From Mesorhizobium sp. (GTDB lineage Bacteria; Pseudomonadota; Alphaproteobacteria; Rhizobiales; Rhizobiaceae): a DNA stretch of 64,000 nt. Under the pieces are notes generated by a model. That model did not search any database. It had not been told where the DNA came from and saw only the letters and a list, made by a program, of their open reading frames with translations. The position numbers and the translations under genes are program-made. The stretch spans positions 1-64,000 of the forward strand of contig SAQE01000008.1 of assembly GCA_004020545.1 (NCBI GenBank). Reading direction: 5' to 3'. Positions 1 through 64,000 of this stretch are shown here, one piece after another. How positions within the stretch are numbered: the first letter of the stretch is position 1; every line of letters starts with the position of its first letter.

Positions 1-850
1 GGTCAACACCGAGTCCAAGCTGGTCTTCTGGCTGATCGTGGCCGCCTCGCTGGTGCTCGGCGTGCTCCTGATCATCCCGATCGGCGGTGCCGACATGCCG
101 GTCGTGGTGTCGATGCTGAACTCCTATTCCGGCTGGGCAGCAGCAGCGCTCGGCTTCACGCTCGGCAACCTGGCGCTGATCATCACCGGCGCGCTGGTGG
201 GCTCCAGCGGTGCGATCCTGTCCTACATCATGTGCAAGGGCATGAACCGCTCCTTCATCTCGGTCATCCTCGGCGGCTTCGGCGGCGAGACCGCCGCCGC
301 TGCCGACGACGGCATCGAGCGCACCGTCAAGCAGGGCTCGGCCGACGATGCGGCCTATCTGATGATGAACGCGCAGAAGGTCATCATCGTACCCGGCTAC
401 GGCATGGCGGTCGCGCAGGCGCAGCACGCGCTGCGCGAGATGGCCGATAAACTCAAGGCCAACGGCGTCGAGGTGAAGTATGCCATCCACCCGGTCGCCG
501 GCCGCATGCCCGGCCACATGAACGTGCTCTTGGCCGAGGCCAACGTGCCCTATGACGAGGTGTTCGAGCTCGAGGACATCAACTCCGAATTCGCGCAGGC
601 CGACGTCGCCTATGTCATCGGCGCCAATGACGTCACCAACCCGTCCGCGCGGGATGACAAGAGCTCCCCGATCTACGGCATGCCGATCCTCGACGTCGAC
701 AAGGCCCGCACCTGCCTGTTCGTCAAGCGCTCGCTCGGCTCCGGCTATGCAGGCATCGACAACACGCTGTTCTACAAGGACGGCACCATGATGCTGCTCG
801 GCGACGCCAAGAAGATGACCGAGGAAATCGTCAAGGCCATGGATCACTGA
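1..850 (+). CDS. pntB: NAD(P) transhydrogenase subunit beta, 3' part (partial)
   Basis: The gene enters from the left edge and is open from base 2 to the stop at 848-850; its 5' half lies outside the window. PntB is the inner-membrane subunit that couples hydride transfer between NAD(H) and NADP(H) to proton translocation. The visible part starts in the last membrane helices (hydrophobic stretches with [20 protein letters not shown]) and continues into the soluble NADP-binding domain III. That domain shows the [10 protein letters not shown] nucleotide-binding loop, the [19 protein letters not shown] segment and the [10 protein letters not shown] motif, all typical of the family. Nothing looks broken. 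A strong palindrome follows about 30 bases after the stop. Confidence 0.95.
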
Positions 851-883
851 TCAGTCGCAGCTTCCGCAAAAAGCGCGGTCGCG

Positions 884-929
884 TGAACTGACCCCCGAAG
901 GTTGTGTCCAACTTTCGGGGGTCAGTTCA
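884..929. repeat. 21-bp-arm palindrome between pntB and gyrB
   Basis: Bases 884-904 pair with 909-929 around a 4-base loop, with one G-T wobble. Read from the right it begins TGAACTGACCCCCGAAAGTT, which resembles the terminal repeat of IS3-family elements. It lies between the convergent ends of pntB and gyrB and could also act as a bidirectional terminator, although no clean U-tract follows. Terminator or insertion-sequence remnant cannot be decided from sequence alone. Confidence 0.6.
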
Positions 930-972
930 TTGTGCCGGACTTTTTTGCAGAAGGCTGTCGGCCAGATCCTGC

Positions 973-3693
<2,721 letters not shown>

Positions 3694-4275
3694 CTATTCC
3701 GAAGCGAGGCCGGCACGCAGCGCCTTCAGCGCCTCGCTCCAGCGGAACAACTCGTCCAGCATGGTCCTGGCGCCGCCCAGCACCTGCTCGCTCGGATGGT
3801 AGGCGCCATCCTTGTCGAGCAGCGTCCTGTAGGCTGGCAGGGCCACGCCTTCCGGGATCGGCATGACGCCGACGGAGGTCAGCAGCGGCTTGAGCGCCTG
3901 CGCCGCGCGCAGGCCGCCGGACACCCCGCCATAGCTGAAGATGGCGGCGGGCTTGTAGCGCCATTCCTTGAGCAGATAGTCGACGGCATTAACGATCGCT
4001 GGGGCCACGAAGTAATTGTATTCCGGCGCCACAAACACGAAGGCGTCGGCGACGTTGATCGCCTTCGACCAGGCCTTGGTGTGGTCATTCTCATATTTGC
4101 CTAAGCGCGGATGATGCGGTTCGTCGAGCAGCGGCAGCCTGAAGGCGGCAATGTCGGTCAGCACCGGCTCGAACTTGCCGTGCTCGCGCGCGAAGCCCTC
4201 CAGCCACTCGGCGAAGATCGGCCCGGCGCGTCCGGGTCGCGTGCTGCCGATGATGATGCTCAACTGGTGCTTCAC
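3694..4275 (-). CDS. NADPH-dependent FMN reductase family protein
   Basis: The 193-residue protein is a flavodoxin-like reductase. It begins KHQLSIIIGSTRPGRAG, where GSTRPGR is the FMN-phosphate-binding loop of the NADPH-dependent FMN reductase family, and has the APEYNYFVAPAIVNAVDYL segment that usually reads PEYN. The physiological substrate (azo dye, quinone, chromate or free FMN) cannot be told from sequence. I chose a GTG start at 4275 because AGGGAGT lies about 7 bases upstream; longer in-frame starts add a sequence without homology. It stands alone, divergent from the P450 gene. Confidence 0.85.
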   Translation of the reverse strand: MKHQLSIIIGSTRPGRAGPIFAEWLEGFAREHGKFEPVLTDIAAFRLPLLDEPHHPRLGKYENDHTKAWSKAINVADAFVFVAPEYNYFVAPAIVNAVDYLLKEWRYKPAAIFSYGGVSGGLRAAQALKPLLTSVGVMPIPEGVALPAYRTLLDKDGAYHPSEQVLGGARTMLDELFRWSEALKALRAGLASE

Positions 4276-4455
4276 GGGTGGACTCCCTGATGACGGTATC
4301 CGTTGGTGACTAAAGCAAGCGGTCATCGTCAACAAGCAGCCATTGACCGGCGCCGTTCACATTCAGGCGAGGCGGTCTGTTCGCGGACTGGCGTTCAGTC
4401 ACATGGACGCGCGCTTTGCCGGGCACTACATTTAGCGTTGCCTGCGGAGCATGCC

Positions 4456-5826
4456 ATGGACACAAAGCCCGCCCCCTTCGTGCCGCCCGCGCCGAAGCCG
4501 CGCACCCAGCCGCCCTCGACGCTGGAGATGATGCGCATCGTCTACCGCAACCCGCTCGAACTATGGGGCGAGCATACCTACAACGAGCCCTGGATATCGG
4601 TGACCGGCGTCGGCGGACCGCTGGTCATCGCCAACGATCCCGGCCTCATCCGCCACGTGCTGATCGACAACGCCAAGAACTACAAGATGGCGACGGTGCG
4701 CCAGCTGATCCTGCGTCCGATCCTGCGCGACGGCCTGCTCACCGCCGAGGGCGAGGTGTGGAAGCGCTCGCGCAAGGCGATGGCGCCGATGTTCACGCCA
4801 CGCCACATCTTCGGTTTCGCCGAGCCGATGCTGAAGCGCACGCTGGAATTCGTCACCCGCTACGAGGCCGGCGGCACGTCCGACATCGCCCACGACATGA
4901 CGCTGCTCACCTATGACATCTTGGCCGAGACGCTGTTTTCCGGCGAGATCGCCGGCGAGCCCGGCAGCTTCGCCAAGGAGATCGACCGCCTGTTCGAGAC
5001 CATGGGCCGCGTCGACCCGCTCGACCTGTTGCGCGCGCCGGAATGGCTGCCGCGCTTCACCCGCATCCGCGGCCGCAAGACCATGGCCTATTTCCGCAAC
5101 ATCGTGGGCAACACCGTGAAGATGCGCGAGGAGCGGCTGAGGCGCGATCCCGGCGGCGTGCCGGAGGATTTCCTGACGCTTCTGTTGAAAGCCGAGGGGC
5201 CGGACGGGCTGACGCGCGCGGAAGTCGAGGACAACATCATCACCTTCATCGGCGCCGGCCACGAGACCACCGCGCGGGCGCTGGGCTGGACGATCTATTG
5301 CCTGGCCGAGGCACCCTGGGAGCGCGACAGGATCGAGCAGGAGATCGACGCGGTGCTGGCAAGAGAGCCTGACCCGACGAAATGGCTGGACGCCATGCCG
5401 CTCACCCGCGCCGCCTTCGAGGAGGCGCTCCGGCTCTATCCGCCGGCGCCCTCGATCAACCGCGAGCCGATTGAGCCGGAGACCTGGAATGGTCTCTATA
5501 TCCCGAAATACGCCGCCGTGCTGGTGATGCCCTGGGTCGTGCACCGGCATCGCAAGCTGTGGGACCGGCCGGACGCCTTCATGCCGGAGCGCTTCCATCC
5601 GGAAAACCGCGACCGGATCGACCGTTTCCAGTACCTGCCCTTCGGCGCCGGGCCGCGCGTCTGCATCGGCGCCAGCTTCGCCATGCAGGAGGCGATCATC
5701 GCGCTAGCCATCCTGTTGTCGCGCTTCCGCTTCGACACAACGGCCGAAACCCGGCCATGGCCGGTGCAGAAGCTGACCACACAGCCGCAAGGCGGCCTGC
5801 CGATGCAGGTCTCCCGCCGCGGCTGA
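4456..5826 (+). CDS. cytochrome P450
   Basis: This 456-residue soluble bacterial P450 has the complete set of heme-thiolate monooxygenase motifs: the I-helix oxygen-activation motif GAGHETT at 266-272, the K-helix ExxR at Glu323-Arg326, and the heme loop FGAGPRVCIG with the axial cysteine at residue 403. There is no membrane anchor. No ferredoxin or ferredoxin reductase gene lies next to it, so redox partners must be encoded elsewhere. The ATG at 4456 is preceded by GGAG at a suitable distance; the frame is open further upstream but shows no homology there. The substrate is unknown. Confidence 0.93.
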   Translation: MDTKPAPFVPPAPKPRTQPPSTLEMMRIVYRNPLELWGEHTYNEPWISVTGVGGPLVIANDPGLIRHVLIDNAKNYKMATVRQLILRPILRDGLLTAEGEVWKRSRKAMAPMFTPRHIFGFAEPMLKRTLEFVTRYEAGGTSDIAHDMTLLTYDILAETLFSGEIAGEPGSFAKEIDRLFETMGRVDPLDLLRAPEWLPRFTRIRGRKTMAYFRNIVGNTVKMREERLRRDPGGVPEDFLTLLLKAEGPDGLTRAEVEDNIITFIGAGHETTARALGWTIYCLAEAPWERDRIEQEIDAVLAREPDPTKWLDAMPLTRAAFEEALRLYPPAPSINREPIEPETWNGLYIPKYAAVLVMPWVVHRHRKLWDRPDAFMPERFHPENRDRIDRFQYLPFGAGPRVCIGASFAMQEAIIALAILLSRFRFDTTAETRPWPVQKLTTQPQGGLPMQVSRRG

Positions 5827-5837
5827 TTAGAAATCTT

Positions 5838-6821
5838 CTACCGGTCGGCTATCGGCCGGCGCTGCTGGAACTGGCCCGCGGCGCGGAAGCGCCAGAGGTA
5901 GCTCGGCAGGATCGTGGCGATCGCCTGCGGCTGGATGCCGAGGCCGCCGAGCGTCCTGTCCGCCTTGGCCGCGGCTTCGGAGACGACGTTGTGCGCGCGC
6001 AACAGCAGCACCTGGTCCTTGGTCAGCAGCGGATTCGGCAGCAAGCCCAGGATCGAGGCCTGGATGTTCGCCACCCACCACGGCACCGGCACCAGCAGCC
6101 GCCTGCGGTCGATCACGGCAAGCATCTCCTCCATGCATTCCTTGAAGGTCAGCACCTGCGGACCGCCGAGCTCATAGATCTGGCCGCCCTTGACCTCGCC
6201 GTCGACCGAGCGCGCGATCGCCTCGGCGACGTCGCCGACATAGACCGGCTGGAATTTGGTCTGCCCGCCGCCGATCAGCGGCAGGACGGGCGAGAGGCGT
6301 GCCATGGCCGCGAAGCGGTTGAAGAAGCTGTCCTCCGGCCCGAAATTGATCGACGGCCGGAAGATGACGGCATCCGGGATCGTCTCGAACACCGCCTTCT
6401 CGCCGAGCGCCTTGGTGCGGGCGTAGGCGGAAGGCGAGTTCAAGTCGGCGCCGAGCGCCGAGATGTGGGTGAGGCCGGCGCCGACCGCACGCGCGGCCTC
6501 GGCGACGGCGCGTGCGCCGAAGTCGTGCACGGAGCCGAATTTCTGCCGACCGGTCTCGTGCAGGATGGCGACCAGGTTGACGACGTGGTCGGCGCCCTGC
6601 ACGGCGCGGTCGACCGACCAGCGCACGCGCACATTGGCCTGCACCGGCTGGATCTGGCCGACATTGCCGAGCGGCTGCACATGGCCGGCAAGGTCCGGCC
6701 GCCGGCAGGCGACACGGATGCGGTAGCCGCGCTTGGCGAGCGCACGCACGACATGGCGGCCGACAAAGCCCGAGCCGCCGAAGACGACGACGAGCTTGGG
6801 GGTCTGCAGGATTTCGGTCAT
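5838..6821 (-). CDS. NAD(P)-binding NDUFA9/complex I-like epimerase family protein
   Basis: The 327-residue protein is an atypical extended SDR. It opens with the Rossmann motif VVVFGGSGFVGRHVVRALAKRG, has NLVAIL and YARTKALGEKAV (a YxxxK pair), and carries a C-terminal region like that of the eukaryotic complex I accessory subunit NDUFA9 (39 kDa). Alphaproteobacteria commonly carry such a gene; it is thought to bind NADPH and may associate with NADH dehydrogenase or act in quinone or lipid metabolism. The ATG at 6821 has GGAG upstream. It converges on the P450 gene with only 11 bases between stop codons. Confidence 0.85.
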   Translation of the reverse strand: MTEILQTPKLVVVFGGSGFVGRHVVRALAKRGYRIRVACRRPDLAGHVQPLGNVGQIQPVQANVRVRWSVDRAVQGADHVVNLVAILHETGRQKFGSVHDFGARAVAEAARAVGAGLTHISALGADLNSPSAYARTKALGEKAVFETIPDAVIFRPSINFGPEDSFFNRFAAMARLSPVLPLIGGGQTKFQPVYVGDVAEAIARSVDGEVKGGQIYELGGPQVLTFKECMEEMLAVIDRRRLLVPVPWWVANIQASILGLLPNPLLTKDQVLLLRAHNVVSEAAAKADRTLGGLGIQPQAIATILPSYLWRFRAAGQFQQRRPIADR

Positions 6822-7263
6822 GGCTGGCTCCGGCGCGCTTTCCCGATGGTGCTTGGTTACAGCGCCGCGCGGCCAATCGGACGCGCAAAGGACGCTGTAA
6901 GACTTTGATCTGGCCGTTTCATAGTCGGTTTCGCGCCAAAGGCAAAGGGCAGGCGGAGCCAATCACGAGCTTGTTTCGGTGCAAACAGAAAACCCCGCCG
7001 AAGCGGGGTTTTCCGGGCAGTGCTCGCACCGAAACAGGGACCAACGAGGCGGCCTGACCTGAGACGGTATCAAGGCGGCGTGAAGCATTCACGCCCGCCC
7101 CGGCCCTGGACGCCCGGCGCGGCGCCGCCAACCGCAAGCCGCGACCCCAGCCACCCTCGGCGGCTTGCGATGTGGGGTGCCGGTGATGGGTCGTCGCAGG
7201 GCGACAAAAGGTTCAACGGGCACGTGAAGAAATGCGCGCGCCATGTCGCCGGGTGTGCCTTGG
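6822..7263. other. 442-base intergenic region with nested palindrome
   Basis: This stretch lies upstream of the NDUFA9-like gene and downstream of the Ldh-family gene, both on the minus strand. It contains the terminator-like hairpin at 6989-7012, enclosed by a second perfect 11-bp inverted repeat (6972-6982 with 7026-7036). I see no convincing gene or RNA gene in the remainder; open frames here have no start signals or recognisable sequence. Confidence 0.5.
6989..7012. terminator. Bidirectional intrinsic terminator
   Basis: AAAACCCCGC pairs perfectly with GCGGGGTTTT around a CGAA tetraloop, giving an A-tract/T-tract hairpin that works in both directions. It lies between two minus-strand genes and most likely ends transcription of the Ldh-family operon. 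Confidence 0.8.
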
Positions 7264-8265
7264 TCAGGCCGAGTAGCGTTCGGCGAATTCGGAAATGCGC
7301 TGCACGACCGCCTTCGGAACGTCGAAGCCGCGCGCCATCGCCTTTTCCGCAGCCTCGGCGCGGGCGCGGCCGGGAATGTGCACGCCGTAACGCCGCCGCA
7401 GCCGGTCGAGCTGGTCCTTCATGCGCTGTTCGAAATCCGGGTCGAGCAGCTTGGGCTCGATGGCTAAAACGAAGAGCCCGGTTCCGGGGCTGTCCGGCCC
7501 GCCGGAGAACCATGGCGCGTCGAGCGACCAGTTGGCGCCGGAAATGCCTGCCGCCAGCACCTCGACCATAAGGGCGATGTTGGCGCCGCGCTGGCCGCCG
7601 AAGGCGAGCATCGCGCCCTTCATCGCCGCCGCCGGATCGGTGGTCGGGTTGCCGCTTGCGTCCAGCGCCCAGCCCTCGGGGATCTTCTTGCCGTCTTCCG
7701 CCGCCTTGCGGATGTTGACGAAGGCTGTGGCGCTCGACGACTGGTCGATGACGAGCGGCGGCCCGTCGGCGGCAGGTGCTGCAAAGGACATCGGGTTGGT
7801 GCAATAGACCGGCTTGACCGAACCCGAGCCCGCGAGCACCGCCGGTCCGTTTGTGGCGGCGAAGGAAACCAGCCCCTGTCCGGCCAGTCGCCCGGTGAAA
7901 TAGCCGAGCGCGCCGCAGGTATAGGCGTTCTTCTGCGAGAAGATGGCGACGCCGAACAGCTTGGCGGCCTTGGCGAGATCCTCGATGGTGCGGTCGAAGC
8001 CGGTATGGGCCAATCCGCCCCGAGCGTCGGAGAGATAGACGGCGAGCGCCGGCCGGGTGATGACCGGATCGGCATTGCCGTCGATGCGGCCGTCTTGAAT
8101 AGCCTCGAGATAGTCGATGAAATGCGACAGGCCGACTGACGACAGCCCCTCTGCCTCGGCCGCTATGATCGAGGCGACCAGCGACTGCGTCGCCTCCTCA
8201 TTGGCGCCGGCGCCGAGCGCCGCCATCCGGCACAGTCCTTTTGCCTGGTCGAGGGTGAGTTGCAT
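7264..8265 (-). CDS. Ldh family (malate/lactate dehydrogenase-type) oxidoreductase
   Basis: The 333-residue protein belongs to the NAD(P)-dependent Ldh/malate dehydrogenase type 2 family, which includes delta1-piperideine-2-carboxylate/pyrroline-2-carboxylate reductases, ureidoglycolate dehydrogenase and L-sulfolactate dehydrogenase. Typical signs are SVGLSHFIDYLEAIQDGRI near residues 42-60 (with the catalytic His region), FSQKNAYTCGALGYF, the TNPMSFAAP segment and the long C-terminal helical region. It lies about 80 bases downstream of a polar amino acid ABC transporter, on the same strand. Context suggests reduction of a cyclic imino acid or an alpha-keto acid from basic amino acid breakdown. 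The exact substrate is not determined. Confidence 0.85.
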   Translation of the reverse strand: MQLTLDQAKGLCRMAALGAGANEEATQSLVASIIAAEAEGLSSVGLSHFIDYLEAIQDGRIDGNADPVITRPALAVYLSDARGGLAHTGFDRTIEDLAKAAKLFGVAIFSQKNAYTCGALGYFTGRLAGQGLVSFAATNGPAVLAGSGSVKPVYCTNPMSFAAPAADGPPLVIDQSSSATAFVNIRKAAEDGKKIPEGWALDASGNPTTDPAAAMKGAMLAFGGQRGANIALMVEVLAAGISGANWSLDAPWFSGGPDSPGTGLFVLAIEPKLLDPDFEQRMKDQLDRLRRRYGVHIPGRARAEAAEKAMARGFDVPKAVVQRISEFAERYSA

Positions 8266-8282
8266 CAGAGTTGCCCTGCAGC

Positions 8283-8336
8283 GAGTAGCGAATAGGGAAT
8301 AGGGGAGATAAACGAACTACTCGCTATTCGCTACTC
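8283..8336. repeat. Short inverted repeat upstream of Ldh gene
   Basis: GAGTAGCGAATAG at 8283-8295 is repeated in perfect inverted orientation at 8324-8336 and is followed by a further CTATTCGCTA unit. It fills most of the gap between the permease stop and the Ldh start. It looks like a small dispersed intergenic repeat rather than a regulator site; as a stem-loop it could reduce read-through between the two genes. Confidence 0.6.
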
Positions 8337-8344
8337 TCTATTCG

Positions 8345-9154
8345 CTAGCCTATCTTGACCGGAATTCGCGCCTCGATCCTGCTGAAGATCAGGACGAGGA
8401 TGCCGGTGATCGTCATGTAGATCAACGCCAGCAGCAGCAGCGGTTCGTAGGTCAGATAGGTGTCCTGCCGCACCTTGGACGAGACGGCGAAGATGTCGAT
8501 GACGCTGATTGTCGCCACCAGCGGCGTCGACTTAAGCTGCAGCACGGTTTCGCCGGTCAGCGTCGGCAGTGCCCGGTAGAAGGCCTGCGGCAGCCAGATG
8601 CGGCGGAAGATCTTGAAGCGGCTCATGCCGAAGGCGCGCGCCGCCTCGAGCTGCCCTTTCGGCACGCCGGCGAAGGCGCCGCGCATCACTTCGCCCTCAT
8701 AGCCGGCGAAGGACAAGGTCAGCGCCACCACGGCATAGGGCCACGCCTGCCTGAGATACGGCCACATCCAGGACTCGCGGATCCATGGATATTGCGGGAA
8801 CAGCGAGCCCAACCCGTAATAGAGCAGCCAGAGCTGCAACAAGAGCGGCGTGCCGCGGATGATCGTGCAGAAGACTTTTGCCGGCACGGCGAACCAGGAC
8901 GGCCCGCCGGCCTGCGCCAGGCCGAGCGGCACGGCAAGCAGAAAGCCCAGCGCGCAGGTGACGACGAGGATCCACAGCGCCCGCCAGATGCCGAGCAGAC
9001 CCATTTCCCAATATTGCGGCAGCCAGTCCCAGCGCATGAAGAAGGCCGCGCAGAAAACCAGCGCCAGGGCGATCAGGATCAGCACGATGCGGTGCGGCTG
9101 CAGCCACAGCGAGGCACGGGCCGCGACGTTGATGACGGCGGTCTCTCCAGTCAT
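8345..9154 (-). CDS. Polar amino acid ABC transporter permease (HisM type)
   Basis: This 269-residue inner-membrane protein is one of two permeases of a polar amino acid (arginine/histidine/ornithine-type) importer. It has hydrophobic segments starting at about residue 25 and the EAA-loop signature EGEVMRGAFAGVPKGQLEAARAFGMS, which contacts the ATPase. Its ATG shares one base with the stop codon of the preceding permease gene (TGATG), which indicates translational coupling. Domain order and size fit HisM/ArtM. Confidence 0.9.
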   Translation of the reverse strand: MTGETAVINVAARASLWLQPHRIVLILIALALVFCAAFFMRWDWLPQYWEMGLLGIWRALWILVVTCALGFLLAVPLGLAQAGGPSWFAVPAKVFCTIIRGTPLLLQLWLLYYGLGSLFPQYPWIRESWMWPYLRQAWPYAVVALTLSFAGYEGEVMRGAFAGVPKGQLEAARAFGMSRFKIFRRIWLPQAFYRALPTLTGETVLQLKSTPLVATISVIDIFAVSSKVRQDTYLTYEPLLLLALIYMTITGILVLIFSRIEARIPVKIG

Positions 9155-9846
9155 CAGCGCGCCTCCTTGACCGAAGGCATGCCGCGCCGCGACCAGGCTT
9201 CGACACGACCGATGATCAGGTTGGAGAACAGCGTCAGCGCCAGGTAGAGCACGCCAGCCGCGACAAAGAACAACAGATAGGCCTTGGTGACGCCTGCCGC
9301 CTGCCGTGTCGCCAGCGTCAGTTCGAAGAAGCCGACGACGGCAAGCAGCGCCGTGTCCTTGGTGGCGATCAGCCAGAGATTGGCAAGGCCCGGTATGGCG
9401 AAGGGCAGCATCGCCGGCAGCGTTATGCGCCTCAGCATCAGGCCGGGTGGCATGCCATAGGCGCGGGCGGCTTCGATCTGGCCCTGCGGGATGGACAGGA
9501 TGGCGCCGCGGATGACTTCTGTCGAATAGGCGCCCTGGACCACGCCGAGGACGAAGATGCCGGCCGCCAGGCCGCTGATGTCGATGCGCTGATAGCCCAT
9601 TGCCGCCAGCACCTGGTTGATCAGGTCGGTGCCGGCATAATAGAGCAGCAGGATCAGCACCAGTTCCGGCACGGCGCGCACCACGGTGGTATAGATGGCC
9701 AGCAGGTCGCGCGCCACCGGCCCGCCATAGAGCTTGCCACAGGCGCCGCCAGTGCCGATCAGCAGGCCGAGGCAGGTGGCGCCGATGGCGATCTCGATCG
9801 AATGCAGGAATCCGACCAGCAAGGTGCCGCCCCAGCCGGGCGCCAC
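9154..9846 (-). CDS. Polar amino acid ABC transporter permease (HisQ type)
   Basis: This is the second permease of the importer, a 230-residue membrane protein with the coupling motif STEVIRGAILSIPQGQIEAARAYGMP. The start is uncertain. A GTG at 9846 gives the product used here, but it has no clear ribosome-binding site. The frame stays open upstream and encodes a plausible continuation (FLPASAAGIFELLSPVAPGW), with no ATG before the upstream stop codon. The true start may therefore be a rare codon upstream. It is translationally coupled to the HisM-type gene. Confidence 0.87.
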   Translation of the reverse strand: MAPGWGGTLLVGFLHSIEIAIGATCLGLLIGTGGACGKLYGGPVARDLLAIYTTVVRAVPELVLILLLYYAGTDLINQVLAAMGYQRIDISGLAAGIFVLGVVQGAYSTEVIRGAILSIPQGQIEAARAYGMPPGLMLRRITLPAMLPFAIPGLANLWLIATKDTALLAVVGFFELTLATRQAAGVTKAYLLFFVAAGVLYLALTLFSNLIIGRVEAWSRRGMPSVKEAR

Positions 9847-9973
9847 GGGCGACAGGAGTTCGAAAATGCCGGCCGCCGAGGCCGGAAGGAATATGTCGAT
9901 CAGCTTCGCCCCCGGATTGCTGGCAACCGCCGACGGCAGCGTTCAGCGGCAGGCATGCGTGGCAAGGTTTGGG

Positions 9974-10079
9974 CTAGAGCGTTTCAGCGTTCACGGAAAC
10001 GCTGAACCGCTCTAACTATTTGTTTTTACGCAATTCCGGACGGAAAACCGCTACACACTTTTCCTGGAATTGCTCTAGA
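9974..10079. repeat. Dispersed palindromic repeat, copy A
   Basis: The element holds two stem-loops: TTCAGCGTT pairs with AACGCTGAA, and CAATTCC pairs with GGAATTG. It is flanked by CTAGAGC and GCTCTAG. The same sequence recurs at 16058-16108 and 37224-37327, with a degenerate inverted copy near 52511-52575. It lies between the binding-protein gene and the HisQ-type permease, which are co-oriented, so it may affect relative expression. Confidence 0.75.
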
Positions 10080-10124
10080 GGGGCATGGCGCTTGCGCCAT
10101 GCCCCTGGAGCTCATGCGGATAGG

Positions 10125-10919
10125 TCAGTTCGACTGCGTGGCGCCGCCGTAGATGTCGAAGTCGAAATATTTCTTCGAGATCTCGTCATACTTGCCGTTG
10201 GCGCGGATCGCCTTGATGCCTGCGTTGATCTTATCCTTCAGATCGGTGTCTTCCTTGCGCACGCCGGCGCCGACGCCCGGCCCGAGCACCTCGTCGTCCT
10301 GGGCGACCATGCCCTTGAGGTCGCAGCAGCCCTTGCCCTGATCGGTCTTGAGGAATTCGCCAAGCGCGATGGAGTCGGCCTGCACCGCGTCGAGACGGCC
10401 GGCCGCAAGATCATTGTTGGCTTCGTCCTGCGTCTGGTATTCCTTGATCTCCTGCGCGCCGGTGAAGTGCTTCTTGGCGTAGACCGCATGCACCGTCGAC
10501 ACCTGGACGCCGATCACCTTGCCCTTGAGGTCATCCGGCGTGGCGCCGAACTTCTGATCCTTCGGCCCGATGATGGCCGTCGGCGTGTTGTAATACTTGT
10601 CCGAGAAGTCGATCGTCTTCTTGCGTTCGTCGGTGATCGACATCGAGGAGACGATGAGGTCGATCTTCTTGGTGGTCAGCGCCGGAATGATGCCGTCCCA
10701 GGCAACGGGCGTGATGACGCAGTCGAGCTTTTCCTCGGCGCAGACGGCGTCGATGAAGTCGATCTCCCAGCCGACCCACTTGCCGGTCGCATCCGGCGAG
10801 GTGAAGGGCGGATAGGGCTCGGCGGCGACGCCGATCTTGACCTGATCGGCCTTGGCCACGCCCATCGCGGCGACGCCGAACAGCAGCGCCGCTGCGAAGG
10901 TCTTGAGAACAGTCTTCAT
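10125..10919 (-). CDS. Polar amino acid ABC transporter substrate-binding protein
   Basis: This 264-residue periplasmic protein has a Sec signal peptide (MKTVLKTFAAALLFGVAAMGVAKA) and the family-3 solute-binding fold: KIGVAAEPYPPFTSPDATGKWVGWEIDFIDAVC, then SSMSITDERKKTIDFSDKYY. These features are typical of the lysine/arginine/ornithine and histidine binding proteins. It is the specificity component for the adjacent permeases and ATPase. The neighbouring dimethylargininase-like and ketoarginine decarboxylase-like genes make arginine or a related guanidino compound the likeliest ligand (inference). Confidence 0.9.
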   Translation of the reverse strand: MKTVLKTFAAALLFGVAAMGVAKADQVKIGVAAEPYPPFTSPDATGKWVGWEIDFIDAVCAEEKLDCVITPVAWDGIIPALTTKKIDLIVSSMSITDERKKTIDFSDKYYNTPTAIIGPKDQKFGATPDDLKGKVIGVQVSTVHAVYAKKHFTGAQEIKEYQTQDEANNDLAAGRLDAVQADSIALGEFLKTDQGKGCCDLKGMVAQDDEVLGPGVGAGVRKEDTDLKDKINAGIKAIRANGKYDEISKKYFDFDIYGGATQSN

Positions 10920-10975
10920 TTCAGGACTCCCAGTTTGTTGTTGTTCCCGGTTTTTCGCTCCGCTTGACGCCGGCC

Positions 10976-11791
10976 CTAGCCGACGTTGCGGAGGAATTGC
11001 TTGAGCCTTTCGGATTTGGGCGCGCCGAACAATTGTTCCGGCGGGCCTTCTTCCTCGACCAGCCCGTTGTAGAGGTAGACGACATGCGTCGCGACCTCGC
11101 GGGCGAACTTCATTTCATGCGTGACCAGCACCATGGTGCGCCCCTCGCGCGCCAGGTCGCCGATCACCTTCAGCACCTCGCCGACCAGTTCCGGATCGAG
11201 CGCCGAGGTCGGTTCGTCGAACAGCATGACGCGCGGATTGATCGCCAGCGCGCGGGCGATCGCGGCGCGCTGCTGCTGGCCGCCCGAGAGGAACGCCGGA
11301 TAGACGTCGCGCTTCTCCGCCAGCCCGACGCGGGCAAGCAGCTTCTCGGCCTGGGCGATCGCCTCGTCGCGCTTGACGCCCAGCACATGCACCGGAACCT
11401 CGATGACGTTCTCGATCAGCGTCATGTGGCTCCACAGGTTGAAATTCTGGAACACCATGCCGAGCCGGGAGCGGATGCGCTCGATCTGCTTGCGGTCGGC
11501 CGGAACCGTGTGGCCGTGGCTGTCGGCCTTGAGTTTGATTTCCTCCCCGTTGACGCGGATGATGCCGCTGGTCGGGTTTTCCAGGCAGTTGATGCAACGC
11601 AGCAGTGTCGACTTGCCTGAGCCCGACCCGCCGATGATGGCGATCACCTCGCCGTCGCGCGCCGACAGCGAAACGCCTTTCAGCACGTGCAACTGGCCGA
11701 ACTTCTTGTGCAGGTTCTCGACATGGATGGCTTCGGCGGCGCCGCTTTGCGCCTCGCCGGATGGGACTGCGGCAGCCTCCACCGCGCTCAA
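10976..11791 (-). CDS. Polar amino acid ABC transporter ATP-binding protein
   Basis: The 271-residue ATPase of the HisP/GlnQ type powers the importer encoded downstream. It shows Walker A GGSGSGKST, the Q-loop in MVFQNFNLWSHMT, the signature LSGGQQQR, Walker B VMLFDEPTSALDP and the switch histidine in LVTHEMKFA. A roughly 20-residue Ala/Gly-rich N-terminal extension precedes the domain. It is the first gene of the minus-strand transporter operon and lies divergent from the dimethylargininase-like gene, with about 210 bases between them. Confidence 0.93.
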   Translation of the reverse strand: MSAVEAAAVPSGEAQSGAAEAIHVENLHKKFGQLHVLKGVSLSARDGEVIAIIGGSGSGKSTLLRCINCLENPTSGIIRVNGEEIKLKADSHGHTVPADRKQIERIRSRLGMVFQNFNLWSHMTLIENVIEVPVHVLGVKRDEAIAQAEKLLARVGLAEKRDVYPAFLSGGQQQRAAIARALAINPRVMLFDEPTSALDPELVGEVLKVIGDLAREGRTMVLVTHEMKFAREVATHVVYLYNGLVEEEGPPEQLFGAPKSERLKQFLRNVG

Positions 11792-11924
11792 CGGGTGACC
11801 TCTAATTGGTCGAAGGCAGTTCGTCGAACGTCCATCCGGCTAATCAACATACGCTGTACTGCCTGCTCCAGACTTCAGCATGGACCCGACAGCGCGAGCC
11901 CGTCAATCCCGCTCATTACGGCAC

Positions 11925-11952
11925 TTGCGGCCTTGTTATGCAAGTGTATAAA
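11925..11952 (+). promoter_or_regulatory. Candidate sigma-70 promoter for the dimethylargininase-like gene
   Basis: TTGCGG at 11925-11930 and TATAAA at 11947-11952 are separated by 16 bases, in an AT-rich patch about 50 bases before the start codon at 12002. The divergent spacer probably also carries the promoter of the ABC operon and an operator for the BetI-like regulator, but I could not pick out a clear operator. Confidence 0.4.
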
Positions 11953-12001
11953 TAGCCTTTCATGAAATTTTCTCGGTTTTTTTCAGCATAAAAGGGCATC
12001 G

Positions 12002-12874
12002 ATGAGCGCTTTCGGATCACAGTCCATGGCGGCGCCGCTGCGGCGCGTGCTGATGCGGTCAGCGGCCAACGCCATGCGCGATGCCGACAGAGCTCAATGG
12101 CACTATGGCCCGGGGTTCAACCCGGCAAAAGCAGCCTCGCAGCACACGGCCCTTGCTGAACTGGTGGCGGCTTCAGGCGCCGAAATCGAATGGATCGAGG
12201 ACAGGGCCGACGGCCTTTCGGATTCGGTGTTCACGCACGACCCATCGCTGATGACCGACCGCGGCGCACTTATCCTGTCCATGGGCAAGCCATTGCGCGC
12301 CAGGGAGCCCTCGCTGCATGAGGAAACCTATAGAAGACTGGGCATTCCGATCCTCGGCCGCGTCGAGGCTCCCGGCCAGGTCGAAGGCGGCGATTGCGTA
12401 TGGGTGGATGCCCGCACGCTGGCGATCGGGCGCGGTGTCCGCTCCAACCAGGAAGGCATCCAGCAGGTTTCCAACCTGCTGACGCCGCTGGGCATCTCCG
12501 TCTACGGCTTTGATCTGCCGTTGTGGCAGGGCGAAGAGGCGTGCCTGCATCTGATGTCGGTGATCAGCCCGCTGGCCGACGACCTCGCACTGGTCTATTC
12601 ACCGCTTTTGCCGGCCCCGTTCTATCAGATGCTGAAGGCGGGGGGCATCCGGCTGGTCGAAGGCGACGCCGAGGAGTTCGCCGCTTCCAACGGCCTCAGC
12701 CTGAACGTGCTGCCGACCAGCCCGCTCAAGGTCATTGCCGTTGCAGGCTTTCCCAGGACCAAAGCCGCGATGGAAGCTGCCGGCTGCGCGGTTGAGATAT
12801 TCGAGGCGGATGCGCTCTGCATCGCCTGCGAAGGCGGGCCGACATGCCTGACGCGGCCGATCCTGCGCCAATGA
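12002..12874 (+). CDS. Dimethylargininase / arginine deiminase-like amidinohydrolase
   Basis: The 290-residue protein belongs to the amidinotransferase/DDAH superfamily, whose members attack guanidino carbons with a cysteine. Visible motifs are VFTHDPSLM near the start of the fold, PGQVEGGDCVWV (guanidine-binding EGGD), RSNQEGIQ, the catalytic histidine region CLHLMSVISPL and the C-terminal nucleophile loop CEGGPTCLTRPI. GG-x-TCL is closer to dimethylarginine dimethylaminohydrolase than to arginine deiminase, which usually has GG-x-x-CM. The likely reaction is methylarginine or arginine to citrulline plus an amine. It heads a translationally coupled operon with a regulator and a TPP enzyme. 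Confidence 0.8.
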   Translation: MSAFGSQSMAAPLRRVLMRSAANAMRDADRAQWHYGPGFNPAKAASQHTALAELVAASGAEIEWIEDRADGLSDSVFTHDPSLMTDRGALILSMGKPLRAREPSLHEETYRRLGIPILGRVEAPGQVEGGDCVWVDARTLAIGRGVRSNQEGIQQVSNLLTPLGISVYGFDLPLWQGEEACLHLMSVISPLADDLALVYSPLLPAPFYQMLKAGGIRLVEGDAEEFAASNGLSLNVLPTSPLKVIAVAGFPRTKAAMEAAGCAVEIFEADALCIACEGGPTCLTRPILRQ

Positions 12875-13512
12875 ATGCGCGCCGTAAGTTCCGTCGCGAG
12901 GGCGAGGAGCGGCGGCGGCAGGATCTGATCGAAGCGACTCTGGACAGCGTGGCCGAATATGGCTTGCAGGGCGCCACCTTACGCACCATCGCATTGCGTG
13001 CCGGCGTCACCGCTGGGCTGATCCGGCACTATTTTCCCGGCAAGGAGGAATTGCTGCAGGAGGCCTATACGGCGCTGGTCGGTCGCATGACCGAGCAGGC
13101 GAAAGCAGCATTGGTCATGGAAGATGCCTCGCCGCGCCAACGCCTTGCGGCTTTCGTCACCGCCAACCTCAACGCGCCTATCATCGACGCGCGGGTGTTT
13201 TCGCTCTGGGCAACCTTCATCGGCCGGGCAGGTTCGGATCCGACGCTCGCCCGTGCCCACCGCGAAGGCTACCTTGGCTTTCGCAACGAGGTCGAAGCGG
13301 TTGTGGCCGAAGTGCTCGCCGCCGAACAGCGCAAGCCGGACGCAAATGAGCTGCGCCACCACGCCATCGCGATCAATGCAATCATCGACGGGCTCTGGAT
13401 CGAAGGCTGCCTGGCCGGCGAGATGTTCTCGCCCGGTGAATTGGCGGCGATCGGCATCAAGGCTGTCGAGGCCGAACTCGGCCTCGTGCCGGAAAGGGAA
13501 GAAGACCAATGA
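12871..13512 (+). CDS. TetR/AcrR family regulator, BetI-like
   Basis: The protein has a TetR-type N-terminal helix-turn-helix (GLQGATLRTIALRAGVTAGLIRHYFPGKEELL) and a BetI-like C-terminal ligand domain (VRFSLWATFIGRA-like segment, ARVFSLWATFIGRAG). I chose the ATG at 12871, which gives an ATGA overlap with the preceding stop; an in-frame ATG at 12844 would add nine residues and cannot be excluded. It is coupled in turn to the downstream decarboxylase by an ATGA overlap. It likely represses this operon and perhaps the divergent transporter. Confidence 0.87.
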   Translation: MNARRKFRREGEERRRQDLIEATLDSVAEYGLQGATLRTIALRAGVTAGLIRHYFPGKEELLQEAYTALVGRMTEQAKAALVMEDASPRQRLAAFVTANLNAPIIDARVFSLWATFIGRAGSDPTLARAHREGYLGFRNEVEAVVAEVLAAEQRKPDANELRHHAIAINAIIDGLWIEGCLAGEMFSPGELAAIGIKAVEAELGLVPEREEDQ

Positions 13513-15089
13513 CAACTGTCGGCGAAGCGCTCATCACCTTGCTCGAGGCGCATGGCGTCGACACCGTCTTCGGCATTCCGGGCGTGCACACCGTCGAGCT
13601 CTATCGCGGCCTGGCGCGCTCGAAGATCCGCCACATCACGCCGCGCCACGAGCAGGGCGCCGGCTTCATGGCCGACGGCTATGCGCGCGCCAGCGGCCGG
13701 CCGGGCGTCGCCTTCGTCATCACCGGGCCGGGGCTGACCAACACCATCACCGCCATGGGCCAGGCGCGCGCCGATTCGGTGCCGATGCTGGTGATCTCCG
13801 GCGTCAACGCCACCGATACGCTCGGCAAAGGCCTGGGCTTCCTGCACGAACTGCCCGACCAGCGCGGCATGATGGAGAAGGTAGCGCTGTTTTCTGAGCG
13901 CGTCACCGAGGCCAGGGAACTGCCCGGCGCGCTCGCCCGCGCCTTCGCCCTCTTCTCCTCGTCGCGCCCGGGTCCGGTCCATATCGAGATCCCGACCGAT
14001 GTCATGGTCAAGCCCGCCGGGGGGCTCGCGCCGGTGCTGGCCAACACCGCGCCGCCCGCCCCGGACGTGGCGGCGGTTGCCGAGGCAGCGAAATTGATCA
14101 GGGCGGCTCGCCTGCCGCTGATCCTCGCCGGTGGTGGCGCCAAGCAGGCCGATTCTGCGCTGACGCGCTTCGCCGAAGCGCTGGGCGCGCCGGTCGTCGA
14201 GACGGCCAATGCGCGCGGCCTGCTGCATCGCCATCCGCTCTGCGTGCCGGCAAGCCCGAGCCTGAAGGCGGTGCGCTCGCTGATGGCGGACGCCGACCTG
14301 GTGATCGCCGCCGGCACCGAATTCGGCCCGACCGACTATGACGGCTATGGCGACGGCGGCTTCGTGCTGCCGCCGAACCTCATCCGCATCGACATCGGCG
14401 CCGACCAGCTTGCCCGCCGCCCGGTCACCGTCGCGATCCGGGCCGATTGCGCCGAAGCGCTCGATGCGCTGCTGGCTGAGCTGGGCCCGGCCCATGTCGC
14501 CGCGAAAGACGGCGCGGCCCGCGCGGCCACGGCGAGAGAGGCAGCGCTGGCCGAGCTGAGGTCTGAATATGTGGCGCAGATGCGCGCCGTGGAGGTGATC
14601 CGCGACGCGCTGCCCGGCTCGATCATCGTCGGCGACTCGACCCAGCCGATCTATGCCGCCAACCTCTATTACGACCACGACCGTCCGGCTGGCTGGTTCA
14701 ATGCGGCGACGGGCTTCGGCGCGCTGGGCTACGGCCCGCCGGCGGCGATCGGCGCCGCCCTTGCCGTGCCTGAGGCGCCCGTCGTTTGCCTGACCGGCGA
14801 CGGCGGCTTCCAGTTCACCTTGCCCGAGCTGGGCGCGGCGCTCGACGCCGGGGCGGCCGTGATCTTCGTCGTCTGGAACAATCGCGGCTATCGCGAGATC
14901 GAGACCTCTATGCTCGATGTCGGCGTCGAGCCGGTCGGCGTGTCGCCGGCACCGCCGGATTTCTGCAAGCTCGCCGAAGCCTATGGCATGGAGGCCGAGC
15001 GGCTGACCAGGGTCGGCGGCCTCGCCGAGGCGCTGAAGCGCGCACGCGCGGCAGGCAAGCCGCGCCTTGTCGAAATCACGATCGATTGA
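13509..15089 (+). CDS. Thiamine diphosphate enzyme, 5-guanidino-2-oxopentanoate decarboxylase-like
   Basis: The 526-residue protein has the three-domain fold of acetolactate synthase-type TPP enzymes. The catalytic Glu48 is in PRHEQGAGFMADGYAR, the central domain begins near residue 185, and the TPP/Mg motif runs from G430-D431-G432 to N457-N458 (GDGGFQ...NNRGYREI). Non-acetolactate-synthase members of this size include AruI, which decarboxylates 2-ketoarginine to 4-guanidinobutanal. Location beside a guanidino hydrolase and a basic amino acid importer favours that role over acetolactate synthesis, and there is no small regulatory subunit gene nearby. No arginine:pyruvate transaminase gene (aruH) is seen in the window. 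Confidence 0.8.
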   Translation: MTTVGEALITLLEAHGVDTVFGIPGVHTVELYRGLARSKIRHITPRHEQGAGFMADGYARASGRPGVAFVITGPGLTNTITAMGQARADSVPMLVISGVNATDTLGKGLGFLHELPDQRGMMEKVALFSERVTEARELPGALARAFALFSSSRPGPVHIEIPTDVMVKPAGGLAPVLANTAPPAPDVAAVAEAAKLIRAARLPLILAGGGAKQADSALTRFAEALGAPVVETANARGLLHRHPLCVPASPSLKAVRSLMADADLVIAAGTEFGPTDYDGYGDGGFVLPPNLIRIDIGADQLARRPVTVAIRADCAEALDALLAELGPAHVAAKDGAARAATAREAALAELRSEYVAQMRAVEVIRDALPGSIIVGDSTQPIYAANLYYDHDRPAGWFNAATGFGALGYGPPAAIGAALAVPEAPVVCLTGDGGFQFTLPELGAALDAGAAVIFVVWNNRGYREIETSMLDVGVEPVGVSPAPPDFCKLAEAYGMEAERLTRVGGLAEALKRARAAGKPRLVEITID

Positions 15090-15271
15090 AAGCCTTGGCG
15101 CTTGCGCGTGAAGGCTTTGGCGTCTGCGGACATTTGCCGGCCGCGGTGGCCTGACGCATGCAAAGAAGGGACGCAGCCATGTCGATATTTCAATTGAGTG
15201 ACAGCGCGAAAGGCGCAACGTTCGATGCTGGGGCGGCATAACCATAAGAATACGACAGGAGCAGTCGAAAT

Positions 15272-15979
15272 ATGACGGAAACGCTTAACGGCAGGCATGT
15301 CGTGGTGACGGGCGGCACTGGGGCGCTCGGCGGCGCGGTTGTCGGCAGATTGCTGGAGCAGGGTGCGATCTGCCATGTGCCCAATGCCCATGCCGCGGCT
15401 CCGCCGCACTTTCCTTACGCGGCCCACGCCAGCGTCCACCTGGCGCACAATGTCGACCTCTCGGATTCCGCCAAGGTCGAGGCTTTCTACCATCAGGTTC
15501 CGGAGCTTTGGGCTTCGATCCACCTCGCCGGCGGTTTCACCATGGCGCCAGTTGAAAAGATCGAGTCGGCTTCCTTTGCCGAGATGATGGACACCAACGC
15601 CCGCACCGCCTTCCTGTGCGGGCGCGCCGCAGTGCGCTCGATGCTGACGTCGGGCACTGCGGGCCGCATCGTCAACGTCACCGCGCGCGCCGGGATCGAT
15701 CCCAGGCGCGGAGCAGGCATGGTCGCCTATGCCGCCAGCAAGGCGGCGGTCGCCGCGATGACGCAGGCGATGGCCGAGGAGTTGAAGCACAAGGGCATCC
15801 TGGTCAACGCCGTGGCGCCCTCGACGCTCGACACGCCCGCCAACCGCGCCGACATGCCCGACGCCGATTTCAGCAAATGGGTCAGTCTCGAAGCTGCCGC
15901 CGAGGCGATCGCCTATCTTGCCTCGCCGGCCAACCAAGCGATGAATGGCACGCTGGTGCCGCTCTACGGCAGGGCCTGA
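15272..15979 (+). CDS. Short-chain dehydrogenase/reductase
   Basis: The 235-residue SDR has the cofactor motif VTGGTGALGGAV near the N-terminus, an NVTARAG segment in place of the usual NxSS, and the catalytic YAASK at about residue 153. The IHLAGGF stretch replaces the more usual NNAG. It may be a member of a divergent SDR group. It follows the TPP enzyme by about 180 bases and is ended by a strong terminator. The substrate is unknown. Confidence 0.85.
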   Translation: MTETLNGRHVVVTGGTGALGGAVVGRLLEQGAICHVPNAHAAAPPHFPYAAHASVHLAHNVDLSDSAKVEAFYHQVPELWASIHLAGGFTMAPVEKIESASFAEMMDTNARTAFLCGRAAVRSMLTSGTAGRIVNVTARAGIDPRRGAGMVAYAASKAAVAAMTQAMAEELKHKGILVNAVAPSTLDTPANRADMPDADFSKWVSLEAAAEAIAYLASPANQAMNGTLVPLYGRA

Positions 15980-16002
15980 CACCAGGATCATCGGACAACG
16001 AA

Positions 16003-16034
16003 AAAACCCCGCCGGAGCGATCCGGCGGGGTTTT
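16003..16034. terminator. Intrinsic terminator after SDR gene
   Basis: AAAACCCCGCCGGA pairs perfectly with TCCGGCGGGGTTTT around a GCGA loop. It is flanked by A and T tracts on both sides, so it can stop the plus-strand SDR operon and also minus-strand transcription leaving rpsA. Confidence 0.9.
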
Positions 16035-16057
16035 GCATTTCCGTAAGGCGAAGGGGC

Positions 16058-16108
16058 TTGCGCAATTCCGGACGGAAAACCGCTACGCAGTTTTCCCGGA
16101 ATGCTCTA
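16058..16108. repeat. Dispersed palindromic repeat, copy B (overlaps rpsA stop)
   Basis: This is a short copy of the element at 9974-10079, from CGCAATTCCGGACGG to GGAATGCTCTAG. Its terminal CTCTAG contains the rpsA stop codon (TAG read on the minus strand, 16106-16108), so the repeat abuts the end of the coding region directly. Confidence 0.7.
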
Positions 16109-17803
16109 GTTGCCCTGCTTCTTCAGCGCTGCGCCCAGGATGTCGCCGAGCGAGGCGCCGGAGTCGGTCGAGCCGTACTGGGCAACCGCTTCCTTCTCCT
16201 CGGCGATTTCCAGCGCCTTGATCGAGACCTGCAGCTTGCGGGTCTTCTTGTCGAAGGCGATGACGCGGGCGTCGACCTTCTGGCCGACGGTGAAGCGCTC
16301 GGGGCGCTGCTCGTCGCGGTCGCGCGAAAGGTCCGAACGCTTGATGAAGGTCTCGAGGCCGCTGTCGACCAGCCGCACTTCCAGACCGCCATCCTTCACC
16401 GCGATGACCTCGCAGGTGACGACGGCGTTCTTGCGCAGCTCGCCGCTGCTGGCAGCCTCGCCGACCGTGTCGCGGGCGAGCTGCTTGATGCCGAGCGAGA
16501 TGCGCTCCTTCTCGATGTCGACGTCGAGCACCTGCGCCTTGACCATGTCGCCGCGATTGTACTCTTCGATGACCTGCTCGCCCGGACGGGTCCAGTCGAG
16601 GTCGGAGAGGTGGACCATGCCGTCCACGTCGCCTTCCAGGCCGATGAACAGGCCGAACTCGGTCTTGTTCTTGACCTCGCCCTCGACCTGGCTGCCGGCC
16701 GGATGGCTGCGCGCGAAGGCTTCCCACGGGTTCTCAAGCGTCTGCTTGAGGCCGAGCGAGATGCGGCGCTTGGCCGGATCGACCTCGAGCACCACCACGT
16801 CGACTTCCTGCGTCGTCGACAGGATCTTGCCGGGGTGCACGTTCTTCTTCGTCCACGACATTTCCGAAACGTGGATGAGGCCCTCGATGCCCGGCTCCAG
16901 CTCGACGAACGCGCCGTAGTCGGTGATGTTGGTGACGGTGCCCTTGATCTTCTTGCCGATCGGGAACTTGGTGCCGATATCCGACCACGGATCGCTCTCG
17001 AGCTGCTTCATGCCGAGCGAGATGCGGTGGGTTTCCTGGTTGATGCGGATGATCTGCACCTTGACCGTCTGGCCGATGTTGAGGATCTCGGTCGGATGGT
17101 TGACGCGGCGCCATGCCATGTCGGTGACATGCAGCAGGCCGTCGATGCCGCCGAGGTCGACGAACGCACCGTAGTCGGTGATGTTCTTGACCACGCCTTC
17201 GACCACCTGGCCTTCCTCGAGGTTCTGCACGATCTCCGAACGCTGTTCGGCGCGGCTCTCCTCGAGCACGGTGCGGCGCGACACCACGATGTTGCCGCGG
17301 CGCCGATCCATCTTGAGAATCTCGAAGGGCTGCGGGTTGTGCATCAGCGGCGAGACGTCGCGGATCGGACGGATGTCGACCTGGCTGCGCGGCAGGAACG
17401 CCACGGCGCCGTCGAGGTCGACGGTGAAGCCGCCCTTGACCTGGTTGAAAATGACGCCTTCGACGCGCTCGCCCTTGCTGAACTTCTCTTCGAGGCGCAC
17501 CCAGCTCTCCTCGCGGCGAGCCTTCTCGCGCGACAGCATGGCCTCGCCAAGCGCGTTCTCGATGCGCTCGACATAGACCTCGACGGTGTCGCCGACCTTG
17601 AGGGAGGACTCCTTGCCCTTGGCGCCGAATTCCTTCAGCGGCACGCGGCCTTCGACCTTGAGGCCGACATCGATGATGGCCATGTCCTTCTCGATCGCGG
17701 TGATCGTGCCCCGGACAACTTGGCCCTCGCCGGAATGGCCGGCGGTGAATGATTCTTCGAGCATGCTCGCGAAATCATCGCGAGTGGGATTTGCAGCTGA
17801 CAT
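16106..17803 (-). CDS. rpsA: 30S ribosomal protein S1
   Basis: The 565-residue protein is the mRNA-binding ribosomal protein S1. It carries six S1 (OB-fold) domains, visible as repeated motifs such as [20 protein letters not shown] and [21 protein letters not shown], each followed by GL-x-H-x-S/T-D/E-M. It begins [19 protein letters not shown], a common alphaproteobacterial form. The ATG at 17803 has AGGAG 7 bases upstream. It follows cmk on the same strand, the usual bacterial arrangement. The stop codon lies inside a dispersed repeat. Confidence 0.97.
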
Positions 17804-18008
17804 TGTTTCTCCTGGAATGCTCCGCAATCATAGCGGAGCGGGCGCCGTGGGTTAGCGTTGCGTGAGCCTGCCGGCGTTCCGGGCTGAAGAGCCCTGGGCC
17901 GCTTGAAGCGGCAAAGTCCGGCGCATAAAGAATGCTGGCAGGCTGGTTCGTGCCCGATATGGGTACTTTCTTCGCCTCCGGCAACGGAGGCCCAAGGAAA
18001 AACCCGGC

Positions 18009-18659
18009 TCAGACCTTGTTCCTCTTGGCCAGGTCCTCGTCAACGATCGCCATGGCCGCAAGAAACGCGGCCTCTATAGCCATTTCGCTGGTATCAAGCA
18101 AGTGCGCGTCGGCGGCGGGCTTGAGCGGCGAGTCGGCGCGGCCCATGTCGCGCTCGTCGCGACGCTCGATGTCGGCGAGGATGGTGGCGAAATCGGCGCT
18201 GCCGCCCATGCTCTCGATCTCGGCCAGCCGGCGCTGCGCCCGCACCGCAGCGCTTGCCGTCACATAGAGCTTGATGTCGGCATCCGGGCACACGACAGTG
18301 CCGATGTCGCGCCCGTCGAGCACCGCACCCGGCGGCGCCTTGGCGAACTCGCGCTGCTTCTCGACCAGGATGCGCCGGACAGTTGGGATGACCGCGACCT
18401 TGGAAGCCGCTTCGCCCACCGCATGCGCCGAAAGCACTGTCCGGTCGAGTTTCGAGAGATCGACCTGCCGCGCCGCGGTTTCCGCCGCCGAGACATTGTC
18501 GAGCGGCAGGCCGAGTTCGAGCAGCTTATGCGCCACAGCGCGATAGGTGAGGCCGGTATCGAGCAGGTTCAGCCGGTAATGGTCAGCGAGCCGACGGGCC
18601 AGCGTGCCCTTGCCGGCGCCCGCGGGCCCGTCGATGGCGATGGTGAAGGTTGAACTCAT
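18009..18659 (-). CDS. cmk: Cytidylate kinase
   Basis: The 216-residue protein phosphorylates CMP and dCMP. It opens with [21 protein letters not shown], the P-loop typical of Cmk, followed by [11 protein letters not shown]. It has [31 protein letters not shown], the conserved substrate-binding and LID region. The ATG at 18659 overlaps the stop of the upstream small membrane protein by four bases (ATGA), which fits the product's conserved N-terminus; longer in-frame starts are unlikely. Confidence 0.96.
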
Positions 18660-18981
18660 CTGACTTGCCTGAACAGGCGGAACGCCAGCACCACTAAGGC
18701 GGACATGGTCGATAGTGGCAATGCGATGAAAGGTATGACGCCGATTGTCATAAAGGCCATGGCCGCAACCCCTTTGAAAAGCCCCCCAAGGAGACCCCAG
18801 CCGTTGTTTTCCAGGAACTCGCCAGCAGAGACGAACGTGTAGATGGTCAGGAACTGCAGGGCAAAAAGCCAGAAGAGGATAGCAAAGATACCGAAGCGCT
18901 TTTTGAAAGCGAGGCATTCAATCAAATACGGGACCAGCGCAGTTCCCAAGTAAACCGCAACAGCTGGCCAGTCCCGCAGCA

Positions 18982-18982
<1 letters not shown>
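18656..18982 (-). CDS. Small membrane protein between aroA and cmk
   Basis: The 108-residue protein is almost entirely hydrophobic, with about three to four predicted membrane segments ([41 protein letters not shown], a Gly/Ala/Met-rich segment and [17 protein letters not shown]). I do not recognise a family. The ATG at 18982 shares a base with the aroA stop (TGATG), and its own stop overlaps the cmk start, so it is translationally embedded between two core genes. That argues that it is a real gene. Confidence 0.7.
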
Positions 18983-20343
<1,361 letters not shown>

Positions 20344-20532
20344 CTATTCCAAATGAATGCCGGCTGGCCGGCTCAATTCGTCATGGTGCGGCGGTCTCGT
20401 ATCACGGCGCGCGGTAATGGTCATCCCCTTGCGGACGCCTTCGAATGCAAGGTTTTGCCGTGCCGGCTTTTGGCTTTGACAGCGCTGAAAACTGCGGTTA
20501 TGGGGACCCTTCTTTTTTTGACGAGGCTTGCC

Positions 20533-20931
20533 GTGGCAAAACCTGAACTTGGCACAAAGCGTGTCGACCCGGAAACGGGCCGGAAATTCTACGACCTGAA
20601 CAAGGATCCGATCGTCTCGCCCTATACGGGCAAGAGCTATCCGCGTTCGTATTTCGAGGAAGGCAAGATTTCCGCCATCGAGGAGGACGAGGACGTCGCC
20701 GACAAGGAAATTGACGCCGACGAGGAAGAAGGCGCCGAAGTCGTCTCGCTCGAGGATGCGGACGAAGAGGCCAAGGGTGGCGGCGACGATCTGCCCGATC
20801 TCGGCGACGACGAGGATGATGATGTCGATCTCGGCGACGATGACGACGACACCTTCCTCGCCGACGAGGAGGAAGAGGACGACGACGTCTCCGATATGAT
20901 CGGCGTCGGCGACGACGAGGACGAGGTCTGA
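20533..20931 (+). CDS. TIGR02300 family acidic protein
   Basis: The 132-residue protein begins (GTG)AKPELGTKRVDPETGRKFYD and has SPYTGKSYPRSYFE; this is the conserved N-terminal block of the alphaproteobacterial TIGR02300 family. The block of about 45 residues is followed by a long, highly acidic tail rich in Asp and Glu. The function is unknown. I chose the GTG at 20533 because GAGG lies 7-10 bases upstream and homology starts there; upstream in-frame sequence has no conservation. It is divergent from aroA and lies upstream of tRNA-Ala. Confidence 0.88.
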   Translation: MAKPELGTKRVDPETGRKFYDLNKDPIVSPYTGKSYPRSYFEEGKISAIEEDEDVADKEIDADEEEGAEVVSLEDADEEAKGGGDDLPDLGDDEDDDVDLGDDDDDTFLADEEEEDDDVSDMIGVGDDEDEV

Positions 20932-20985
20932 TTTGATCGTTTGCCGGCCATTTTGGCCTGTGACGAAAAAGCGGCTTTTCAAGGC

Positions 20986-21014
20986 TTGATCTTGACCGAA
21001 GGCGGCGCTAGAAG
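20986..21014 (+). promoter_or_regulatory. Candidate promoter of tRNA-Ala
   Basis: TTGATC at 20986-20991 and TAGAAG at 21009-21014 are separated by 17 bases and lie about 80 bases before the tRNA 5' end. This is a plausible sigma-70 promoter with a leader, but it is called only from the hexamers. Confidence 0.35.
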
Positions 21015-21094
21015 CCGCCAGCACTAAACGACGGCGCGGTTCCCAGCCGCGCCGGATCTCTTCGCCGGAAACGGCGCCGGCTGACTGCCGGAGT

Positions 21095-21170
<76 letters not shown>

Positions 21171-21255
21171 AACAGTCTTTCTAACAGAGCACGAAAATAG
21201 TTGCGCCCTTTCCAAGGTTTAGCTGCGCGTTCCGCAACGCCTGGACGAGAGACTT

Positions 21256-21295
21256 AAAGCGCGTCGCCTGAATCTGTTTCGTCGCGACGCGCTTT
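21256..21295. terminator. Hairpin downstream of tRNA-Ala, within a repeat remnant
   Basis: AAAGCGCGTCGC (21256-21267) pairs perfectly with GCGACGCGCTTT (21284-21295) and is followed by a short T run, so it can end tRNA-Ala transcription. The left arm with flanking GACTTAAAGCGCGTCGCCTGAAT also matches the right end of the dispersed repeat at 24462-24540, so it is probably a truncated copy of that element. Confidence 0.6.
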
Positions 21296-21454
21296 TAGTG
21301 CCGCCGAGTGCTCGGCATTTTTCCCTGACAGGTCGAAGGTCGCGCGTCGAAGCTAGTCTCACATGAAGTTTCTTCAAGTGTAAGGTGAAAAGCTCCGGCT
21401 TGACGCCTCCTGAGACTCGATGCGATATCCCATTGAAGCTCCGGGGGGACTTAC

Positions 21455-24400
21455 ATGAATCTATTCGGAAATTCTAAAATAAGGTTGGAAAAGAGTTCGG
21501 TTATTGCAAGTAACTTGCTCCGCTCTTCTACATCCTTGATTGCAATCGCTGTGGGCATATGGGTCAGCCAAGCCCGGGCCGAGACGATCACCATTTCGAC
21601 CGCAAGTATCGTCCCGGTGTCGTCCATCGTAGATCCGACGGGAACCATCAACGTGACGCAGGCAGGTTCCGTCACGACGCAGTCGGGAGGCAATCACGCC
21701 ATTCAACCCTACATGTCTCCCGGGCTGGGCGCGTGGACGGTCAATGTGGATGGTTCCGTCAAGGTCCTTGACGCGGACAATGAGGTTTACGGCATCTGGC
21801 TGCGCGCGGGCGGAACCGTCAATGTGAGTTCGACCGGCAAGGTCGAAGGCTCTCGCAAGGGCGTCGTGATCGAAGGCGGCACGGCAAACGTCCAGAACGA
21901 TGGGCTGATTTCGGGCAGTCGGATCGCCGTGCATGTTCTTGCCGGAGGCACGGTCGAAAACCGGAACACCATGCTGGGGGGCGTCGTCTTTGCGACCTCG
22001 GCCACGCCCGGAAACTTCGTCAACAAAGGAAATGTTTCAAGCAACGGCGGCGGCTTTGGCGTCATCATGAACGGTGGCGGATCGCTCGACAATTCGGGAA
22101 CCGTCGCGTTTACGAATATCGGCCAGGGATTCTGGAGCCAGGGGAACACCACCTTCACCAACAGCGGCACTTACACCGCCAAAGGCGACAGTTCATTCTC
22201 CACCCCCATCTATGCGGTGCTGCTGCAAAACGGCAACGCCGTGGCAAACAATTCGGGGATCATCGAGGGACGCGATGTCGGCCTGTTCGTTTCGCAGGGC
22301 ACCGCCGACGTCACCAATTCAGGCACGATCACGGCAACGAAGGTGCACGCCGTCGCCCTGCAGACCACCGGTGCGGCGTCCTTCAAGCAGACGGCGGGCG
22401 CGCTCAATGGCGGCACGCACGGCCTGTCCGTCGTGACATCGGGAGACACGACCGTTTCCATCAACGGCGGCTCCGTCACCGGCGGACTTTCGAGCGCGAA
22501 CGGTATCGGCGTCCGCTTCGGCGGCAGCGGCAAGACGCAGATGAGCGTGGCGAATGCGTCCATCACCGGAGCGGCGGCGGCGATCCAGGGTGGGACGGGA
22601 TCGTTCGACCTGTCCCTCCTTCAGGGAAGCATCATCAGCGGCGATGTGAAGCTCGGTTCGGGGAACTCGAGCCTCAAGCTGGAACCCGGCGCGTCCGTCG
22701 AAGGCAATATCGATGCCGAGGCCGGAACCAATACGCTGCTGCTGACAGGTTCGGGCAGCGGCAGCTTCCAGGGAAACTTCCTGAATTTTGCGTCAGCGCA
22801 GGTTGATGCCGCCGGCGGAAAGTGGGTCCTCGGCGGTGACGCCACCTTTGTCGACGGAATGGAAGTGGTCGGTGGGTCGCTTGCCGTCAACGGCAACCTG
22901 ACCGGCAATGTAACTGTAAGGACAGGCGCCAGGCTGGGTGGCACGGGGACAGTCGGGGCGACGACAATCGATACCGGCGGCGTGCATGCGCCCGGAAATT
23001 CGGTCGGCACGCAGACCGTTGCCGGAAACTACGTCAACCATGGCGCTCTGCAGATCGAGGCGACACCCGAGGCGGCCGACCAGGTCAAGGTCTCCGGCAC
23101 AGTCGACATCGCCGGCGCCACGCTCGAACTGCTCATGTCGCCAAATGCAGCGTCCAGTTGGAGTATCTCCAACGGACCCTTCATCATCATCGACAACGAC
23201 AATACGGATGCGGTGGCCGGCGTGTTCGGCGCCGTCAACAGGAACCTTCTGTTCCTGGACGAGAAGCTCGACTATGCGGGAGGCGATGGGAACGACGTGA
23301 CGCTGGAACTTGTGCGCAACGACATCGGGTTCGCTGAGGTCGGTATCACGCCCAACCAGCGGGCGGTCGCGGGCGCCATCGACGGCGCCGGGCCTGGCAA
23401 TCCGCTCTGGAACGCCATTGCCCTGCAAGGTGATGCCGAGGCGACCCGCGCCGCCTTCGACCAGTTGAGCGGCGAGATACATGCTTCGGCGAAAACAGCG
23501 CTGATCGACGACACGCGCGTCATTCTCGATGTCATCAACGAGCGGCTGCGCGCAGCCTTCTTCGGAACCGGCGCCACGGCTTCGTTGCCCGTGATGGCCT
23601 TTGGCGAGGGCGGACCGGAGCTTGCTCCCGCCACGACCGATCGCTTTGCCGCCTGGAGCACCGCCGTCGGGTCACGGGGCCGCGGGGAGGCAGACAGCAT
23701 TACGACGCTCAAGCGCTCCACTGGTGGGCTCGTGGCCGGTGTCGACGGTCTTGCTTTCGAAGCGTGGCGCGTCGGTGCGATAGCCGGATACAGCCATACC
23801 AGTTTCGACGTGAAGGACCGTGCCTCGTCCGGCGACAGTGGGAGCTACTCTCTCGGACTCTATGGCGGCACGCAATGGAACCAGTTTGGCCTGCGCGCCG
23901 CCGCGATTTACGCATGGCACAATATCGAGACAGACCGCACGGTGGCTTTTCCCGGCTTCGCTGATAGCTTGCAGGCAAAATACGGCGCGGGTACCTTCCA
24001 CGTCTTCGGCGAAGCCAGCTACCGCGCCGATACCATTCCGGCTGCCTTCGAGCCCTTCGCCAACCTGTCCCATGTGAGCCTTCACACCGATGCCTATTCG
24101 GAAGGCGGCGGCGCCGGCGCGCTTCATGCCGAGGGCCAGACCACGCAAGCAACCTTCACAACGCTCGGGCTGCGAGCCTCGACCGGCTTCGACCTTTCCG
24201 GCACGCGGGCCACGGCACGTGGAACGATCGGCTGGCGCCATGCCTATGGCGATACGATCCCGCTTTCCACATTCGTCTTCGGCGGCTCCGACGCATTTGC
24301 CATACAAGGCGTGCCGATCGCCAGGGATGCCGCTGTCGTCGAGGCTGCCATTGACCTGAATCTCACCGACGATGCCGTTTTCGGTGTGACCTACAGCGGA

Positions 24401-24526
24401 CAATTGGCTTCAGGCGGCCAGGATCATGCTTTCGGCGCGAGAGTAGGCGTAAAATTCCAGCGCATGTCGCCCAAAAGTGCGCGGCGGTTTTGGGCGGGAC
24501 GAACATGCTCCAAAACAAAGACTTAA
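21455..24526 (+). CDS. Autotransporter outer membrane protein with repeat-derived C-terminus
   Basis: The 1023-residue protein has a long signal peptide ending near QARA, then a passenger of about 600 residues made of Gly/Asn/Ser/Thr/Val-rich beta-helix repeats (for example NSGTITATKVHAVALQTTG). A linker with FDQLSGEIHASAKTALIDD leads to a C-terminal beta-barrel of about 250 residues. The barrel normally ends in an aromatic residue. Here the match ends at Phe1001 (ARVGVKF), but 22 more residues follow, nearly all encoded by a dispersed intergenic repeat. The barrel's sorting signal may therefore be masked. The passenger's role (adhesion or other) is unknown. Confidence 0.88.
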   Translation: MNLFGNSKIRLEKSSVIASNLLRSSTSLIAIAVGIWVSQARAETITISTASIVPVSSIVDPTGTINVTQAGSVTTQSGGNHAIQPYMSPGLGAWTVNVDGSVKVLDADNEVYGIWLRAGGTVNVSSTGKVEGSRKGVVIEGGTANVQNDGLISGSRIAVHVLAGGTVENRNTMLGGVVFATSATPGNFVNKGNVSSNGGGFGVIMNGGGSLDNSGTVAFTNIGQGFWSQGNTTFTNSGTYTAKGDSSFSTPIYAVLLQNGNAVANNSGIIEGRDVGLFVSQGTADVTNSGTITATKVHAVALQTTGAASFKQTAGALNGGTHGLSVVTSGDTTVSINGGSVTGGLSSANGIGVRFGGSGKTQMSVANASITGAAAAIQGGTGSFDLSLLQGSIISGDVKLGSGNSSLKLEPGASVEGNIDAEAGTNTLLLTGSGSGSFQGNFLNFASAQVDAAGGKWVLGGDATFVDGMEVVGGSLAVNGNLTGNVTVRTGARLGGTGTVGATTIDTGGVHAPGNSVGTQTVAGNYVNHGALQIEATPEAADQVKVSGTVDIAGATLELLMSPNAASSWSISNGPFIIIDNDNTDAVAGVFGAVNRNLLFLDEKLDYAGGDGNDVTLELVRNDIGFAEVGITPNQRAVAGAIDGAGPGNPLWNAIALQGDAEATRAAFDQLSGEIHASAKTALIDDTRVILDVINERLRAAFFGTGATASLPVMAFGEGGPELAPATTDRFAAWSTAVGSRGRGEADSITTLKRSTGGLVAGVDGLAFEAWRVGAIAGYSHTSFDVKDRASSGDSGSYSLGLYGGTQWNQFGLRAAAIYAWHNIETDRTVAFPGFADSLQAKYGAGTFHVFGEASYRADTIPAAFEPFANLSHVSLHTDAYSEGGGAGALHAEGQTTQATFTTLGLRASTGFDLSGTRATARGTIGWRHAYGDTIPLSTFVFGGSDAFAIQGVPIARDAAVVEAAIDLNLTDDAVFGVTYSGQLASGGQDHAFGARVGVKFQRMSPKSARRFWAGRTCSKTKT

Positions 24527-24540
24527 AACGCGTCGCCTGA
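24462..24540. repeat. Dispersed palindromic repeat, copy D (inside autotransporter 3' end)
   Basis: The sequence GCATGTCGCCCAAAAGTGCG to CAAAGACTTAAAACGCGTCG closely matches 37330-37402. It has nested inverted repeats (GCATGT/ACATGC outside, CCCAAAA/TTTTGGG inside). The first 65 bases are read as codons of the autotransporter gene, whose stop codon is also repeat-derived. Confidence 0.75.
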
Positions 24541-24623
24541 ATCCGGCGCTCAGGAAACGCGCTGCTAAGCTTCTGAATTTCGTGCTAGGATTCTCGCAAC
24601 GGGATGGGCTGATCGCTGAAAAG

Positions 24624-25187
24624 ATGCCGAAAATTCGTTCTTCTTCCGCCCCTGTCAGGGAATTTCGGCAGAGACCCGTTCCCTCTCGGCTGCCACCGCC
24701 CATCAGTCTTTCTCTGATCCTCGGATTCGCGGCATTCGCACTCGTTGCTTGCCAATCGGCTTCAGACGCCCCGCCGCCTCCTCCACCTCAACCTGCCCCG
24801 GCCGCCGTTGCGGCGCCTGCGTCCCCGGATCTGGCGGTGTTGGACCGATCCGTGGCGATCGTTCCCCCCGGCAAGGGCGTTCCGGCCAAATATGCCGCGT
24901 TTTCAGGCATATGGGCTGGACGGCTGGACGGCATGTATGAAGGCAAGCTGGCCGTGCTGACGGTTTCTCCGGGCGGTCAGGTGACGGTCAGCTATGCGTG
25001 GGGCGATGTAGCCGACTACAAGCCGGGGGTTGCCGACGGCGCCGGCAGGATCGTCGGCAACACATTGAAGCTCGGGCGCCTGCCGAATGGCGCGGACGCC
25101 ACCTTTACGATGCAGCCCGACGGAACACTGGCCGCCACCTATGCGCTTGCCGGCCAAACCTATCAGGGCCCGTTCGCCAGGCAGTGA
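24624..25187 (+). CDS. Putative lipoprotein of unknown function
   Basis: The 187-residue protein has a signal peptide with a lipobox (FALVAC, Cys about residue 43), so it should be a membrane-anchored lipoprotein. A Pro/Ala-rich spacer follows, then a compact C-terminal domain of about 110 residues (FSGIWAGRLDGMYEGKLAVLTV, ending TYQGPFARQ). That domain resembles small beta-barrel or calycin-like secreted domains, but I do not recognise a family. The start is the ATG after GAAAAG; an in-frame upstream start would run back into the repeat and is less likely. Confidence 0.65.
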   Translation: MPKIRSSSAPVREFRQRPVPSRLPPPISLSLILGFAAFALVACQSASDAPPPPPPQPAPAAVAAPASPDLAVLDRSVAIVPPGKGVPAKYAAFSGIWAGRLDGMYEGKLAVLTVSPGGQVTVSYAWGDVADYKPGVADGAGRIVGNTLKLGRLPNGADATFTMQPDGTLAATYALAGQTYQGPFARQ

Positions 25188-25296
25188 TCCGCGGAACTCT
25201 CTTGGCAATCGATCGCGACCATCCCGCGGGCTGATCTATCGCCATTGTGCCGTCGTCTGCTGGGCCGGACCGGTCCGAATCGGCTATGCCTCTGCC

Positions 25297-25968
25297 ATGC
25301 AGGAAACGTCCCTCTATGCCCCGGTGAAGCGGTTCCTCGAGAGCCTCGATTTCACCGTCAAGGGCGAAGTCGGCGGCTGTGACATCGTCGGGCTGCGCGA
25401 TGGCGAGCCGCCCGTGATCGTCATCTGCGAGCTGAAGCTGCAGTTCAACCTCGAACTCGTCCTGCAGGGCGTCGATCGCGCGGCGGCCTGCGACGAGGTC
25501 TGGCTCGCCGCCAGGATGTCGGCGCGCGGCAAGGGCCGAGAGCATGACCGCCGGTTTCGCGCGCTCTGCCGGCGGCTCGGCTTCGGTTTGCTGACGGTCG
25601 ATGGAAAAGGCAAGGTCGAGCTGCTGCTCAGCCCCGCAGCCGTGCCGCCGCGCCGCGACCCGAGGCGGCGTTCGCGTCTGGTCGAGGAACATCATCGCCG
25701 CAAGGGCGATCCGTCCATCGGCGGCAGCACGCGGCGAAAGCCCATCATGACCGCCTATCGGCAGGAAGCGATCGCCTGCGCCGCCGCCATGGCCGATGGC
25801 CCGAAGCGGCCGCGCGACCTCAAGCCCCTTTCGCCACGCGCGGCCAGCATCCTGCTGCACAACTATTATGGCTGGTTCGCCAGGGCCGAGCGCGGCATCT
25901 ACGCGTTGACCGAGCTCGGCCAGGCCGCCGTGCAATTACATGCGGTTCCAGTCACATCGGGTCCTTGA
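25297..25968 (+). CDS. DUF2161 family protein, PD-(D/E)XK nuclease-like
   Basis: The 223-residue protein begins METSLYAPVK-like (MQETSLYAPVKRFLESLDF) and shows GEVGGCDIVGLRDGEPPVIVICELKL. The D...ExK arrangement is the active-site pattern of PD-(D/E)XK phosphodiesterases and is the mark of the DUF2161 family, common in alphaproteobacteria. The C-terminal 70 residues (TAYRQEAIACAAAMADGPKRPRDLK...GIYALTELG) look like a winged-helix module. The biological role is not known. I chose the ATG at 25297, where homology starts. Confidence 0.82.
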   Translation: MQETSLYAPVKRFLESLDFTVKGEVGGCDIVGLRDGEPPVIVICELKLQFNLELVLQGVDRAAACDEVWLAARMSARGKGREHDRRFRALCRRLGFGLLTVDGKGKVELLLSPAAVPPRRDPRRRSRLVEEHHRRKGDPSIGGSTRRKPIMTAYRQEAIACAAAMADGPKRPRDLKPLSPRAASILLHNYYGWFARAERGIYALTELGQAAVQLHAVPVTSGP

Positions 25969-26050
25969 GGGTCCGCTGCAGGTCGCTCCGTATCAGGCCG
26001 ACCAACTCGGCGCGTGAGCGGCCGCCGCCGTCCTCGCAGTCCCAGCGCAT
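25952..26050 (-). CDS. Possible 32-residue small protein downstream of GlxA-type gene
   Basis: A minus-strand frame reads MRWDCEDGGGRSRAELVGLI and continues to a TGA at 25952-25954. Its composition looks protein-like and the frame stays open upstream into the end of the AraC-type gene. It overlaps the end of the convergent DUF2161 gene by 17 bases. There is no clear ribosome-binding site. It could be a small gene or the tail of a decayed one. Confidence 0.2.
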   Translation of the reverse strand: MRWDCEDGGGRSRAELVGLIRSDLQRTLKDPM

Positions 26051-26090
26051 CACCGCGCCCAGTCCCGTCGGCTGGCGCGAGCGGTCGCGA

Positions 26091-27038
26091 TCAGAAACGC
26101 TCGCGATAGTCGCGCGGGTTGGTGCCGAGGACGCGTAGGAAGCCGCGCCGCATCGTCTCTTCCGAGCCGAAGCCGCAGCGCCGGGCCGTCTGGCTGACCG
26201 TCTGTCCCCGCTCCAGCATCCGCCGCGCCGCCTCGATGCGGATCTCTTCGATCGCGCGCGCGGGTGTCCGCCCTGTCGCTTCCTGATAGTGCCTCGAGAA
26301 ACTGCGCCGGCTCATATTGGCTTGCTCGGCTAACCGCTCCAGCGAAAGGTCGCTGCCCAGATTGTCAAGAATCCAGCCATGCAGTTTGTCGAAGCGCTCG
26401 TCGCCATCCTGCAGCTTGAGGGTCTGGCTGAACTGCGCCTGGCCGCCGGGGCGTTTCAGGAAGACGACCAATTCGCGCGCCACCGCAAGCGCCATGCGCC
26501 GGCCAAGATCGGCCTCGACAAAGGAAAGCGCCAGATCGATGCCTGCCGTGACGCCGGCGGACGTCCAGACATTGCCGTCACGAATGAAGATCGGGTCGGG
26601 CTCGAGGCGGACCGCCGGAAAGCGCCGGGCGAATTCCGCGCAGCGTCCCCAATGGGTGACCGCGCGGCGGCCGTCGAGCAGGCCTGCCTCGGCCAGCAGC
26701 ATGGCGCCGCTGCATACGGAGGCTGTTCGCGTGGCATCGCGCGAGCGGCCGATGATCCACTGGACGAGCTCGGCATCGTCGCAGGCGGCGTTGACACCCC
26801 AGCCTCCGGGCACGATGACCGTGTCGATTTCGCGCCCGTGCGCAGGGAGCGCTGCTGCCTCCAGCACGAGGCCGGACGATGTTCTTATTCGCGGCGAAGC
26901 GGCGACGACCACGACGTCATAAGCGGCCGCTTCGCCGGCCTGCGTCCTGAAATCGTTGGCGCTGGCGAAAACCTGAAGCGGTCCGCTGACGTCGAGGAGC
27001 TGGACGTCGGGATAGGCAAGGATTTCGATGCGGCGCAT
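26091..27038 (-). CDS. GlxA family AraC-type transcriptional regulator
   Basis: The 315-residue protein joins an N-terminal DJ-1/PfpI-like domain (RIEILAYPDVQLLDVSGPLQVF, and TASVCSGAMLLAEAGLLDGR with the nucleophile-elbow Cys) to a C-terminal AraC-type double helix-turn-helix (LSLERLAEQANMSRRSFSRHY and VSQTARRCGFGSEETMRRGF). Such GlxA regulators respond to small nitrogenous metabolites. I chose the ATG at 27038 because the conserved domain starts there. It is divergent, with 88 bases between starts, from a second DJ-1 gene that it probably controls. Confidence 0.9.
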   Translation of the reverse strand: MRRIEILAYPDVQLLDVSGPLQVFASANDFRTQAGEAAAYDVVVVAASPRIRTSSGLVLEAAALPAHGREIDTVIVPGGWGVNAACDDAELVQWIIGRSRDATRTASVCSGAMLLAEAGLLDGRRAVTHWGRCAEFARRFPAVRLEPDPIFIRDGNVWTSAGVTAGIDLALSFVEADLGRRMALAVARELVVFLKRPGGQAQFSQTLKLQDGDERFDKLHGWILDNLGSDLSLERLAEQANMSRRSFSRHYQEATGRTPARAIEEIRIEAARRMLERGQTVSQTARRCGFGSEETMRRGFLRVLGTNPRDYRERF

Positions 27039-27126
27039 TTTGATTTGGCCTGAAACGAGGGGTGATTGGCGATCGCGCCAAAGCATGATGCCTTAGATTG
27101 CCGGGAGTCAACCTGCGGAGATTTCC

Positions 27127-27834
27127 ATGACCCTTCGTTTCGGCATCCTCGTGTTTCCCAATGTCCAACAGCTCGACCTCACCGGTCCTTACGAAGTCCT
27201 AGCATCGGCAAAGGGTGCCGAGGTGGAGTTGATCTGGAAGGATCGCAGTCCGGTGACGTCGTCGACGCGACTGGCCCTCAACCCGACCGTGACCTTCGAC
27301 GATTGTCCGCCTCTCGACGTGCTGTGCGTTCCGGGCGGAGGCGGCGTCAACGCGTTGCTGGAGGATAAGGCGGTCCTCGATTTCGTGCGGCAGCGCGCGG
27401 CGCAGGCACGCTATGTCACGTCGGTGTGCAGTGGCGCCCTGGTGCTCGGCGCGGCCGGGCTGCTGAAGGGCAAGCGGGCGACCACGCACTGGTATGCCCA
27501 TGATTTCCTTGAAGAGTTCGGCGCGGTGCCCGTCGATGCCCGTATCGCCGAGGACGGCAATCTGATCACCGCCGGCGGCGTCACCTCGGGGATCGATTTC
27601 GGTCTCGCGCTGGTCGCAAGGCTCCTCGGCCAGGCCGAAGCCGAAACGGTGCAGCTCTCGCTCGAATATGCCCCGGCTCCTCCCTTCCGGTCGGGCACGC
27701 CCGCCGAGGCTTCGCCGGCCGTGCTGGCGGAGGCAAAGGAGCGGCTCGCGGGTTCGAGACGGGTTCGCGAGGAAATGTTTGCCCGCTGGCGCGATGCTCG
27801 CGCGGCTGCCGCGCCGACGCGCATCCACGGTTGA
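27127..27834 (+). CDS. DJ-1/PfpI family protein, isonitrile hydratase-like
   Basis: The 235-residue protein is a stand-alone class I glutamine amidotransferase-like (DJ-1/PfpI) protein. It begins FGILVFPNVQQLDLTGPYEVL and has the nucleophile elbow VTSVCSGALVLGAAGLLKGKRATTHW with Cys at about residue 102. This pattern is like that of isonitrile hydratase (InhA), but the family covers many reactions and the substrate is open. It is divergent from a GlxA-type regulator with a related N-terminal domain. Confidence 0.82.
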   Translation: MTLRFGILVFPNVQQLDLTGPYEVLASAKGAEVELIWKDRSPVTSSTRLALNPTVTFDDCPPLDVLCVPGGGGVNALLEDKAVLDFVRQRAAQARYVTSVCSGALVLGAAGLLKGKRATTHWYAHDFLEEFGAVPVDARIAEDGNLITAGGVTSGIDFGLALVARLLGQAEAETVQLSLEYAPAPPFRSGTPAEASPAVLAEAKERLAGSRRVREEMFARWRDARAAAAPTRIHG

Positions 27835-27892
27835 ACTGACCTGGCCGAACGGCGCCTTGCCCAGCACCGTTCGGCTTGCCTTGTTTAGACTG

Positions 27893-27932
27893 TTGACACG
27901 TCTCTTCGTTCGTGCAGAAATTGGTTGGACCA
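27893..27932 (+). promoter_or_regulatory. Promoter with FadR-type operator before gntR gene
   Basis: TTGACA at 27893-27898 is followed after 17 bases by AGAAAT as a weak -10. The palindrome TGGTTGGACCA at 27922-27932 exactly fits the TNGTNNNACNA consensus known for FadR-subfamily GntR repressors. It lies 25 bases before the gntR start, where a bound repressor would block initiation. Autoregulation of the operon is the likely purpose. Confidence 0.55.
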
Positions 27933-27957
27933 TTGAACCACTGGAGTTCCCGTTGGC

Positions 27958-28689
27958 ATGACAGACAGCCTCCCGCCCATTCAGACGACGGCCCGCGATG
28001 ACGCGGTGCTGAAGGCGTTGGCCGGCTTCGTCAGGCAGGAGGCGCTGGGGCCTGGCGAAAAACTGCCGACCGAGCGCATCCTGGCCGAACGCCTCAAGGT
28101 CAGCCGCAACACGGTGCGCGAGGCGCTGACGCGCTGGGAAGGGCTGGGTCTCGTCGAGCGCCGGCAAGGCAGCGGCACCTATCTCAAGGCTGCCGTCTCG
28201 CCCGACATGCTGCACATGCCGCTGACACTAGCCGGCGGCAACGATTTCGCCGGCCTGATGCGCACGCTGGAAATACGCCGCGCGCTCGAAGCCGAAGCCG
28301 CCGCCCTTTGCGCCATCCGCGCCGGCAAGGCCGAGATCGCCGAGATCGAACGCAAGCTGAATATCATGGAAGAGGCCTTCCACACCCGCGCCGGCATGTC
28401 GTCGGAGGAGGACTGGGAGTTCCACCAGTCGGTCTACCGCGCCTCCGGCAATCCGCTCTTCGAGCAGATCATTGCCGCCATGCATGAGCTGTTCCACCGC
28501 TTCTGGGAGCATCCGCTCGGCGTGCGCGACTTCGGCCACGCCAGCTTTCCCTACCATCGCACCATCTTCAATTGCATCGCCGCGCATGATCCGGAGGGGG
28601 CAAGGCGCGAAGCGCTGAAGCTCATCGCCACGGTCGAAAACGACCTCAAGCGCGGCGCCGCCAACCTCAAGCTTTCGGACCGCAGATGA
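27958..28689 (+). CDS. FadR-type GntR family transcriptional regulator
   Basis: The 243-residue protein has an N-terminal winged helix-turn-helix (GEKLPTERILAERLKVSRNTVREALTRWEGLGLVERRQGSGTY) and a C-terminal all-helical FCD ligand domain (LEIRRALEAEAAALCA, EEDWEFHQSVYRASGNPLF, FGHASFPYHRTIFNCIAAHD with metal-binding Asp/His positions). FCD regulators usually sense an organic or amino acid metabolite of the pathway they control. The stop overlaps the start of the PLP-enzyme gene by four bases (ATGA), so the two are co-expressed. Confidence 0.92.
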   Translation: MTDSLPPIQTTARDDAVLKALAGFVRQEALGPGEKLPTERILAERLKVSRNTVREALTRWEGLGLVERRQGSGTYLKAAVSPDMLHMPLTLAGGNDFAGLMRTLEIRRALEAEAAALCAIRAGKAEIAEIERKLNIMEEAFHTRAGMSSEEDWEFHQSVYRASGNPLFEQIIAAMHELFHRFWEHPLGVRDFGHASFPYHRTIFNCIAAHDPEGARREALKLIATVENDLKRGAANLKLSDRR

Positions 28690-29888
28690 ACGAGCACCCG
28701 ACCGCCTTCGACCCGGCCCGCTTGGCCAGCGACTATCTCGGCGAAGCGGCCACGCTTCTCGCGCATGACGACCCGTTTCCCGGCGGCGCGGTGGTGCCGC
28801 CGATCTACCAGACCTCGCTGTTCACCTTCGACAGCTATGACGACATGGCCGACACTTTCGCCGGCAGGAAAAGGCAGCCGATCTATTCGCGCGGCGACAA
28901 TCCGACGGTCATGGAGTTCGAGGCGCGCGTCGCCGCCTTGGAAGGCGCCGAAGCCGCGCGCGGCTTCTCCAGCGGCATGGCGGCGATCAGTGCCACGGTG
29001 CTCGCCTTCGTCGGCGCCGGCGAGCGCATCGTTGCCGTGCGGAACTGCTATGGCGACGCCTACCGGCTGTTCGAGCGGCTGTTTCCGCGCCTTAACATCA
29101 AGGTCGACTATGTCGACGGTTCCGATCCGGATGCGGTTGCCGCGGCACTTCCCGGCGCCAAGCTGCTCTATCTCGAAAGCCCGACCTCGATGATGTTCGA
29201 GCTGCAGGACATCGCCCATCTGACGCGGCTGGCGAAGGAACAAGGGATCGTCACCACCATCGACAATTCCTGGGCAACGCCCGTCTTCCAGAAGCCGATC
29301 TCGCACGGCGTCGATCTGGTGCTTCATTCGGCCTCGAAATATCTCGGCGGCCACAGCGACACCGTCGCCGGCGTCGTGGCGGGCTCGGCCGCGCACATCA
29401 AGCACATCAACGAGCAGACCTATTCCTCGCTCGGCGGCAAGCTCTCGCCCTTCGAGGGCTGGCTGCTCCTGCGCGGCCTGCGCACCCTGCCGCTCAGATT
29501 GCCGCACCACATGAAGAGCGGGCTGACGCTTGCCGAGCGGCTCAAGGCGCATGGCAAGGTCGAGCGGGTCAACCACCCTGCTTATTCCAATCATCCCGGC
29601 AAGAAGACGCTCGCCGGTTATGCCGGGCTGTTTTCCTTCGAGGTCACGGAGGATGTCGACATTCCGGCTTTCGTCGATGCGCTGAAGTTCTTCCGCATCG
29701 GCGTCAGCTGGGGCGGCCATGAAAGCCTGGTCGTGCCGGCAAAGGCCTCGCTCGAGCAGACGCCGGGTCTCAATTCGATGGCGCGCTTCGGCGTCAGCCC
29801 CCGAACCATCCGCTTCAATGTCGGGTTGGAAAACGTCGAGGATCTCTGGGCCGACATTGCCCAGGCCTTCGACAAGTCAAAAAAATAA
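28686..29888 (+). CDS. Cys/Met metabolism PLP-dependent enzyme (cystathionine lyase/synthase family)
   Basis: The 400-residue enzyme is a fold-type I PLP protein of the trans-sulfuration family. It shows PPIYQTSLFTFDSYDDM, YSRGDNPTVMEFEARVAALEGAEAARGFSSGMAAI, YLESPTSMMF, TTIDNSWATPVFQKPI and the PLP lysine in LHSASKYLGGHSD. Family members carry out C-S lyase or gamma-replacement reactions. Its place between a FadR-type regulator and a CUT1 importer suggests a catabolic role on an imported sulfur- or hydroxy-amino compound rather than methionine synthesis. That role is an inference. Confidence 0.87.
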   Translation: MNEHPTAFDPARLASDYLGEAATLLAHDDPFPGGAVVPPIYQTSLFTFDSYDDMADTFAGRKRQPIYSRGDNPTVMEFEARVAALEGAEAARGFSSGMAAISATVLAFVGAGERIVAVRNCYGDAYRLFERLFPRLNIKVDYVDGSDPDAVAAALPGAKLLYLESPTSMMFELQDIAHLTRLAKEQGIVTTIDNSWATPVFQKPISHGVDLVLHSASKYLGGHSDTVAGVVAGSAAHIKHINEQTYSSLGGKLSPFEGWLLLRGLRTLPLRLPHHMKSGLTLAERLKAHGKVERVNHPAYSNHPGKKTLAGYAGLFSFEVTEDVDIPAFVDALKFFRIGVSWGGHESLVVPAKASLEQTPGLNSMARFGVSPRTIRFNVGLENVEDLWADIAQAFDKSKK

Positions 29889-29915
29889 CGAGTGTTCAAA
29901 ATGGGAGTCCTGAAC

Positions 29916-31193
29916 ATGAAAAGACTGACGTTCATGCTTGCCGCCGTTGCCGGCCTGGCGATCTCCGCCGGAGCCGCGCTGGCCGACACCACCGTCAAGA
30001 TGGTCGAGGTCATCACCAGCCCGCCGCGCACCGAATTCCTGAAGAAGCAGATCGCCGAATTCGAGCAGGCCAATCCCGGCATCAAGGTCGAGCTCGTCTC
30101 GCTGCCCTGGGGCCAGGCCTTCGAGAAATTCCTCACCATGGTCCAGGCCGGCGACACGCCCGACGTCGTCGAGATGCCGGAGCGCTGGATGGGCCTCTAT
30201 GCCAACAACGGGCAGCTCGAGGACCTCGGGCCCTACATGGCCAAGTGGGACGACGCCAAGACGCTGGGCGACCGCGCCAAGCAGTTCGGCTCGACCGTCA
30301 ACAACACCCAGTTCATGATCCCTTACGGCTACTATGTGAACGCGCTGTTCTGGAACAAGAAGCTGTTCAAGGAAGCTGGCCTCGACCGTCCGCCGGCGAC
30401 GCTCGACGAGTTCGTCGAGTTCTCCAAGAAGATCTCGGCCATCCCCGGCAAATACGGTTACTGCCTGCGCGGCGGCCCCGGCGCCTTCAACGGCATGCAC
30501 ATGTTCATGAACATCGCCGACGGCAAGGGCGGCTACTTCACCGACGACGGCACCTCGACCATCAATGACGAGGGCTCGGTCAAGGGCCTGCAGATGCTGG
30601 CCGACATGTACAAGAACGGCCTGGCGCCGAAGGATGCCGTGAGCTGGGGATTCAATGAAACGGTGACCGGCTTCTATTCCGGCACCTGCGCCATGCTCAA
30701 CCAGGATCCGGACGCGCTGCTCGGCATCGCCGACAAGATGAGCGCCGACGACTTTGCGGTCGCGCCGCTGCCGGTCGGCCCAAGCGGCAAATCCTACCCG
30801 ACGCTGGGCTATGCCGGCTGGGCGATGTTCGCCAACTCCCAGCACAAGGAAGAAACCTGGAAGCTGATGGCGACGCTCTTGTCGCCCAAGGACAATCTGG
30901 AATGGGCCAAGGAAGTCGGCGTCGTTCCGATCCACAACGGCGCCGACCAGGACGCGCACTTCAAGACGGAGCAGTTCAAGGGCTGGTTCACCGAGCTCAG
31001 CGACAGCTCCAAATATGAAATGGTGACCCCGCCGACCCATCTGGAGAACCTCGGCAACTTCGTCGACCAGGTGGCGATCAGGAACTTCCAGGAAGTGCTG
31101 CTCGGCCAGAAGCCCGCCAAGCAGATGGCCGACGAATGGGCAGCGTTCCTGACCAAGGAACAGCAGGCCTGGCTGGCCAAGAACAAGAAGTGA
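29916..31193 (+). CDS. CUT1 ABC transporter substrate-binding protein
   Basis: The 425-residue periplasmic protein is of the family-1 (MalE/UgpB-like) solute-binding type. It has a Sec signal peptide (MKRLTFMLAAVAGLAISAGAALA), then FLKKQIAEFEQANPGIKVELVSLPW, TPDVVEMPERWM and FVEFSKKISAIPGKYGYCLRGG. I chose the ATG at 29916, which has GGGAG nine bases upstream and gives a normal signal peptide; two in-frame ATGs lie just before. It gives specificity to the following permeases and ATPase. The ligand is unknown and need not be a sugar. Confidence 0.9.
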   Translation: MKRLTFMLAAVAGLAISAGAALADTTVKMVEVITSPPRTEFLKKQIAEFEQANPGIKVELVSLPWGQAFEKFLTMVQAGDTPDVVEMPERWMGLYANNGQLEDLGPYMAKWDDAKTLGDRAKQFGSTVNNTQFMIPYGYYVNALFWNKKLFKEAGLDRPPATLDEFVEFSKKISAIPGKYGYCLRGGPGAFNGMHMFMNIADGKGGYFTDDGTSTINDEGSVKGLQMLADMYKNGLAPKDAVSWGFNETVTGFYSGTCAMLNQDPDALLGIADKMSADDFAVAPLPVGPSGKSYPTLGYAGWAMFANSQHKEETWKLMATLLSPKDNLEWAKEVGVVPIHNGADQDAHFKTEQFKGWFTELSDSSKYEMVTPPTHLENLGNFVDQVAIRNFQEVLLGQKPAKQMADEWAAFLTKEQQAWLAKNKK

Positions 31194-31201
31194 CCTTCTT
31201 T

Positions 31202-31369
31202 CCTTCTCCCCGTTCACGGGGAGAAGGTGGCCCGATAGGGCCGGATGAGGGGCGGAGCCATACTTTCGTAAGTTCGCGCCGCCCCTCATCTGCCTGCCCG
31301 TCCTCCGCAGCAGCTGCGCTGCAGCTGCGGAGGGTGGACCGGCATCTTCTCCCCGTTCAACGGGGAGAA
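31202..31369. repeat. RIME-like palindromic intergenic element
   Basis: The element starts with CCTTCTCCCCG-TTCA-CGGGGAGAAGG (31202-31227) and ends with CTTCTCCCCGTT-C-AACGGGGAGAAG (31345-31369), with GGCCCGATAGGGCCGGATGAG between them. This is the typical makeup of rhizobial intergenic mosaic elements (RIME type). It separates the binding-protein gene from the permease genes and may stabilise the upstream mRNA, raising binding-protein expression. Confidence 0.8.
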
Positions 31370-31415
31370 GGAAGCAGTTGCCACGCCGGCACCCATCTTC
31401 CAACGCGAGCACCGT

Positions 31416-32339
31416 ATGACCTACGCAGTGTCCGAAATCCGATCCGCCGCCCGGCCGCGCAAGAAGCGGCTGACCAAGGCCGCGATCGAGCCCTGGCTTT
31501 ATCTTTCGCCGGCTATCGTCCTGCTGGTCGTGGTGCTCCTGGTGCCGCTGATCATCGGCATCAGCTATTCCTTCCGCAAATTCTCGGCCTTCAAGTCGGA
31601 ATATGTCGGCCTCGGCCAGTACGAGGCGATGTTATCCGATCAGGTACTCGGTCAGGCGCTCGTCAACACGCTATGGTGGACGGTGGCCAGCCTGTTCTTC
31701 CAGTTCTTCCTCGGGCTTGGCCTGGCGCTGCTGCTCGACAAGCCATTCTACGGCCGCAGGATAGTGCAGGCGGTGGTGTTCCTGCCCTGGGCGGTGCCGT
31801 CCTTTCTTTCGGGCCTCACCTGGGCCTGGCTGTTCAACCCGATCATCGGGCCGCTGCCGCACTGGCTCTTCGCGCTCGGGCTGAAGGCAGAGCCGACCAA
31901 TGTGCTCTCCGATCCGGCCACCGCCATGTGGGGGCCGATCGTCGCCAATATCTGGTTCGGCATTCCCTTCTTCGCCATCACGCTGCTTGCGGCGCTGAAG
32001 TCGATCCCATCCGAATTGCATGAGGCGGCGGCCATCGACGGCGCCTCGCCCTGGCAGCGCTTCACCAAGGTGACGCTGCCGTTTCTGGCGCCGACCATCG
32101 TCATCACCGTCATGCTGCGCACCATCTGGATCGCCACCTTCGCCGACCTGATCTTCGTCATGACCGAAGGCGGCCCGGCGGGTTCGACCAGCACGGTGCC
32201 GGTCTACATCTATGTCAGCGCCTTCAAGTCGCTGGACAAGGGCTACGCCTCGGCCGTCGCGGTGCTGCTCTTGGTGCTGCTGATTGCCTACGCGATTGGC
32301 CTGATCGCCATCCGCCGCACGCTTGTGAGGCACGTCTGA
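31416..32339 (+). CDS. CUT1 ABC transporter permease (MalF type)
   Basis: The 307-residue membrane protein is the first permease of the importer. A basic cytoplasmic N-terminus is followed by about six membrane helices beginning at WLYLSPAIVLLVVVLLVPLI. The EAA coupling motif is ELHEAAAIDGASPWQRFTKVTLP. It ends one base into the next gene (TGATG), a sign of translational coupling. Confidence 0.92.
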   Translation: MTYAVSEIRSAARPRKKRLTKAAIEPWLYLSPAIVLLVVVLLVPLIIGISYSFRKFSAFKSEYVGLGQYEAMLSDQVLGQALVNTLWWTVASLFFQFFLGLGLALLLDKPFYGRRIVQAVVFLPWAVPSFLSGLTWAWLFNPIIGPLPHWLFALGLKAEPTNVLSDPATAMWGPIVANIWFGIPFFAITLLAALKSIPSELHEAAAIDGASPWQRFTKVTLPFLAPTIVITVMLRTIWIATFADLIFVMTEGGPAGSTSTVPVYIYVSAFKSLDKGYASAVAVLLLVLLIAYAIGLIAIRRTLVRHV

Positions 32340-33187
32340 TGATCGCCGGACGCTCCACCTCCTCGCGCATAGCCGGCGACATCGGCCTTTACACAGCGAT
32401 TGCCGCCTATGTGATCTTCGCACTGTTCCCGATCTTCTGGACGCTGAAGATCTCGGTGACGCCGGAGCGGCTGCTCTACTCGGAAGGCATCACCTTCTGG
32501 CCATCGCAGGTGACTTTTCAGAATTTCGCCACCGTGCTGGAGGCCTCCGACTTCCCGCGCTATTTCCTCAACAGCGTCATCGTCTCGGTGTCGACCGCGG
32601 CGTTTGTCACGGTCATCGCCACGCTCGCCGGCTACGCCATGTCGCGCTTCACCTTCCGCGGCAAGGCGACTTTAGCCATCCTGCTGCTGCTGACCCAGAC
32701 TTTCCCGCTGGTCATGGTCATCCCGCCGATCTACCGCATCATGGGCGATCTCGGCCTGACCAACAGCTTGACCGGGCTGATCATCATCTACACCGCCTTC
32801 AACACCGCCTTCGCCACCTTCCTCATGCAGTCCTTCTTCGACGGCATCCCGAAGGATCTGGAGGAGGCGGCGATGATCGACGGCTGCACGCGCGCTCAGG
32901 CGATGCGCAGGGTGATCGTGCCGCTCACCCTGCCGGGCATGGGTGCGACGCTCGGCTTCGTCTTTACCGCGGCCTGGAGCGAACTCTTGTTCGCGCTGAT
33001 GCTGATCTCCAGCGACGAGCAGAAGACGTTCGCGGTCGGCCTGCTCACTTTCATAGGCAAGTTCGCGGTCGACTGGGGGCAGATGATGGCCGCCTCCATC
33101 CTGGCGCTGATCCCGGTCTGCATCTTCTTCGCCTTCCTGCAACGCTATCTCGTCACCGGCCTTACCGCCGGCGCGGTCAAAGGATAA
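32339..33187 (+). CDS. CUT1 ABC transporter permease (MalG type)
   Basis: The 282-residue membrane protein is the second permease. It has about six helices, with FPIFWTLKISVTP near the N-terminus as is usual for MalG-type proteins, and the coupling motif DLEEAAMIDGCTRAQAMRRVIVPLT. It is coupled by a one-base overlap to the gene before it and lies four bases from the ATPase gene. Confidence 0.92.
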   Translation: MIAGRSTSSRIAGDIGLYTAIAAYVIFALFPIFWTLKISVTPERLLYSEGITFWPSQVTFQNFATVLEASDFPRYFLNSVIVSVSTAAFVTVIATLAGYAMSRFTFRGKATLAILLLLTQTFPLVMVIPPIYRIMGDLGLTNSLTGLIIIYTAFNTAFATFLMQSFFDGIPKDLEEAAMIDGCTRAQAMRRVIVPLTLPGMGATLGFVFTAAWSELLFALMLISSDEQKTFAVGLLTFIGKFAVDWGQMMAASILALIPVCIFFAFLQRYLVTGLTAGAVKG

Positions 33188-33190
33188 TCG

Positions 33191-34258
33191 ATGGCTTCCG
33201 TTACGCTGCAACATGTCGAGAAGGACTACGGCGCGCTGCGCATCCTGCATGGTGTCGATCTCGAGATCGCCGATGGCGAATTCGTCGTGCTGGTCGGCCC
33301 TTCCGGCTGCGGCAAGTCCACGCTGCTGCGCATGATCGCCGGCCTCGAGGAGGTCACCGGCGGCGAGATCCGCATCGGCGAGCGCCTGGTCAACGACGTC
33401 GCGCCCAAGGACCGCGACATCGCCATGGTGTTCCAGTCCTACGCGCTCTACCCGCATATGGACGTCTCCTCCAACATGGGCTTCAGCCTGATGCTGAAGA
33501 AGGCCGAGAAGACGACGATCGATGCCAGGGTCGGCGCCGCCGCCAAGCGCCTCGGCCTCGACAACTTTCTCGGCCGCCTGCCGCGCCAGCTTTCCGGCGG
33601 CCAGCGCCAGCGCGTCGCCATGGGCCGCGCCATCGTGCGCGACCCGAAAGTGTTCCTGTTCGATGAGCCGCTGTCGAACCTCGACGCCAAGCTGCGCGTC
33701 CACATGCGCGCCGAAATCAAGGCGCTGCACCAGCAGCTCAAGACCACTTCGGTCTATGTCACGCATGACCAGGTCGAGGCCATGACCATGGCCGACCGCA
33801 TCGTCGTCATGCATGACGGCTATGTGCAGCAGGTCGGCCATCCGCTGGAGCTTTACGACCGGCCGGCCAACACATTCGTCGCCGGCTTCATCGGCTCGCC
33901 CGGCATGAATTTTTTGCCGGCGAAGGTCGCCAAAGGCGGCAAGGTGGATGCCGTGCTGGCCGACGGCCAGAAGCTGAGGTTGCCGGACGGCCTGCCGCTG
34001 AAGGACGGCGATACGCTCACCGTCGGGTTGCGGCCCGAGCACATCCGGCTGGTAGACGACGGCGCGCTGAAGGCCGAGGTCGAGGTGGTCGAGCCGCTCG
34101 GCCTGTCGACGCAATTCTACGTCAGGCTGGCCAATCAGCAGGTCTGTGTCTTCGTCATGGGACGCAGTGACGTCAAGCCGGGCGACACCATTCGCCTCGC
34201 TGCCGATCCAGCGGCGCTGCATTTGTTCGATCCGAAGAGCGGAGATCGTATCGGCTAG
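33191..34258 (+). CDS. CUT1 ABC transporter ATP-binding protein (UgpC/MsmK type)
   Basis: The 355-residue ATPase has Walker A GPSGCGKST, the Q-loop in MVFQSYALYPHM, signature LSGGQRQR, Walker B VFLFDEPLSNLDAKLR and the switch His in VYVTHDQVEAMT. The C-terminal third (from about residue 240, FIGSPGMNFLPA) is the TOBE/OB-fold regulatory domain typical of MalK/UgpC. It completes the transporter operon. Confidence 0.94.
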   Translation: MASVTLQHVEKDYGALRILHGVDLEIADGEFVVLVGPSGCGKSTLLRMIAGLEEVTGGEIRIGERLVNDVAPKDRDIAMVFQSYALYPHMDVSSNMGFSLMLKKAEKTTIDARVGAAAKRLGLDNFLGRLPRQLSGGQRQRVAMGRAIVRDPKVFLFDEPLSNLDAKLRVHMRAEIKALHQQLKTTSVYVTHDQVEAMTMADRIVVMHDGYVQQVGHPLELYDRPANTFVAGFIGSPGMNFLPAKVAKGGKVDAVLADGQKLRLPDGLPLKDGDTLTVGLRPEHIRLVDDGALKAEVEVVEPLGLSTQFYVRLANQQVCVFVMGRSDVKPGDTIRLAADPAALHLFDPKSGDRIG

Positions 34259-34331
34259 CGCACCGTCGGTGCAGCATGAGAGGCCCTAAGCTAAAATCGT
34301 TCCCGTTGATTCGTCTCGGGCAAGGAACGGC

Positions 34332-34817
34332 ATGAGCAAGGCTCTCGGCACATTCGCATTGGTCACGGTTCTGAGCGCCTTGCTGATGGCGCTTTCACTG
34401 GCGGTGGCGAGGCACGGCTACCCTTATGGCGCCTTCGGCGTGAAGCGCCTCGACGGCATTGCCGACGCCGGCTCCTTCCTCGCCATCGCCGCCATCTATT
34501 TCTTCAGCGCGCTGTTGATGATGATCCTGCCGATCCGCGCCGCCGGCGTCGTGCTCACTCATGCCGCCGATGCTATCTTCTGGGCGACGATCATGCTGTT
34601 CGCCACCATTGTCGGCTCGCTTCTCGCCAGATGGGCCTTCGGCCAGCATGAGGTGCTTTGGGCGCTCTTCAACTGGCGCTTCCTCTTCGTCGCGGCGATC
34701 GTGGCGGCGCATCTCACCATGAACGAGCTCCGCCGCAACATCCTGCTCAGAAGCCTGTTCTTCGTCGTCTTCGCCGCGGTAACGCTCGCCTGCCTTTTCT
34801 GGTCGTTCGCGGTCTGA
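34332..34817 (+). CDS. Small integral membrane protein
   Basis: The 161-residue protein has about five hydrophobic segments (LGTFALVTVLSALLMALSLAVA, FLAIAAIYFFSALLMMIL, ATIMLFATIVGSLLARWAF and two near the C-terminus) and no other recognisable features. I do not recognise a family. It follows the ATPase gene by 73 bases on the same strand and has GGAA before the ATG; it may belong to the operon or stand alone. Confidence 0.65.
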   Translation: MSKALGTFALVTVLSALLMALSLAVARHGYPYGAFGVKRLDGIADAGSFLAIAAIYFFSALLMMILPIRAAGVVLTHAADAIFWATIMLFATIVGSLLARWAFGQHEVLWALFNWRFLFVAAIVAAHLTMNELRRNILLRSLFFVVFAAVTLACLFWSFAV

Positions 34818-34936
34818 GGCCGTCAAGCTTCAAATCGTGACAGGTCGTCGCGGGTGAGGTCGATGGACTTCCCCAGCCGCGCGCCTACCTTTATCGAAAG
34901 CGCTCGGGTAGACCTTTCAGCGGACAATGCGTATAT

Positions 34937-34953
34937 CATTTGTCTGACAAATG
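34937..34953. promoter_or_regulatory. FadR-type operator before aldehyde dehydrogenase gene
   Basis: CATTTGT-CTG-ACAAATG is a perfect palindrome. Its core TTGTCTGACAA at 34940-34950 fits the FadR-subfamily consensus TNGTNNNACNA exactly. It lies about 60 bases upstream of the aldehyde dehydrogenase start. A second site of this kind lies before the FadR-type gene at 27958, so one regulator may control both. Confidence 0.6.
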
Positions 34954-35013
34954 ACCGGCGCGTTGTCGCCCCAGCCAATCTCGAAGAAACAAGCCAATCT
35001 CGAAGGAATGAAG

Positions 35014-36453
35014 ATGACCGTGCTCCGCAAGAACCTGATCGACGGCGAGTGGCTGGGCGAGGCCGGCTCGCGCAATATCAACCCGTCGAACACCAATGAT
35101 GTCGTCGGCGAATACGCCTCGGCCGGGCCGGAGGAAGCAAAACAGGCCATCGCCGCCGCCAAGGCGGCCTTCCCGGCCTGGTCGCGTTCCGGGCCGCTGG
35201 CTCGCCACGCCGTGCTGAAGAAAACCGCCGACGAGATCATGGCGCGCAAGGACGAGATCGGCCGCTCGCTCGCGCGCGAGGAAGGCAAGACGCTGGCTGA
35301 AGGCGTCGGCGAAACCGTCCGCGCGGCGCAGATCTTCGATTTCTTCGCCGGCGAGACGCTGCGCCTGTCGGGCGAACTGGTGCCGAGTGTGCGGCCGGGC
35401 GTCGGCGTCGAGATGACACGCGAAGGCGTCGGCGTCGTCGGCATCATCACGCCATGGAATTTCCCGATCGCCATTCCCGCCTGGAAGATCGCGCCTGCGC
35501 TCGCCTACGGCAACACAATCGTCTTCAAGCCGGCGGAACTGGTCCCCGAAAGCGCCTGGACGATCGTCGACATCCTGCATCGCGCCGGCCTGCCAAAGGG
35601 CGTGCTCAATCTCGTCATGGGCAAGGGCTCGATCGTCGGCCAGGCCATGCTCGACAGCCCCGACGTCAACGCCATCTCTTTCACCGGCTCGGTCGGCACG
35701 GGAAAGCGCGTCGCCGCGGCAAGCGTGGAACATATGCGCAAGTTCCAGCTCGAGATGGGCGGCAAGAACCCGCTCGTCGTGCTCGACGATGCCGACCTGG
35801 CGGTTGCTGTCGATTGCGCGATCAACGGCGCTTATTTCTCGACCGGCCAGCGCTGCACGGCCTCCTCGCGTCTTATCGTCACCAACGGCATCCACGACCA
35901 CTTCGTCGATGCGTTGAAGGAACGCCTGGACAAGCTCGTCATCGGCGACGCGCTGGACGCTAAGACCCAGATCGGGCCGGTTGTCGACCAGACCCAGTTG
36001 AAGCAGGACGAAGACTATATCGCCATCGGCCGGCAGGAAGGCGCCGAGCTTGCCTTCGGCGGCGAGCGGCTGGAGCGCGGAACGCCCGGCTTCTATCTGA
36101 GGCCGGCGCTGTTTACCGGCGCCACCAACGCCATGCGCATCTCGCGCGAGGAGATTTTTGGCCCGGTCGCCAACGTCATCCGCGTCAAGGACTATGACGA
36201 GGCGCTGACTGTGGCCAATGACACGCCGTTCGGCCTGACCTCGGGCATCTGCACGACCAGCCTGAACCACGCGACGCATTTCAAGCGCAATTCCGAAGCA
36301 GGCATGGTGATGGTCAACCTGCCGACGGCGGGCGTCGATTTCCATGTGCCGTTCGGCGGCCGCAAGGGCTCGAGCTACGGCCCGCGCGAGCAGGGCCGTT
36401 ATGCGATGGAGTTCTACACCACAGTGAAGACGGCCTACACATTTGCCGGCTAA
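35014..36453 (+). CDS. Aldehyde dehydrogenase family protein (2-oxoglutarate semialdehyde dehydrogenase-like)
   Basis: The 479-residue NAD(P)-dependent aldehyde dehydrogenase has the PWNFPIAIPAWK segment, the cofactor loop FTGSVGTGKRV, the general base Glu in LEMGGKNPLVV and the nucleophilic Cys in GQRCTASSR. The sequence resembles alpha-ketoglutaric semialdehyde dehydrogenases, but specificity cannot be fixed. I chose the ATG at 35014 because AAGGA lies about 7 bases before it; an ATG at 35008 has the site too close. The FadR-type operator just upstream suggests control by the regulator at 27958. Confidence 0.88.
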   Translation: MTVLRKNLIDGEWLGEAGSRNINPSNTNDVVGEYASAGPEEAKQAIAAAKAAFPAWSRSGPLARHAVLKKTADEIMARKDEIGRSLAREEGKTLAEGVGETVRAAQIFDFFAGETLRLSGELVPSVRPGVGVEMTREGVGVVGIITPWNFPIAIPAWKIAPALAYGNTIVFKPAELVPESAWTIVDILHRAGLPKGVLNLVMGKGSIVGQAMLDSPDVNAISFTGSVGTGKRVAAASVEHMRKFQLEMGGKNPLVVLDDADLAVAVDCAINGAYFSTGQRCTASSRLIVTNGIHDHFVDALKERLDKLVIGDALDAKTQIGPVVDQTQLKQDEDYIAIGRQEGAELAFGGERLERGTPGFYLRPALFTGATNAMRISREEIFGPVANVIRVKDYDEALTVANDTPFGLTSGICTTSLNHATHFKRNSEAGMVMVNLPTAGVDFHVPFGGRKGSSYGPREQGRYAMEFYTTVKTAYTFAG

Positions 36454-36468
36454 CGAGAAGGCTCAAAA

Positions 36469-37047
36469 ATGTCGGGCTTTGCCGGAATGACCTGGCTCAA
36501 CCCGCCGCCGCACCATACGTTCGGCGACGGGACCCTCCACGTCCGAACCGGCAAGGATACCGATTTCTGGCGTGAGACCTTCTACGGCTTCCGGCGTGAC
36601 AATGGGCACTTCCTCTGCCGGCCGGTCGCGGGCGACTTCAGCGTCGAGGTCACGGTCAAAGGCGAATACAAGGTGCTCTACGACCAAGCCGGGCTGATGG
36701 TTCGGCTGAGCGAAACCCACTGGATCAAGGCCGGCGTCGAATATACCGACGGCCTCGCCTATTTCTCCGTGGTCGTCACCAACGATCGGTCGGACTGGTC
36801 GCTGGTCGGCATTGACGCGGACCCGAATGGCGTCCGCATTCGCTTGACCCGTCACGCGGAGGCGATCCGCGTTCAATATCTGGATGCCGCGGACGGTCAC
36901 TGGAAGCCGGTGCGGCTGGCCTACTTCCCGACCTCGCGGAGCGTCGATGTCGGGGTGATGTGCTGCTCGCCGCAGAGCGAAGGCTTCGAAGTGAGCTTCT
37001 CCGACTTTGTCATCGGTCCGCCTATTTCCAGGGAATTGCACGGCTGA
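36469..37047 (+). CDS. DUF1349 domain-containing protein
   Basis: The 192-residue protein fits the DUF1349 family, a concanavalin/laminin-like beta-sandwich: LHVRTGKDTDFWRETFYGFRRDNGHFL, VLYDQAGLMVRLSETHWIKAGVEY and VGVMCCSPQSEGFEVSFSDF. Members are thought to bind carbohydrate or act as small hydrolases, but no activity is established. It follows the aldehyde dehydrogenase by 15 bases and is probably co-transcribed with it. Confidence 0.85.
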   Translation: MSGFAGMTWLNPPPHHTFGDGTLHVRTGKDTDFWRETFYGFRRDNGHFLCRPVAGDFSVEVTVKGEYKVLYDQAGLMVRLSETHWIKAGVEYTDGLAYFSVVVTNDRSDWSLVGIDADPNGVRIRLTRHAEAIRVQYLDAADGHWKPVRLAYFPTSRSVDVGVMCCSPQSEGFEVSFSDFVIGPPISRELHG

Positions 37048-37223
37048 CAGGGACGTGGCCGAAACTGCGTCGGCTAAATCGATATCGATGCGTTCGGCGC
37101 CCCGTCGGAACATGCCGCCCATCTCTGCCGCCTCATCGCGCCCTCACCAAGGGATGTGCTCGATTTCCAGCCTCGGCAATCCGATCGGCCTGATGCAGAG
37201 GTCGCAAGGCGGGCGCTCGGACG

Positions 37224-37410
37224 CTAGAGCAGTTCACCGTTTCACGGAAACGGCGACCCGCTCTATCTCTTTGTTTTGACGCAATTCCGGACGGAAAACC
37301 GCTCACACTTTTCCTGGAATTGCTCTAATGCATGTCACCCAAAAGTGCGCAGCGGTTTTGGGAGAACGACATGCATCAAAACAAAGACTTGAAGCGCATC
37401 GCCTGAATTC
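37224..37410. repeat. Composite dispersed repeat, copy C
   Basis: In this 381-base convergent gap, an A-type element (37224-37327, like 9974-10079) is joined directly to a D-type element (37328-37410, like 24462-24540). The D part has the perfect outer arms ATGCATGTC (37328-37336) and GACATGCAT (37368-37376) enclosing CCCAAAA/TTTTGGG. The remaining part of the gap (37048-37223) shows no gene or clear signal. Confidence 0.75.
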
Positions 37411-37428
37411 GTTTCAGCACGCCGCGCT

Positions 37429-38202
37429 TCAGGCCTCCATCCGGTGCTGGAAGAACTGCAGGAACAGCTCTCGCTCGGTGGTGATGTCGAGCTTTTCGTA
37501 GATGCGGCGGCGGTGGTTCTTCACCGTGCCGACGGTGATGCCGAGCCGCTCGGCGATGTTGGCGGTCGGATGCCCGGCCAGGATGAGCTGCACCAACTCG
37601 CGCTCGCGCGACGAAAGCTCGGGCCACAGGTCTGCGGGAATGCGCGGCTTCTGCTGCGGCGAGGCGCCTGGGCCGGTCGGCGCCGAGGTGCGCGAAAAGT
37701 CGCTGCCGCGCGCCTTGATGTCCAGCGCATGCAGCGCCTCGAACACCGGCAGCCGTTGGGTGAGAAGCGCAATCTCGCTGTCCTTGAACGAGACCTTCGA
37801 GCGGTCGAGGAAGATGCCGAGGCACCAGTCGCCGCCATCGGCCAGCATGATACCGACCTCGTCGCAGATCTCCGACTGCGCCAGGAAGCCGGCTATGTAT
37901 TGGCCGCGCTTGGCCTCCTCGTCGGCCAACCCCTTGAGCGGCATGATGCCGAGCCGCCGCTCGCGCCGCCACGAGGCATAGAAGGGATCGAAGACGTAGT
38001 AGTTATCGAGGTAGCGCTGCACCATCTCGTCGGAGAAGCGCCGATGCTTGACGAACTCGGGCGTCTTGGTCGCCGAGTAGCGCGTCACCGTCACCAGGTC
38101 GTGCGCGATGTCCGCGCCGATCAGGTCGATCAGGCAGTCGACATGCCGGTCGGTGCCGGTAGCCGCGATTGCTTTGGCCAGCGGCGCCCAGATATTGCCC
38201 AT
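37429..38202 (-). CDS. LuxR family transcriptional regulator
   Basis: The 257-residue protein ends in a LuxR/FixJ-type helix-turn-helix (LSSRERELVQLILAGHPTANIAERLGITVGTVKNHRRRIYEKL). Its N-terminal ~170 residues may sense a ligand, but I do not recognise a clear acyl-homoserine-lactone domain. It is divergent from the acetone carboxylase operon with about 115 bases between starts, so it is the likely regulator of that operon. I chose the ATG at 38202 because AAAAGGG lies about 7 bases upstream. Confidence 0.85.
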   Translation of the reverse strand: MGNIWAPLAKAIAATGTDRHVDCLIDLIGADIAHDLVTVTRYSATKTPEFVKHRRFSDEMVQRYLDNYYVFDPFYASWRRERRLGIMPLKGLADEEAKRGQYIAGFLAQSEICDEVGIMLADGGDWCLGIFLDRSKVSFKDSEIALLTQRLPVFEALHALDIKARGSDFSRTSAPTGPGASPQQKPRIPADLWPELSSRERELVQLILAGHPTANIAERLGITVGTVKNHRRRIYEKLDITTERELFLQFFQHRMEA

Positions 38203-38318
38203 GCGCATGCCCTTTTCTTGGCCAACCATGCCCTGTCGTCATTGTGTCTTTAGGCATATGGCGCGAGCCGGCCGATCGAATCTAGCCTGTGGTCACTTTC
38301 GGCAAGGGAAAGCGACCC

Positions 38319-40460
38319 GTGGACCAGATCACCACCAACCCAATCGTCATCGGCATCGACGCCGGCGGCACCATGACCGATACGATCCTTGTCGATCAGG
38401 ACGGCCACTTCAAGATCGGCAAGTCTGCGACCACGCCGAAGAACGAGGCCGAAGGCTTCCTCGCCTCGGCCGAGGACGCGGCGGATGCCTGGGGCATATC
38501 GCTCAAGGACCTGTTCTCCGGCGTCAACGTGGTGCTCTATTCCGGCACCGGCATGCTCAACACGCTGTTGTCGCGCACCGGCCGCAGGCTCGGCCTGATC
38601 ACCACCAAAGGCCTCGAGGACATGATCCTGATGGGCCGTGGCCTGCAGGCTTGGGCAGACTATTCCTACGCCGACCGCCTGCACGCGGTCACCCACCATC
38701 ATCCCGATCCGCTGGTGCCGCGCCGCCGCACGCATGGCGTCACCGAGCGCATCGACCAGTTCGGCGACGTCATCCTGCCGCTCTACGAGCACGAGGTGCA
38801 TGCCGCCGCCAGGAAGCTGATCGCCGACAAGGTCGAGGCGATCTGCATCATGACCGTCTTCTCCCACGTCAATCCGGCGCATGAGAAGCGCATCGCCGAG
38901 ATCTGCCGCGAGGAGATCGCCGCCGCCGGCGCCGACATCCTCGTCTACACCAGCCACGAAGTGCGCCCGGTCATCCGCGAGCAGTCGCGGCTGAACTCGG
39001 TGCTGATCGAGGCTTACGCCACCTCGCGCGGCCGCAGGCAGCTCAAGGGCATCGAGGAGGTCTCGAAGAAATACGGCTTCAAATATGGCGTGCAGACGCT
39101 GCTCTCCTTCGGCGGCCTCACCTCGATAGACCATCCGCGCCTGCACGAGACGATGATCTCCGGGCCGATCGGCGGCATCCTGGGTGCTGCCTATGTCGGC
39201 AAGCTGATCGGCAACGATTCGCTGATCTGCTCGGATATGGGCGGCACCTCCTTCGACATGGGCGTGATTACGCGCGGCCAGACGCGGATCGAGAACGAGC
39301 CGCTGATGGACCGCTTCAAGCTCAACGTTCCGACGCTGCATCTCGACACGATCGGCGCCGGCGCCGGCATGATCCTGAAGGTCGATCCGCTGACGAAAAA
39401 GGTCTCGCTCGGACCGGAAAGCGCCGGCTCCGATCCCGGCCCAATCTGCTTCGCCAAGGGCGGCACCGAGCCGACCATCGCAGATTGCGACGCCATCCTC
39501 GGCCGGCTGAACCCGCATTACTTTCTCGGCGGCAAGGTCGTGCTCCAGGTCGACAAGGCAAGGAAGGCCTTCGAGGAGAAATGCGCCCGCGTGCTCGGCG
39601 TCGGCGTCGAAGAAGCAGCCGAAGGCATGATCGACATGCTGGAGGCCGACGCCAACAACGCGCTGCGCCGCGTCATTTCCGGCCAGGGCATCCACCCGTC
39701 GGAATTCACGCTTTTGTCCTATGGCGGTTCGGGACCTCTGCATCTCGCCGGCTGCTCGCGCGGCATCGGTTTCAAGGACATCATCACTTTCCAGTTCGCC
39801 GCCGCCTTCTCGGCCTTCGGCTGCACCACCGCCGATTTCATGCGCCGGCATTCTGTCTCGACGCAGATCGACATCGGCGCCCGGGCAAGCGAGGACGAGC
39901 TGCAGGCCTTCGGCGCCAGGGTCACCGGCGTCTGGGACGACCTGACCAGGGCCGCGATCGACGAGATGGTGGCCGACGGTCATGCGCTCGACAAGATCAA
40001 GACCGTGCCGTTCCTGATGATGCGCTATACCGGCCAGCTCGAGGACGTCGAGGTCATGGCGCCGCTGTCGGCGGTCCATTCCGCCGACGACATGCGCAAG
40101 GTTGTCGCCGAGTTCGAGGCGGTCTACGCCAAGGTCAACCATCGCGTCTCGCGCTATGGCGAAGCCGGCTTCTCGATCACCGAGCTCGGGCTGATCGCCA
40201 CCGCCGACAAGGTCAAGCCGATGCTGGTCAAGCGGCCGCTCGGCAAGTCTGACCCAACGTCGGCTCACAAGGGCGTGCGCGAGGCCTATATCGGCGGCCG
40301 CTGGCACACGGCGTACCTCTACGAGATGGACCTGCTGCAGCCCGGCCATGAGGTGACCGGCCCGGCCATCATCGAACACCCGGCGACGACGCTCGTCGTC
40401 CATCCGCAGGACCGCGTCTTCGTCGACGAATGGACGCTGCTCCACTACTCCCATGCTTGA
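38319..40460 (+). CDS. acxA: Acetone carboxylase beta subunit (hydantoinase A-like)
   Basis: The 713-residue protein is a hydantoinase/oxoprolinase A-type subunit. It begins VIGIDAGGTMTDTILVDQDG with the phosphate-binding DAGGT loop of the ASKHA ATPases and has CSDMGGTSFDMGVITRG and LLSYGGSGPLHLAG. Size, order and the presence of all three partner genes match acetone carboxylase, in which this subunit uses ATP to activate acetone and bicarbonate. I chose the GTG at 38319, with AGGGAA nine bases upstream. Confidence 0.88.
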   Translation: MDQITTNPIVIGIDAGGTMTDTILVDQDGHFKIGKSATTPKNEAEGFLASAEDAADAWGISLKDLFSGVNVVLYSGTGMLNTLLSRTGRRLGLITTKGLEDMILMGRGLQAWADYSYADRLHAVTHHHPDPLVPRRRTHGVTERIDQFGDVILPLYEHEVHAAARKLIADKVEAICIMTVFSHVNPAHEKRIAEICREEIAAAGADILVYTSHEVRPVIREQSRLNSVLIEAYATSRGRRQLKGIEEVSKKYGFKYGVQTLLSFGGLTSIDHPRLHETMISGPIGGILGAAYVGKLIGNDSLICSDMGGTSFDMGVITRGQTRIENEPLMDRFKLNVPTLHLDTIGAGAGMILKVDPLTKKVSLGPESAGSDPGPICFAKGGTEPTIADCDAILGRLNPHYFLGGKVVLQVDKARKAFEEKCARVLGVGVEEAAEGMIDMLEADANNALRRVISGQGIHPSEFTLLSYGGSGPLHLAGCSRGIGFKDIITFQFAAAFSAFGCTTADFMRRHSVSTQIDIGARASEDELQAFGARVTGVWDDLTRAAIDEMVADGHALDKIKTVPFLMMRYTGQLEDVEVMAPLSAVHSADDMRKVVAEFEAVYAKVNHRVSRYGEAGFSITELGLIATADKVKPMLVKRPLGKSDPTSAHKGVREAYIGGRWHTAYLYEMDLLQPGHEVTGPAIIEHPATTLVVHPQDRVFVDEWTLLHYSHA

Positions 40461-40473
40461 GAGGGCGAACGCC

Positions 40474-42669
40474 ATGCTGGACAAACCCGCCTCCGCGCTC
40501 CGCATCCGCGAGCGGCTGATCGAATCCGAAAGGCTGATGGACGAGACCGGCTGCTATGACGGCATCACCGAGCTCAAGCTGCGCAACCAGGACCCGCTGA
40601 AGTTCGAGACGCTGCACACCAAATTGCGCGCCTATTGCGTGTCGGCGCGCGAGATGGCCCGCCGCATCTCGGCCTCGCCCGGCGTGCGCGAGGTCGGCGA
40701 GATGGTCGTCGCCATCTACACGCCTGAGGGCGATGCGATCGCGCTCTCCAACGGCATCATGGTGCATGTGCACACGATGAGCCGCTTCATCAAATGGATG
40801 ATCCGCAACGGCTACGAGGAGAACCCGCAGATCCGCGACGGCGACGTCTTCGCCAACAACGACGCCTTCATCGGCACTGTCCAGGTGCCTGATGTGATGG
40901 ACGTCATGCCGATCTTCCACTCGGGCAGACTGGTCGGATGGGCCGGCGCTGTCTGCCACGAGCTCGAGGCAGGCGGCATCACGCCCGGCGGCGACGTGGC
41001 GCTCGCCCAGGAACGCTTCACCGAAGGCCTGTTCGTCTGCGCCGAGAAGGTCGGCGAGAACGACGAGCTCAGACGCGACTATGTCATCCGCTGCGAGCGC
41101 AATCTCAGAATGCCGATCTACTGGGTGCTGGACGAGAAGGCCAAGGTCGCCTCCTGCATCGACATGCGCGAAAGCGTCAAGGCGCTGATCGACGAGATCG
41201 GCCTCGACTACTGGATGCAGGTGTCGAAGGAATTCATCGAGGAGGGCCGCCGCGCCCAGCTTGCCCGCACCCGCCAGCTCACCGTGCCCGGCATCTATCG
41301 CGGCCACACCTTCTACGGCCACGTCACCGCCGGCAAACCGGGCTACCAGCCGCTCGGCGATCCCGACTGGCTCTACAACATCCCTATCGAGATGGAGATC
41401 ACCGCTGACGGCAAGATCGTCATGGACTTCGAGGGCACCCAGCCCTGGGGCTACCATTCGATGAACTGCACGCCGGCCGGCATGGATGGCGGCATGTTCG
41501 TGACGCTCACCCAGCACATGAACTTCGAGGGTCTGGTCAATGACGGCGCCTGGATGGCGACCGAGCTGAAGCTGCCCACGGGCACCTGGACCAACCCGGA
41601 CAACGAGATGGTGGCGACCGCCACTTCCTGGGCGCTGCTGCTGCCCGCCTATGGCGTCTTCCAGCGGCTCTTGTCGCGTTCCTTCATCGCCCGCGGCTTC
41701 GTCGAGGAGGCCTTTGTCGGCCAAGTCAACAGCCCGATGATCGAGATGGGTGGTCAGAGCCAGTACGGCACGCCCTTCGGCATGGCGCATTTCGAATGCG
41801 CCGCCGCCGGCTCCGGCGCCTTGGCCATCAAGGATGGGCTCGACACCGCCTATGTCGGCTGGAACCCGGAGTCCGACATGGGCAACATCGAGATATGGGA
41901 GCAGAACATGCCGATGCTCTATATCGGCCGCTCCATCGTCCCCAACTCCGGCGGCGCCGGCAAATATCGCGGCGGTTGTTCTTTCCTGTCAACCTGGCTG
42001 GTCAGCAAAACCGATCATCTGAGACTGGTTACGTCCGAGCACTCCTCGCGCGTCTTCGACAATGGCGGCTTGTGCGGCGGTTATCCGGCGCCGACCTGCC
42101 AGAAGCATCGCGCCGTGCGCGACAGCAATATCTTCGACCTCGCCGAGAACCGCGCGCCGCTCGCCCACCACACCGGCACCAATCCCTATCGCTCGGAACT
42201 GGAAGTGCGGCTGGAAGGCGAGCATGTGACCCTGGAAGGGCCTTACATCACCGCGCCGCACAAGACCGGCGACGTCTTCACCCACTCCTATAACGGCGGC
42301 GGCGGCTATGGCGATGTTCTGGAGCGCGATCCCGTAAAAACCGCGTGGGACGTCGAGAACGGCTTCCTGACCTGGGAAGCTGCCGAAGGCATTTTCGGCA
42401 TCGTGCTCGACGAGGACGAGGAGGGCTTCCCCGTCGCCAATCTCGAAGCCACGAAGCGCCACCGCGCCGGGATGCGGGCGAAGCGCCTGGCGCGGGCGAA
42501 GCCGGTTTCGGAATGGATGGCCAAGGAGCGCGAACGGGTGACGGCGGCCGATTTCGCGCCGGAGGTGAAGAAGATGTACGCCAGCGCGATCAGGCTTTCG
42601 CCGCGCTTCACCAAGGACTTTTCAACCTTCTGGGATGTCGACGCCAAATCGACATTCGGCGTGGAGTAA
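40474..42669 (+). CDS. acxB: Acetone carboxylase alpha subunit (hydantoinase B-like)
   Basis: The 731-residue protein is the hydantoinase B-type subunit, which in acetone carboxylase carries the Mn-containing carboxylation site. Typical segments include GDAIALSNGIMVHVHTMSRF, DVFANNDAFIGTVQVPDVM and the Gly-rich C-terminal GGGGYGDVLERD. The ATG at 40474 has GAGAGGG upstream; an earlier ATG at 40453 overlaps the acxA stop. With acxA and acxC it forms an alpha2-beta2-gamma2 enzyme that turns acetone into acetoacetate. Confidence 0.88.
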   Translation: MLDKPASALRIRERLIESERLMDETGCYDGITELKLRNQDPLKFETLHTKLRAYCVSAREMARRISASPGVREVGEMVVAIYTPEGDAIALSNGIMVHVHTMSRFIKWMIRNGYEENPQIRDGDVFANNDAFIGTVQVPDVMDVMPIFHSGRLVGWAGAVCHELEAGGITPGGDVALAQERFTEGLFVCAEKVGENDELRRDYVIRCERNLRMPIYWVLDEKAKVASCIDMRESVKALIDEIGLDYWMQVSKEFIEEGRRAQLARTRQLTVPGIYRGHTFYGHVTAGKPGYQPLGDPDWLYNIPIEMEITADGKIVMDFEGTQPWGYHSMNCTPAGMDGGMFVTLTQHMNFEGLVNDGAWMATELKLPTGTWTNPDNEMVATATSWALLLPAYGVFQRLLSRSFIARGFVEEAFVGQVNSPMIEMGGQSQYGTPFGMAHFECAAAGSGALAIKDGLDTAYVGWNPESDMGNIEIWEQNMPMLYIGRSIVPNSGGAGKYRGGCSFLSTWLVSKTDHLRLVTSEHSSRVFDNGGLCGGYPAPTCQKHRAVRDSNIFDLAENRAPLAHHTGTNPYRSELEVRLEGEHVTLEGPYITAPHKTGDVFTHSYNGGGGYGDVLERDPVKTAWDVENGFLTWEAAEGIFGIVLDEDEEGFPVANLEATKRHRAGMRAKRLARAKPVSEWMAKERERVTAADFAPEVKKMYASAIRLSPRFTKDFSTFWDVDAKSTFGVE

Positions 42670-42674
42670 TAACC

Positions 42675-43181
42675 ATGACCTCATACAGCAAGGAAGTCAT
42701 CGCCGATCTGGTTGCAGGCACGCTGCCCTGGCCGCAGACGCGCCGCGTCATGAGCGCCTACAAGGACGACGATCGTTTCTTCAAATATGTCTCCGTGCTG
42801 CAGGACCGCGTCGGCTGGAGCGATCCGATCCTGCTCCCCGTCGGCGACCACCTCTTCATCTGCCAGAGCGGCGAGGAGCGGGTGACAAAATGCGAATGCG
42901 GCCACTCCTTTGGCGACTACCGCAGGAACTGGAAGCTCAAGGCCGCAATCATCGTGCGCGATAACGAGGAATTGTTGCGCGAGATCTACCCCAACAGCGA
43001 TCTGCCGGATCCCGAATGGATGGAAATCCGCGAGTTCATCTGCCCGAAATGCGGCACCCTGCATGAGGTTGAAGCAGCCGCGCCCGGCTACCCGATCGTG
43101 CATGATTTCGAACCGGACCTCGAAGGCTTCTACCGCGACTGGCTGGGCAAGCCGCTGGAGCCGTCGAGCAAGGGAGGCTGA
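42675..43181 (+). CDS. acxC: Acetone carboxylase gamma subunit
   Basis: The 168-residue protein matches the size and the zinc-site pattern of AcxC: Cys73 and Cys75 in KCECGHSFGDYRRNWK and Cys123/Cys126 in FICPKCGTLHEVE. The sequence NSDLPDPEWMEIREFICPKC is typical of the family. The ATG lies three bases after the acxB stop region and has GGAG upstream. Presence of this subunit separates acetone carboxylase from simple hydantoinase or oxoprolinase pairs. Confidence 0.9.
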   Translation: MTSYSKEVIADLVAGTLPWPQTRRVMSAYKDDDRFFKYVSVLQDRVGWSDPILLPVGDHLFICQSGEERVTKCECGHSFGDYRRNWKLKAAIIVRDNEELLREIYPNSDLPDPEWMEIREFICPKCGTLHEVEAAAPGYPIVHDFEPDLEGFYRDWLGKPLEPSSKGG

Positions 43182-43187
43182 TGCCAG

Positions 43188-43958
43188 ATGGGCCGCGTCG
43201 CAGGCAAAATAGCTTTCGTCACCGGGGCCGGGCTCGGCCTCGGGCGGGCGTCTTCGCTTCTTCTGGCCTCGGAAGGAGCAAGGCTGGTCGTCAGCGACAT
43301 CGACGAAAGCCTCGCCGCCAACACAGCGGCCGAGATCGTCAAGGCCGGCGGCGAGGCGTTCGCGCTTCGTCACGACGTCTCGAAACCAGAGGACTGGTCC
43401 GCTGTCATGGCGGCGATCGAGCAGCGCTTCGGGCAACTCGACGTTCTGGTCAACAACGCCGGCATCGCGATTGCCAGGAACATCGAGGACACCACTCTCG
43501 CCGAATGGCGGCGCACCATGGCGATCAATCTTGATGGCGTGTTCCTCGGTTGTCAGGAAGGCATCAGGCTGATGAGGAAATCCGGCGGCGGATCGATCAT
43601 CAATCTCTCGTCCATCGATGGCATCATCGGCGAGGCAAACCTTGCCGCCTACTGCGCCTCCAAGGGCGGCGTGCGCACCTTGACCAAGGCGGTCGCCGTG
43701 CATTGCGCCGAGCAGCGCTACGGCATCCGCTGCAACTCCATCCATCCCGGCTATATCTGGACGCCGCAGACCGAGAACTACCTGCGCGACCTCGGTACGC
43801 TCGAGCGGGAGAAGGCCAAGGCGCTGTCGCGCCACCCGATCGGCTTCCTCGGCGAGCCAAGCGATATAGCCTACATGGTCCTCTATCTCGCCTCGGACGA
43901 ATCCAAATTCGTCACCGGCTCCGAAATGGTGGTCGATGGAGGCTATCTTGCCGTTTGA
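43188..43958 (+). CDS. Short-chain dehydrogenase/reductase (classical SDR)
   Basis: The 256-residue SDR has the cofactor loop VTGAGLGLGRAS, NNAG, the Ser of NLSSIDG, the catalytic YCASKGG and a PG(YIWTP) motif. The acidic residue in VVSDID after beta2 indicates NAD preference. It resembles cyclic or secondary alcohol dehydrogenases. It starts six bases after acxC, so it is part of that operon; oxidation of isopropanol or a related secondary alcohol to the ketone carboxylated by AcxABC is a reasonable guess. Confidence 0.87.
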   Translation: MGRVAGKIAFVTGAGLGLGRASSLLLASEGARLVVSDIDESLAANTAAEIVKAGGEAFALRHDVSKPEDWSAVMAAIEQRFGQLDVLVNNAGIAIARNIEDTTLAEWRRTMAINLDGVFLGCQEGIRLMRKSGGGSIINLSSIDGIIGEANLAAYCASKGGVRTLTKAVAVHCAEQRYGIRCNSIHPGYIWTPQTENYLRDLGTLEREKAKALSRHPIGFLGEPSDIAYMVLYLASDESKFVTGSEMVVDGGYLAV

Positions 43959-43976
43959 ATACGGAGTTCGCTTGCG

Positions 43977-44804
43977 ATGACCAACCTCACCGGCCACAGC
44001 GCCATCGTCACCGGCGGCTTTTCGGGCATGGGCTTCGCCATCGCAACCGCATTGGCCAAGGCCGGCGCCAATGTCGCCGTCGGCTCTTACGTGGCGCCGC
44101 CGCAGGCGGGTCGATCGGATGCCGCCTATTATCCCGGCACGGACGAGATCGAGCGTGTCCGCTCGGCGCTCGCCGCGCACGGCACCAAGGTGCACGCCGC
44201 GCATCTCGACGTCCGCGACAGCCCGCTCACCGACCTCTTCTTTGCTGAAGCCCAGGCGGCCATCGGCCCGGCCGACATCCTGGTCAACGCCGCCGGCACC
44301 ACCGCCGAGCAACCGGTCTGCGGCCATTCCGACGAGCTGTGGGACAAGATCGTCGACACCAATCTCAGCGGCGCCTTCCGCACCACGCGCGCCGTGCTGC
44401 CGGGGATGATCGCGCGCGGCTGGGGCCGCATCGTCAACATCGGCTCGACCGCCGCTTCGGTCGGCTGGAAGGACAACCCCGCCTATTGCGCCTCCAAGGC
44501 TGGGCTGCTCGGGTTGACCCGCTGCGTCGCGCTTGAAGGCGCAGCGCATGGCGTCACCTGCGTGATGATCAGCCCGACCTGGGTCGAGACCGAACTGATG
44601 CGCCGCAACGTCGCGCAGGTGGTGGAACGCGAAGGCAAGGGCCGCAGCGTCGAGGACGCGATGGACGAATTCAGGAAAGGCAATCCTCAGGGGCGGATGA
44701 TGCAGCCGGAGGAGATCGCCGCACTCGCGGTCTTCCTCTGCTCGGATCTCGCCAAGGGGATCACCATGGAAAATATCCAGATCACCGGCGGAGCCTTATG
44801 GTGA
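43977..44804 (+). CDS. Short-chain dehydrogenase/reductase (3-hydroxybutyrate dehydrogenase-like)
   Basis: The 275-residue SDR has VTGGFSGMGFAIA, NAAGTTAEQP, IGSTAASVGWKDNPAYCASKAGL with catalytic Tyr/Lys, and a C-terminal segment (GRMMQPEEIAALAVFLCSD...QITGGALW) like that of D-3-hydroxybutyrate dehydrogenases. Interconversion of acetoacetate, the acetone carboxylase product, with 3-hydroxybutyrate would fit its place. It lies 18 bases after the previous SDR and ends the operon. Confidence 0.83.
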   Translation: MTNLTGHSAIVTGGFSGMGFAIATALAKAGANVAVGSYVAPPQAGRSDAAYYPGTDEIERVRSALAAHGTKVHAAHLDVRDSPLTDLFFAEAQAAIGPADILVNAAGTTAEQPVCGHSDELWDKIVDTNLSGAFRTTRAVLPGMIARGWGRIVNIGSTAASVGWKDNPAYCASKAGLLGLTRCVALEGAAHGVTCVMISPTWVETELMRRNVAQVVEREGKGRSVEDAMDEFRKGNPQGRMMQPEEIAALAVFLCSDLAKGITMENIQITGGALW

Positions 44805-44863
44805 GACCCAGGCCGGCAAGAAGCGCTAACAATCGCTCGCTGCCGGCGACGCATTCGGGAACG

Positions 44864-45502
44864 TCACGCCGCTTTGAGCTGAAGCCTTTTCAGCTTCGAC
44901 ACCATGCCTGCGCCAAGCATCTTTTCCGAATAGTCGACGAGCAGCGCTCTCGCCTCGAGATGCGAGATGTCGTCGTCGGAATGGCCACGCCGCAGCCAGA
45001 AGCCGTCGAGCATCGCGGCAAAGCCGCGCACGAAATGGTCGATCTCCCGCTTCGACCACAGCGGCGAAAGCGCCGAGCCGATGTTCGACCGCAGACGCTT
45101 GTAAAACAGCTCCTGCAGCCGGGCGTAACGGGGATTGTGCGCGGCTTCCGCGTAGAACGAAACCCAGGCATTGGCCGTGTTGCGCTCGAACTTCTCCTCC
45201 GGGAAATTCCCGTCGACGATCGCCGTCAGGCGGTCCCACCGAGTCTCGGCCTGGCGCAGATTGACCACCACCGCATCCATCAGAACGCGGTTGGCGTACC
45301 GCACCATCTCGAACAGCACTTGGTCCTTGTCCTTGAAATAGTAGGTCAGGATGCCTTGCGACATCCCTGCTTCGTGGCAGATGCGGGTGGTCGTCAGGCC
45401 CTTCAGTCCGTCGCGCAGGAAGATGCGGTGCGCCGCCTCGATCAGCTCGACCCGCCTTATGTCCTCGATGCGGGTCCTTTGTTTCTTTGTCCTGGTTGCC
45501 AT
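44864..45502 (-). CDS. TetR/AcrR family transcriptional regulator
   Basis: The 212-residue protein has an N-terminal TetR DNA-binding domain (ELIEAAHRIFLRDGLKGLTTTRICHEAGMSQGILTYYFKDKDQVL) and a BetI-like C-terminal domain (NAWVSFYAEAAHNPRYARLQ, RGFAAMLDGFWLRRG). The N-terminus MATRTKKQRTRIEDIRR is normal for such regulators. It is divergent from the zinc alcohol dehydrogenase gene, with an AT-rich palindrome in front of it, and probably represses that gene and itself. Confidence 0.9.
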   Translation of the reverse strand: MATRTKKQRTRIEDIRRVELIEAAHRIFLRDGLKGLTTTRICHEAGMSQGILTYYFKDKDQVLFEMVRYANRVLMDAVVVNLRQAETRWDRLTAIVDGNFPEEKFERNTANAWVSFYAEAAHNPRYARLQELFYKRLRSNIGSALSPLWSKREIDHFVRGFAAMLDGFWLRRGHSDDDISHLEARALLVDYSEKMLGAGMVSKLKRLQLKAA

Positions 45503-45518
45503 GGGTTTCGTATATCCG

Positions 45519-45531
45519 ACAAAATTTTTGT
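45519..45531. promoter_or_regulatory. Candidate TetR operator
   Basis: ACAAAA-T-TTTTGT is a perfect palindrome 17 bases before the TetR gene start, in an unusually AT-rich stretch that also holds a related AACAAATTTTT sequence at 45539-45549. The position suits autorepression and control of the divergent alcohol dehydrogenase gene. Confidence 0.5.
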
Positions 45532-45673
45532 ACGCTCTAACAAATTTTTCTATTGTGATATAATTTTGACAGGCCTACGCTGCGAAGGCAAGCGGATGCC
45601 TTGCGCCTGCCGCGATCGCGGCACCGCGCCGGCAGAGCGAAGCGCGGATGGTGATTGGCCAGACGGACTATCG

Positions 45674-46711
45674 ATGACATCGCACACACAAACGATGCGG
45701 GCCGCGGTCCTGGGCAGTTATGGCGAGCCGCTCGACGTCGCCAACGTGCCGCGTCCCGTCGCCGGCCCTGGCCAGATTTTGGTGCGGCTGCAGGCATGCG
45801 GTGTCTGCCACACCGACGTCCACATCTGGCGCGGCGAAAGCGTTCCGCCGCACGCCCCCTCGCCCTTCGTCATGGGCCATGAGGGCGTTGGCCGTGTCGA
45901 GGCGATCGGCGAAGGCGTGAGCAACTGGTCGCTCGGCGACCGGGCGGGCGTGCCATGGATCCACGATACCTGTTGCCATTGCGACGAATGCCTCGACGGC
46001 TACGAGTCGTTTTGCCAGCACCATCGGGCGCACGGCTTGAACGTGCCCGGCGCCTTTGCCGAATATGTCGTGTGCGACGCTAGGTTCGCGGTCGCGCTGC
46101 CCGAGACGATCGACCCCGTGACAACCGCTCCGGTGATGTGCGCCGGCATCACCGCCTATGGCGCGGTCAAGCGCGCCGGGCTGAAAGCGGGGGACAGCGC
46201 CATCGTCTTCGGCTGCGGCGGCCTTGGCCTCTACGCGGTGCAGATCGCCAGCCGCCTCGGCGTCAAGGTGCTCGCGGTCGATCGAGATCCGGCGAAGCTG
46301 GACATCGCCCGCCGTTACGGCGCGGCGGAAATCGAGATCGCCGACACCGGCCTGCCATCAAGGCTCGCGGCGAGGGACAATAAGTATCACGCCTGCATCA
46401 ATTTCGCCCCGACGACTGCAACATGGGACGCGATGGTCGCGGGCATCCGCCCGCGCGGCAGAATCATCGCCGCCGCCATGGTGTTCCAGCCGGTGCCGCT
46501 CATTCAGGAATGGCTGACCGCCACTGGCGTCGTCATCACCGGCACCAGCGTCGGCACCAGGCAGGAGATGCGCGAGCTGGTCGCCATGCACGCGGAGCAA
46601 CCCCTCGAAACCACGGTCGAGACCATCAGGCTGGACGACGTCTCGGCCGCGCTCGCCACGCTTGAAAGAGGCCAGTCGAAAGGCAGGTTCGTCATAAGCA
46701 TCACGGGGTAA
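45674..46711 (+). CDS. Zinc-dependent alcohol dehydrogenase
   Basis: The 345-residue medium-chain dehydrogenase has the catalytic zinc motif CGVCHTDVHIWRGE and GHEGVGRVEAIGEGV, the structural zinc cysteines in CCHCDECLDGYESFC, and the NAD-binding loop VFGCGGLGLYAVQIA followed by acidic VDRD, which indicates NAD. The ATG at 45674 is used because the family homology starts at MRAAVLGSYGEPL; the frame is open far upstream, but that is antisense to the TetR gene. It could oxidise an alcohol feeding the acetone pathway nearby (inference). Confidence 0.9.
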   Translation: MTSHTQTMRAAVLGSYGEPLDVANVPRPVAGPGQILVRLQACGVCHTDVHIWRGESVPPHAPSPFVMGHEGVGRVEAIGEGVSNWSLGDRAGVPWIHDTCCHCDECLDGYESFCQHHRAHGLNVPGAFAEYVVCDARFAVALPETIDPVTTAPVMCAGITAYGAVKRAGLKAGDSAIVFGCGGLGLYAVQIASRLGVKVLAVDRDPAKLDIARRYGAAEIEIADTGLPSRLAARDNKYHACINFAPTTATWDAMVAGIRPRGRIIAAAMVFQPVPLIQEWLTATGVVITGTSVGTRQEMRELVAMHAEQPLETTVETIRLDDVSAALATLERGQSKGRFVISITG

Positions 46712-46821
46712 TCAATGTTTCCCGCGGCCAGGGGAGTGGCGCGGAAAGAGGCTAGCGGCAGCCTCGCCATCGAGCATGGAATTCAGCTCAAACCATAAAA
46801 CGCAGAACAGGGGAAACGATC

Positions 46822-47763
46822 ATGCCGAATACAATCAACAGACTGAGAAACGCAGGGATTGGCCTGGCGCTGGTGCTTGCCGCCACGACGCCTGGCCTGA
46901 GCGCCGATCTCGGCGCCAAGGGCGAGCCGATCAAGCTCGCTATGCTCGAATGGACCGGTGCGCACGTCTCCACGCACATCGCCGGCCAGCTTCTTGAGAA
47001 GCTTGGCTACAAGGTCGAATATGTGACCGCCGGCAACTTCCCGCAGTTTTCCGGCCTCGCCGATGGCTCGCTCAGCGCCTCGGTTGAGGTATGGATGAAC
47101 AATGTCGGCGACATCTATCCGAAGACGCTTGCCGCCAAGCAGATCGAGGACATCGGCAAGCTCGATCTGAAGACGCGTGAAGGCTGGATCTATCCGAAGT
47201 ATATGGAGAAGGTCTGCCCCGGCCTGCCCGACTGGACGGCGCTCAACAAGCCGGAATGCATCCAGGCGCTGTCGACGCCGGAGACCGCGCCCAACGCACG
47301 CTTCCTCGACTATCCCGCCGACTGGGGTTCGCGCGCGGCGACCATCCTGGCCGACAATTCCATGCAATACACCGCCGTGCCCGCCGGCTCGGAAGGCGCG
47401 CTGGTGGCCGAGCTCGAGGCCGCCGAGGCGGCCAAGACGCCGCTGGTGATGATGTTCTGGGGGCCGCACTACGCACTGGCCGAAAACGACGTCGGTTGGG
47501 TCACCATGCCGCCCTGCAAGGAGCAGACCAACGAGCACTGCATCACCCCGCCCGACGTCGACAAGATCGTCTGGTCGGGCTTCGGCGCCAAATGGCCGGC
47601 GGCCTATGCCTTCCTCAAGGCCTTCAAGATGGACGCCGGCGAGCAGGAGAAGATGATGCTGGCCGTCGACAAGAAGGGAGAGGACCTCGATACGGTGGTC
47701 AAGGCCTGGATCGACAAGAACGAGGCGGTGTGGAAGCCCTGGGTCGACGCCGCCAAGGGATAA
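46822..47763 (+). CDS. Glycine betaine/proline betaine-type ABC substrate-binding protein
   Basis: The 313-residue periplasmic protein has a Sec signal peptide (to about residue 29, PGLSA) and an OpuAC/ProX-like fold: IKLAMLEWTGAHVSTHIAGQLLEKLGYKVEYVTAG, SVEVWMNN and VMMFWGPHYALAENDVGWVTMPPC, which supplies aromatic residues for a quaternary amine cage. It has SD-like GGGGAAA before the ATG. With the ATPase and permease that follow it forms an importer for betaine, choline or a related osmolyte or nutrient. Confidence 0.88.
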   Translation: MPNTINRLRNAGIGLALVLAATTPGLSADLGAKGEPIKLAMLEWTGAHVSTHIAGQLLEKLGYKVEYVTAGNFPQFSGLADGSLSASVEVWMNNVGDIYPKTLAAKQIEDIGKLDLKTREGWIYPKYMEKVCPGLPDWTALNKPECIQALSTPETAPNARFLDYPADWGSRAATILADNSMQYTAVPAGSEGALVAELEAAEAAKTPLVMMFWGPHYALAENDVGWVTMPPCKEQTNEHCITPPDVDKIVWSGFGAKWPAAYAFLKAFKMDAGEQEKMMLAVDKKGEDLDTVVKAWIDKNEAVWKPWVDAAKG

Positions 47764-47856
47764 TCGGCCGATGTGCTTGGCAAAGGCTGAAGGCAATCGA
47801 TGCCCGGCGCCCGCAAGGCGCGGGACCGGGCCAGCGATTGGCGCGGGTGACGTCCG

Positions 47857-48918
47857 ATGAACGCCGCTTCGCGTCCGATAAAACTTGCCTGCCGCAACGT
47901 CTGGAAGGTCTACGGCCGGCGTCCGGCCTATTACTTCGACTCGCGCGGCTATGTGATCGATCCCGATGCTCTGGCCGAGCGCCTGCGTGCGGAGGCGCAT
48001 CTACCGGCCGTGGTCGATGCCAGCTTCGAGGTGGCGACCGGCGAGATCTTCGTCATCATGGGCCTGTCGGGCTCCGGCAAGTCGACACTGGTGCGCTGCC
48101 TGTCGCGCCTGGTCGAGCCGAGCGCGGGAGAAATCCTGCTCGATGGCAAGAACCTGCTCCAGGCCAGCGGCAAGGAACTCATAGAGCTGCGCCGCCATGC
48201 CATGGGCATGGTCTTCCAGAACTTCGGCCTGCTGCCGCATCTCACCGTCCTCGACAACGTCGCCTTCCCTCTGAAGATCCAGGGCAAGCCCGCAAAAGAA
48301 CGCGAAGCCCGCGCTCGTGAGATGATCAGCCTCGTCGGGCTCGAGGGTCGCGAAACCTCCTTCCCGCATGAGCTTTCGGGCGGCCAGCAGCAGCGCGTCG
48401 GCATCGCCCGCTCGCTCGCCGTCGGGCCTGAACTCTGGTTCCTCGACGAGCCGTTCTCGGCGCTCGACCCGTTGATCCGCCGCCAGATGCAGGACGAGTT
48501 CCTGCGCCTGCAGCGCATGCTGAAGAAGACGATCATCTTCATCACCCACGACATCGCTGAGGCTTTCCGCCTTGCCGACCGGCTGGCGATCATGCGGGCC
48601 GGCAAGATCGTCCAGATCGGCCGCCCGGCCGACATCGTGCTCAATCCCGCCGACGACTATGTCGCGCAGTTCACCGAGGACATGCCGCTGCTGCGCGTCA
48701 TCACCGCGGGCGACATCGCCACGCCCGCCAACGGAGCGGCGCTGCCCGAACGGACCATCGCCGCCGACACCAGCCTGGAAGCGCTGATTCCGCAGCTGGC
48801 CTCCGGTGTGGCGGCCTTCACGGTGCCAGGCACCGGCGGCAGCCCGCCGGCAGTGCTCGACGCCGCAGCGGTGCTCGCCGTGCTGGAGCGCGAGCAGGCG
48901 AGGCGCACGCGGTCATGA
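47857..48918 (+). CDS. Betaine-type ABC transporter ATP-binding protein (ProV/OpuAA-like)
   Basis: The 353-residue ATPase has an N-terminal NVWKVYGRRPAYYF segment, Walker A GLSGSGKST, Q-loop MVFQNFGLLPHLT, signature LSGGQQQR, Walker B LWFLDEPFSALDP and switch His in IFITHDIAEAF, all typical of ProV-type ATPases. The C-terminal ~90 residues replace the usual CBS pair with an Ala/Pro-rich segment, so regulation by ionic strength through CBS domains is not expected. The stop overlaps the permease start by four bases. Confidence 0.9.
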   Translation: MNAASRPIKLACRNVWKVYGRRPAYYFDSRGYVIDPDALAERLRAEAHLPAVVDASFEVATGEIFVIMGLSGSGKSTLVRCLSRLVEPSAGEILLDGKNLLQASGKELIELRRHAMGMVFQNFGLLPHLTVLDNVAFPLKIQGKPAKEREARAREMISLVGLEGRETSFPHELSGGQQQRVGIARSLAVGPELWFLDEPFSALDPLIRRQMQDEFLRLQRMLKKTIIFITHDIAEAFRLADRLAIMRAGKIVQIGRPADIVLNPADDYVAQFTEDMPLLRVITAGDIATPANGAALPERTIAADTSLEALIPQLASGVAAFTVPGTGGSPPAVLDAAAVLAVLEREQARRTRS

Positions 48919-51005
48919 CGGCGCCGGTCGCGCCGCTACGGTCCTCGTCTAGGTTCGCAGCGGATCCGGGCCTCCTTCCCTGGTGCGCTCTCGCCGTGCT
49001 GACGGCGCTCTGCCTGCTCTTGAAGGCGGAGCTCCCCTGGCTGGTCAATTTCCCTAAGGAATGGACGCTGCCGCTGGCTGCCTATGTCAACGCGGCGACC
49101 GACGCCGTGGTCGCAATTATCCAGCCTGCGTTCAGAGCGCTGTCGGCCATGCTCGACGCGCCGATGCGGGGCGCGCGGCTGGCGCTCGCCTGGCTGCCTT
49201 GGCCGGCGGCAATGCTGGCCGTCGCCGTCCTCGCGCTGAAGTCGAGCGGCGAACGGCTGGCGATTTTCGCCGTGCTCACGCTCGCCTACATCCTGCTCGC
49301 AGGCTACTGGCCGCAGAGCATGAACACGCTTGCCCTCGTTCTGCTGGCGGTCCCGATCTCGATCGTGCTGGGCTTTGCGCTTGGTGTCCTTGGCTATGCC
49401 CGCCCGCGCCTGCGCCCGGTTCTGCTCGGCGCGCTCGATCTGATGCAGACCGTGCCGGCCTTCGCCTATCTCATCCCGCTCTTGCTTCTGTTCGGCTTCG
49501 GGCCGGTGGTCGGGCTGATCGCCAGCGCCATCTACGCGACGCCGCCGATGGTGCGCAACACCATGCTCGGCCTCGAGCGCGTGCCTGCGGCGATCAGCGA
49601 GGCCGGGCTGATGAGCGGCTGCACGCGCCGCCAGCAGTTCTGGCAGGTCGAGGTGCCGACGGCGTTGCCGCAGCTCCTCGTCGGCTTCAACCAGACGACG
49701 ATGGCGGCGCTGTCGATGGTCATCGTCGCCGCCATCATCGGCGGCTTCGAGGATATCGGCTGGGAGGTGCTGTCCTCGATGCGCAAGGCCGAGTTCGGCC
49801 AGAGCATCCTTTCCGGCCTGGTGATCGCACTGCTCGCCATTCTCATCGACCGCCTCACCATCGGCTTTGCCAGGGGGCCAGAGACCGGGCCGACGCGCGG
49901 CATGCGATGGATGACGCCGCGCCGGCTGGTGCTGTCGCTGGCGATCGCCCTTGCGCTTGCCCTCGCCATCCGCTTCGCCGCTCCGGATGCGACGCTGTTG
50001 CCCGAAACCGGGCTGCGCATGGAGATGGGCGCCGTCAACCAGTGGCTGCTGGGGACCGTGCGCGACTATGCCTGGTTCTTCGACGGCGTCCGCAATGCGG
50101 TCCTTTATTGCCTGCTGCTGCCGCTGCGGGTCGGCATCTCGGGCTCCGCCACGCCGGCGATCTGGGGCTTTGCGCTGTCGCCGGCGGCGGTGACGACCTA
50201 TTCCGCTCTCATCCTCGCTGCGGCCGGGCTGGCGCTGCGCGGCTTCGGCTGGCATGCTGCCTTGGCGGTGCTCGCCGCCGGTCTCATCCTTTACACGGGC
50301 TTCCTCGGCCTGCCGTGGCCGATCTTCATCCTCGCCATCGCCTTGCTTGCAGGGCAGGTGGCGGGCTATCGCCTCGGCCTTTTCGCGCTCGCCGGCTTTA
50401 CACTGATCCTCGTCAACGGACTGTGGCCGCAGCTCGTGCAGTCGCTTTATCTCTGCACGCTGGCGGTGCTGCTCTGCCTGCTCGTCGGTGGAGCGCTGGG
50501 GACATGGGCGGCGCACAGCGACCGCGTCTCGCGCATCCTGAAGCCGATCTGCGACGCGCTGCAGACCATGCCGCAATTTGTCTTCCTCATTCCGGCGCTG
50601 ATGTTCTTCAAGGTCGGCGAGTTCACGGCGCTGATTGCCATCATGCTCTACGCCATCGTGCCGCCGATCCGTTATGTCGAGCATGGGCTGAGGCATGTGC
50701 GCGCCGACGTGGTCGAGGCGGTCGAGCAGATGGGCGCGACGCCCATGCAGACGCTGCTGCAGGCCAAGCTGCCGCTGGCGCTGCCGGTCGTCATGCTCGG
50801 CCTCAACCAGACCATCATGGCGGCGCTGTCGATGCTTGCCATCGCCGCCCTTGTCGGCACCCGCGATCTTGGGCAGGCGGTCTATGTCGCGCTGGGCAAG
50901 GCCGACGCCGGCATGGGCCTGATCGCCGGCCTGTCGATCGCTTTCCTCGCCATCCTGGCCGACCGGCTCATCCAGGCCGCCGTCGCGCGATCGACGAGGG
51001 CTTGA
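48915..51005 (+). CDS. Betaine-type ABC transporter permease, two ProW-like units fused
   Basis: The 696-residue membrane protein is about twice the usual ProW length. The first half has a ProW permease domain with ISEAGLMSGCTRRQQFWQVEVPTALPQLLVGFNQTTMAALSMVIVAAIIG. The second half repeats this pattern as VVEAVEQMGATPMQTLLQAKLPLALPVVMLGLNQTIMAALSMLAIAALVG. Each unit has its own coupling loop for the ATPase, so a single chain can replace the normal permease dimer. The gene is translationally coupled to the ATPase gene. Confidence 0.9.
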   Translation: MTAPVAPLRSSSRFAADPGLLPWCALAVLTALCLLLKAELPWLVNFPKEWTLPLAAYVNAATDAVVAIIQPAFRALSAMLDAPMRGARLALAWLPWPAAMLAVAVLALKSSGERLAIFAVLTLAYILLAGYWPQSMNTLALVLLAVPISIVLGFALGVLGYARPRLRPVLLGALDLMQTVPAFAYLIPLLLLFGFGPVVGLIASAIYATPPMVRNTMLGLERVPAAISEAGLMSGCTRRQQFWQVEVPTALPQLLVGFNQTTMAALSMVIVAAIIGGFEDIGWEVLSSMRKAEFGQSILSGLVIALLAILIDRLTIGFARGPETGPTRGMRWMTPRRLVLSLAIALALALAIRFAAPDATLLPETGLRMEMGAVNQWLLGTVRDYAWFFDGVRNAVLYCLLLPLRVGISGSATPAIWGFALSPAAVTTYSALILAAAGLALRGFGWHAALAVLAAGLILYTGFLGLPWPIFILAIALLAGQVAGYRLGLFALAGFTLILVNGLWPQLVQSLYLCTLAVLLCLLVGGALGTWAAHSDRVSRILKPICDALQTMPQFVFLIPALMFFKVGEFTALIAIMLYAIVPPIRYVEHGLRHVRADVVEAVEQMGATPMQTLLQAKLPLALPVVMLGLNQTIMAALSMLAIAALVGTRDLGQAVYVALGKADAGMGLIAGLSIAFLAILADRLIQAAVARSTRA

Positions 51006-51220
51006 GGCCGGCTGCACCGCCGCCCCATTCCGGCCTTTTCGCTATGCGATGGGCTTCGGATGGCCGCCTCTTTTTGCCCGTGACAACATTTCCGGTTGAG
51101 CCATCGGCGTTAGGGCGATAGGCTATGCTGCAGTGCACAATGATCTGGCCAGGCCGAACATTGGCGTGCCGGCTACCAGACGCTGAACCGCTCCAAGGCT
51201 GAACGGACAAGAAATCCGGC

Positions 51221-52504
51221 ATGAAGATTCCGAAATCCATTCTGCTCGATCCCGAGGCGAACAAGGCCTATGGCGCCTTTGCCGTGGCGGTTTCCGTCCT
51301 CGCCTTTGCCTATTCCAGCAATTTCGGCCAGATCCTGATCCTTGCCTATTACGCGGTCTGGCTGCCGCTGCTCTTTGTCGACTACCGGCGCTTCACCTGG
51401 AAACTCTCGAGCGCCTGGCTGCCGATACTCTTTGCGGCCTATGTCTGCCTGTCGGTCTTCTGGTCGCAGGCGGCCGGCACCAGCGCGCGGGCGGCGGTGC
51501 AATATTCATCGCACATCGTCTGCGCCTATATCGCGGCCCGCACCATCAGCGTCCGTACGCTTGTGCTGGGCTCGCTGATCGGCATCTTCTTCGTCCTGCT
51601 CTACTCACTGAAAGTCAACGCTTACGCGTTGGACATAATCGACGGCACCTTCAATTTCGTCGGCGCTTTCGCTTCCAAGAACCAGGTCGGTTTCTTCTCG
51701 TCGCTCGGCATCTTTTTGTCCCTCGTCTTCCTGATGTTTTATCGGCGCAACTGGCTGAGCTTCGTCTGGACAGCGCCGATCATCCTGATGTCGGCATATA
51801 TGCTGGCGATCTGCCACTCGGCGACATCCGTCGCCTCGCTGCCGGCGGTGCTCGGCATCGTCATCCTGCTCACCATGAGCAGGGTGCTGTCGCGGCGCTA
51901 CCGCCGCGTGCTGTTCGTGGTCGGCGGCGGCGCGCTGGTGGCCGGCGTGGTGGCCGCGCTGAACCTTGGCCTGCTGGACGTCGTGCTCGGCATCTTCGGC
52001 AAGGATTCGACGCTGACCGGCCGCACCTATCTCTGGCAACAGGGTTGGGAGGCGGCGCAGTCGCATCCGCTGCTCGGTTACGGCTATGCCGCCTATTGGG
52101 TGCAGGGCTTTGCCGATCCGGAACGCTTGTGGGCGGAGTTCTACATCACGACCCGCACCGGCTTCCATTTCCACAACACCTATATCGAAACCCTGGTCGA
52201 GATCGGCTTCGTCGGCGTCACCATGCTGGCGCTGATCATCCTGCGCGCCTTCTACGGCCATGTATCGAAGGTTGTGTTCGGCGACTGGAACGCCGATTCG
52301 GTGGTGCTCGCCGGCGTCGTCGGGCTGATGCTGATCCGCTCCTTCTTCGAGGTCGAGATCCTCGGCCCCTACTTCATGGCCTCCTTCATCGTCTATTACG
52401 GCCTGTTCAAGCTGAGCCCGCTGCCGGTTGCGCGGCGACGGCGGGTTGCCATTCCCGTCCAAGATGAAAAGCCGGCCGCCGGCCACATGCCGGCCCCGGT
52501 CTGA
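51221..52504 (+). CDS. O-antigen ligase/polymerase family protein (ExoQ-like)
   Basis: The 427-residue protein has about ten to eleven membrane helices and a large periplasmic loop. It contains the Wzy_C/RfaL-type stretch LTGRTYLWQQGWEAAQSHPLLGYGYAAYW and FHFHNTYIETLVEIGFVG, with the conserved His and Asn. In Sinorhizobium, ExoQ of this type polymerises succinoglycan repeat units. Here it lies convergent with exoZ/exoF/exoY-like genes instead of among them. Ligase activity toward another lipid-linked glycan cannot be excluded. Confidence 0.83.
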   Translation: MKIPKSILLDPEANKAYGAFAVAVSVLAFAYSSNFGQILILAYYAVWLPLLFVDYRRFTWKLSSAWLPILFAAYVCLSVFWSQAAGTSARAAVQYSSHIVCAYIAARTISVRTLVLGSLIGIFFVLLYSLKVNAYALDIIDGTFNFVGAFASKNQVGFFSSLGIFLSLVFLMFYRRNWLSFVWTAPIILMSAYMLAICHSATSVASLPAVLGIVILLTMSRVLSRRYRRVLFVVGGGALVAGVVAALNLGLLDVVLGIFGKDSTLTGRTYLWQQGWEAAQSHPLLGYGYAAYWVQGFADPERLWAEFYITTRTGFHFHNTYIETLVEIGFVGVTMLALIILRAFYGHVSKVVFGDWNADSVVLAGVVGLMLIRSFFEVEILGPYFMASFIVYYGLFKLSPLPVARRRRVAIPVQDEKPAAGHMPAPV

Positions 52505-52510
52505 TCGGCT

Positions 52511-52575
52511 GCAGCAAATTCCAAGGAAAAGTGAGGGGCAGTCTTCCGTTCGGAAAAAGCTGACCCGCTCTAAGG
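52511..52575. repeat. Degenerate inverted remnant of A-type repeat
   Basis: GCAAATTCCAAGGAAAAGTG followed by CTTCCGTTCGGAAAAAGC and GACCCGCTCTAA resembles the reverse complement of the repeat at 9974-10079, with several mismatches. It directly precedes the MITE-like element. Confidence 0.4.
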
Positions 52576-52716
52576 TCTGTTGAGATTCAGGTCAGGCCGA
52601 GCCGAGAAAGGTGGCTTCCGAGAACTGGAGCGGAGCGTACTTGAAGTACGTGAGCACGGGAAGCGGAGGAAGTTGCCGTTCGTAGGCCGGCATCACCTGA
52701 ATATCGACAGACCTTA
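52571..52716. mobile_element. MITE-like 146-bp element with 22-bp terminal inverted repeats
   Basis: TAAGGTCTGTTGAGATTCAG (52571-52592 in full) and ACCTGAATATCGACAGACCT (52695-52716) are imperfect inverted repeats with two mismatches. The inside has a smaller palindrome, GTACTTGAAGTAC. It encodes no protein. The right end contains the stop codon of the acyltransferase gene (52714-52716), so the element sits against the coding region. Confidence 0.6.
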
Positions 52717-53805
52717 GGCTACGGCCCGCCTGCGCTGCATCTGCCGCTGCAGGAAGCGGCGAAGCGGCTCGTCATAGATGCGGGTAGCGATGTCGGCGAT
52801 GACGATGACCGCGACGGCCATCAGGATGCCGAACCACGGATGATGCGCGAACGGGTCGACCGACACCGCCTTGCCGGCGCCGGCGATGATCATCAGCATT
52901 GGCGTGTGGATGATGTAGATCGGGTAGGAAATCCGCCCCAGCCAGCCATAGAAGCCTGCCAGACGCGGCGCGGTCGGTGCCACGGCGCCGGTCACGACCA
53001 TGAGCGGGAAGACGATGACGATAGACGCGAGGTCGTAGGCGACGCGCGCGCCGCCCGCCGGCGCGACGGCGAACACGGCCAACGTGAGCAGGATCGCGGC
53101 CTCGACCCACCAGCCGCGCCGCATGAAGCCGAGATTGCCCTGGTAGCGCGCCATCGACCGGCACAGAAGCACGCCCAGGAAGAAGGAGAACGACACGCGC
53201 GGCAGCCCGCTGACGATGGTCTTGCCGGTCATACCGAAATCGAGCGTTCCGGCGAACACCGAGGCGATGACCAGCAGAACGAGGCTGACGCCGATCAGCG
53301 CCGTCAGCACGCGTCTCGACAGCAGGAAGAAGACGGCGACATAGGCGATGTTGACGATCAGCTCGAAGAACAGCGACCACGAAGCGGGGTTGAGCGGAAA
53401 GATCGTGTGATAGGCCTCGCCGACCAGCGGGATGAAGAACATTCCTGTCGTCAGCTGCATGCCGATCTCTGACAATGGCATGTATTCCGTCGGGATCAGC
53501 CTGTTCTTGACCAGCAGGTGGAAGAAACCGAGCAGCGTGCCGGCGAGGTAGAGCGGATAGAGGCGTATCAGGCGGATGGCCAGGAACGTGCCGAAGCCCA
53601 TGCCGTTCTCGATCTTGCGGTCATAGGCATGCGCGATGACGAAGCCGCTGAGCAGGAAGAAAAGGTCGACCGCGAGATAACTCGACGGCAGCACCTTGCC
53701 GTCGGCAAGGAATGGCGAGAAGTGGTAGAGCATCACGCTGATCGCCGCCACGCCGCGGATGGCGTCGAGGTTGAGGTAGACGTGACGCGGAGCGGCGGGC
53801 TGCAT
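52714..53805 (-). CDS. Acyltransferase family 3 protein (ExoZ-like)
   Basis: The 363-residue membrane protein of the acyltransferase-3 family has LDAIRGVAAISVMLYHF near its start with the key His, the DLFFLLSGFVIAHAYDRK stretch and about ten membrane helices. ExoZ of this type acetylates succinoglycan; Nod factor or O-antigen acyltransferases belong to the same family. It follows exoF- and exoY-like genes on the same strand. The stop codon lies in the terminal repeat of a MITE-like element. Confidence 0.85.
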   Translation of the reverse strand: MQPAAPRHVYLNLDAIRGVAAISVMLYHFSPFLADGKVLPSSYLAVDLFFLLSGFVIAHAYDRKIENGMGFGTFLAIRLIRLYPLYLAGTLLGFFHLLVKNRLIPTEYMPLSEIGMQLTTGMFFIPLVGEAYHTIFPLNPASWSLFFELIVNIAYVAVFFLLSRRVLTALIGVSLVLLVIASVFAGTLDFGMTGKTIVSGLPRVSFSFFLGVLLCRSMARYQGNLGFMRRGWWVEAAILLTLAVFAVAPAGGARVAYDLASIVIVFPLMVVTGAVAPTAPRLAGFYGWLGRISYPIYIIHTPMLMIIAGAGKAVSVDPFAHHPWFGILMAVAVIVIADIATRIYDEPLRRFLQRQMQRRRAVA

Positions 53806-53925
53806 TTTATGCCTTCAAGCGCGGTACAGACAGATCGCTCACCCGCACCTAGGCGCGAACGAGCCTGACGTGTTCCTCCCGCCCCTCGCCATGACCGCGC
53901 CGAAGCGAGGCCCTGGCGGGTTGCG

Positions 53926-55233
53926 CTACTGGCTGGCCGTCGGCGCCAGCTTGACTTTGATCACGTCGCCCGGCAGCACCGGCGTGTCTTCCTTGGCGTC
54001 GACCTCGCTGGTTTTGCCGTTGGCGACGCGCACCAGCGAGTAGAGCAAAGTCGGTTCTCCGCTGCTGCTGGTCATGGCGGCCGCCGTCGCTGGATCCGAC
54101 GCCTGGGCGATCAGGCCCTTCTGCATTGCAGTCCTCAGCGTCGCTTCGTTGAGGTCCGCTTCGGCCTGCTGCCGGCTGGCAGCCAGGTTGGAGTTGAGCG
54201 TGTTGCGGGCGTCGATGGCGTCCTGCTCAGCCTTGCTGATCGACTGCTTGGCGGTGAGGATGGCCGTTTCATAGTCCAGGATCTTGCCTTGCAGATCGGC
54301 CACCGATTGTTTCGAATCGAGCAGCCGCGCATTGGCGACCAGGCCCTTCTGCGCCAGCGGGCCGATGCTGGTGAGCTGCTGCTGCGCGAGATCCACCTGC
54401 TGCTGCTGGTTGGCGATCTTCTTCTGCAGCGATTCGATTTCGCCCTGCAGAACGCCTTTCAGATCGTCGAGCGCGTCCAGCTTCAGCTTCAGCGCCTTCT
54501 GGTCGGCGGTGAGGATCTGCATTTCATCAGAGGCTATCGCCTGCACGCGCGGGTCGCCCTCCACCTCTTTCGGCGCGTCGAAGCTCTCCTTGCCGGCGAG
54601 CTCGGCATCGATGCGGGCACGCTTGATGAGCAGCCGCAGCCGCTGGTCGTCATAGATGTCGAAACTACCCTTGGCAGTGACCAAGTCCTTGCCGAGCTGA
54701 GGGCCGTAGTCAGCACTGTGCCGGATGCCGCCGGCGATGCTGACCGCCTTCAGCACCGTCAGGTCGGGCACATAGGGGAACTGGCCGGGGTTCTGCACCT
54801 CGCCTGAGATGTAGAACGGCCGGAACTGCGCCATTTCCACCGAGGCTTCAGGCTTGTCGGGCAGCGCCAGCTTGCGCTGCAGGGCAAGCCCGATCGCCGC
54901 CGCGATTTCCGACGTCGTCTTGCCGGCCGCTTGCATCTCGCCGACGAACGGCACCGAAAGCATTCCGGCGGGGCCGACCGTATAGTCGCCGTTGAGCGCC
55001 GACCAGTCGCGGAACGTGCCGTCGACCGTCTGCCATTCGGCGACGCGGATGTTGAGTTTGTCCTGCGGGCCGAGACGATAGTCTTCGGCCGCTGCCATCT
55101 GCGGCGTCAGGAGAGACATCATAAGCGCCACAGCCGCGAACCGGCTGGGCGCCCTGGAAAGAAGACTGCAGGCGAAAGACAGTCCGAAGGTGTGTTTTTT
55201 CAAATGAACGTTTCCGATCCGCTTTGGCCCCAT
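53926..55233 (-). CDS. exoF: Polysaccharide export protein, ExoF-like
   Basis: The 435-residue protein has a signal peptide (through TPQMAAA), a polysaccharide export domain at the N-terminus (YRLGPQDKLNIRVAEW, GDYTVGPAGMLSVPFVGEMQAAGKTTSEIAAAI), a SLBB-like FYISGEVQNPGQFPYVPDLTVLKAVSIAGG segment, and a long coiled coil from about residue 225 to 385. This arrangement and size fit ExoF of rhizobia, needed for succinoglycan export. I chose the ATG at 55233; the longer upstream frame lacks a signal peptide and homology. Confidence 0.87.
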   Translation of the reverse strand: MGPKRIGNVHLKKHTFGLSFACSLLSRAPSRFAAVALMMSLLTPQMAAAEDYRLGPQDKLNIRVAEWQTVDGTFRDWSALNGDYTVGPAGMLSVPFVGEMQAAGKTTSEIAAAIGLALQRKLALPDKPEASVEMAQFRPFYISGEVQNPGQFPYVPDLTVLKAVSIAGGIRHSADYGPQLGKDLVTAKGSFDIYDDQRLRLLIKRARIDAELAGKESFDAPKEVEGDPRVQAIASDEMQILTADQKALKLKLDALDDLKGVLQGEIESLQKKIANQQQQVDLAQQQLTSIGPLAQKGLVANARLLDSKQSVADLQGKILDYETAILTAKQSISKAEQDAIDARNTLNSNLAASRQQAEADLNEATLRTAMQKGLIAQASDPATAAAMTSSSGEPTLLYSLVRVANGKTSEVDAKEDTPVLPGDVIKVKLAPTASQ

Positions 55234-55292
55234 CCGCCCGATGAGATCACTGCCGGACGCCTGCCCCGAGTTCGGCGGGGCAGGCCCGTCGG

Positions 55293-55970
55293 TCAATAGC
55301 TGCCGCGCGACATCCACACGGCAGGCACGGTCTTGACGATGATGCGAATGTCCTCGACCATCGACCAGTTCTCGACATAGTGGCGGTCGAAGGCGACGCG
55401 CGTGTCGTAGGACACATCGTTGCGTCCGCTTACCTGCCACAGCCCGGTGAGACCGGGGCGCGACTTCAGATAGTAGACGGCTGCGCTGCCATAGATCTCG
55501 AGCTCGTCACGAACCACTGGGCGCGGGCCGACCAGGCTCATATCGCCCTGCAGGATATTGATGATCTGCGGCAGCTCGTCGAGGCTGAGCTTCCTCAGCA
55601 CCTGGCCGACTCGCGTCACGCGCGGATCGTTCTTCAGCTTGCGCGTCGCGAGCCATTCGGCATTGGCGTCCGGATTGGCGGCCAGATGCGCGGCGAGCAC
55701 CCGCTCGCCGTCCTGGACCATGGTGCGGAACTTGAGACAGGCGAAGATCCTGCCGCCGCGACCGATTCGCTTGTGGCCATAGAAGATCGGGCCGCGGTCG
55801 GAAAGCTTGACCAGCAGCGCGACCATCAGGAAGAGCGGGCTGAGCAGAACCAGACCGGCCAGGGAACCGACGATATCGAAACTGCGTTTGAGCAGGCCAC
55901 CGATGGGGGGTGGAAAATCAATGCCAGCCTGCGAAAAACCCGCACTGGCCGAATTGGCGACGTCCCTCAT
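55293..55970 (-). CDS. exoY: Undecaprenyl-phosphate sugar-1-phosphate transferase, ExoY-like
   Basis: The 225-residue priming glycosyltransferase starts lipid-linked assembly of exopolysaccharide repeat units. It has a membrane segment (FDIVGSLAGLVLLSPLFLMVALLVKL), then the family motifs KFRTM, LRKLSLDELPQIINIL, GDMSLVGPRPVV and RPGLTGLWQVSGRN. It lacks the long N-terminal half of WbaP-type enzymes, as ExoY does. It is 59 bases before exoF and divergent from the exoX-like repressor gene. Confidence 0.9.
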   Translation of the reverse strand: MRDVANSASAGFSQAGIDFPPPIGGLLKRSFDIVGSLAGLVLLSPLFLMVALLVKLSDRGPIFYGHKRIGRGGRIFACLKFRTMVQDGERVLAAHLAANPDANAEWLATRKLKNDPRVTRVGQVLRKLSLDELPQIINILQGDMSLVGPRPVVRDELEIYGSAAVYYLKSRPGLTGLWQVSGRNDVSYDTRVAFDRHYVENWSMVEDIRIIVKTVPAVWMSRGSY

Positions 55971-56575
55971 GCAAAAGCTCCATACGTTGAACGGATGGTT
56001 TACGGCACGATATCAAAAAAATGCTGCAGCGCAACACACAATTTCCCATCCCGATGAAATGTTTACGTCATGAATTGACTAAATAATAAACCTACCCTGC
56101 CCAAATTTTGGTCTTTGTGGCACGTTTATGACAAGGTGAGGGAAAATTAGGGAAATGTAGTGCGCCATTTGGGCCGTTTTTGGACAGCGCATTCTTTGTT
56201 GCAGACGATTGGCGGTTGCAGGCTATCCGAATCACTCGCGCAGGTAAGTTCTTATCGTAAAATACTAATTAATATTTTGAGTTTTACTGTGGTGGGTTTA
56301 GCTATCTTGAATATGTGGCGATGCCGGAGTGTGCGTCGCAACATGGCGGGGTCGATCCTGCAAAACCGTTGGAAATCACCTGCACTCGGCCTTGCTGCAA
56401 AGGTCTCGCCTTAATAGAGTCGCAAACTGTTTCTGTCATAGTTTGGATGGGTCGGAAAGGCCGGAAGCAACCGGTCGAATTGGGCAGCCAGAAATAGCTC
56501 TTTGGCGGAACGGGGAGTTACGCGGGTGGGTAAGTCGCAGCTTTTGCATGCTCGTATCGGTTGAGGCCGGCGATC
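55971..56575. other. 605-base AT-rich spacer between exoY and exoX
   Basis: This divergent spacer is clearly richer in A and T than its surroundings (for example the 56262-56290 area, AAATACTAATTAATATTTTG). It should hold the promoters of exoY and exoX, and AT-rich exo promoters in rhizobia are MucR targets. I do not see a reliable gene; a stretch at 56450-56475 slightly resembles the SRP RNA core but cannot fold as one. Confidence 0.5.
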
Positions 56576-56842
56576 ATGTCTTTGCCAAAATTTATCGTCG
56601 GCATGATGTTCGCACTCGCGATCGTGATCGGCTGGTCCTATTTCGATGGAGCCTCGCTCGGCACCATCATCATGCGTGCCGTCATCTGCGCCGTGATCAT
56701 TCAGGCGGGCTATTTCCTTCTGGTCTATGCCATGATCGTCAGAAGCACGCCGGCGACCGCTGACAAGCCCCGTGAAGCCGAGCGCGGCGTCAAGGTAGCC
56801 GACGGCGAAAAGCTAACCGCCAGGCGCGGCAGCCTCCGCTGA
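56576..56842 (+). CDS. exoX: Exopolysaccharide production repressor, ExoX/SyrA-like
   Basis: The 88-residue protein has two membrane segments (KFIVGMMFALAIVIGWSYF and IMRAVICAVIIQAGYFLLVYAMIV) and a short charged C-terminal tail. Size, topology and position opposite exoY fit ExoX, a small inner-membrane protein that lowers exopolysaccharide output after translation by acting on ExoY. I chose the ATG at 56576, with GAGG upstream. Its 3' end overlaps the convergent lasso exporter gene by 30 bases. Confidence 0.8.
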   Translation: MSLPKFIVGMMFALAIVIGWSYFDGASLGTIIMRAVICAVIIQAGYFLLVYAMIVRSTPATADKPREAERGVKVADGEKLTARRGSLR

Positions 56843-58723
56843 TCTTTCGGCCCGCGCCGGGACCGGCGCATCGCCCGCCGGTGTTGCGGTTTCCGGCTCG
56901 GCTCGCTCGCCGGAGAGCATCCTGGCCAGCCGGCTGCCGGAATTTGCTTTCAGCCGCTGATACTGCCCGACTTCGACGACATGCCCGTTCTCGATGGCCA
57001 CGACCCAGTCGGCGAAGGCGATCATCGACGGTCGGTGCGCGATGGTGAGGATCGTCATCTGGTCGCGCAACCCGTCGATGGATTGGGCGATCAGCGATTG
57101 GTTCTGCCAGTCCAGCGCGCTCGTAGCCTCGTCGAGGATGAGCAGCGAAGGCCTGCGCAGCAGCGCCCGCGCCAGCGCGATGCGCTGGCGTTCCCCGCCC
57201 GAGAGCCGGACGCCGCGGTCGCCCACCACGGTTTCAAGCCGCAGGTCGAGCCGCTCGACGAAGTCGGCCGCATGTGCCTTGCGCAGCGCCGCCCAAAGCT
57301 CCTCATCGCCGGCCCGCGGCGCCGCGAGGCGCAAATTGGCGGCGATCGTGCCGTGCAGCAGGAACACGTCCTGCGGCACGTAAGCCACCTGATCGCGCCA
57401 GGTCCGTCGGTTTCTGGCGGTGATCTCGACGCCGTCCGCCAGGATCATGCCGGAGGTCGGCTCGAGCAGCCCAAGCAGCATGTCGGCGATCGTGCTTTTG
57501 CCCGAGCCGGACGGCCCGATCAGGGCCGTCACCTTGCCGGCGGGAAGGCCGAAGGTGATACCGCTCACCACCGGCCTTCCATCGCCCTCTCCATCGCGGT
57601 CGCCATAGACGAACGAGACGTCGCGAATGTCGAGGCTGGTATCGAGCGAAAGCCTGGTGCCCTGTGCGGTATCGCCCGGCTCCGTCTCGCGCTCCGCATC
57701 GAAGCGGGCCTGCAGGGCCTGCATGGCGGTGTATGCCGGCAGATTGATCAGCACCTGCTGCGCCTGCGTCTGCATATCCATGAAACGCGGCGCGACCCGC
57801 ATGAAGACCAAGAGCAGCACGATGATTTCGGCAAGCGACAGGTGGAAGCGCACCAGCGCGATGTAGATGAACAGGCTGAGGCCGATCACGCTCGCAACCT
57901 GGAACATCGCGGTGCCGATGGTGCTGTTGCGGACATAGGCGACATTGTCCGCCTTCATCCTCTCCAGCGTCGCGCGGAGCTGCGCGAAATAGCTGGCCTC
58001 GACGTTCAGGCTCTTGGCCACCTTGATGCCGCCTAGGAACTCCGAGACCGTGCGGTACTGATCCTGGCGGCTGCCGGTCAGCACGCGGCCGTATGCGGTG
58101 GCGCGGGCACGGAAGGGCTGCAGGGCAACGAGCAAGACCACGCCGACGAGGATGGCGAAGGACGTCATCACCGGCGAGATGAACAGCGACACCACGAGAT
58201 AGCCCGCGAGCAGCAGCGTCGTCTGGGCAAGCATCAGCAGCGAGAAGGCGGCCGCCTGCACCCTGTCGATGTCGCCGGTCAGCGCGTGGTCGAGATCGGA
58301 GCCGCGTATGCGGGTGAAGACCCCCCAGCGCGCCTTGCCGATGCTCTCGAACAGGTTCATGCGCACGCGGTTGACGAAGTCGTAGAGCAGCCGCGCCATA
58401 TAGAGCGACTTGAAGCGGGTGAACATCGCCTGCAGCGCCACCAGTCCGACGAGCAGGCAGAGCACCGTCGCCAGCGACAGCGCCCCGGCGGGCACAAGCC
58501 ATTGCAGGGCGCCCGGCACCCGCACGGCGAAATCCTGATCGGCATTGCCGATCAGATGCAGGAGCGGGATGAGCAGCAGGATCGAAAGGCCCTCGGTCAG
58601 GCTTCCCAGGACGAGGAAGGCCAGCGCCGTCAGCGTGCGTCGCCCGCCGAGATGCGCCATCACGGCGCCGAAGCCGGCGACGTCCCGGAAAACGGAGAGG
58701 CGAAGTTTCGAGGACCAGGCCAT
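56813..58723 (-). CDS. Lasso peptide ABC exporter (D protein)
   Basis: The 636-residue half-transporter fuses an exporter-type membrane domain (about six helices, residues 20-320) to an ATPase domain with Walker A GPSGSGKST, signature LSGGERQR, Walker B LLILDEATSALDW and switch His in LTIAHRPS. There is no N-terminal C39 peptidase, as expected for lasso peptide exporters, where the B protease removes the leader. It is the last gene of the cluster, eight bases after the kinase gene. Its job is to export and give immunity to the mature lasso peptide (inference from context). Confidence 0.85.
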   Translation of the reverse strand: MAWSSKLRLSVFRDVAGFGAVMAHLGGRRTLTALAFLVLGSLTEGLSILLLIPLLHLIGNADQDFAVRVPGALQWLVPAGALSLATVLCLLVGLVALQAMFTRFKSLYMARLLYDFVNRVRMNLFESIGKARWGVFTRIRGSDLDHALTGDIDRVQAAAFSLLMLAQTTLLLAGYLVVSLFISPVMTSFAILVGVVLLVALQPFRARATAYGRVLTGSRQDQYRTVSEFLGGIKVAKSLNVEASYFAQLRATLERMKADNVAYVRNSTIGTAMFQVASVIGLSLFIYIALVRFHLSLAEIIVLLLVFMRVAPRFMDMQTQAQQVLINLPAYTAMQALQARFDAERETEPGDTAQGTRLSLDTSLDIRDVSFVYGDRDGEGDGRPVVSGITFGLPAGKVTALIGPSGSGKSTIADMLLGLLEPTSGMILADGVEITARNRRTWRDQVAYVPQDVFLLHGTIAANLRLAAPRAGDEELWAALRKAHAADFVERLDLRLETVVGDRGVRLSGGERQRIALARALLRRPSLLILDEATSALDWQNQSLIAQSIDGLRDQMTILTIAHRPSMIAFADWVVAIENGHVVEVGQYQRLKANSGSRLARMLSGERAEPETATPAGDAPVPARAERSAEAAAPGG

Positions 58724-58731
58724 GCCTCTGC

Positions 58732-59724
58732 TCACCTTGCCTGCGTGCCGGCCGTCAGGTCGTTCTCGATCAGGGCGACGGCCTCGCCGATCCGCTCCAG
58801 GCCTGCCGGCACTTCGAGCCGGCGGACGCCTATCCTGGCGGCAAGCTGCGCGCACTGGCTGAGATGCGTGGATGCGAAATCGGCAACCAGCGCCTGCCGG
58901 CCGAACCGGGTGACGTAGGAGAACTTGATGATCGCCGGCAGGGCGCCGGCGCCCGGCAGCGGTGTGGTCGCCGCCCGCCCGCCGCGCTGCTCCAGCACAT
59001 AGATCCGGGCCGCCGGCACGGCTTCGCGGGCAAATCCGTCATGCAAACGATGCTGCGCCTTGTCGATCTGCGGATGCACCTGCGGCCGCACCTCCGCTTG
59101 TCCGATCCTGATGGCGTCCGCGGCATCCCTTGCAAGCTTGAGCTGCGGAAAACCGGGCAGGATCATCGGTCGGGAAGGATCGGACAGGTCAAGCGCCACG
59201 ACATCGTCGGTAAGCAGAAGGTGACCGGCGCGGATCATCGCGCCCGCCGTGGTCGACTTGCCGGCGCCCTTGTCGCCCATGAAGATCACGCTTTGGCCAC
59301 CCACGGCGATCGCGCTGGCATGCAGGACCAGCAAGCCGCGCTGATGCAGGGCGAGCGCCAGCACCGGACCCAGGAGCGGGAAGGCCAGCAGCGCATCGTC
59401 GACGCCCGGCGCCGGATCGACATCGACCCTGGAAGCATCGCTGATCAGGAAGGTGCCGACGGCTTGCCAGGACAGGTATTGGCGCGTCGGCTCGAAGCGG
59501 AAGGCGGTCCCGCCTTTCGTGGCGGGCCTGGCAAAGTCGACCGGCCCGACGGCGATCACGATATCGGGTGCCGTGGGCACGGCTGGCTGCAGTTCCGGCA
59601 ACGCCACATCCGAGCCGATCGTCAGGCCATAGGCCTTGTAGAATCGGCGGATGCGCCTGCGCCGGGCTTCGGGTCCAACACCGGTTTCTGGCCCGGTGGC
59701 GGGCGCGGCGGCCGAAGCATTCAT
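58732..59724 (-). CDS. HPr kinase-like kinase of the lasso cluster
   Basis: The 330-residue protein has the C-terminal HPr kinase fold: His135 in VLHASAIAVGGQSVIF, Walker A GDKGAGKST (150-158) and the acidic LLTDDVVALD (Asp173-Asp174). The N-terminal 120 residues (FYKAYGLTIGSDVALPEL) are typical of the kinases found in lasso clusters, not of true HPrK. Such kinases phosphorylate the C-terminal Ser of paeninodin-type precursors, and the precursor here ends in Ser. Its start overlaps the cyclase stop by four bases. Confidence 0.87.
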   Translation of the reverse strand: MNASAAAPATGPETGVGPEARRRRIRRFYKAYGLTIGSDVALPELQPAVPTAPDIVIAVGPVDFARPATKGGTAFRFEPTRQYLSWQAVGTFLISDASRVDVDPAPGVDDALLAFPLLGPVLALALHQRGLLVLHASAIAVGGQSVIFMGDKGAGKSTTAGAMIRAGHLLLTDDVVALDLSDPSRPMILPGFPQLKLARDAADAIRIGQAEVRPQVHPQIDKAQHRLHDGFAREAVPAARIYVLEQRGGRAATTPLPGAGALPAIIKFSYVTRFGRQALVADFASTHLSQCAQLAARIGVRRLEVPAGLERIGEAVALIENDLTAGTQAR

Positions 59725-61643
59725 GCCGGGTTCCCCGCGGGCTGGATCTGCCGCAGCCAGAGTGACAGCGAGATCGAGCGCCAGACATATTGCACATCGA
59801 GCGGCGCGGCCTCGTCCGGCTTCTCGAGCAGCCGCGCATAGGCGGCGTTGACCTCGCCCAGGTTGACGTAGGGCGCGATGCGATCGCCGTCCGACACCAG
59901 CACCGCGTCCATCAGGTCGCGATGGTTGCCGAGCATGCCTTTGACCAGGTTGGCGGTGAAATCGATCTTGTCCCGCCGCCACTGCACCGACGGCGGCAGC
60001 ACGCCTTCCATGGCCCGGCGCAGCACGTGGCGGCCGAAGCCGTTGTGCAGCTTTTCCTCGCCGGGTAGCGCCAGGCAGAATTCGACCAGCGGCTTGTCCC
60101 AGAACGGATAGCGCGGTTCGACGCCGAAATTGGCCGCCGCCTTGTCCAGCACCTCGAAAGCGTGCGGCACCAGCCCGGTCGAGAGCACCCAGCGATGGGT
60201 GAGCGCCTCGCTGGCGCTGACGCCGGAGGGCATGTAGCCGGAACGGTGGAAGCGCTCGACGAGGTCGGTTCGCCGGGCAAGCTCGGCGTTGACCAGGCCG
60301 CCCCAGGCGGGGACGCGTGCCTGCGCGGCTGGCCCCGGCCGCAGCCTGGACAGAAGCCGGTTCATCCGGCTTTTCCACCGGGCGATCCGCCATGCCGGCC
60401 CGTAGATGGTCAGGAACCTGAAATACATGGGCAGCATGCCTTCGCCGTAGATGCCGGAGGCGCCGTGAAGCTCGCGCCACAGCGCCAGCCATCGGCCCGC
60501 GTTGGCGAGCTCATGCAGCAGTCCATGCCCATGCGAAACGACCTCGTCGCCGCCATGGCCGTCGAGCAGCACCTTCACCCCCTTGGCGCCCGCTGTCCGG
60601 TAGATGCTGCGGGTCAGCGACAGGCCAGGCGCCAGGAACGTCCCTTCCTGTTCCTCCAGGATGCGTTCGAACTCTGCGAAAGGCGCGTAGTTGCCGACGG
60701 AAATCATCGTGCCGTCGAGCCGGTGCCGGTCGAGCACCGCGTCGATGAATGGCCTCTCATCCATCGGCGAGCCCTTCTCGAAGACCAGCGAGAAGGTCTT
60801 GAGCCTCGGTCTGCGCTCCGCAGCCGCCTGCAGGCCAGCGACGCCGGCGATCGAGGACGAATCGAGGCCGCCGCTCAGCATCGCGCCAATGGCAGGGGTG
60901 CCGCGCATCCGGTTCCGCACCGACTGTGAGAAGAGATGCCTGAATTCCTCAGCCGCATCCGAGCTCGGCGGCCCGGGCGAAGGCTCGATCTGCCAGTAGC
61001 GGCGAAGCGTCACCTGGCTGTCCGTCACCGTCAGGATGTGGCGGGCCGGCAAGCGGAAGATTTCGGCATAGTGGGTCGACTGCGGATCGTCGGGCAGTCC
61101 GGCAAGGAAGCCGGAAATCTGATGCTCGCTGAGGCGCGTGCCGACACCGTCCAGGGCCAGCAGAGGGCCGATCTCCGAGGCAAACGCGAAGCGCCTGGCG
61201 CTCGCGTGGTAATAGAATGGTTTGATGCCGAAATGGTCGCGGGCGCAAAACAGCGCCTGGCGCTCGGCATCCCAGACCGCGAAGGCGAAATCGCCTTGCA
61301 GATAGGTCGGACAGGCATCGCCCCATTTGAGATAAGCGCGCATCAGAAGCGTCTCGTCGGTCGCCGCGCGGTCACCTATGCCGAGCCGCGCCAAAAGCTC
61401 CTCGCGATTGTCCAGCCGGCAATCCGCCGTGATGGCGAGCTTGCCGTTGGCCATCGTCAGCGGGCCGGGACCGTCCTCGCCCGTCGTGTCGAGCCAGGCA
61501 TGGCCGAGCGCCGCGCCTCCATCCGCCCACCACGAGCTGCCGTCGCGCGCGCGGTGGCGCATGCGCGCCAGCATCTGCTGGATGTCGGCGGCCGCGGCAG
61601 GCCTGCCGTCCTGCCTCGACAGAATTCCTGCGACGCCGCTCAT
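59721..61643 (-). CDS. Lasso peptide cyclase (asparagine synthetase-like C protein)
   Basis: The 640-residue protein has an N-terminal glutaminase-like domain and a C-terminal asparagine synthetase domain with the ATP-pyrophosphatase loop LSGGLDSSS near residues 256-264. It begins MSGVAG, so the Cys2 required for glutaminase activity is absent, as in lasso cyclases, which do not need ammonia. It should adenylate the side chain of core Asp9 and close the macrolactam with the N-terminal Gly amine. It lies three bases after the B2 gene and overlaps the kinase start. Confidence 0.9.
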   Translation of the reverse strand: MSGVAGILSRQDGRPAAAADIQQMLARMRHRARDGSSWWADGGAALGHAWLDTTGEDGPGPLTMANGKLAITADCRLDNREELLARLGIGDRAATDETLLMRAYLKWGDACPTYLQGDFAFAVWDAERQALFCARDHFGIKPFYYHASARRFAFASEIGPLLALDGVGTRLSEHQISGFLAGLPDDPQSTHYAEIFRLPARHILTVTDSQVTLRRYWQIEPSPGPPSSDAAEEFRHLFSQSVRNRMRGTPAIGAMLSGGLDSSSIAGVAGLQAAAERRPRLKTFSLVFEKGSPMDERPFIDAVLDRHRLDGTMISVGNYAPFAEFERILEEQEGTFLAPGLSLTRSIYRTAGAKGVKVLLDGHGGDEVVSHGHGLLHELANAGRWLALWRELHGASGIYGEGMLPMYFRFLTIYGPAWRIARWKSRMNRLLSRLRPGPAAQARVPAWGGLVNAELARRTDLVERFHRSGYMPSGVSASEALTHRWVLSTGLVPHAFEVLDKAAANFGVEPRYPFWDKPLVEFCLALPGEEKLHNGFGRHVLRRAMEGVLPPSVQWRRDKIDFTANLVKGMLGNHRDLMDAVLVSDGDRIAPYVNLGEVNAAYARLLEKPDEAAPLDVQYVWRSISLSLWLRQIQPAGNPA

Positions 61644-61646
61644 CGT

Positions 61647-62063
61647 CTACGGTCCGTGATCGACAAGATGGTTGAACCCGCTGATCGAGCCGCCGAGCAC
61701 GATGTGGTTGCCGCTGACCAGCCAGGCATGCGCCTTGAGCTCGGCGCCGGTGTCGCGCTCGATGCCGATGCGGATCTTGGAGGCATTGCCCTGGCGGGCA
61801 AGCAGATAGTGTCCGGCGAGAGCCTGGGTAAGGCAGCTGGCGCCGGGCACAAACCGTGCGGCAGCGGCGACGCCCCAGGCGATGCGCCTGAGTTCGCCCG
61901 TGCTCGCCGCGCCTTTGGCATCAAGCCGCGTCACCAGGCCACGCACATGGTTGTACGAGAAAACGGTCAGTCCCAGCCGTACGGCGCCGACCACTGCAAG
62001 GCAGCGCATCAAGAACAGCATCTCCGCGCCGCTCAGCGAGAGGACCCTAGACCAGTTCCTCAT
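61647..62063 (-). CDS. Lasso peptide leader protease (B2, transglutaminase-like)
   Basis: The 138-residue protein is of the microcin J25-processing B2 type, a transglutaminase-like cysteine protease that removes the leader peptide. The catalytic Cys77 lies in VPGASCLTQALAGHYLLARQ and His112 in ELKAHAWLVSGN; the third, acidic residue cannot be assigned safely. I chose the ATG at 62063, which overlaps the B1 gene by 17 bases; an ATG at 62078 would add five residues. B1 and B2 are separate genes here, not fused as in McjB. Confidence 0.88.
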   Translation of the reverse strand: MRNWSRVLSLSGAEMLFLMRCLAVVGAVRLGLTVFSYNHVRGLVTRLDAKGAASTGELRRIAWGVAAAARFVPGASCLTQALAGHYLLARQGNASKIRIGIERDTGAELKAHAWLVSGNHIVLGGSISGFNHLVDHGP

Positions 62064-62346
62064 GGTGGAGCCTCGCAAGCCCAGCTTCGATCAGCCCCTT
62101 GAGCAGGCCCTCGACATCGGCCTTGCAGCGCCCGGCATCGACATCGTAGCGCGCAAGCATGGCGTTTCTTATGTCGAGGATCGACCGCGGCTCCTGGATA
62201 AGCTCCCAGATGTAGGCACCGACGCCGTTCAGGCTGTAATAGATGTTGGACTTGAGATGGAGCAGCGCCAGTCCGTTGCCGAATTCGCAGGCCACCGCAT
62301 CGTCGGTCGCGACCACGCGGTCGTGGTCAGATGGGTTCCAGTGCAT
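62047..62346 (-). CDS. Lasso peptide RRE protein (B1, PqqD-like)
   Basis: The 99-residue protein has a PqqD-like RiPP recognition element: VVATDDAVACEFGNGLALLHLKSNIYYSLNGVGAYIWELI followed by a helical AMLARYDVDAGRCKADVEGLLKGLIEAGL. Such proteins bind the leader peptide of the precursor and present it to the B2 protease and the cyclase. It starts about 160 bases after the precursor gene, beyond a strong hairpin, and overlaps B2. Confidence 0.9.
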   Translation of the reverse strand: MHWNPSDHDRVVATDDAVACEFGNGLALLHLKSNIYYSLNGVGAYIWELIQEPRSILDIRNAMLARYDVDAGRCKADVEGLLKGLIEAGLARLHHEELV

Positions 62347-62422
62347 CCTAAAACCTCATTGTTGAACGCCACGCGTCTTCAAGCCTGTCCGGATCGGTTG
62401 CCTGCGATCGCCGGAAAAGGAA

Positions 62423-62446
62423 GCCGGGGGAACAGGGTCCCCCGGC
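62423..62446 (-). terminator. Hairpin between lasso precursor and processing genes
   Basis: GCCGGGGGA pairs perfectly with TCCCCCGGC around a 6-base loop. A second, imperfect stem (62461-62470 with 62489-62498) lies just before it on the minus strand. There is no T-tract, so it may be a partial terminator or an mRNA-stabilising structure that leaves more precursor than enzyme transcript. Confidence 0.6.
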
Positions 62447-62504
62447 CCATCTGTTCAAAGGGGCGCCCGGAGCCCCAACTCCGACATGCCGGACGCCCTC
62501 AACC

Positions 62505-62657
62505 TCAAGAGAAGGTAAGCTGGTCGAAAGGCGTGTGCGCGGGAAATGCCGCGTCCAGCGCCGTCGTACCAGCGCCGCCCTGCGTGATCGTTTCGATCGA
62601 GCCGTGAACCGTCAGGCTGGGGGCCTCGTACTCCTGCTTCTCAACATTCTGTTCCAT
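62505..62657 (-). CDS. Lasso peptide precursor (A)
   Basis: The 50-codon gene has GGAGAG six bases before its ATG. The leader (residues 1-26) has the lasso leader pattern Y10-x2-P13-x-L15-x3-G19 and Thr25 at position -2. The core (27-50) begins GGAGTTALD: Gly27 and Asp35 would form a nine-residue macrolactam. The 15-residue tail has two Phe and one His and ends TFS, giving a C-terminal Ser for the kinase in the cluster. Ring pattern and end resemble paeninodin as I recall it. The gene is short enough to be missed by standard gene callers. Confidence 0.9.
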   Translation of the reverse strand: MEQNVEKQEYEAPSLTVHGSIETITQGGAGTTALDAAFPAHTPFDQLTFS

Positions 62658-62726
62658 TCTACTCTCCAATTAAGACTGGAAGCGGCTTCAGAATGCCGCC
62701 AGCATATTGCTATGCTGCGTTGCAAT

Positions 62727-62741
62727 TGCTGCATGGCAGCA
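62727..62741. promoter_or_regulatory. Inverted repeat upstream of lasso precursor gene
   Basis: TGCTGC-ATG-GCAGCA is a perfect palindrome about 70 bases upstream of the precursor start. A wider ATGCTGC/GCAGCAT pair (62712-62718 with 62736-62742) overlaps it. It may be a regulator-binding site. No regulator gene belongs to the visible cluster. Confidence 0.35.
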
Positions 62742-63120
62742 TTTATGAGTCAAGCCTGATTTACCAGGCATTAATCAATTCTTGGTTGTGCCTGCCGTCA
62801 TCGATGATGAAGTCGCGGACGTTTCCATTTTGGGCAGACGTGGTCCGGCGGTGTAGCGCCGGATTTTGCCGTTTAAGTAAGTATATGAAATTATTGTGAT
62901 AATTTGAAAGACTCAAATACCTAGCTTACGATCGTGAGGAAGGATGCTGCAGAAAATAGCGCCTGCCAGGCCGCACCGCCGCAGTCCGCGCCGTCTTCAA
63001 AAGTGATCGGAAAGCCGGCGAATCTGAACGCGGAGGTTGCAGAGGCCAGGCTGCCTCGGAGCGCGCTGGATGGCCGTCCAGATTTTTGGCGATGCTTTTC
63101 TTCGCAGTTGCGGTATAAAC

Positions 63121-63139
63121 ACCGCCGCGGGCGGTTTTT
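63121..63139 (+). terminator. Terminator-like hairpin in the leader of the nucleotidyltransferase gene
   Basis: ACCGCC-GCG-GGCGGT is followed by TTTT and lies only 20 bases before the ATG at 63159. As an intrinsic terminator in front of a gene, it could reduce read-through into it or act as an attenuator. The stem is short, so activity is uncertain. Confidence 0.4.
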
Positions 63140-63158
63140 GCGGAGAACGACATCGGGC

Positions 63159-64000
63159 ATGGCCGTGCAGGATGCTTCTTACGACAGGCTGCGTGCGGCC
63201 GGCTGCGCCGACGAAGTCGCCTATGTGCAGGCCTGTCTGCGGCTGTTCTTCAATCCGGCTGCGAGTGCCGCCGGTCATGGCGACATGCCGGCTCCGGCAA
63301 TCTCCGCATCCAACGTCGCCGACATTGCGAGACTGAACAAGGTCGCGGTCTTCCTGCTCAAAGCTCTCTCACGCGGGGCGGCTGGCGCCGCGCCTGCCGA
63401 GTTGCTGGCATGGCTCGATGGTTATCGCCGGCGCACCATGTCGATGAACGCCGCCTGCATCGGCGATTCGATCGCCATCCATAGGGTGCTGCGGGGCAAC
63501 CAGATCGATTTCGTCTTCCTGAAGGGGCCGCTGCAGCAGCAATTGCTCTATGGCGATCATTTCATGAAGCCGTCCGGCGACGTCGACATCCTGGTTTCGC
63601 CGTCCGGTTTCACCGCCGCCCGCGAGGCCCTGCGCTCGGTCGGCTACGAGGTCGCCGGCAAGTCGCGCTCGGTCTGGTGGGTGCGCTTCCTCGGCGAGCA
63701 GCACATGGTCCGCGACGACGGCGTGCGGGCTGCCACGGTCGATCTCCACTACCGGCTGCAGCAGCCGGGCTCGCCGAGCCCGCGCGACATCGACGGCTTC
63801 CTGCGCCGCAAGCGTCAGGTCGAGATTGCCGGAACCGGCATGCCTTTGATTTCGGCGTCCGACATGTTGCTCTTGTCCTGCATCAGCGTGGCCAAGGCCT
63901 TCTTCAACCGCGAGCCTTGCGCCGGCTATGTCTGCGACGTCAGAGCCGCGGCCAGCCGGCTGAGCGAAGCCGAACAGCAGAAGGTGCTTGACCACGCCGC
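63159..64000 (+). CDS. Nucleotidyltransferase family protein (partial, runs off the end)
   Basis: At least 280 codons are open from the ATG at 63159 to the window end. The protein fits the NTP_transf_5 type of nucleotidyltransferases: FVFLKGPLQQQLLYGDHFMK then SGDVDILVSPSGFTAAREAL, where the Asp pair in DVDILV is the probable metal site, then VDLHYRL. Genes of this type accompany kinase-containing lasso clusters, and it is divergent from the precursor gene, so it is probably part of the cluster. Its reaction is unknown; addition of a nucleotide to the phosphopeptide or control of the kinase is speculation. Confidence 0.75.
   Translation, partial: MAVQDASYDRLRAAGCADEVAYVQACLRLFFNPAASAAGHGDMPAPAISASNVADIARLNKVAVFLLKALSRGAAGAAPAELLAWLDGYRRRTMSMNAACIGDSIAIHRVLRGNQIDFVFLKGPLQQQLLYGDHFMKPSGDVDILVSPSGFTAAREALRSVGYEVAGKSRSVWWVRFLGEQHMVRDDGVRAATVDLHYRLQQPGSPSPRDIDGFLRRKRQVEIAGTGMPLISASDMLLLSCISVAKAFFNREPCAGYVCDVRAAASRLSEAEQQKVLDHA

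Follow-up and report, generated by a model that had tools for sequence, protein, structure and literature searches.

The window, by which is meant the whole stretch of 64,000 nucleotides that was analysed, carries near its far end a run of six genes on the minus strand. These are called A, B1, B2, C, K and D here, and a seventh gene, N, lies beside A on the opposite strand (Table 1). The first-pass annotation was concerned with A. It was silent on the kinase, the nucleotidyltransferase and the exopolysaccharide setting, all of which are found at the locus.

Table 1. Features at the lasso locus, in coordinates of the window.
Feature	Position	Strand	Evidence and remarks
N, NTP_transf_5 nucleotidyltransferase	63159..64000	+	PF14907 E 1.3e-34 on full ORF; divergent from A; putative start
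A, lasso precursor, 50 aa	62505..62657	-	leader MEQNVEKQEYEAPSLTVHGSIETITQ, core GGAGTTALDAAFPAHTPFDQLTFS; NF033521 24.5 bits (cut-off 19); NF033528 32.8 bits (cut-off 33)
Two-hairpin element between A and B1	62415..62504	-	13 consensus pairs in 22 sequences
B1, PqqD-type RiPP recognition element	62047..62346	-	PF05402 E 9e-19; PDB TbiB1 5v1u E 5e-9
B2, lasso leader peptidase	61647..62078	-	NF033537 62.8 bits (cut-off 33); PF13471; start TTG 62078 or ATG 62063
C, lasso cyclase (asparagine-synthase type)	59721..61643	-	NF033535 761.8 bits (cut-off 525)
K, HPr-kinase-like peptide kinase	58732..59724	-	PF07475 E 1.6e-7; PDB HPr kinase 1ko7 E 4.5e-4
D, ABC exporter of MsbA/HepA kind	56813..58723	-	PF00005, PF00664; putative start
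Exopolysaccharide genes: Wzy-like polymerase (+), acyltransferase (-), Wza-type export protein (-), sugar transferase (-)	51221..55970		context, outside the RiPP cluster

Translated, A reads MEQNVEKQEYEAPSLTVHGSIETITQGGAGTTALDAAFPAHTPFDQLTFS and then a stop. It starts with ATG, and six nucleotides 5' of this start there is a GGAG stretch resembling a Shine-Dalgarno sequence. The leader contains YEAPSLTVHG and has Thr at -2, in the ITQ that ends just before residue 1 of the core. The core residues 7 to 9 are A-L-D, which makes Asp9 the only acidic residue there, and the C-terminal end is TFS. This is what is looked for in a class II lasso precursor: a YxxPxL leader, Thr at -2, a small residue 1, D or E at positions 7 to 9, and no Cys.

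A strict form of this pattern (Y..P.L...G, then T.G, then D or E at ring distance) matches one of the 1047 stop-to-stop stretches of at least 30 codons on both strands of the window, and that one is A itself. A also scores above the cut-off of the NCBIfam lasso leader model NF033521, and 0.2 bits below that of NF033528 lasso_cyano. There is no second copy in its own genome, where the sole match to the precursor is A. The flanking B1, B2 and C, together with conservation in relatives, place A beyond chance. A 50-codon lasso precursor on the minus strand, with a YxxPxLxxxG leader, Thr at -2 and a TFS end, had been claimed earlier; translation, neighbours and conservation confirm it.

Relatives were found by scanning genome contigs with C, and the best 79 of the 170 loci encoding a relative were kept. 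The nearest named hosts are Mesorhizobium. Among these best 79 of 170, 73 loci are close (at least 74% identity; 70 of the 73 from Mesorhizobium) and six are distant. For the precursor, nine further loci were added to the 73 close ones, giving 82. This mixes two collections in which the same genome may occur twice, so the number of distinct sequences is the safer count.

The precursor is intact at 50 aa in 82 of 82 loci. With the window added there are 83 rows, one of which has an unread residue (X), and these hold 39 distinct precursors and 26 distinct cores. Gly1, Asp9, Phe12-Pro-Ala, Thr16-Pro and Thr22-Phe-Ser24 are invariant in all 39, and so is the Tyr of the leader. Given that neither Gly1 nor Asp9 varies, a Gly1-Asp9 ring, already proposed from the lone acidic residue, stands as the best prediction for this core. 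Uncorrected pN/pS is 0.26 for the core, 0.04 for the leader and 0.14 for the precursor as a whole. The core is under purifying selection across the genus.

The enzymes are conserved to a similar degree. The nearest solved relative of B1 is TbiB1. In B2, Cys82 and His117 (numbered from TTG) are kept in 88 of 88 relatives; the third residue of the catalytic triad, an Asp, was not pinpointed. The SGGLDSS motif of C is found in 79/79 relatives. The ATG of K, at 59724, overlaps the stop of C and is its putative start. K scores 31.4 bits against PF07475, slightly below the cut-off of 33.3. Its HPrK-like residues H151, K172, D189 and D190 (in a 346-aa reading from 59772) are nevertheless present in 79 of the best 79 of 170 loci, the six distant ones included, as in kinases of the PadeK/ThcoK/SyanK type. 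For D, the best NCBIfam scores are to the HepA and MsbA models, both below cut-off. N extends beyond the window to contig position 64316, its longest ORF starting at 62934, and both Asp of its GDVDIL motif are kept in 86/86 relatives.

The order A-B1-B2-C-K-D on one strand is the same in 73/73 close loci (among the best 79 of 170). The divergent N is there in 72 of these 73, and in the remaining one the contig ends at that point. No isopeptidase or TonB receptor genes were recognised among the neighbours that were scanned for families or read as translations. A described Sphingomonas lasso cluster has both of these, and the word kinase is absent from the excerpt of that report (PMC11006600).

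Between A and B1 lies an element of two hairpins. At 7 of the 13 consensus pairs one sequence or more of the genus has changed on both sides; covariation contributes little (-0.5 kcal/mol), and the fold of the window's own sequence has a z-score of only -1.0. A terminator scan of 61900-63300 called none on the minus strand between A and B1, so the hairpins are simply termed a conserved element. Perhaps they set the ratio of precursor to enzyme transcripts. No Rfam family reaches its gathering threshold in 55000-64000.

In its setup the cluster is of a known kind. A kinase with a nucleotidyltransferase is the tailoring set described for paeninodin-like and pseudomycoidin clusters (PMC9266682, PMC13381572). 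This pairing suggests kinship with the phosphorylated lasso peptides paeninodin, SyanA and pseudomycoidin, and phosphorylation of Ser24 is predicted. There is published precedent for such chemistry: PadeK, ThcoK and SyanK phosphorylate Ser, and PsmN glycosylates (PMC9266682).

Paeninodin itself (PadeA/PadeK) shares the HprK-like kinase, the nucleotidyltransferase, the C-terminal Ser and a capsule or polysaccharide neighbourhood (PMC9266682, PMC13381572). The link is apt in terms of chemistry, given the HPr-kinase-like gene and the Ser at the C-terminus. The leader is different. In the paeninodin-like leaders of Bacillota, as described in PMC13381572, a Trp is nearly invariant; the leader of A has Tyr, and reads YEAP where that family has WxxP. 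C matches the NCBI model NF033535 lass_lactam_cya, and there is no paeninodin model among the NCBIfam matches at the cluster. By its leader, this is therefore not the Bacillota paeninodin type.

Pseudomycoidin (PsmA/PsmK/PsmN) is alike, by description, in having a kinase and a nucleotidyltransferase. Its host is a Bacillus. In the Mesorhizobium cluster the N gene is divergent. The Syan system of Sphingobium yanoikuyae, a proteobacterial host, and ThcoA/ThcoK are also kinase-bearing lasso clusters, for which (poly)phosphorylation of the C-terminal Ser is reported (PMC9266682). The Mesorhizobium cluster is set apart from SyanA and ThcoA by the divergent NTP_transf_5 gene and the flanking exopolysaccharide genes; the likeness to SyanA is again one of description.

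Similar precursors are found outside the genus. The commonest variant in the genus passes NF033528 lasso_cyano (38.9 against a cut-off of 33); a Nostoc precursor scores 28.7 on this model and a Paracoccus precursor 16.3. With core starts as assigned in this analysis, the core pattern and LTFS tail are common to Mesorhizobium, Nostoc GLKDGSALDKDFPTGTPRGKLTFS and Paracoccus GNSRGSALDNTFQAGTPVSQLTFS, and the Nostoc and Paracoccus precursors, both from plasmids, show the shared pattern ALDxxFxxGTPxxxLTFS. The Paracoccus plasmid locus likewise has the order A-B1-B2-C-K-D, beside polysaccharide genes. On the Nostoc plasmid (L247) the LTFS-type precursor is annotated as hypothetical. No lasso enzyme is annotated within 7 kb of it, and B1, B2, C, K, D and N find no match there. 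A Sulfitobacter indolifex plasmid (L248) has a lasso locus that includes a kinase; of its two precursor-like ORFs, one ends in Pro and the other in Ser.

All this makes it very probable that the locus holds the full gene set for making a class II lasso peptide that is phosphorylated. By analogy with characterised relatives at each chemical step, B1 would bind the YxxPxL leader and present the precursor. K would then (poly)phosphorylate Ser24 on the B1-bound precursor, before maturation. B2 would cleave after Gln(-1), upon which C would activate the side chain of Asp9 and link it, around the tail, to the amine of Gly1. The expected product has a ring of nine residues followed by 15 residues of threaded loop and tail. 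N may add a further group, a sugar or a nucleotide, to the phosphoserine, and D would export the result.

The site of phosphorylation may be another one. A C-terminal Ser is present in 39/39 distinct precursors of the genus, with exceptions outside it: in the kinase-bearing relative L078, the only candidate precursor found ends in Leu. In addition, BsfK is reported to phosphorylate Ser3 and not the C-terminal Ser (PMC10368454). BsfK and the kinase-bearing relatives without a terminal Ser together mean that the site may differ from Ser24.

Within the genus the cluster is widespread. The precursor is found in 103 of 146 genomes and so is the cyclase, and the two sets are identical; 43 of the 146 lack the precursor. 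Further out, 9 of 297 sampled family genomes have the cyclase (E up to 1e-80), and 5 of these 9 are from this genus. In genomes G051 and G078 the precursor is kept, and the cyclase is matched solely in two pieces, which suggests that the gene is broken there.

The peptide had also been called likely new. Five stretches taken from these leaders and cores are unprinted in open-licence PubMed Central papers, and among the few papers listed there for lasso peptides with Mesorhizobium or rhizobia none has both terms in its title, so the word uncharacterised is valid for that collection alone. It is not an isolated peptide, however: beyond its spread over the genus, one of the 103 genomes has the identical 50 aa, and its commonest relative passes a lasso model.

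Inheritance was investigated with a tree of rpoB from 80 genomes. These were 40 of the 103 positives, chosen by hand from all along the list, and 40 of the 43 negatives, three without an rpoB match having been dropped. Presence and absence change 5 times on this tree, against a mean of 27 when shuffled. Cyclase distances correlate with rpoB distances (r = 0.74), and 0 of 5000 permutations were as high. This comparison involves 38 of the 40 positives, as G051 and G078 were excluded because their cyclase is in pieces. Given the few changes and this correlation, inheritance of the cluster looks mostly vertical, with a few losses or gains. The paeninodins of Bacilli, by contrast, are described as having a patchy history (PMC13381572). 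A plasmid origin is unsupported: the best nucleotide match in a plasmid collection spans 19% of a 7.2 kb query, and four close relatives (L005, L023, L041 and L065) are on chromosome or complete-sequence records of 6-8 Mb.

The neighbours of the cluster are exopolysaccharide genes (PF02397 E 2e-64, PF02563 E 3e-16); the Wzy-like polymerase and the acyltransferase are named solely from translation. Among the 73 close loci (of the best 79 of 170), the sugar transferase is present in 72, the export protein in 72, the polymerase in 67 and the acyltransferase in only 38. In the one locus without the sugar transferase, the contig ends there.

What the peptide does is a matter of weighing several readings. 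Conservation throughout the genus favours a steady, housekeeping-like role, and the exopolysaccharide setting points to the cell surface. Both weakly suggest that the peptide has a conserved task, at the surface or in exopolysaccharide biology, and not one in fast-evolving antibiotic warfare. In its more specific form, the phosphorylated or glycosylated lasso would be a signal or a surface modifier tied to exopolysaccharide assembly, be it co-exported, attached, or acting as a regulator. This is a serious if tentative possibility. Polysaccharide genes lie on both sides of the cluster, in the window and at locus L090, and on the Paracoccus and Sulfitobacter plasmids, too, the lasso loci have polysaccharide or glycosyltransferase genes beside them. 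A link between lasso clusters and polysaccharide neighbourhoods is reported for Bacilli too (PMC13381572). N is a predicted nucleotidyltransferase and is likened by description to PsmN, which puts a hexose on phosphoserine in pseudomycoidin (PMC9266682). Neighbourhood can, however, also reflect shared regulation or a region permissive to insertion, and the setting is partly variable, as the acyltransferase counts indicate.

Many lasso peptides of assayed activity are antimicrobial. It could be that this one, once exported by D, acts on competitors as an antibiotic or bacteriocin, with exopolysaccharide genes that are incidental neighbours. An ABC exporter is indeed encoded, and the 43 genomes without the precursor are possible targets. 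Yet there are just 26 distinct cores in 83 rows, with F12-P-A and T22-F-S invariant, and the core pN/pS is low. The cluster is also mostly vertical, unlike the patchy Bacilli paeninodins (PMC13381572), and a sugar transferase adjoins it in nearly every close locus. An antibiotic is on this account rather unlikely.

The same contig carries a second RiPP cluster outside the window, at about 88.6-91.7 kb (L093:8594-11715). It consists of a YEKPVL peptide, a PqqD RRE, a B2 peptidase and an HprK-like kinase, with an NTP_transf_5 gene on the opposite strand. There is no cyclase among the ORFs listed there, and in the whole genome the sole match to C (E up to 1e-60) is the cyclase of the lasso cluster. 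The second B2 is found in 97 of 146 genus genomes: 92 genomes have both clusters, 11 have the lasso precursor alone and 5 the second B2 alone. In 81 of the 92 a single contig carries both, at a distance of 12.4-32.3 kb (median 25.7 kb), and in 11 they are on separate contigs. A plain test finds the association strong, but shared ancestry inflates that test.

A cyclase-less cluster 26 kb away could be taken to mean that the lasso locus makes a linear phosphopeptide as well, and that C has another job. This is highly improbable: C is far above the lasso cyclase cut-off, Gly1 and Asp9 are invariant, and precursor and C share exactly the same 103 of 146 genomes. That the short A is a chance ORF or dead remnant has practically no chance of being true and is ruled out by conservation in relatives, given its intact length in every related locus, its low pN/pS and the single strict match in the window.

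A 2026 paper describes pairs of lasso and linear phosphopeptides in Bacilli, and PMC13381572 calls linear polyphosphorylated peptides (LPPs) restricted to Bacillota. The second cluster is like these LPPs in having an RRE, an HprK-like kinase and an NTP transferase, in that no cyclase was found, and in lying near a lasso cluster and polysaccharide genes. It is unlike them in its B2-type cysteine peptidase, its leader motif YEKPVL..KREKL and its Pseudomonadota host.

It is conceivable, though doubtful, that an old, mostly vertical phospho-lasso cluster and a cyclase-less phospho-RiPP cluster 12-32 kb off form a pair at an exopolysaccharide locus, possibly serving polysaccharide assembly, biofilm or symbiosis. 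If so, phosphorylated lasso peptides would have a conserved non-antibiotic role, and the partner lacking a cyclase would represent a new type of linear phosphopeptide, processed by B2 and occurring outside Bacillota.

Taken only as a new compound, the lasso peptide would be routine. Across this genus of plant symbionts the cluster is conserved to an unusual degree, and this conservation, along with the pairing, is the part worth following. One orthologous core under purifying selection, with close relatives that are free of the cluster, makes for a clean genetic system in which to study a role in exopolysaccharide, biofilm or legume symbiosis. The patchy clusters of Bacilli offer no such system.

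A YEKP peptide lies upstream of the second B2 in 10 of 30 loci, or in 5 of 30 by a stricter pattern; the remaining loci may use another start, place or peptide. In G002, G003 and G144, the match to the second-cluster B2 has one in-frame TGA inside.
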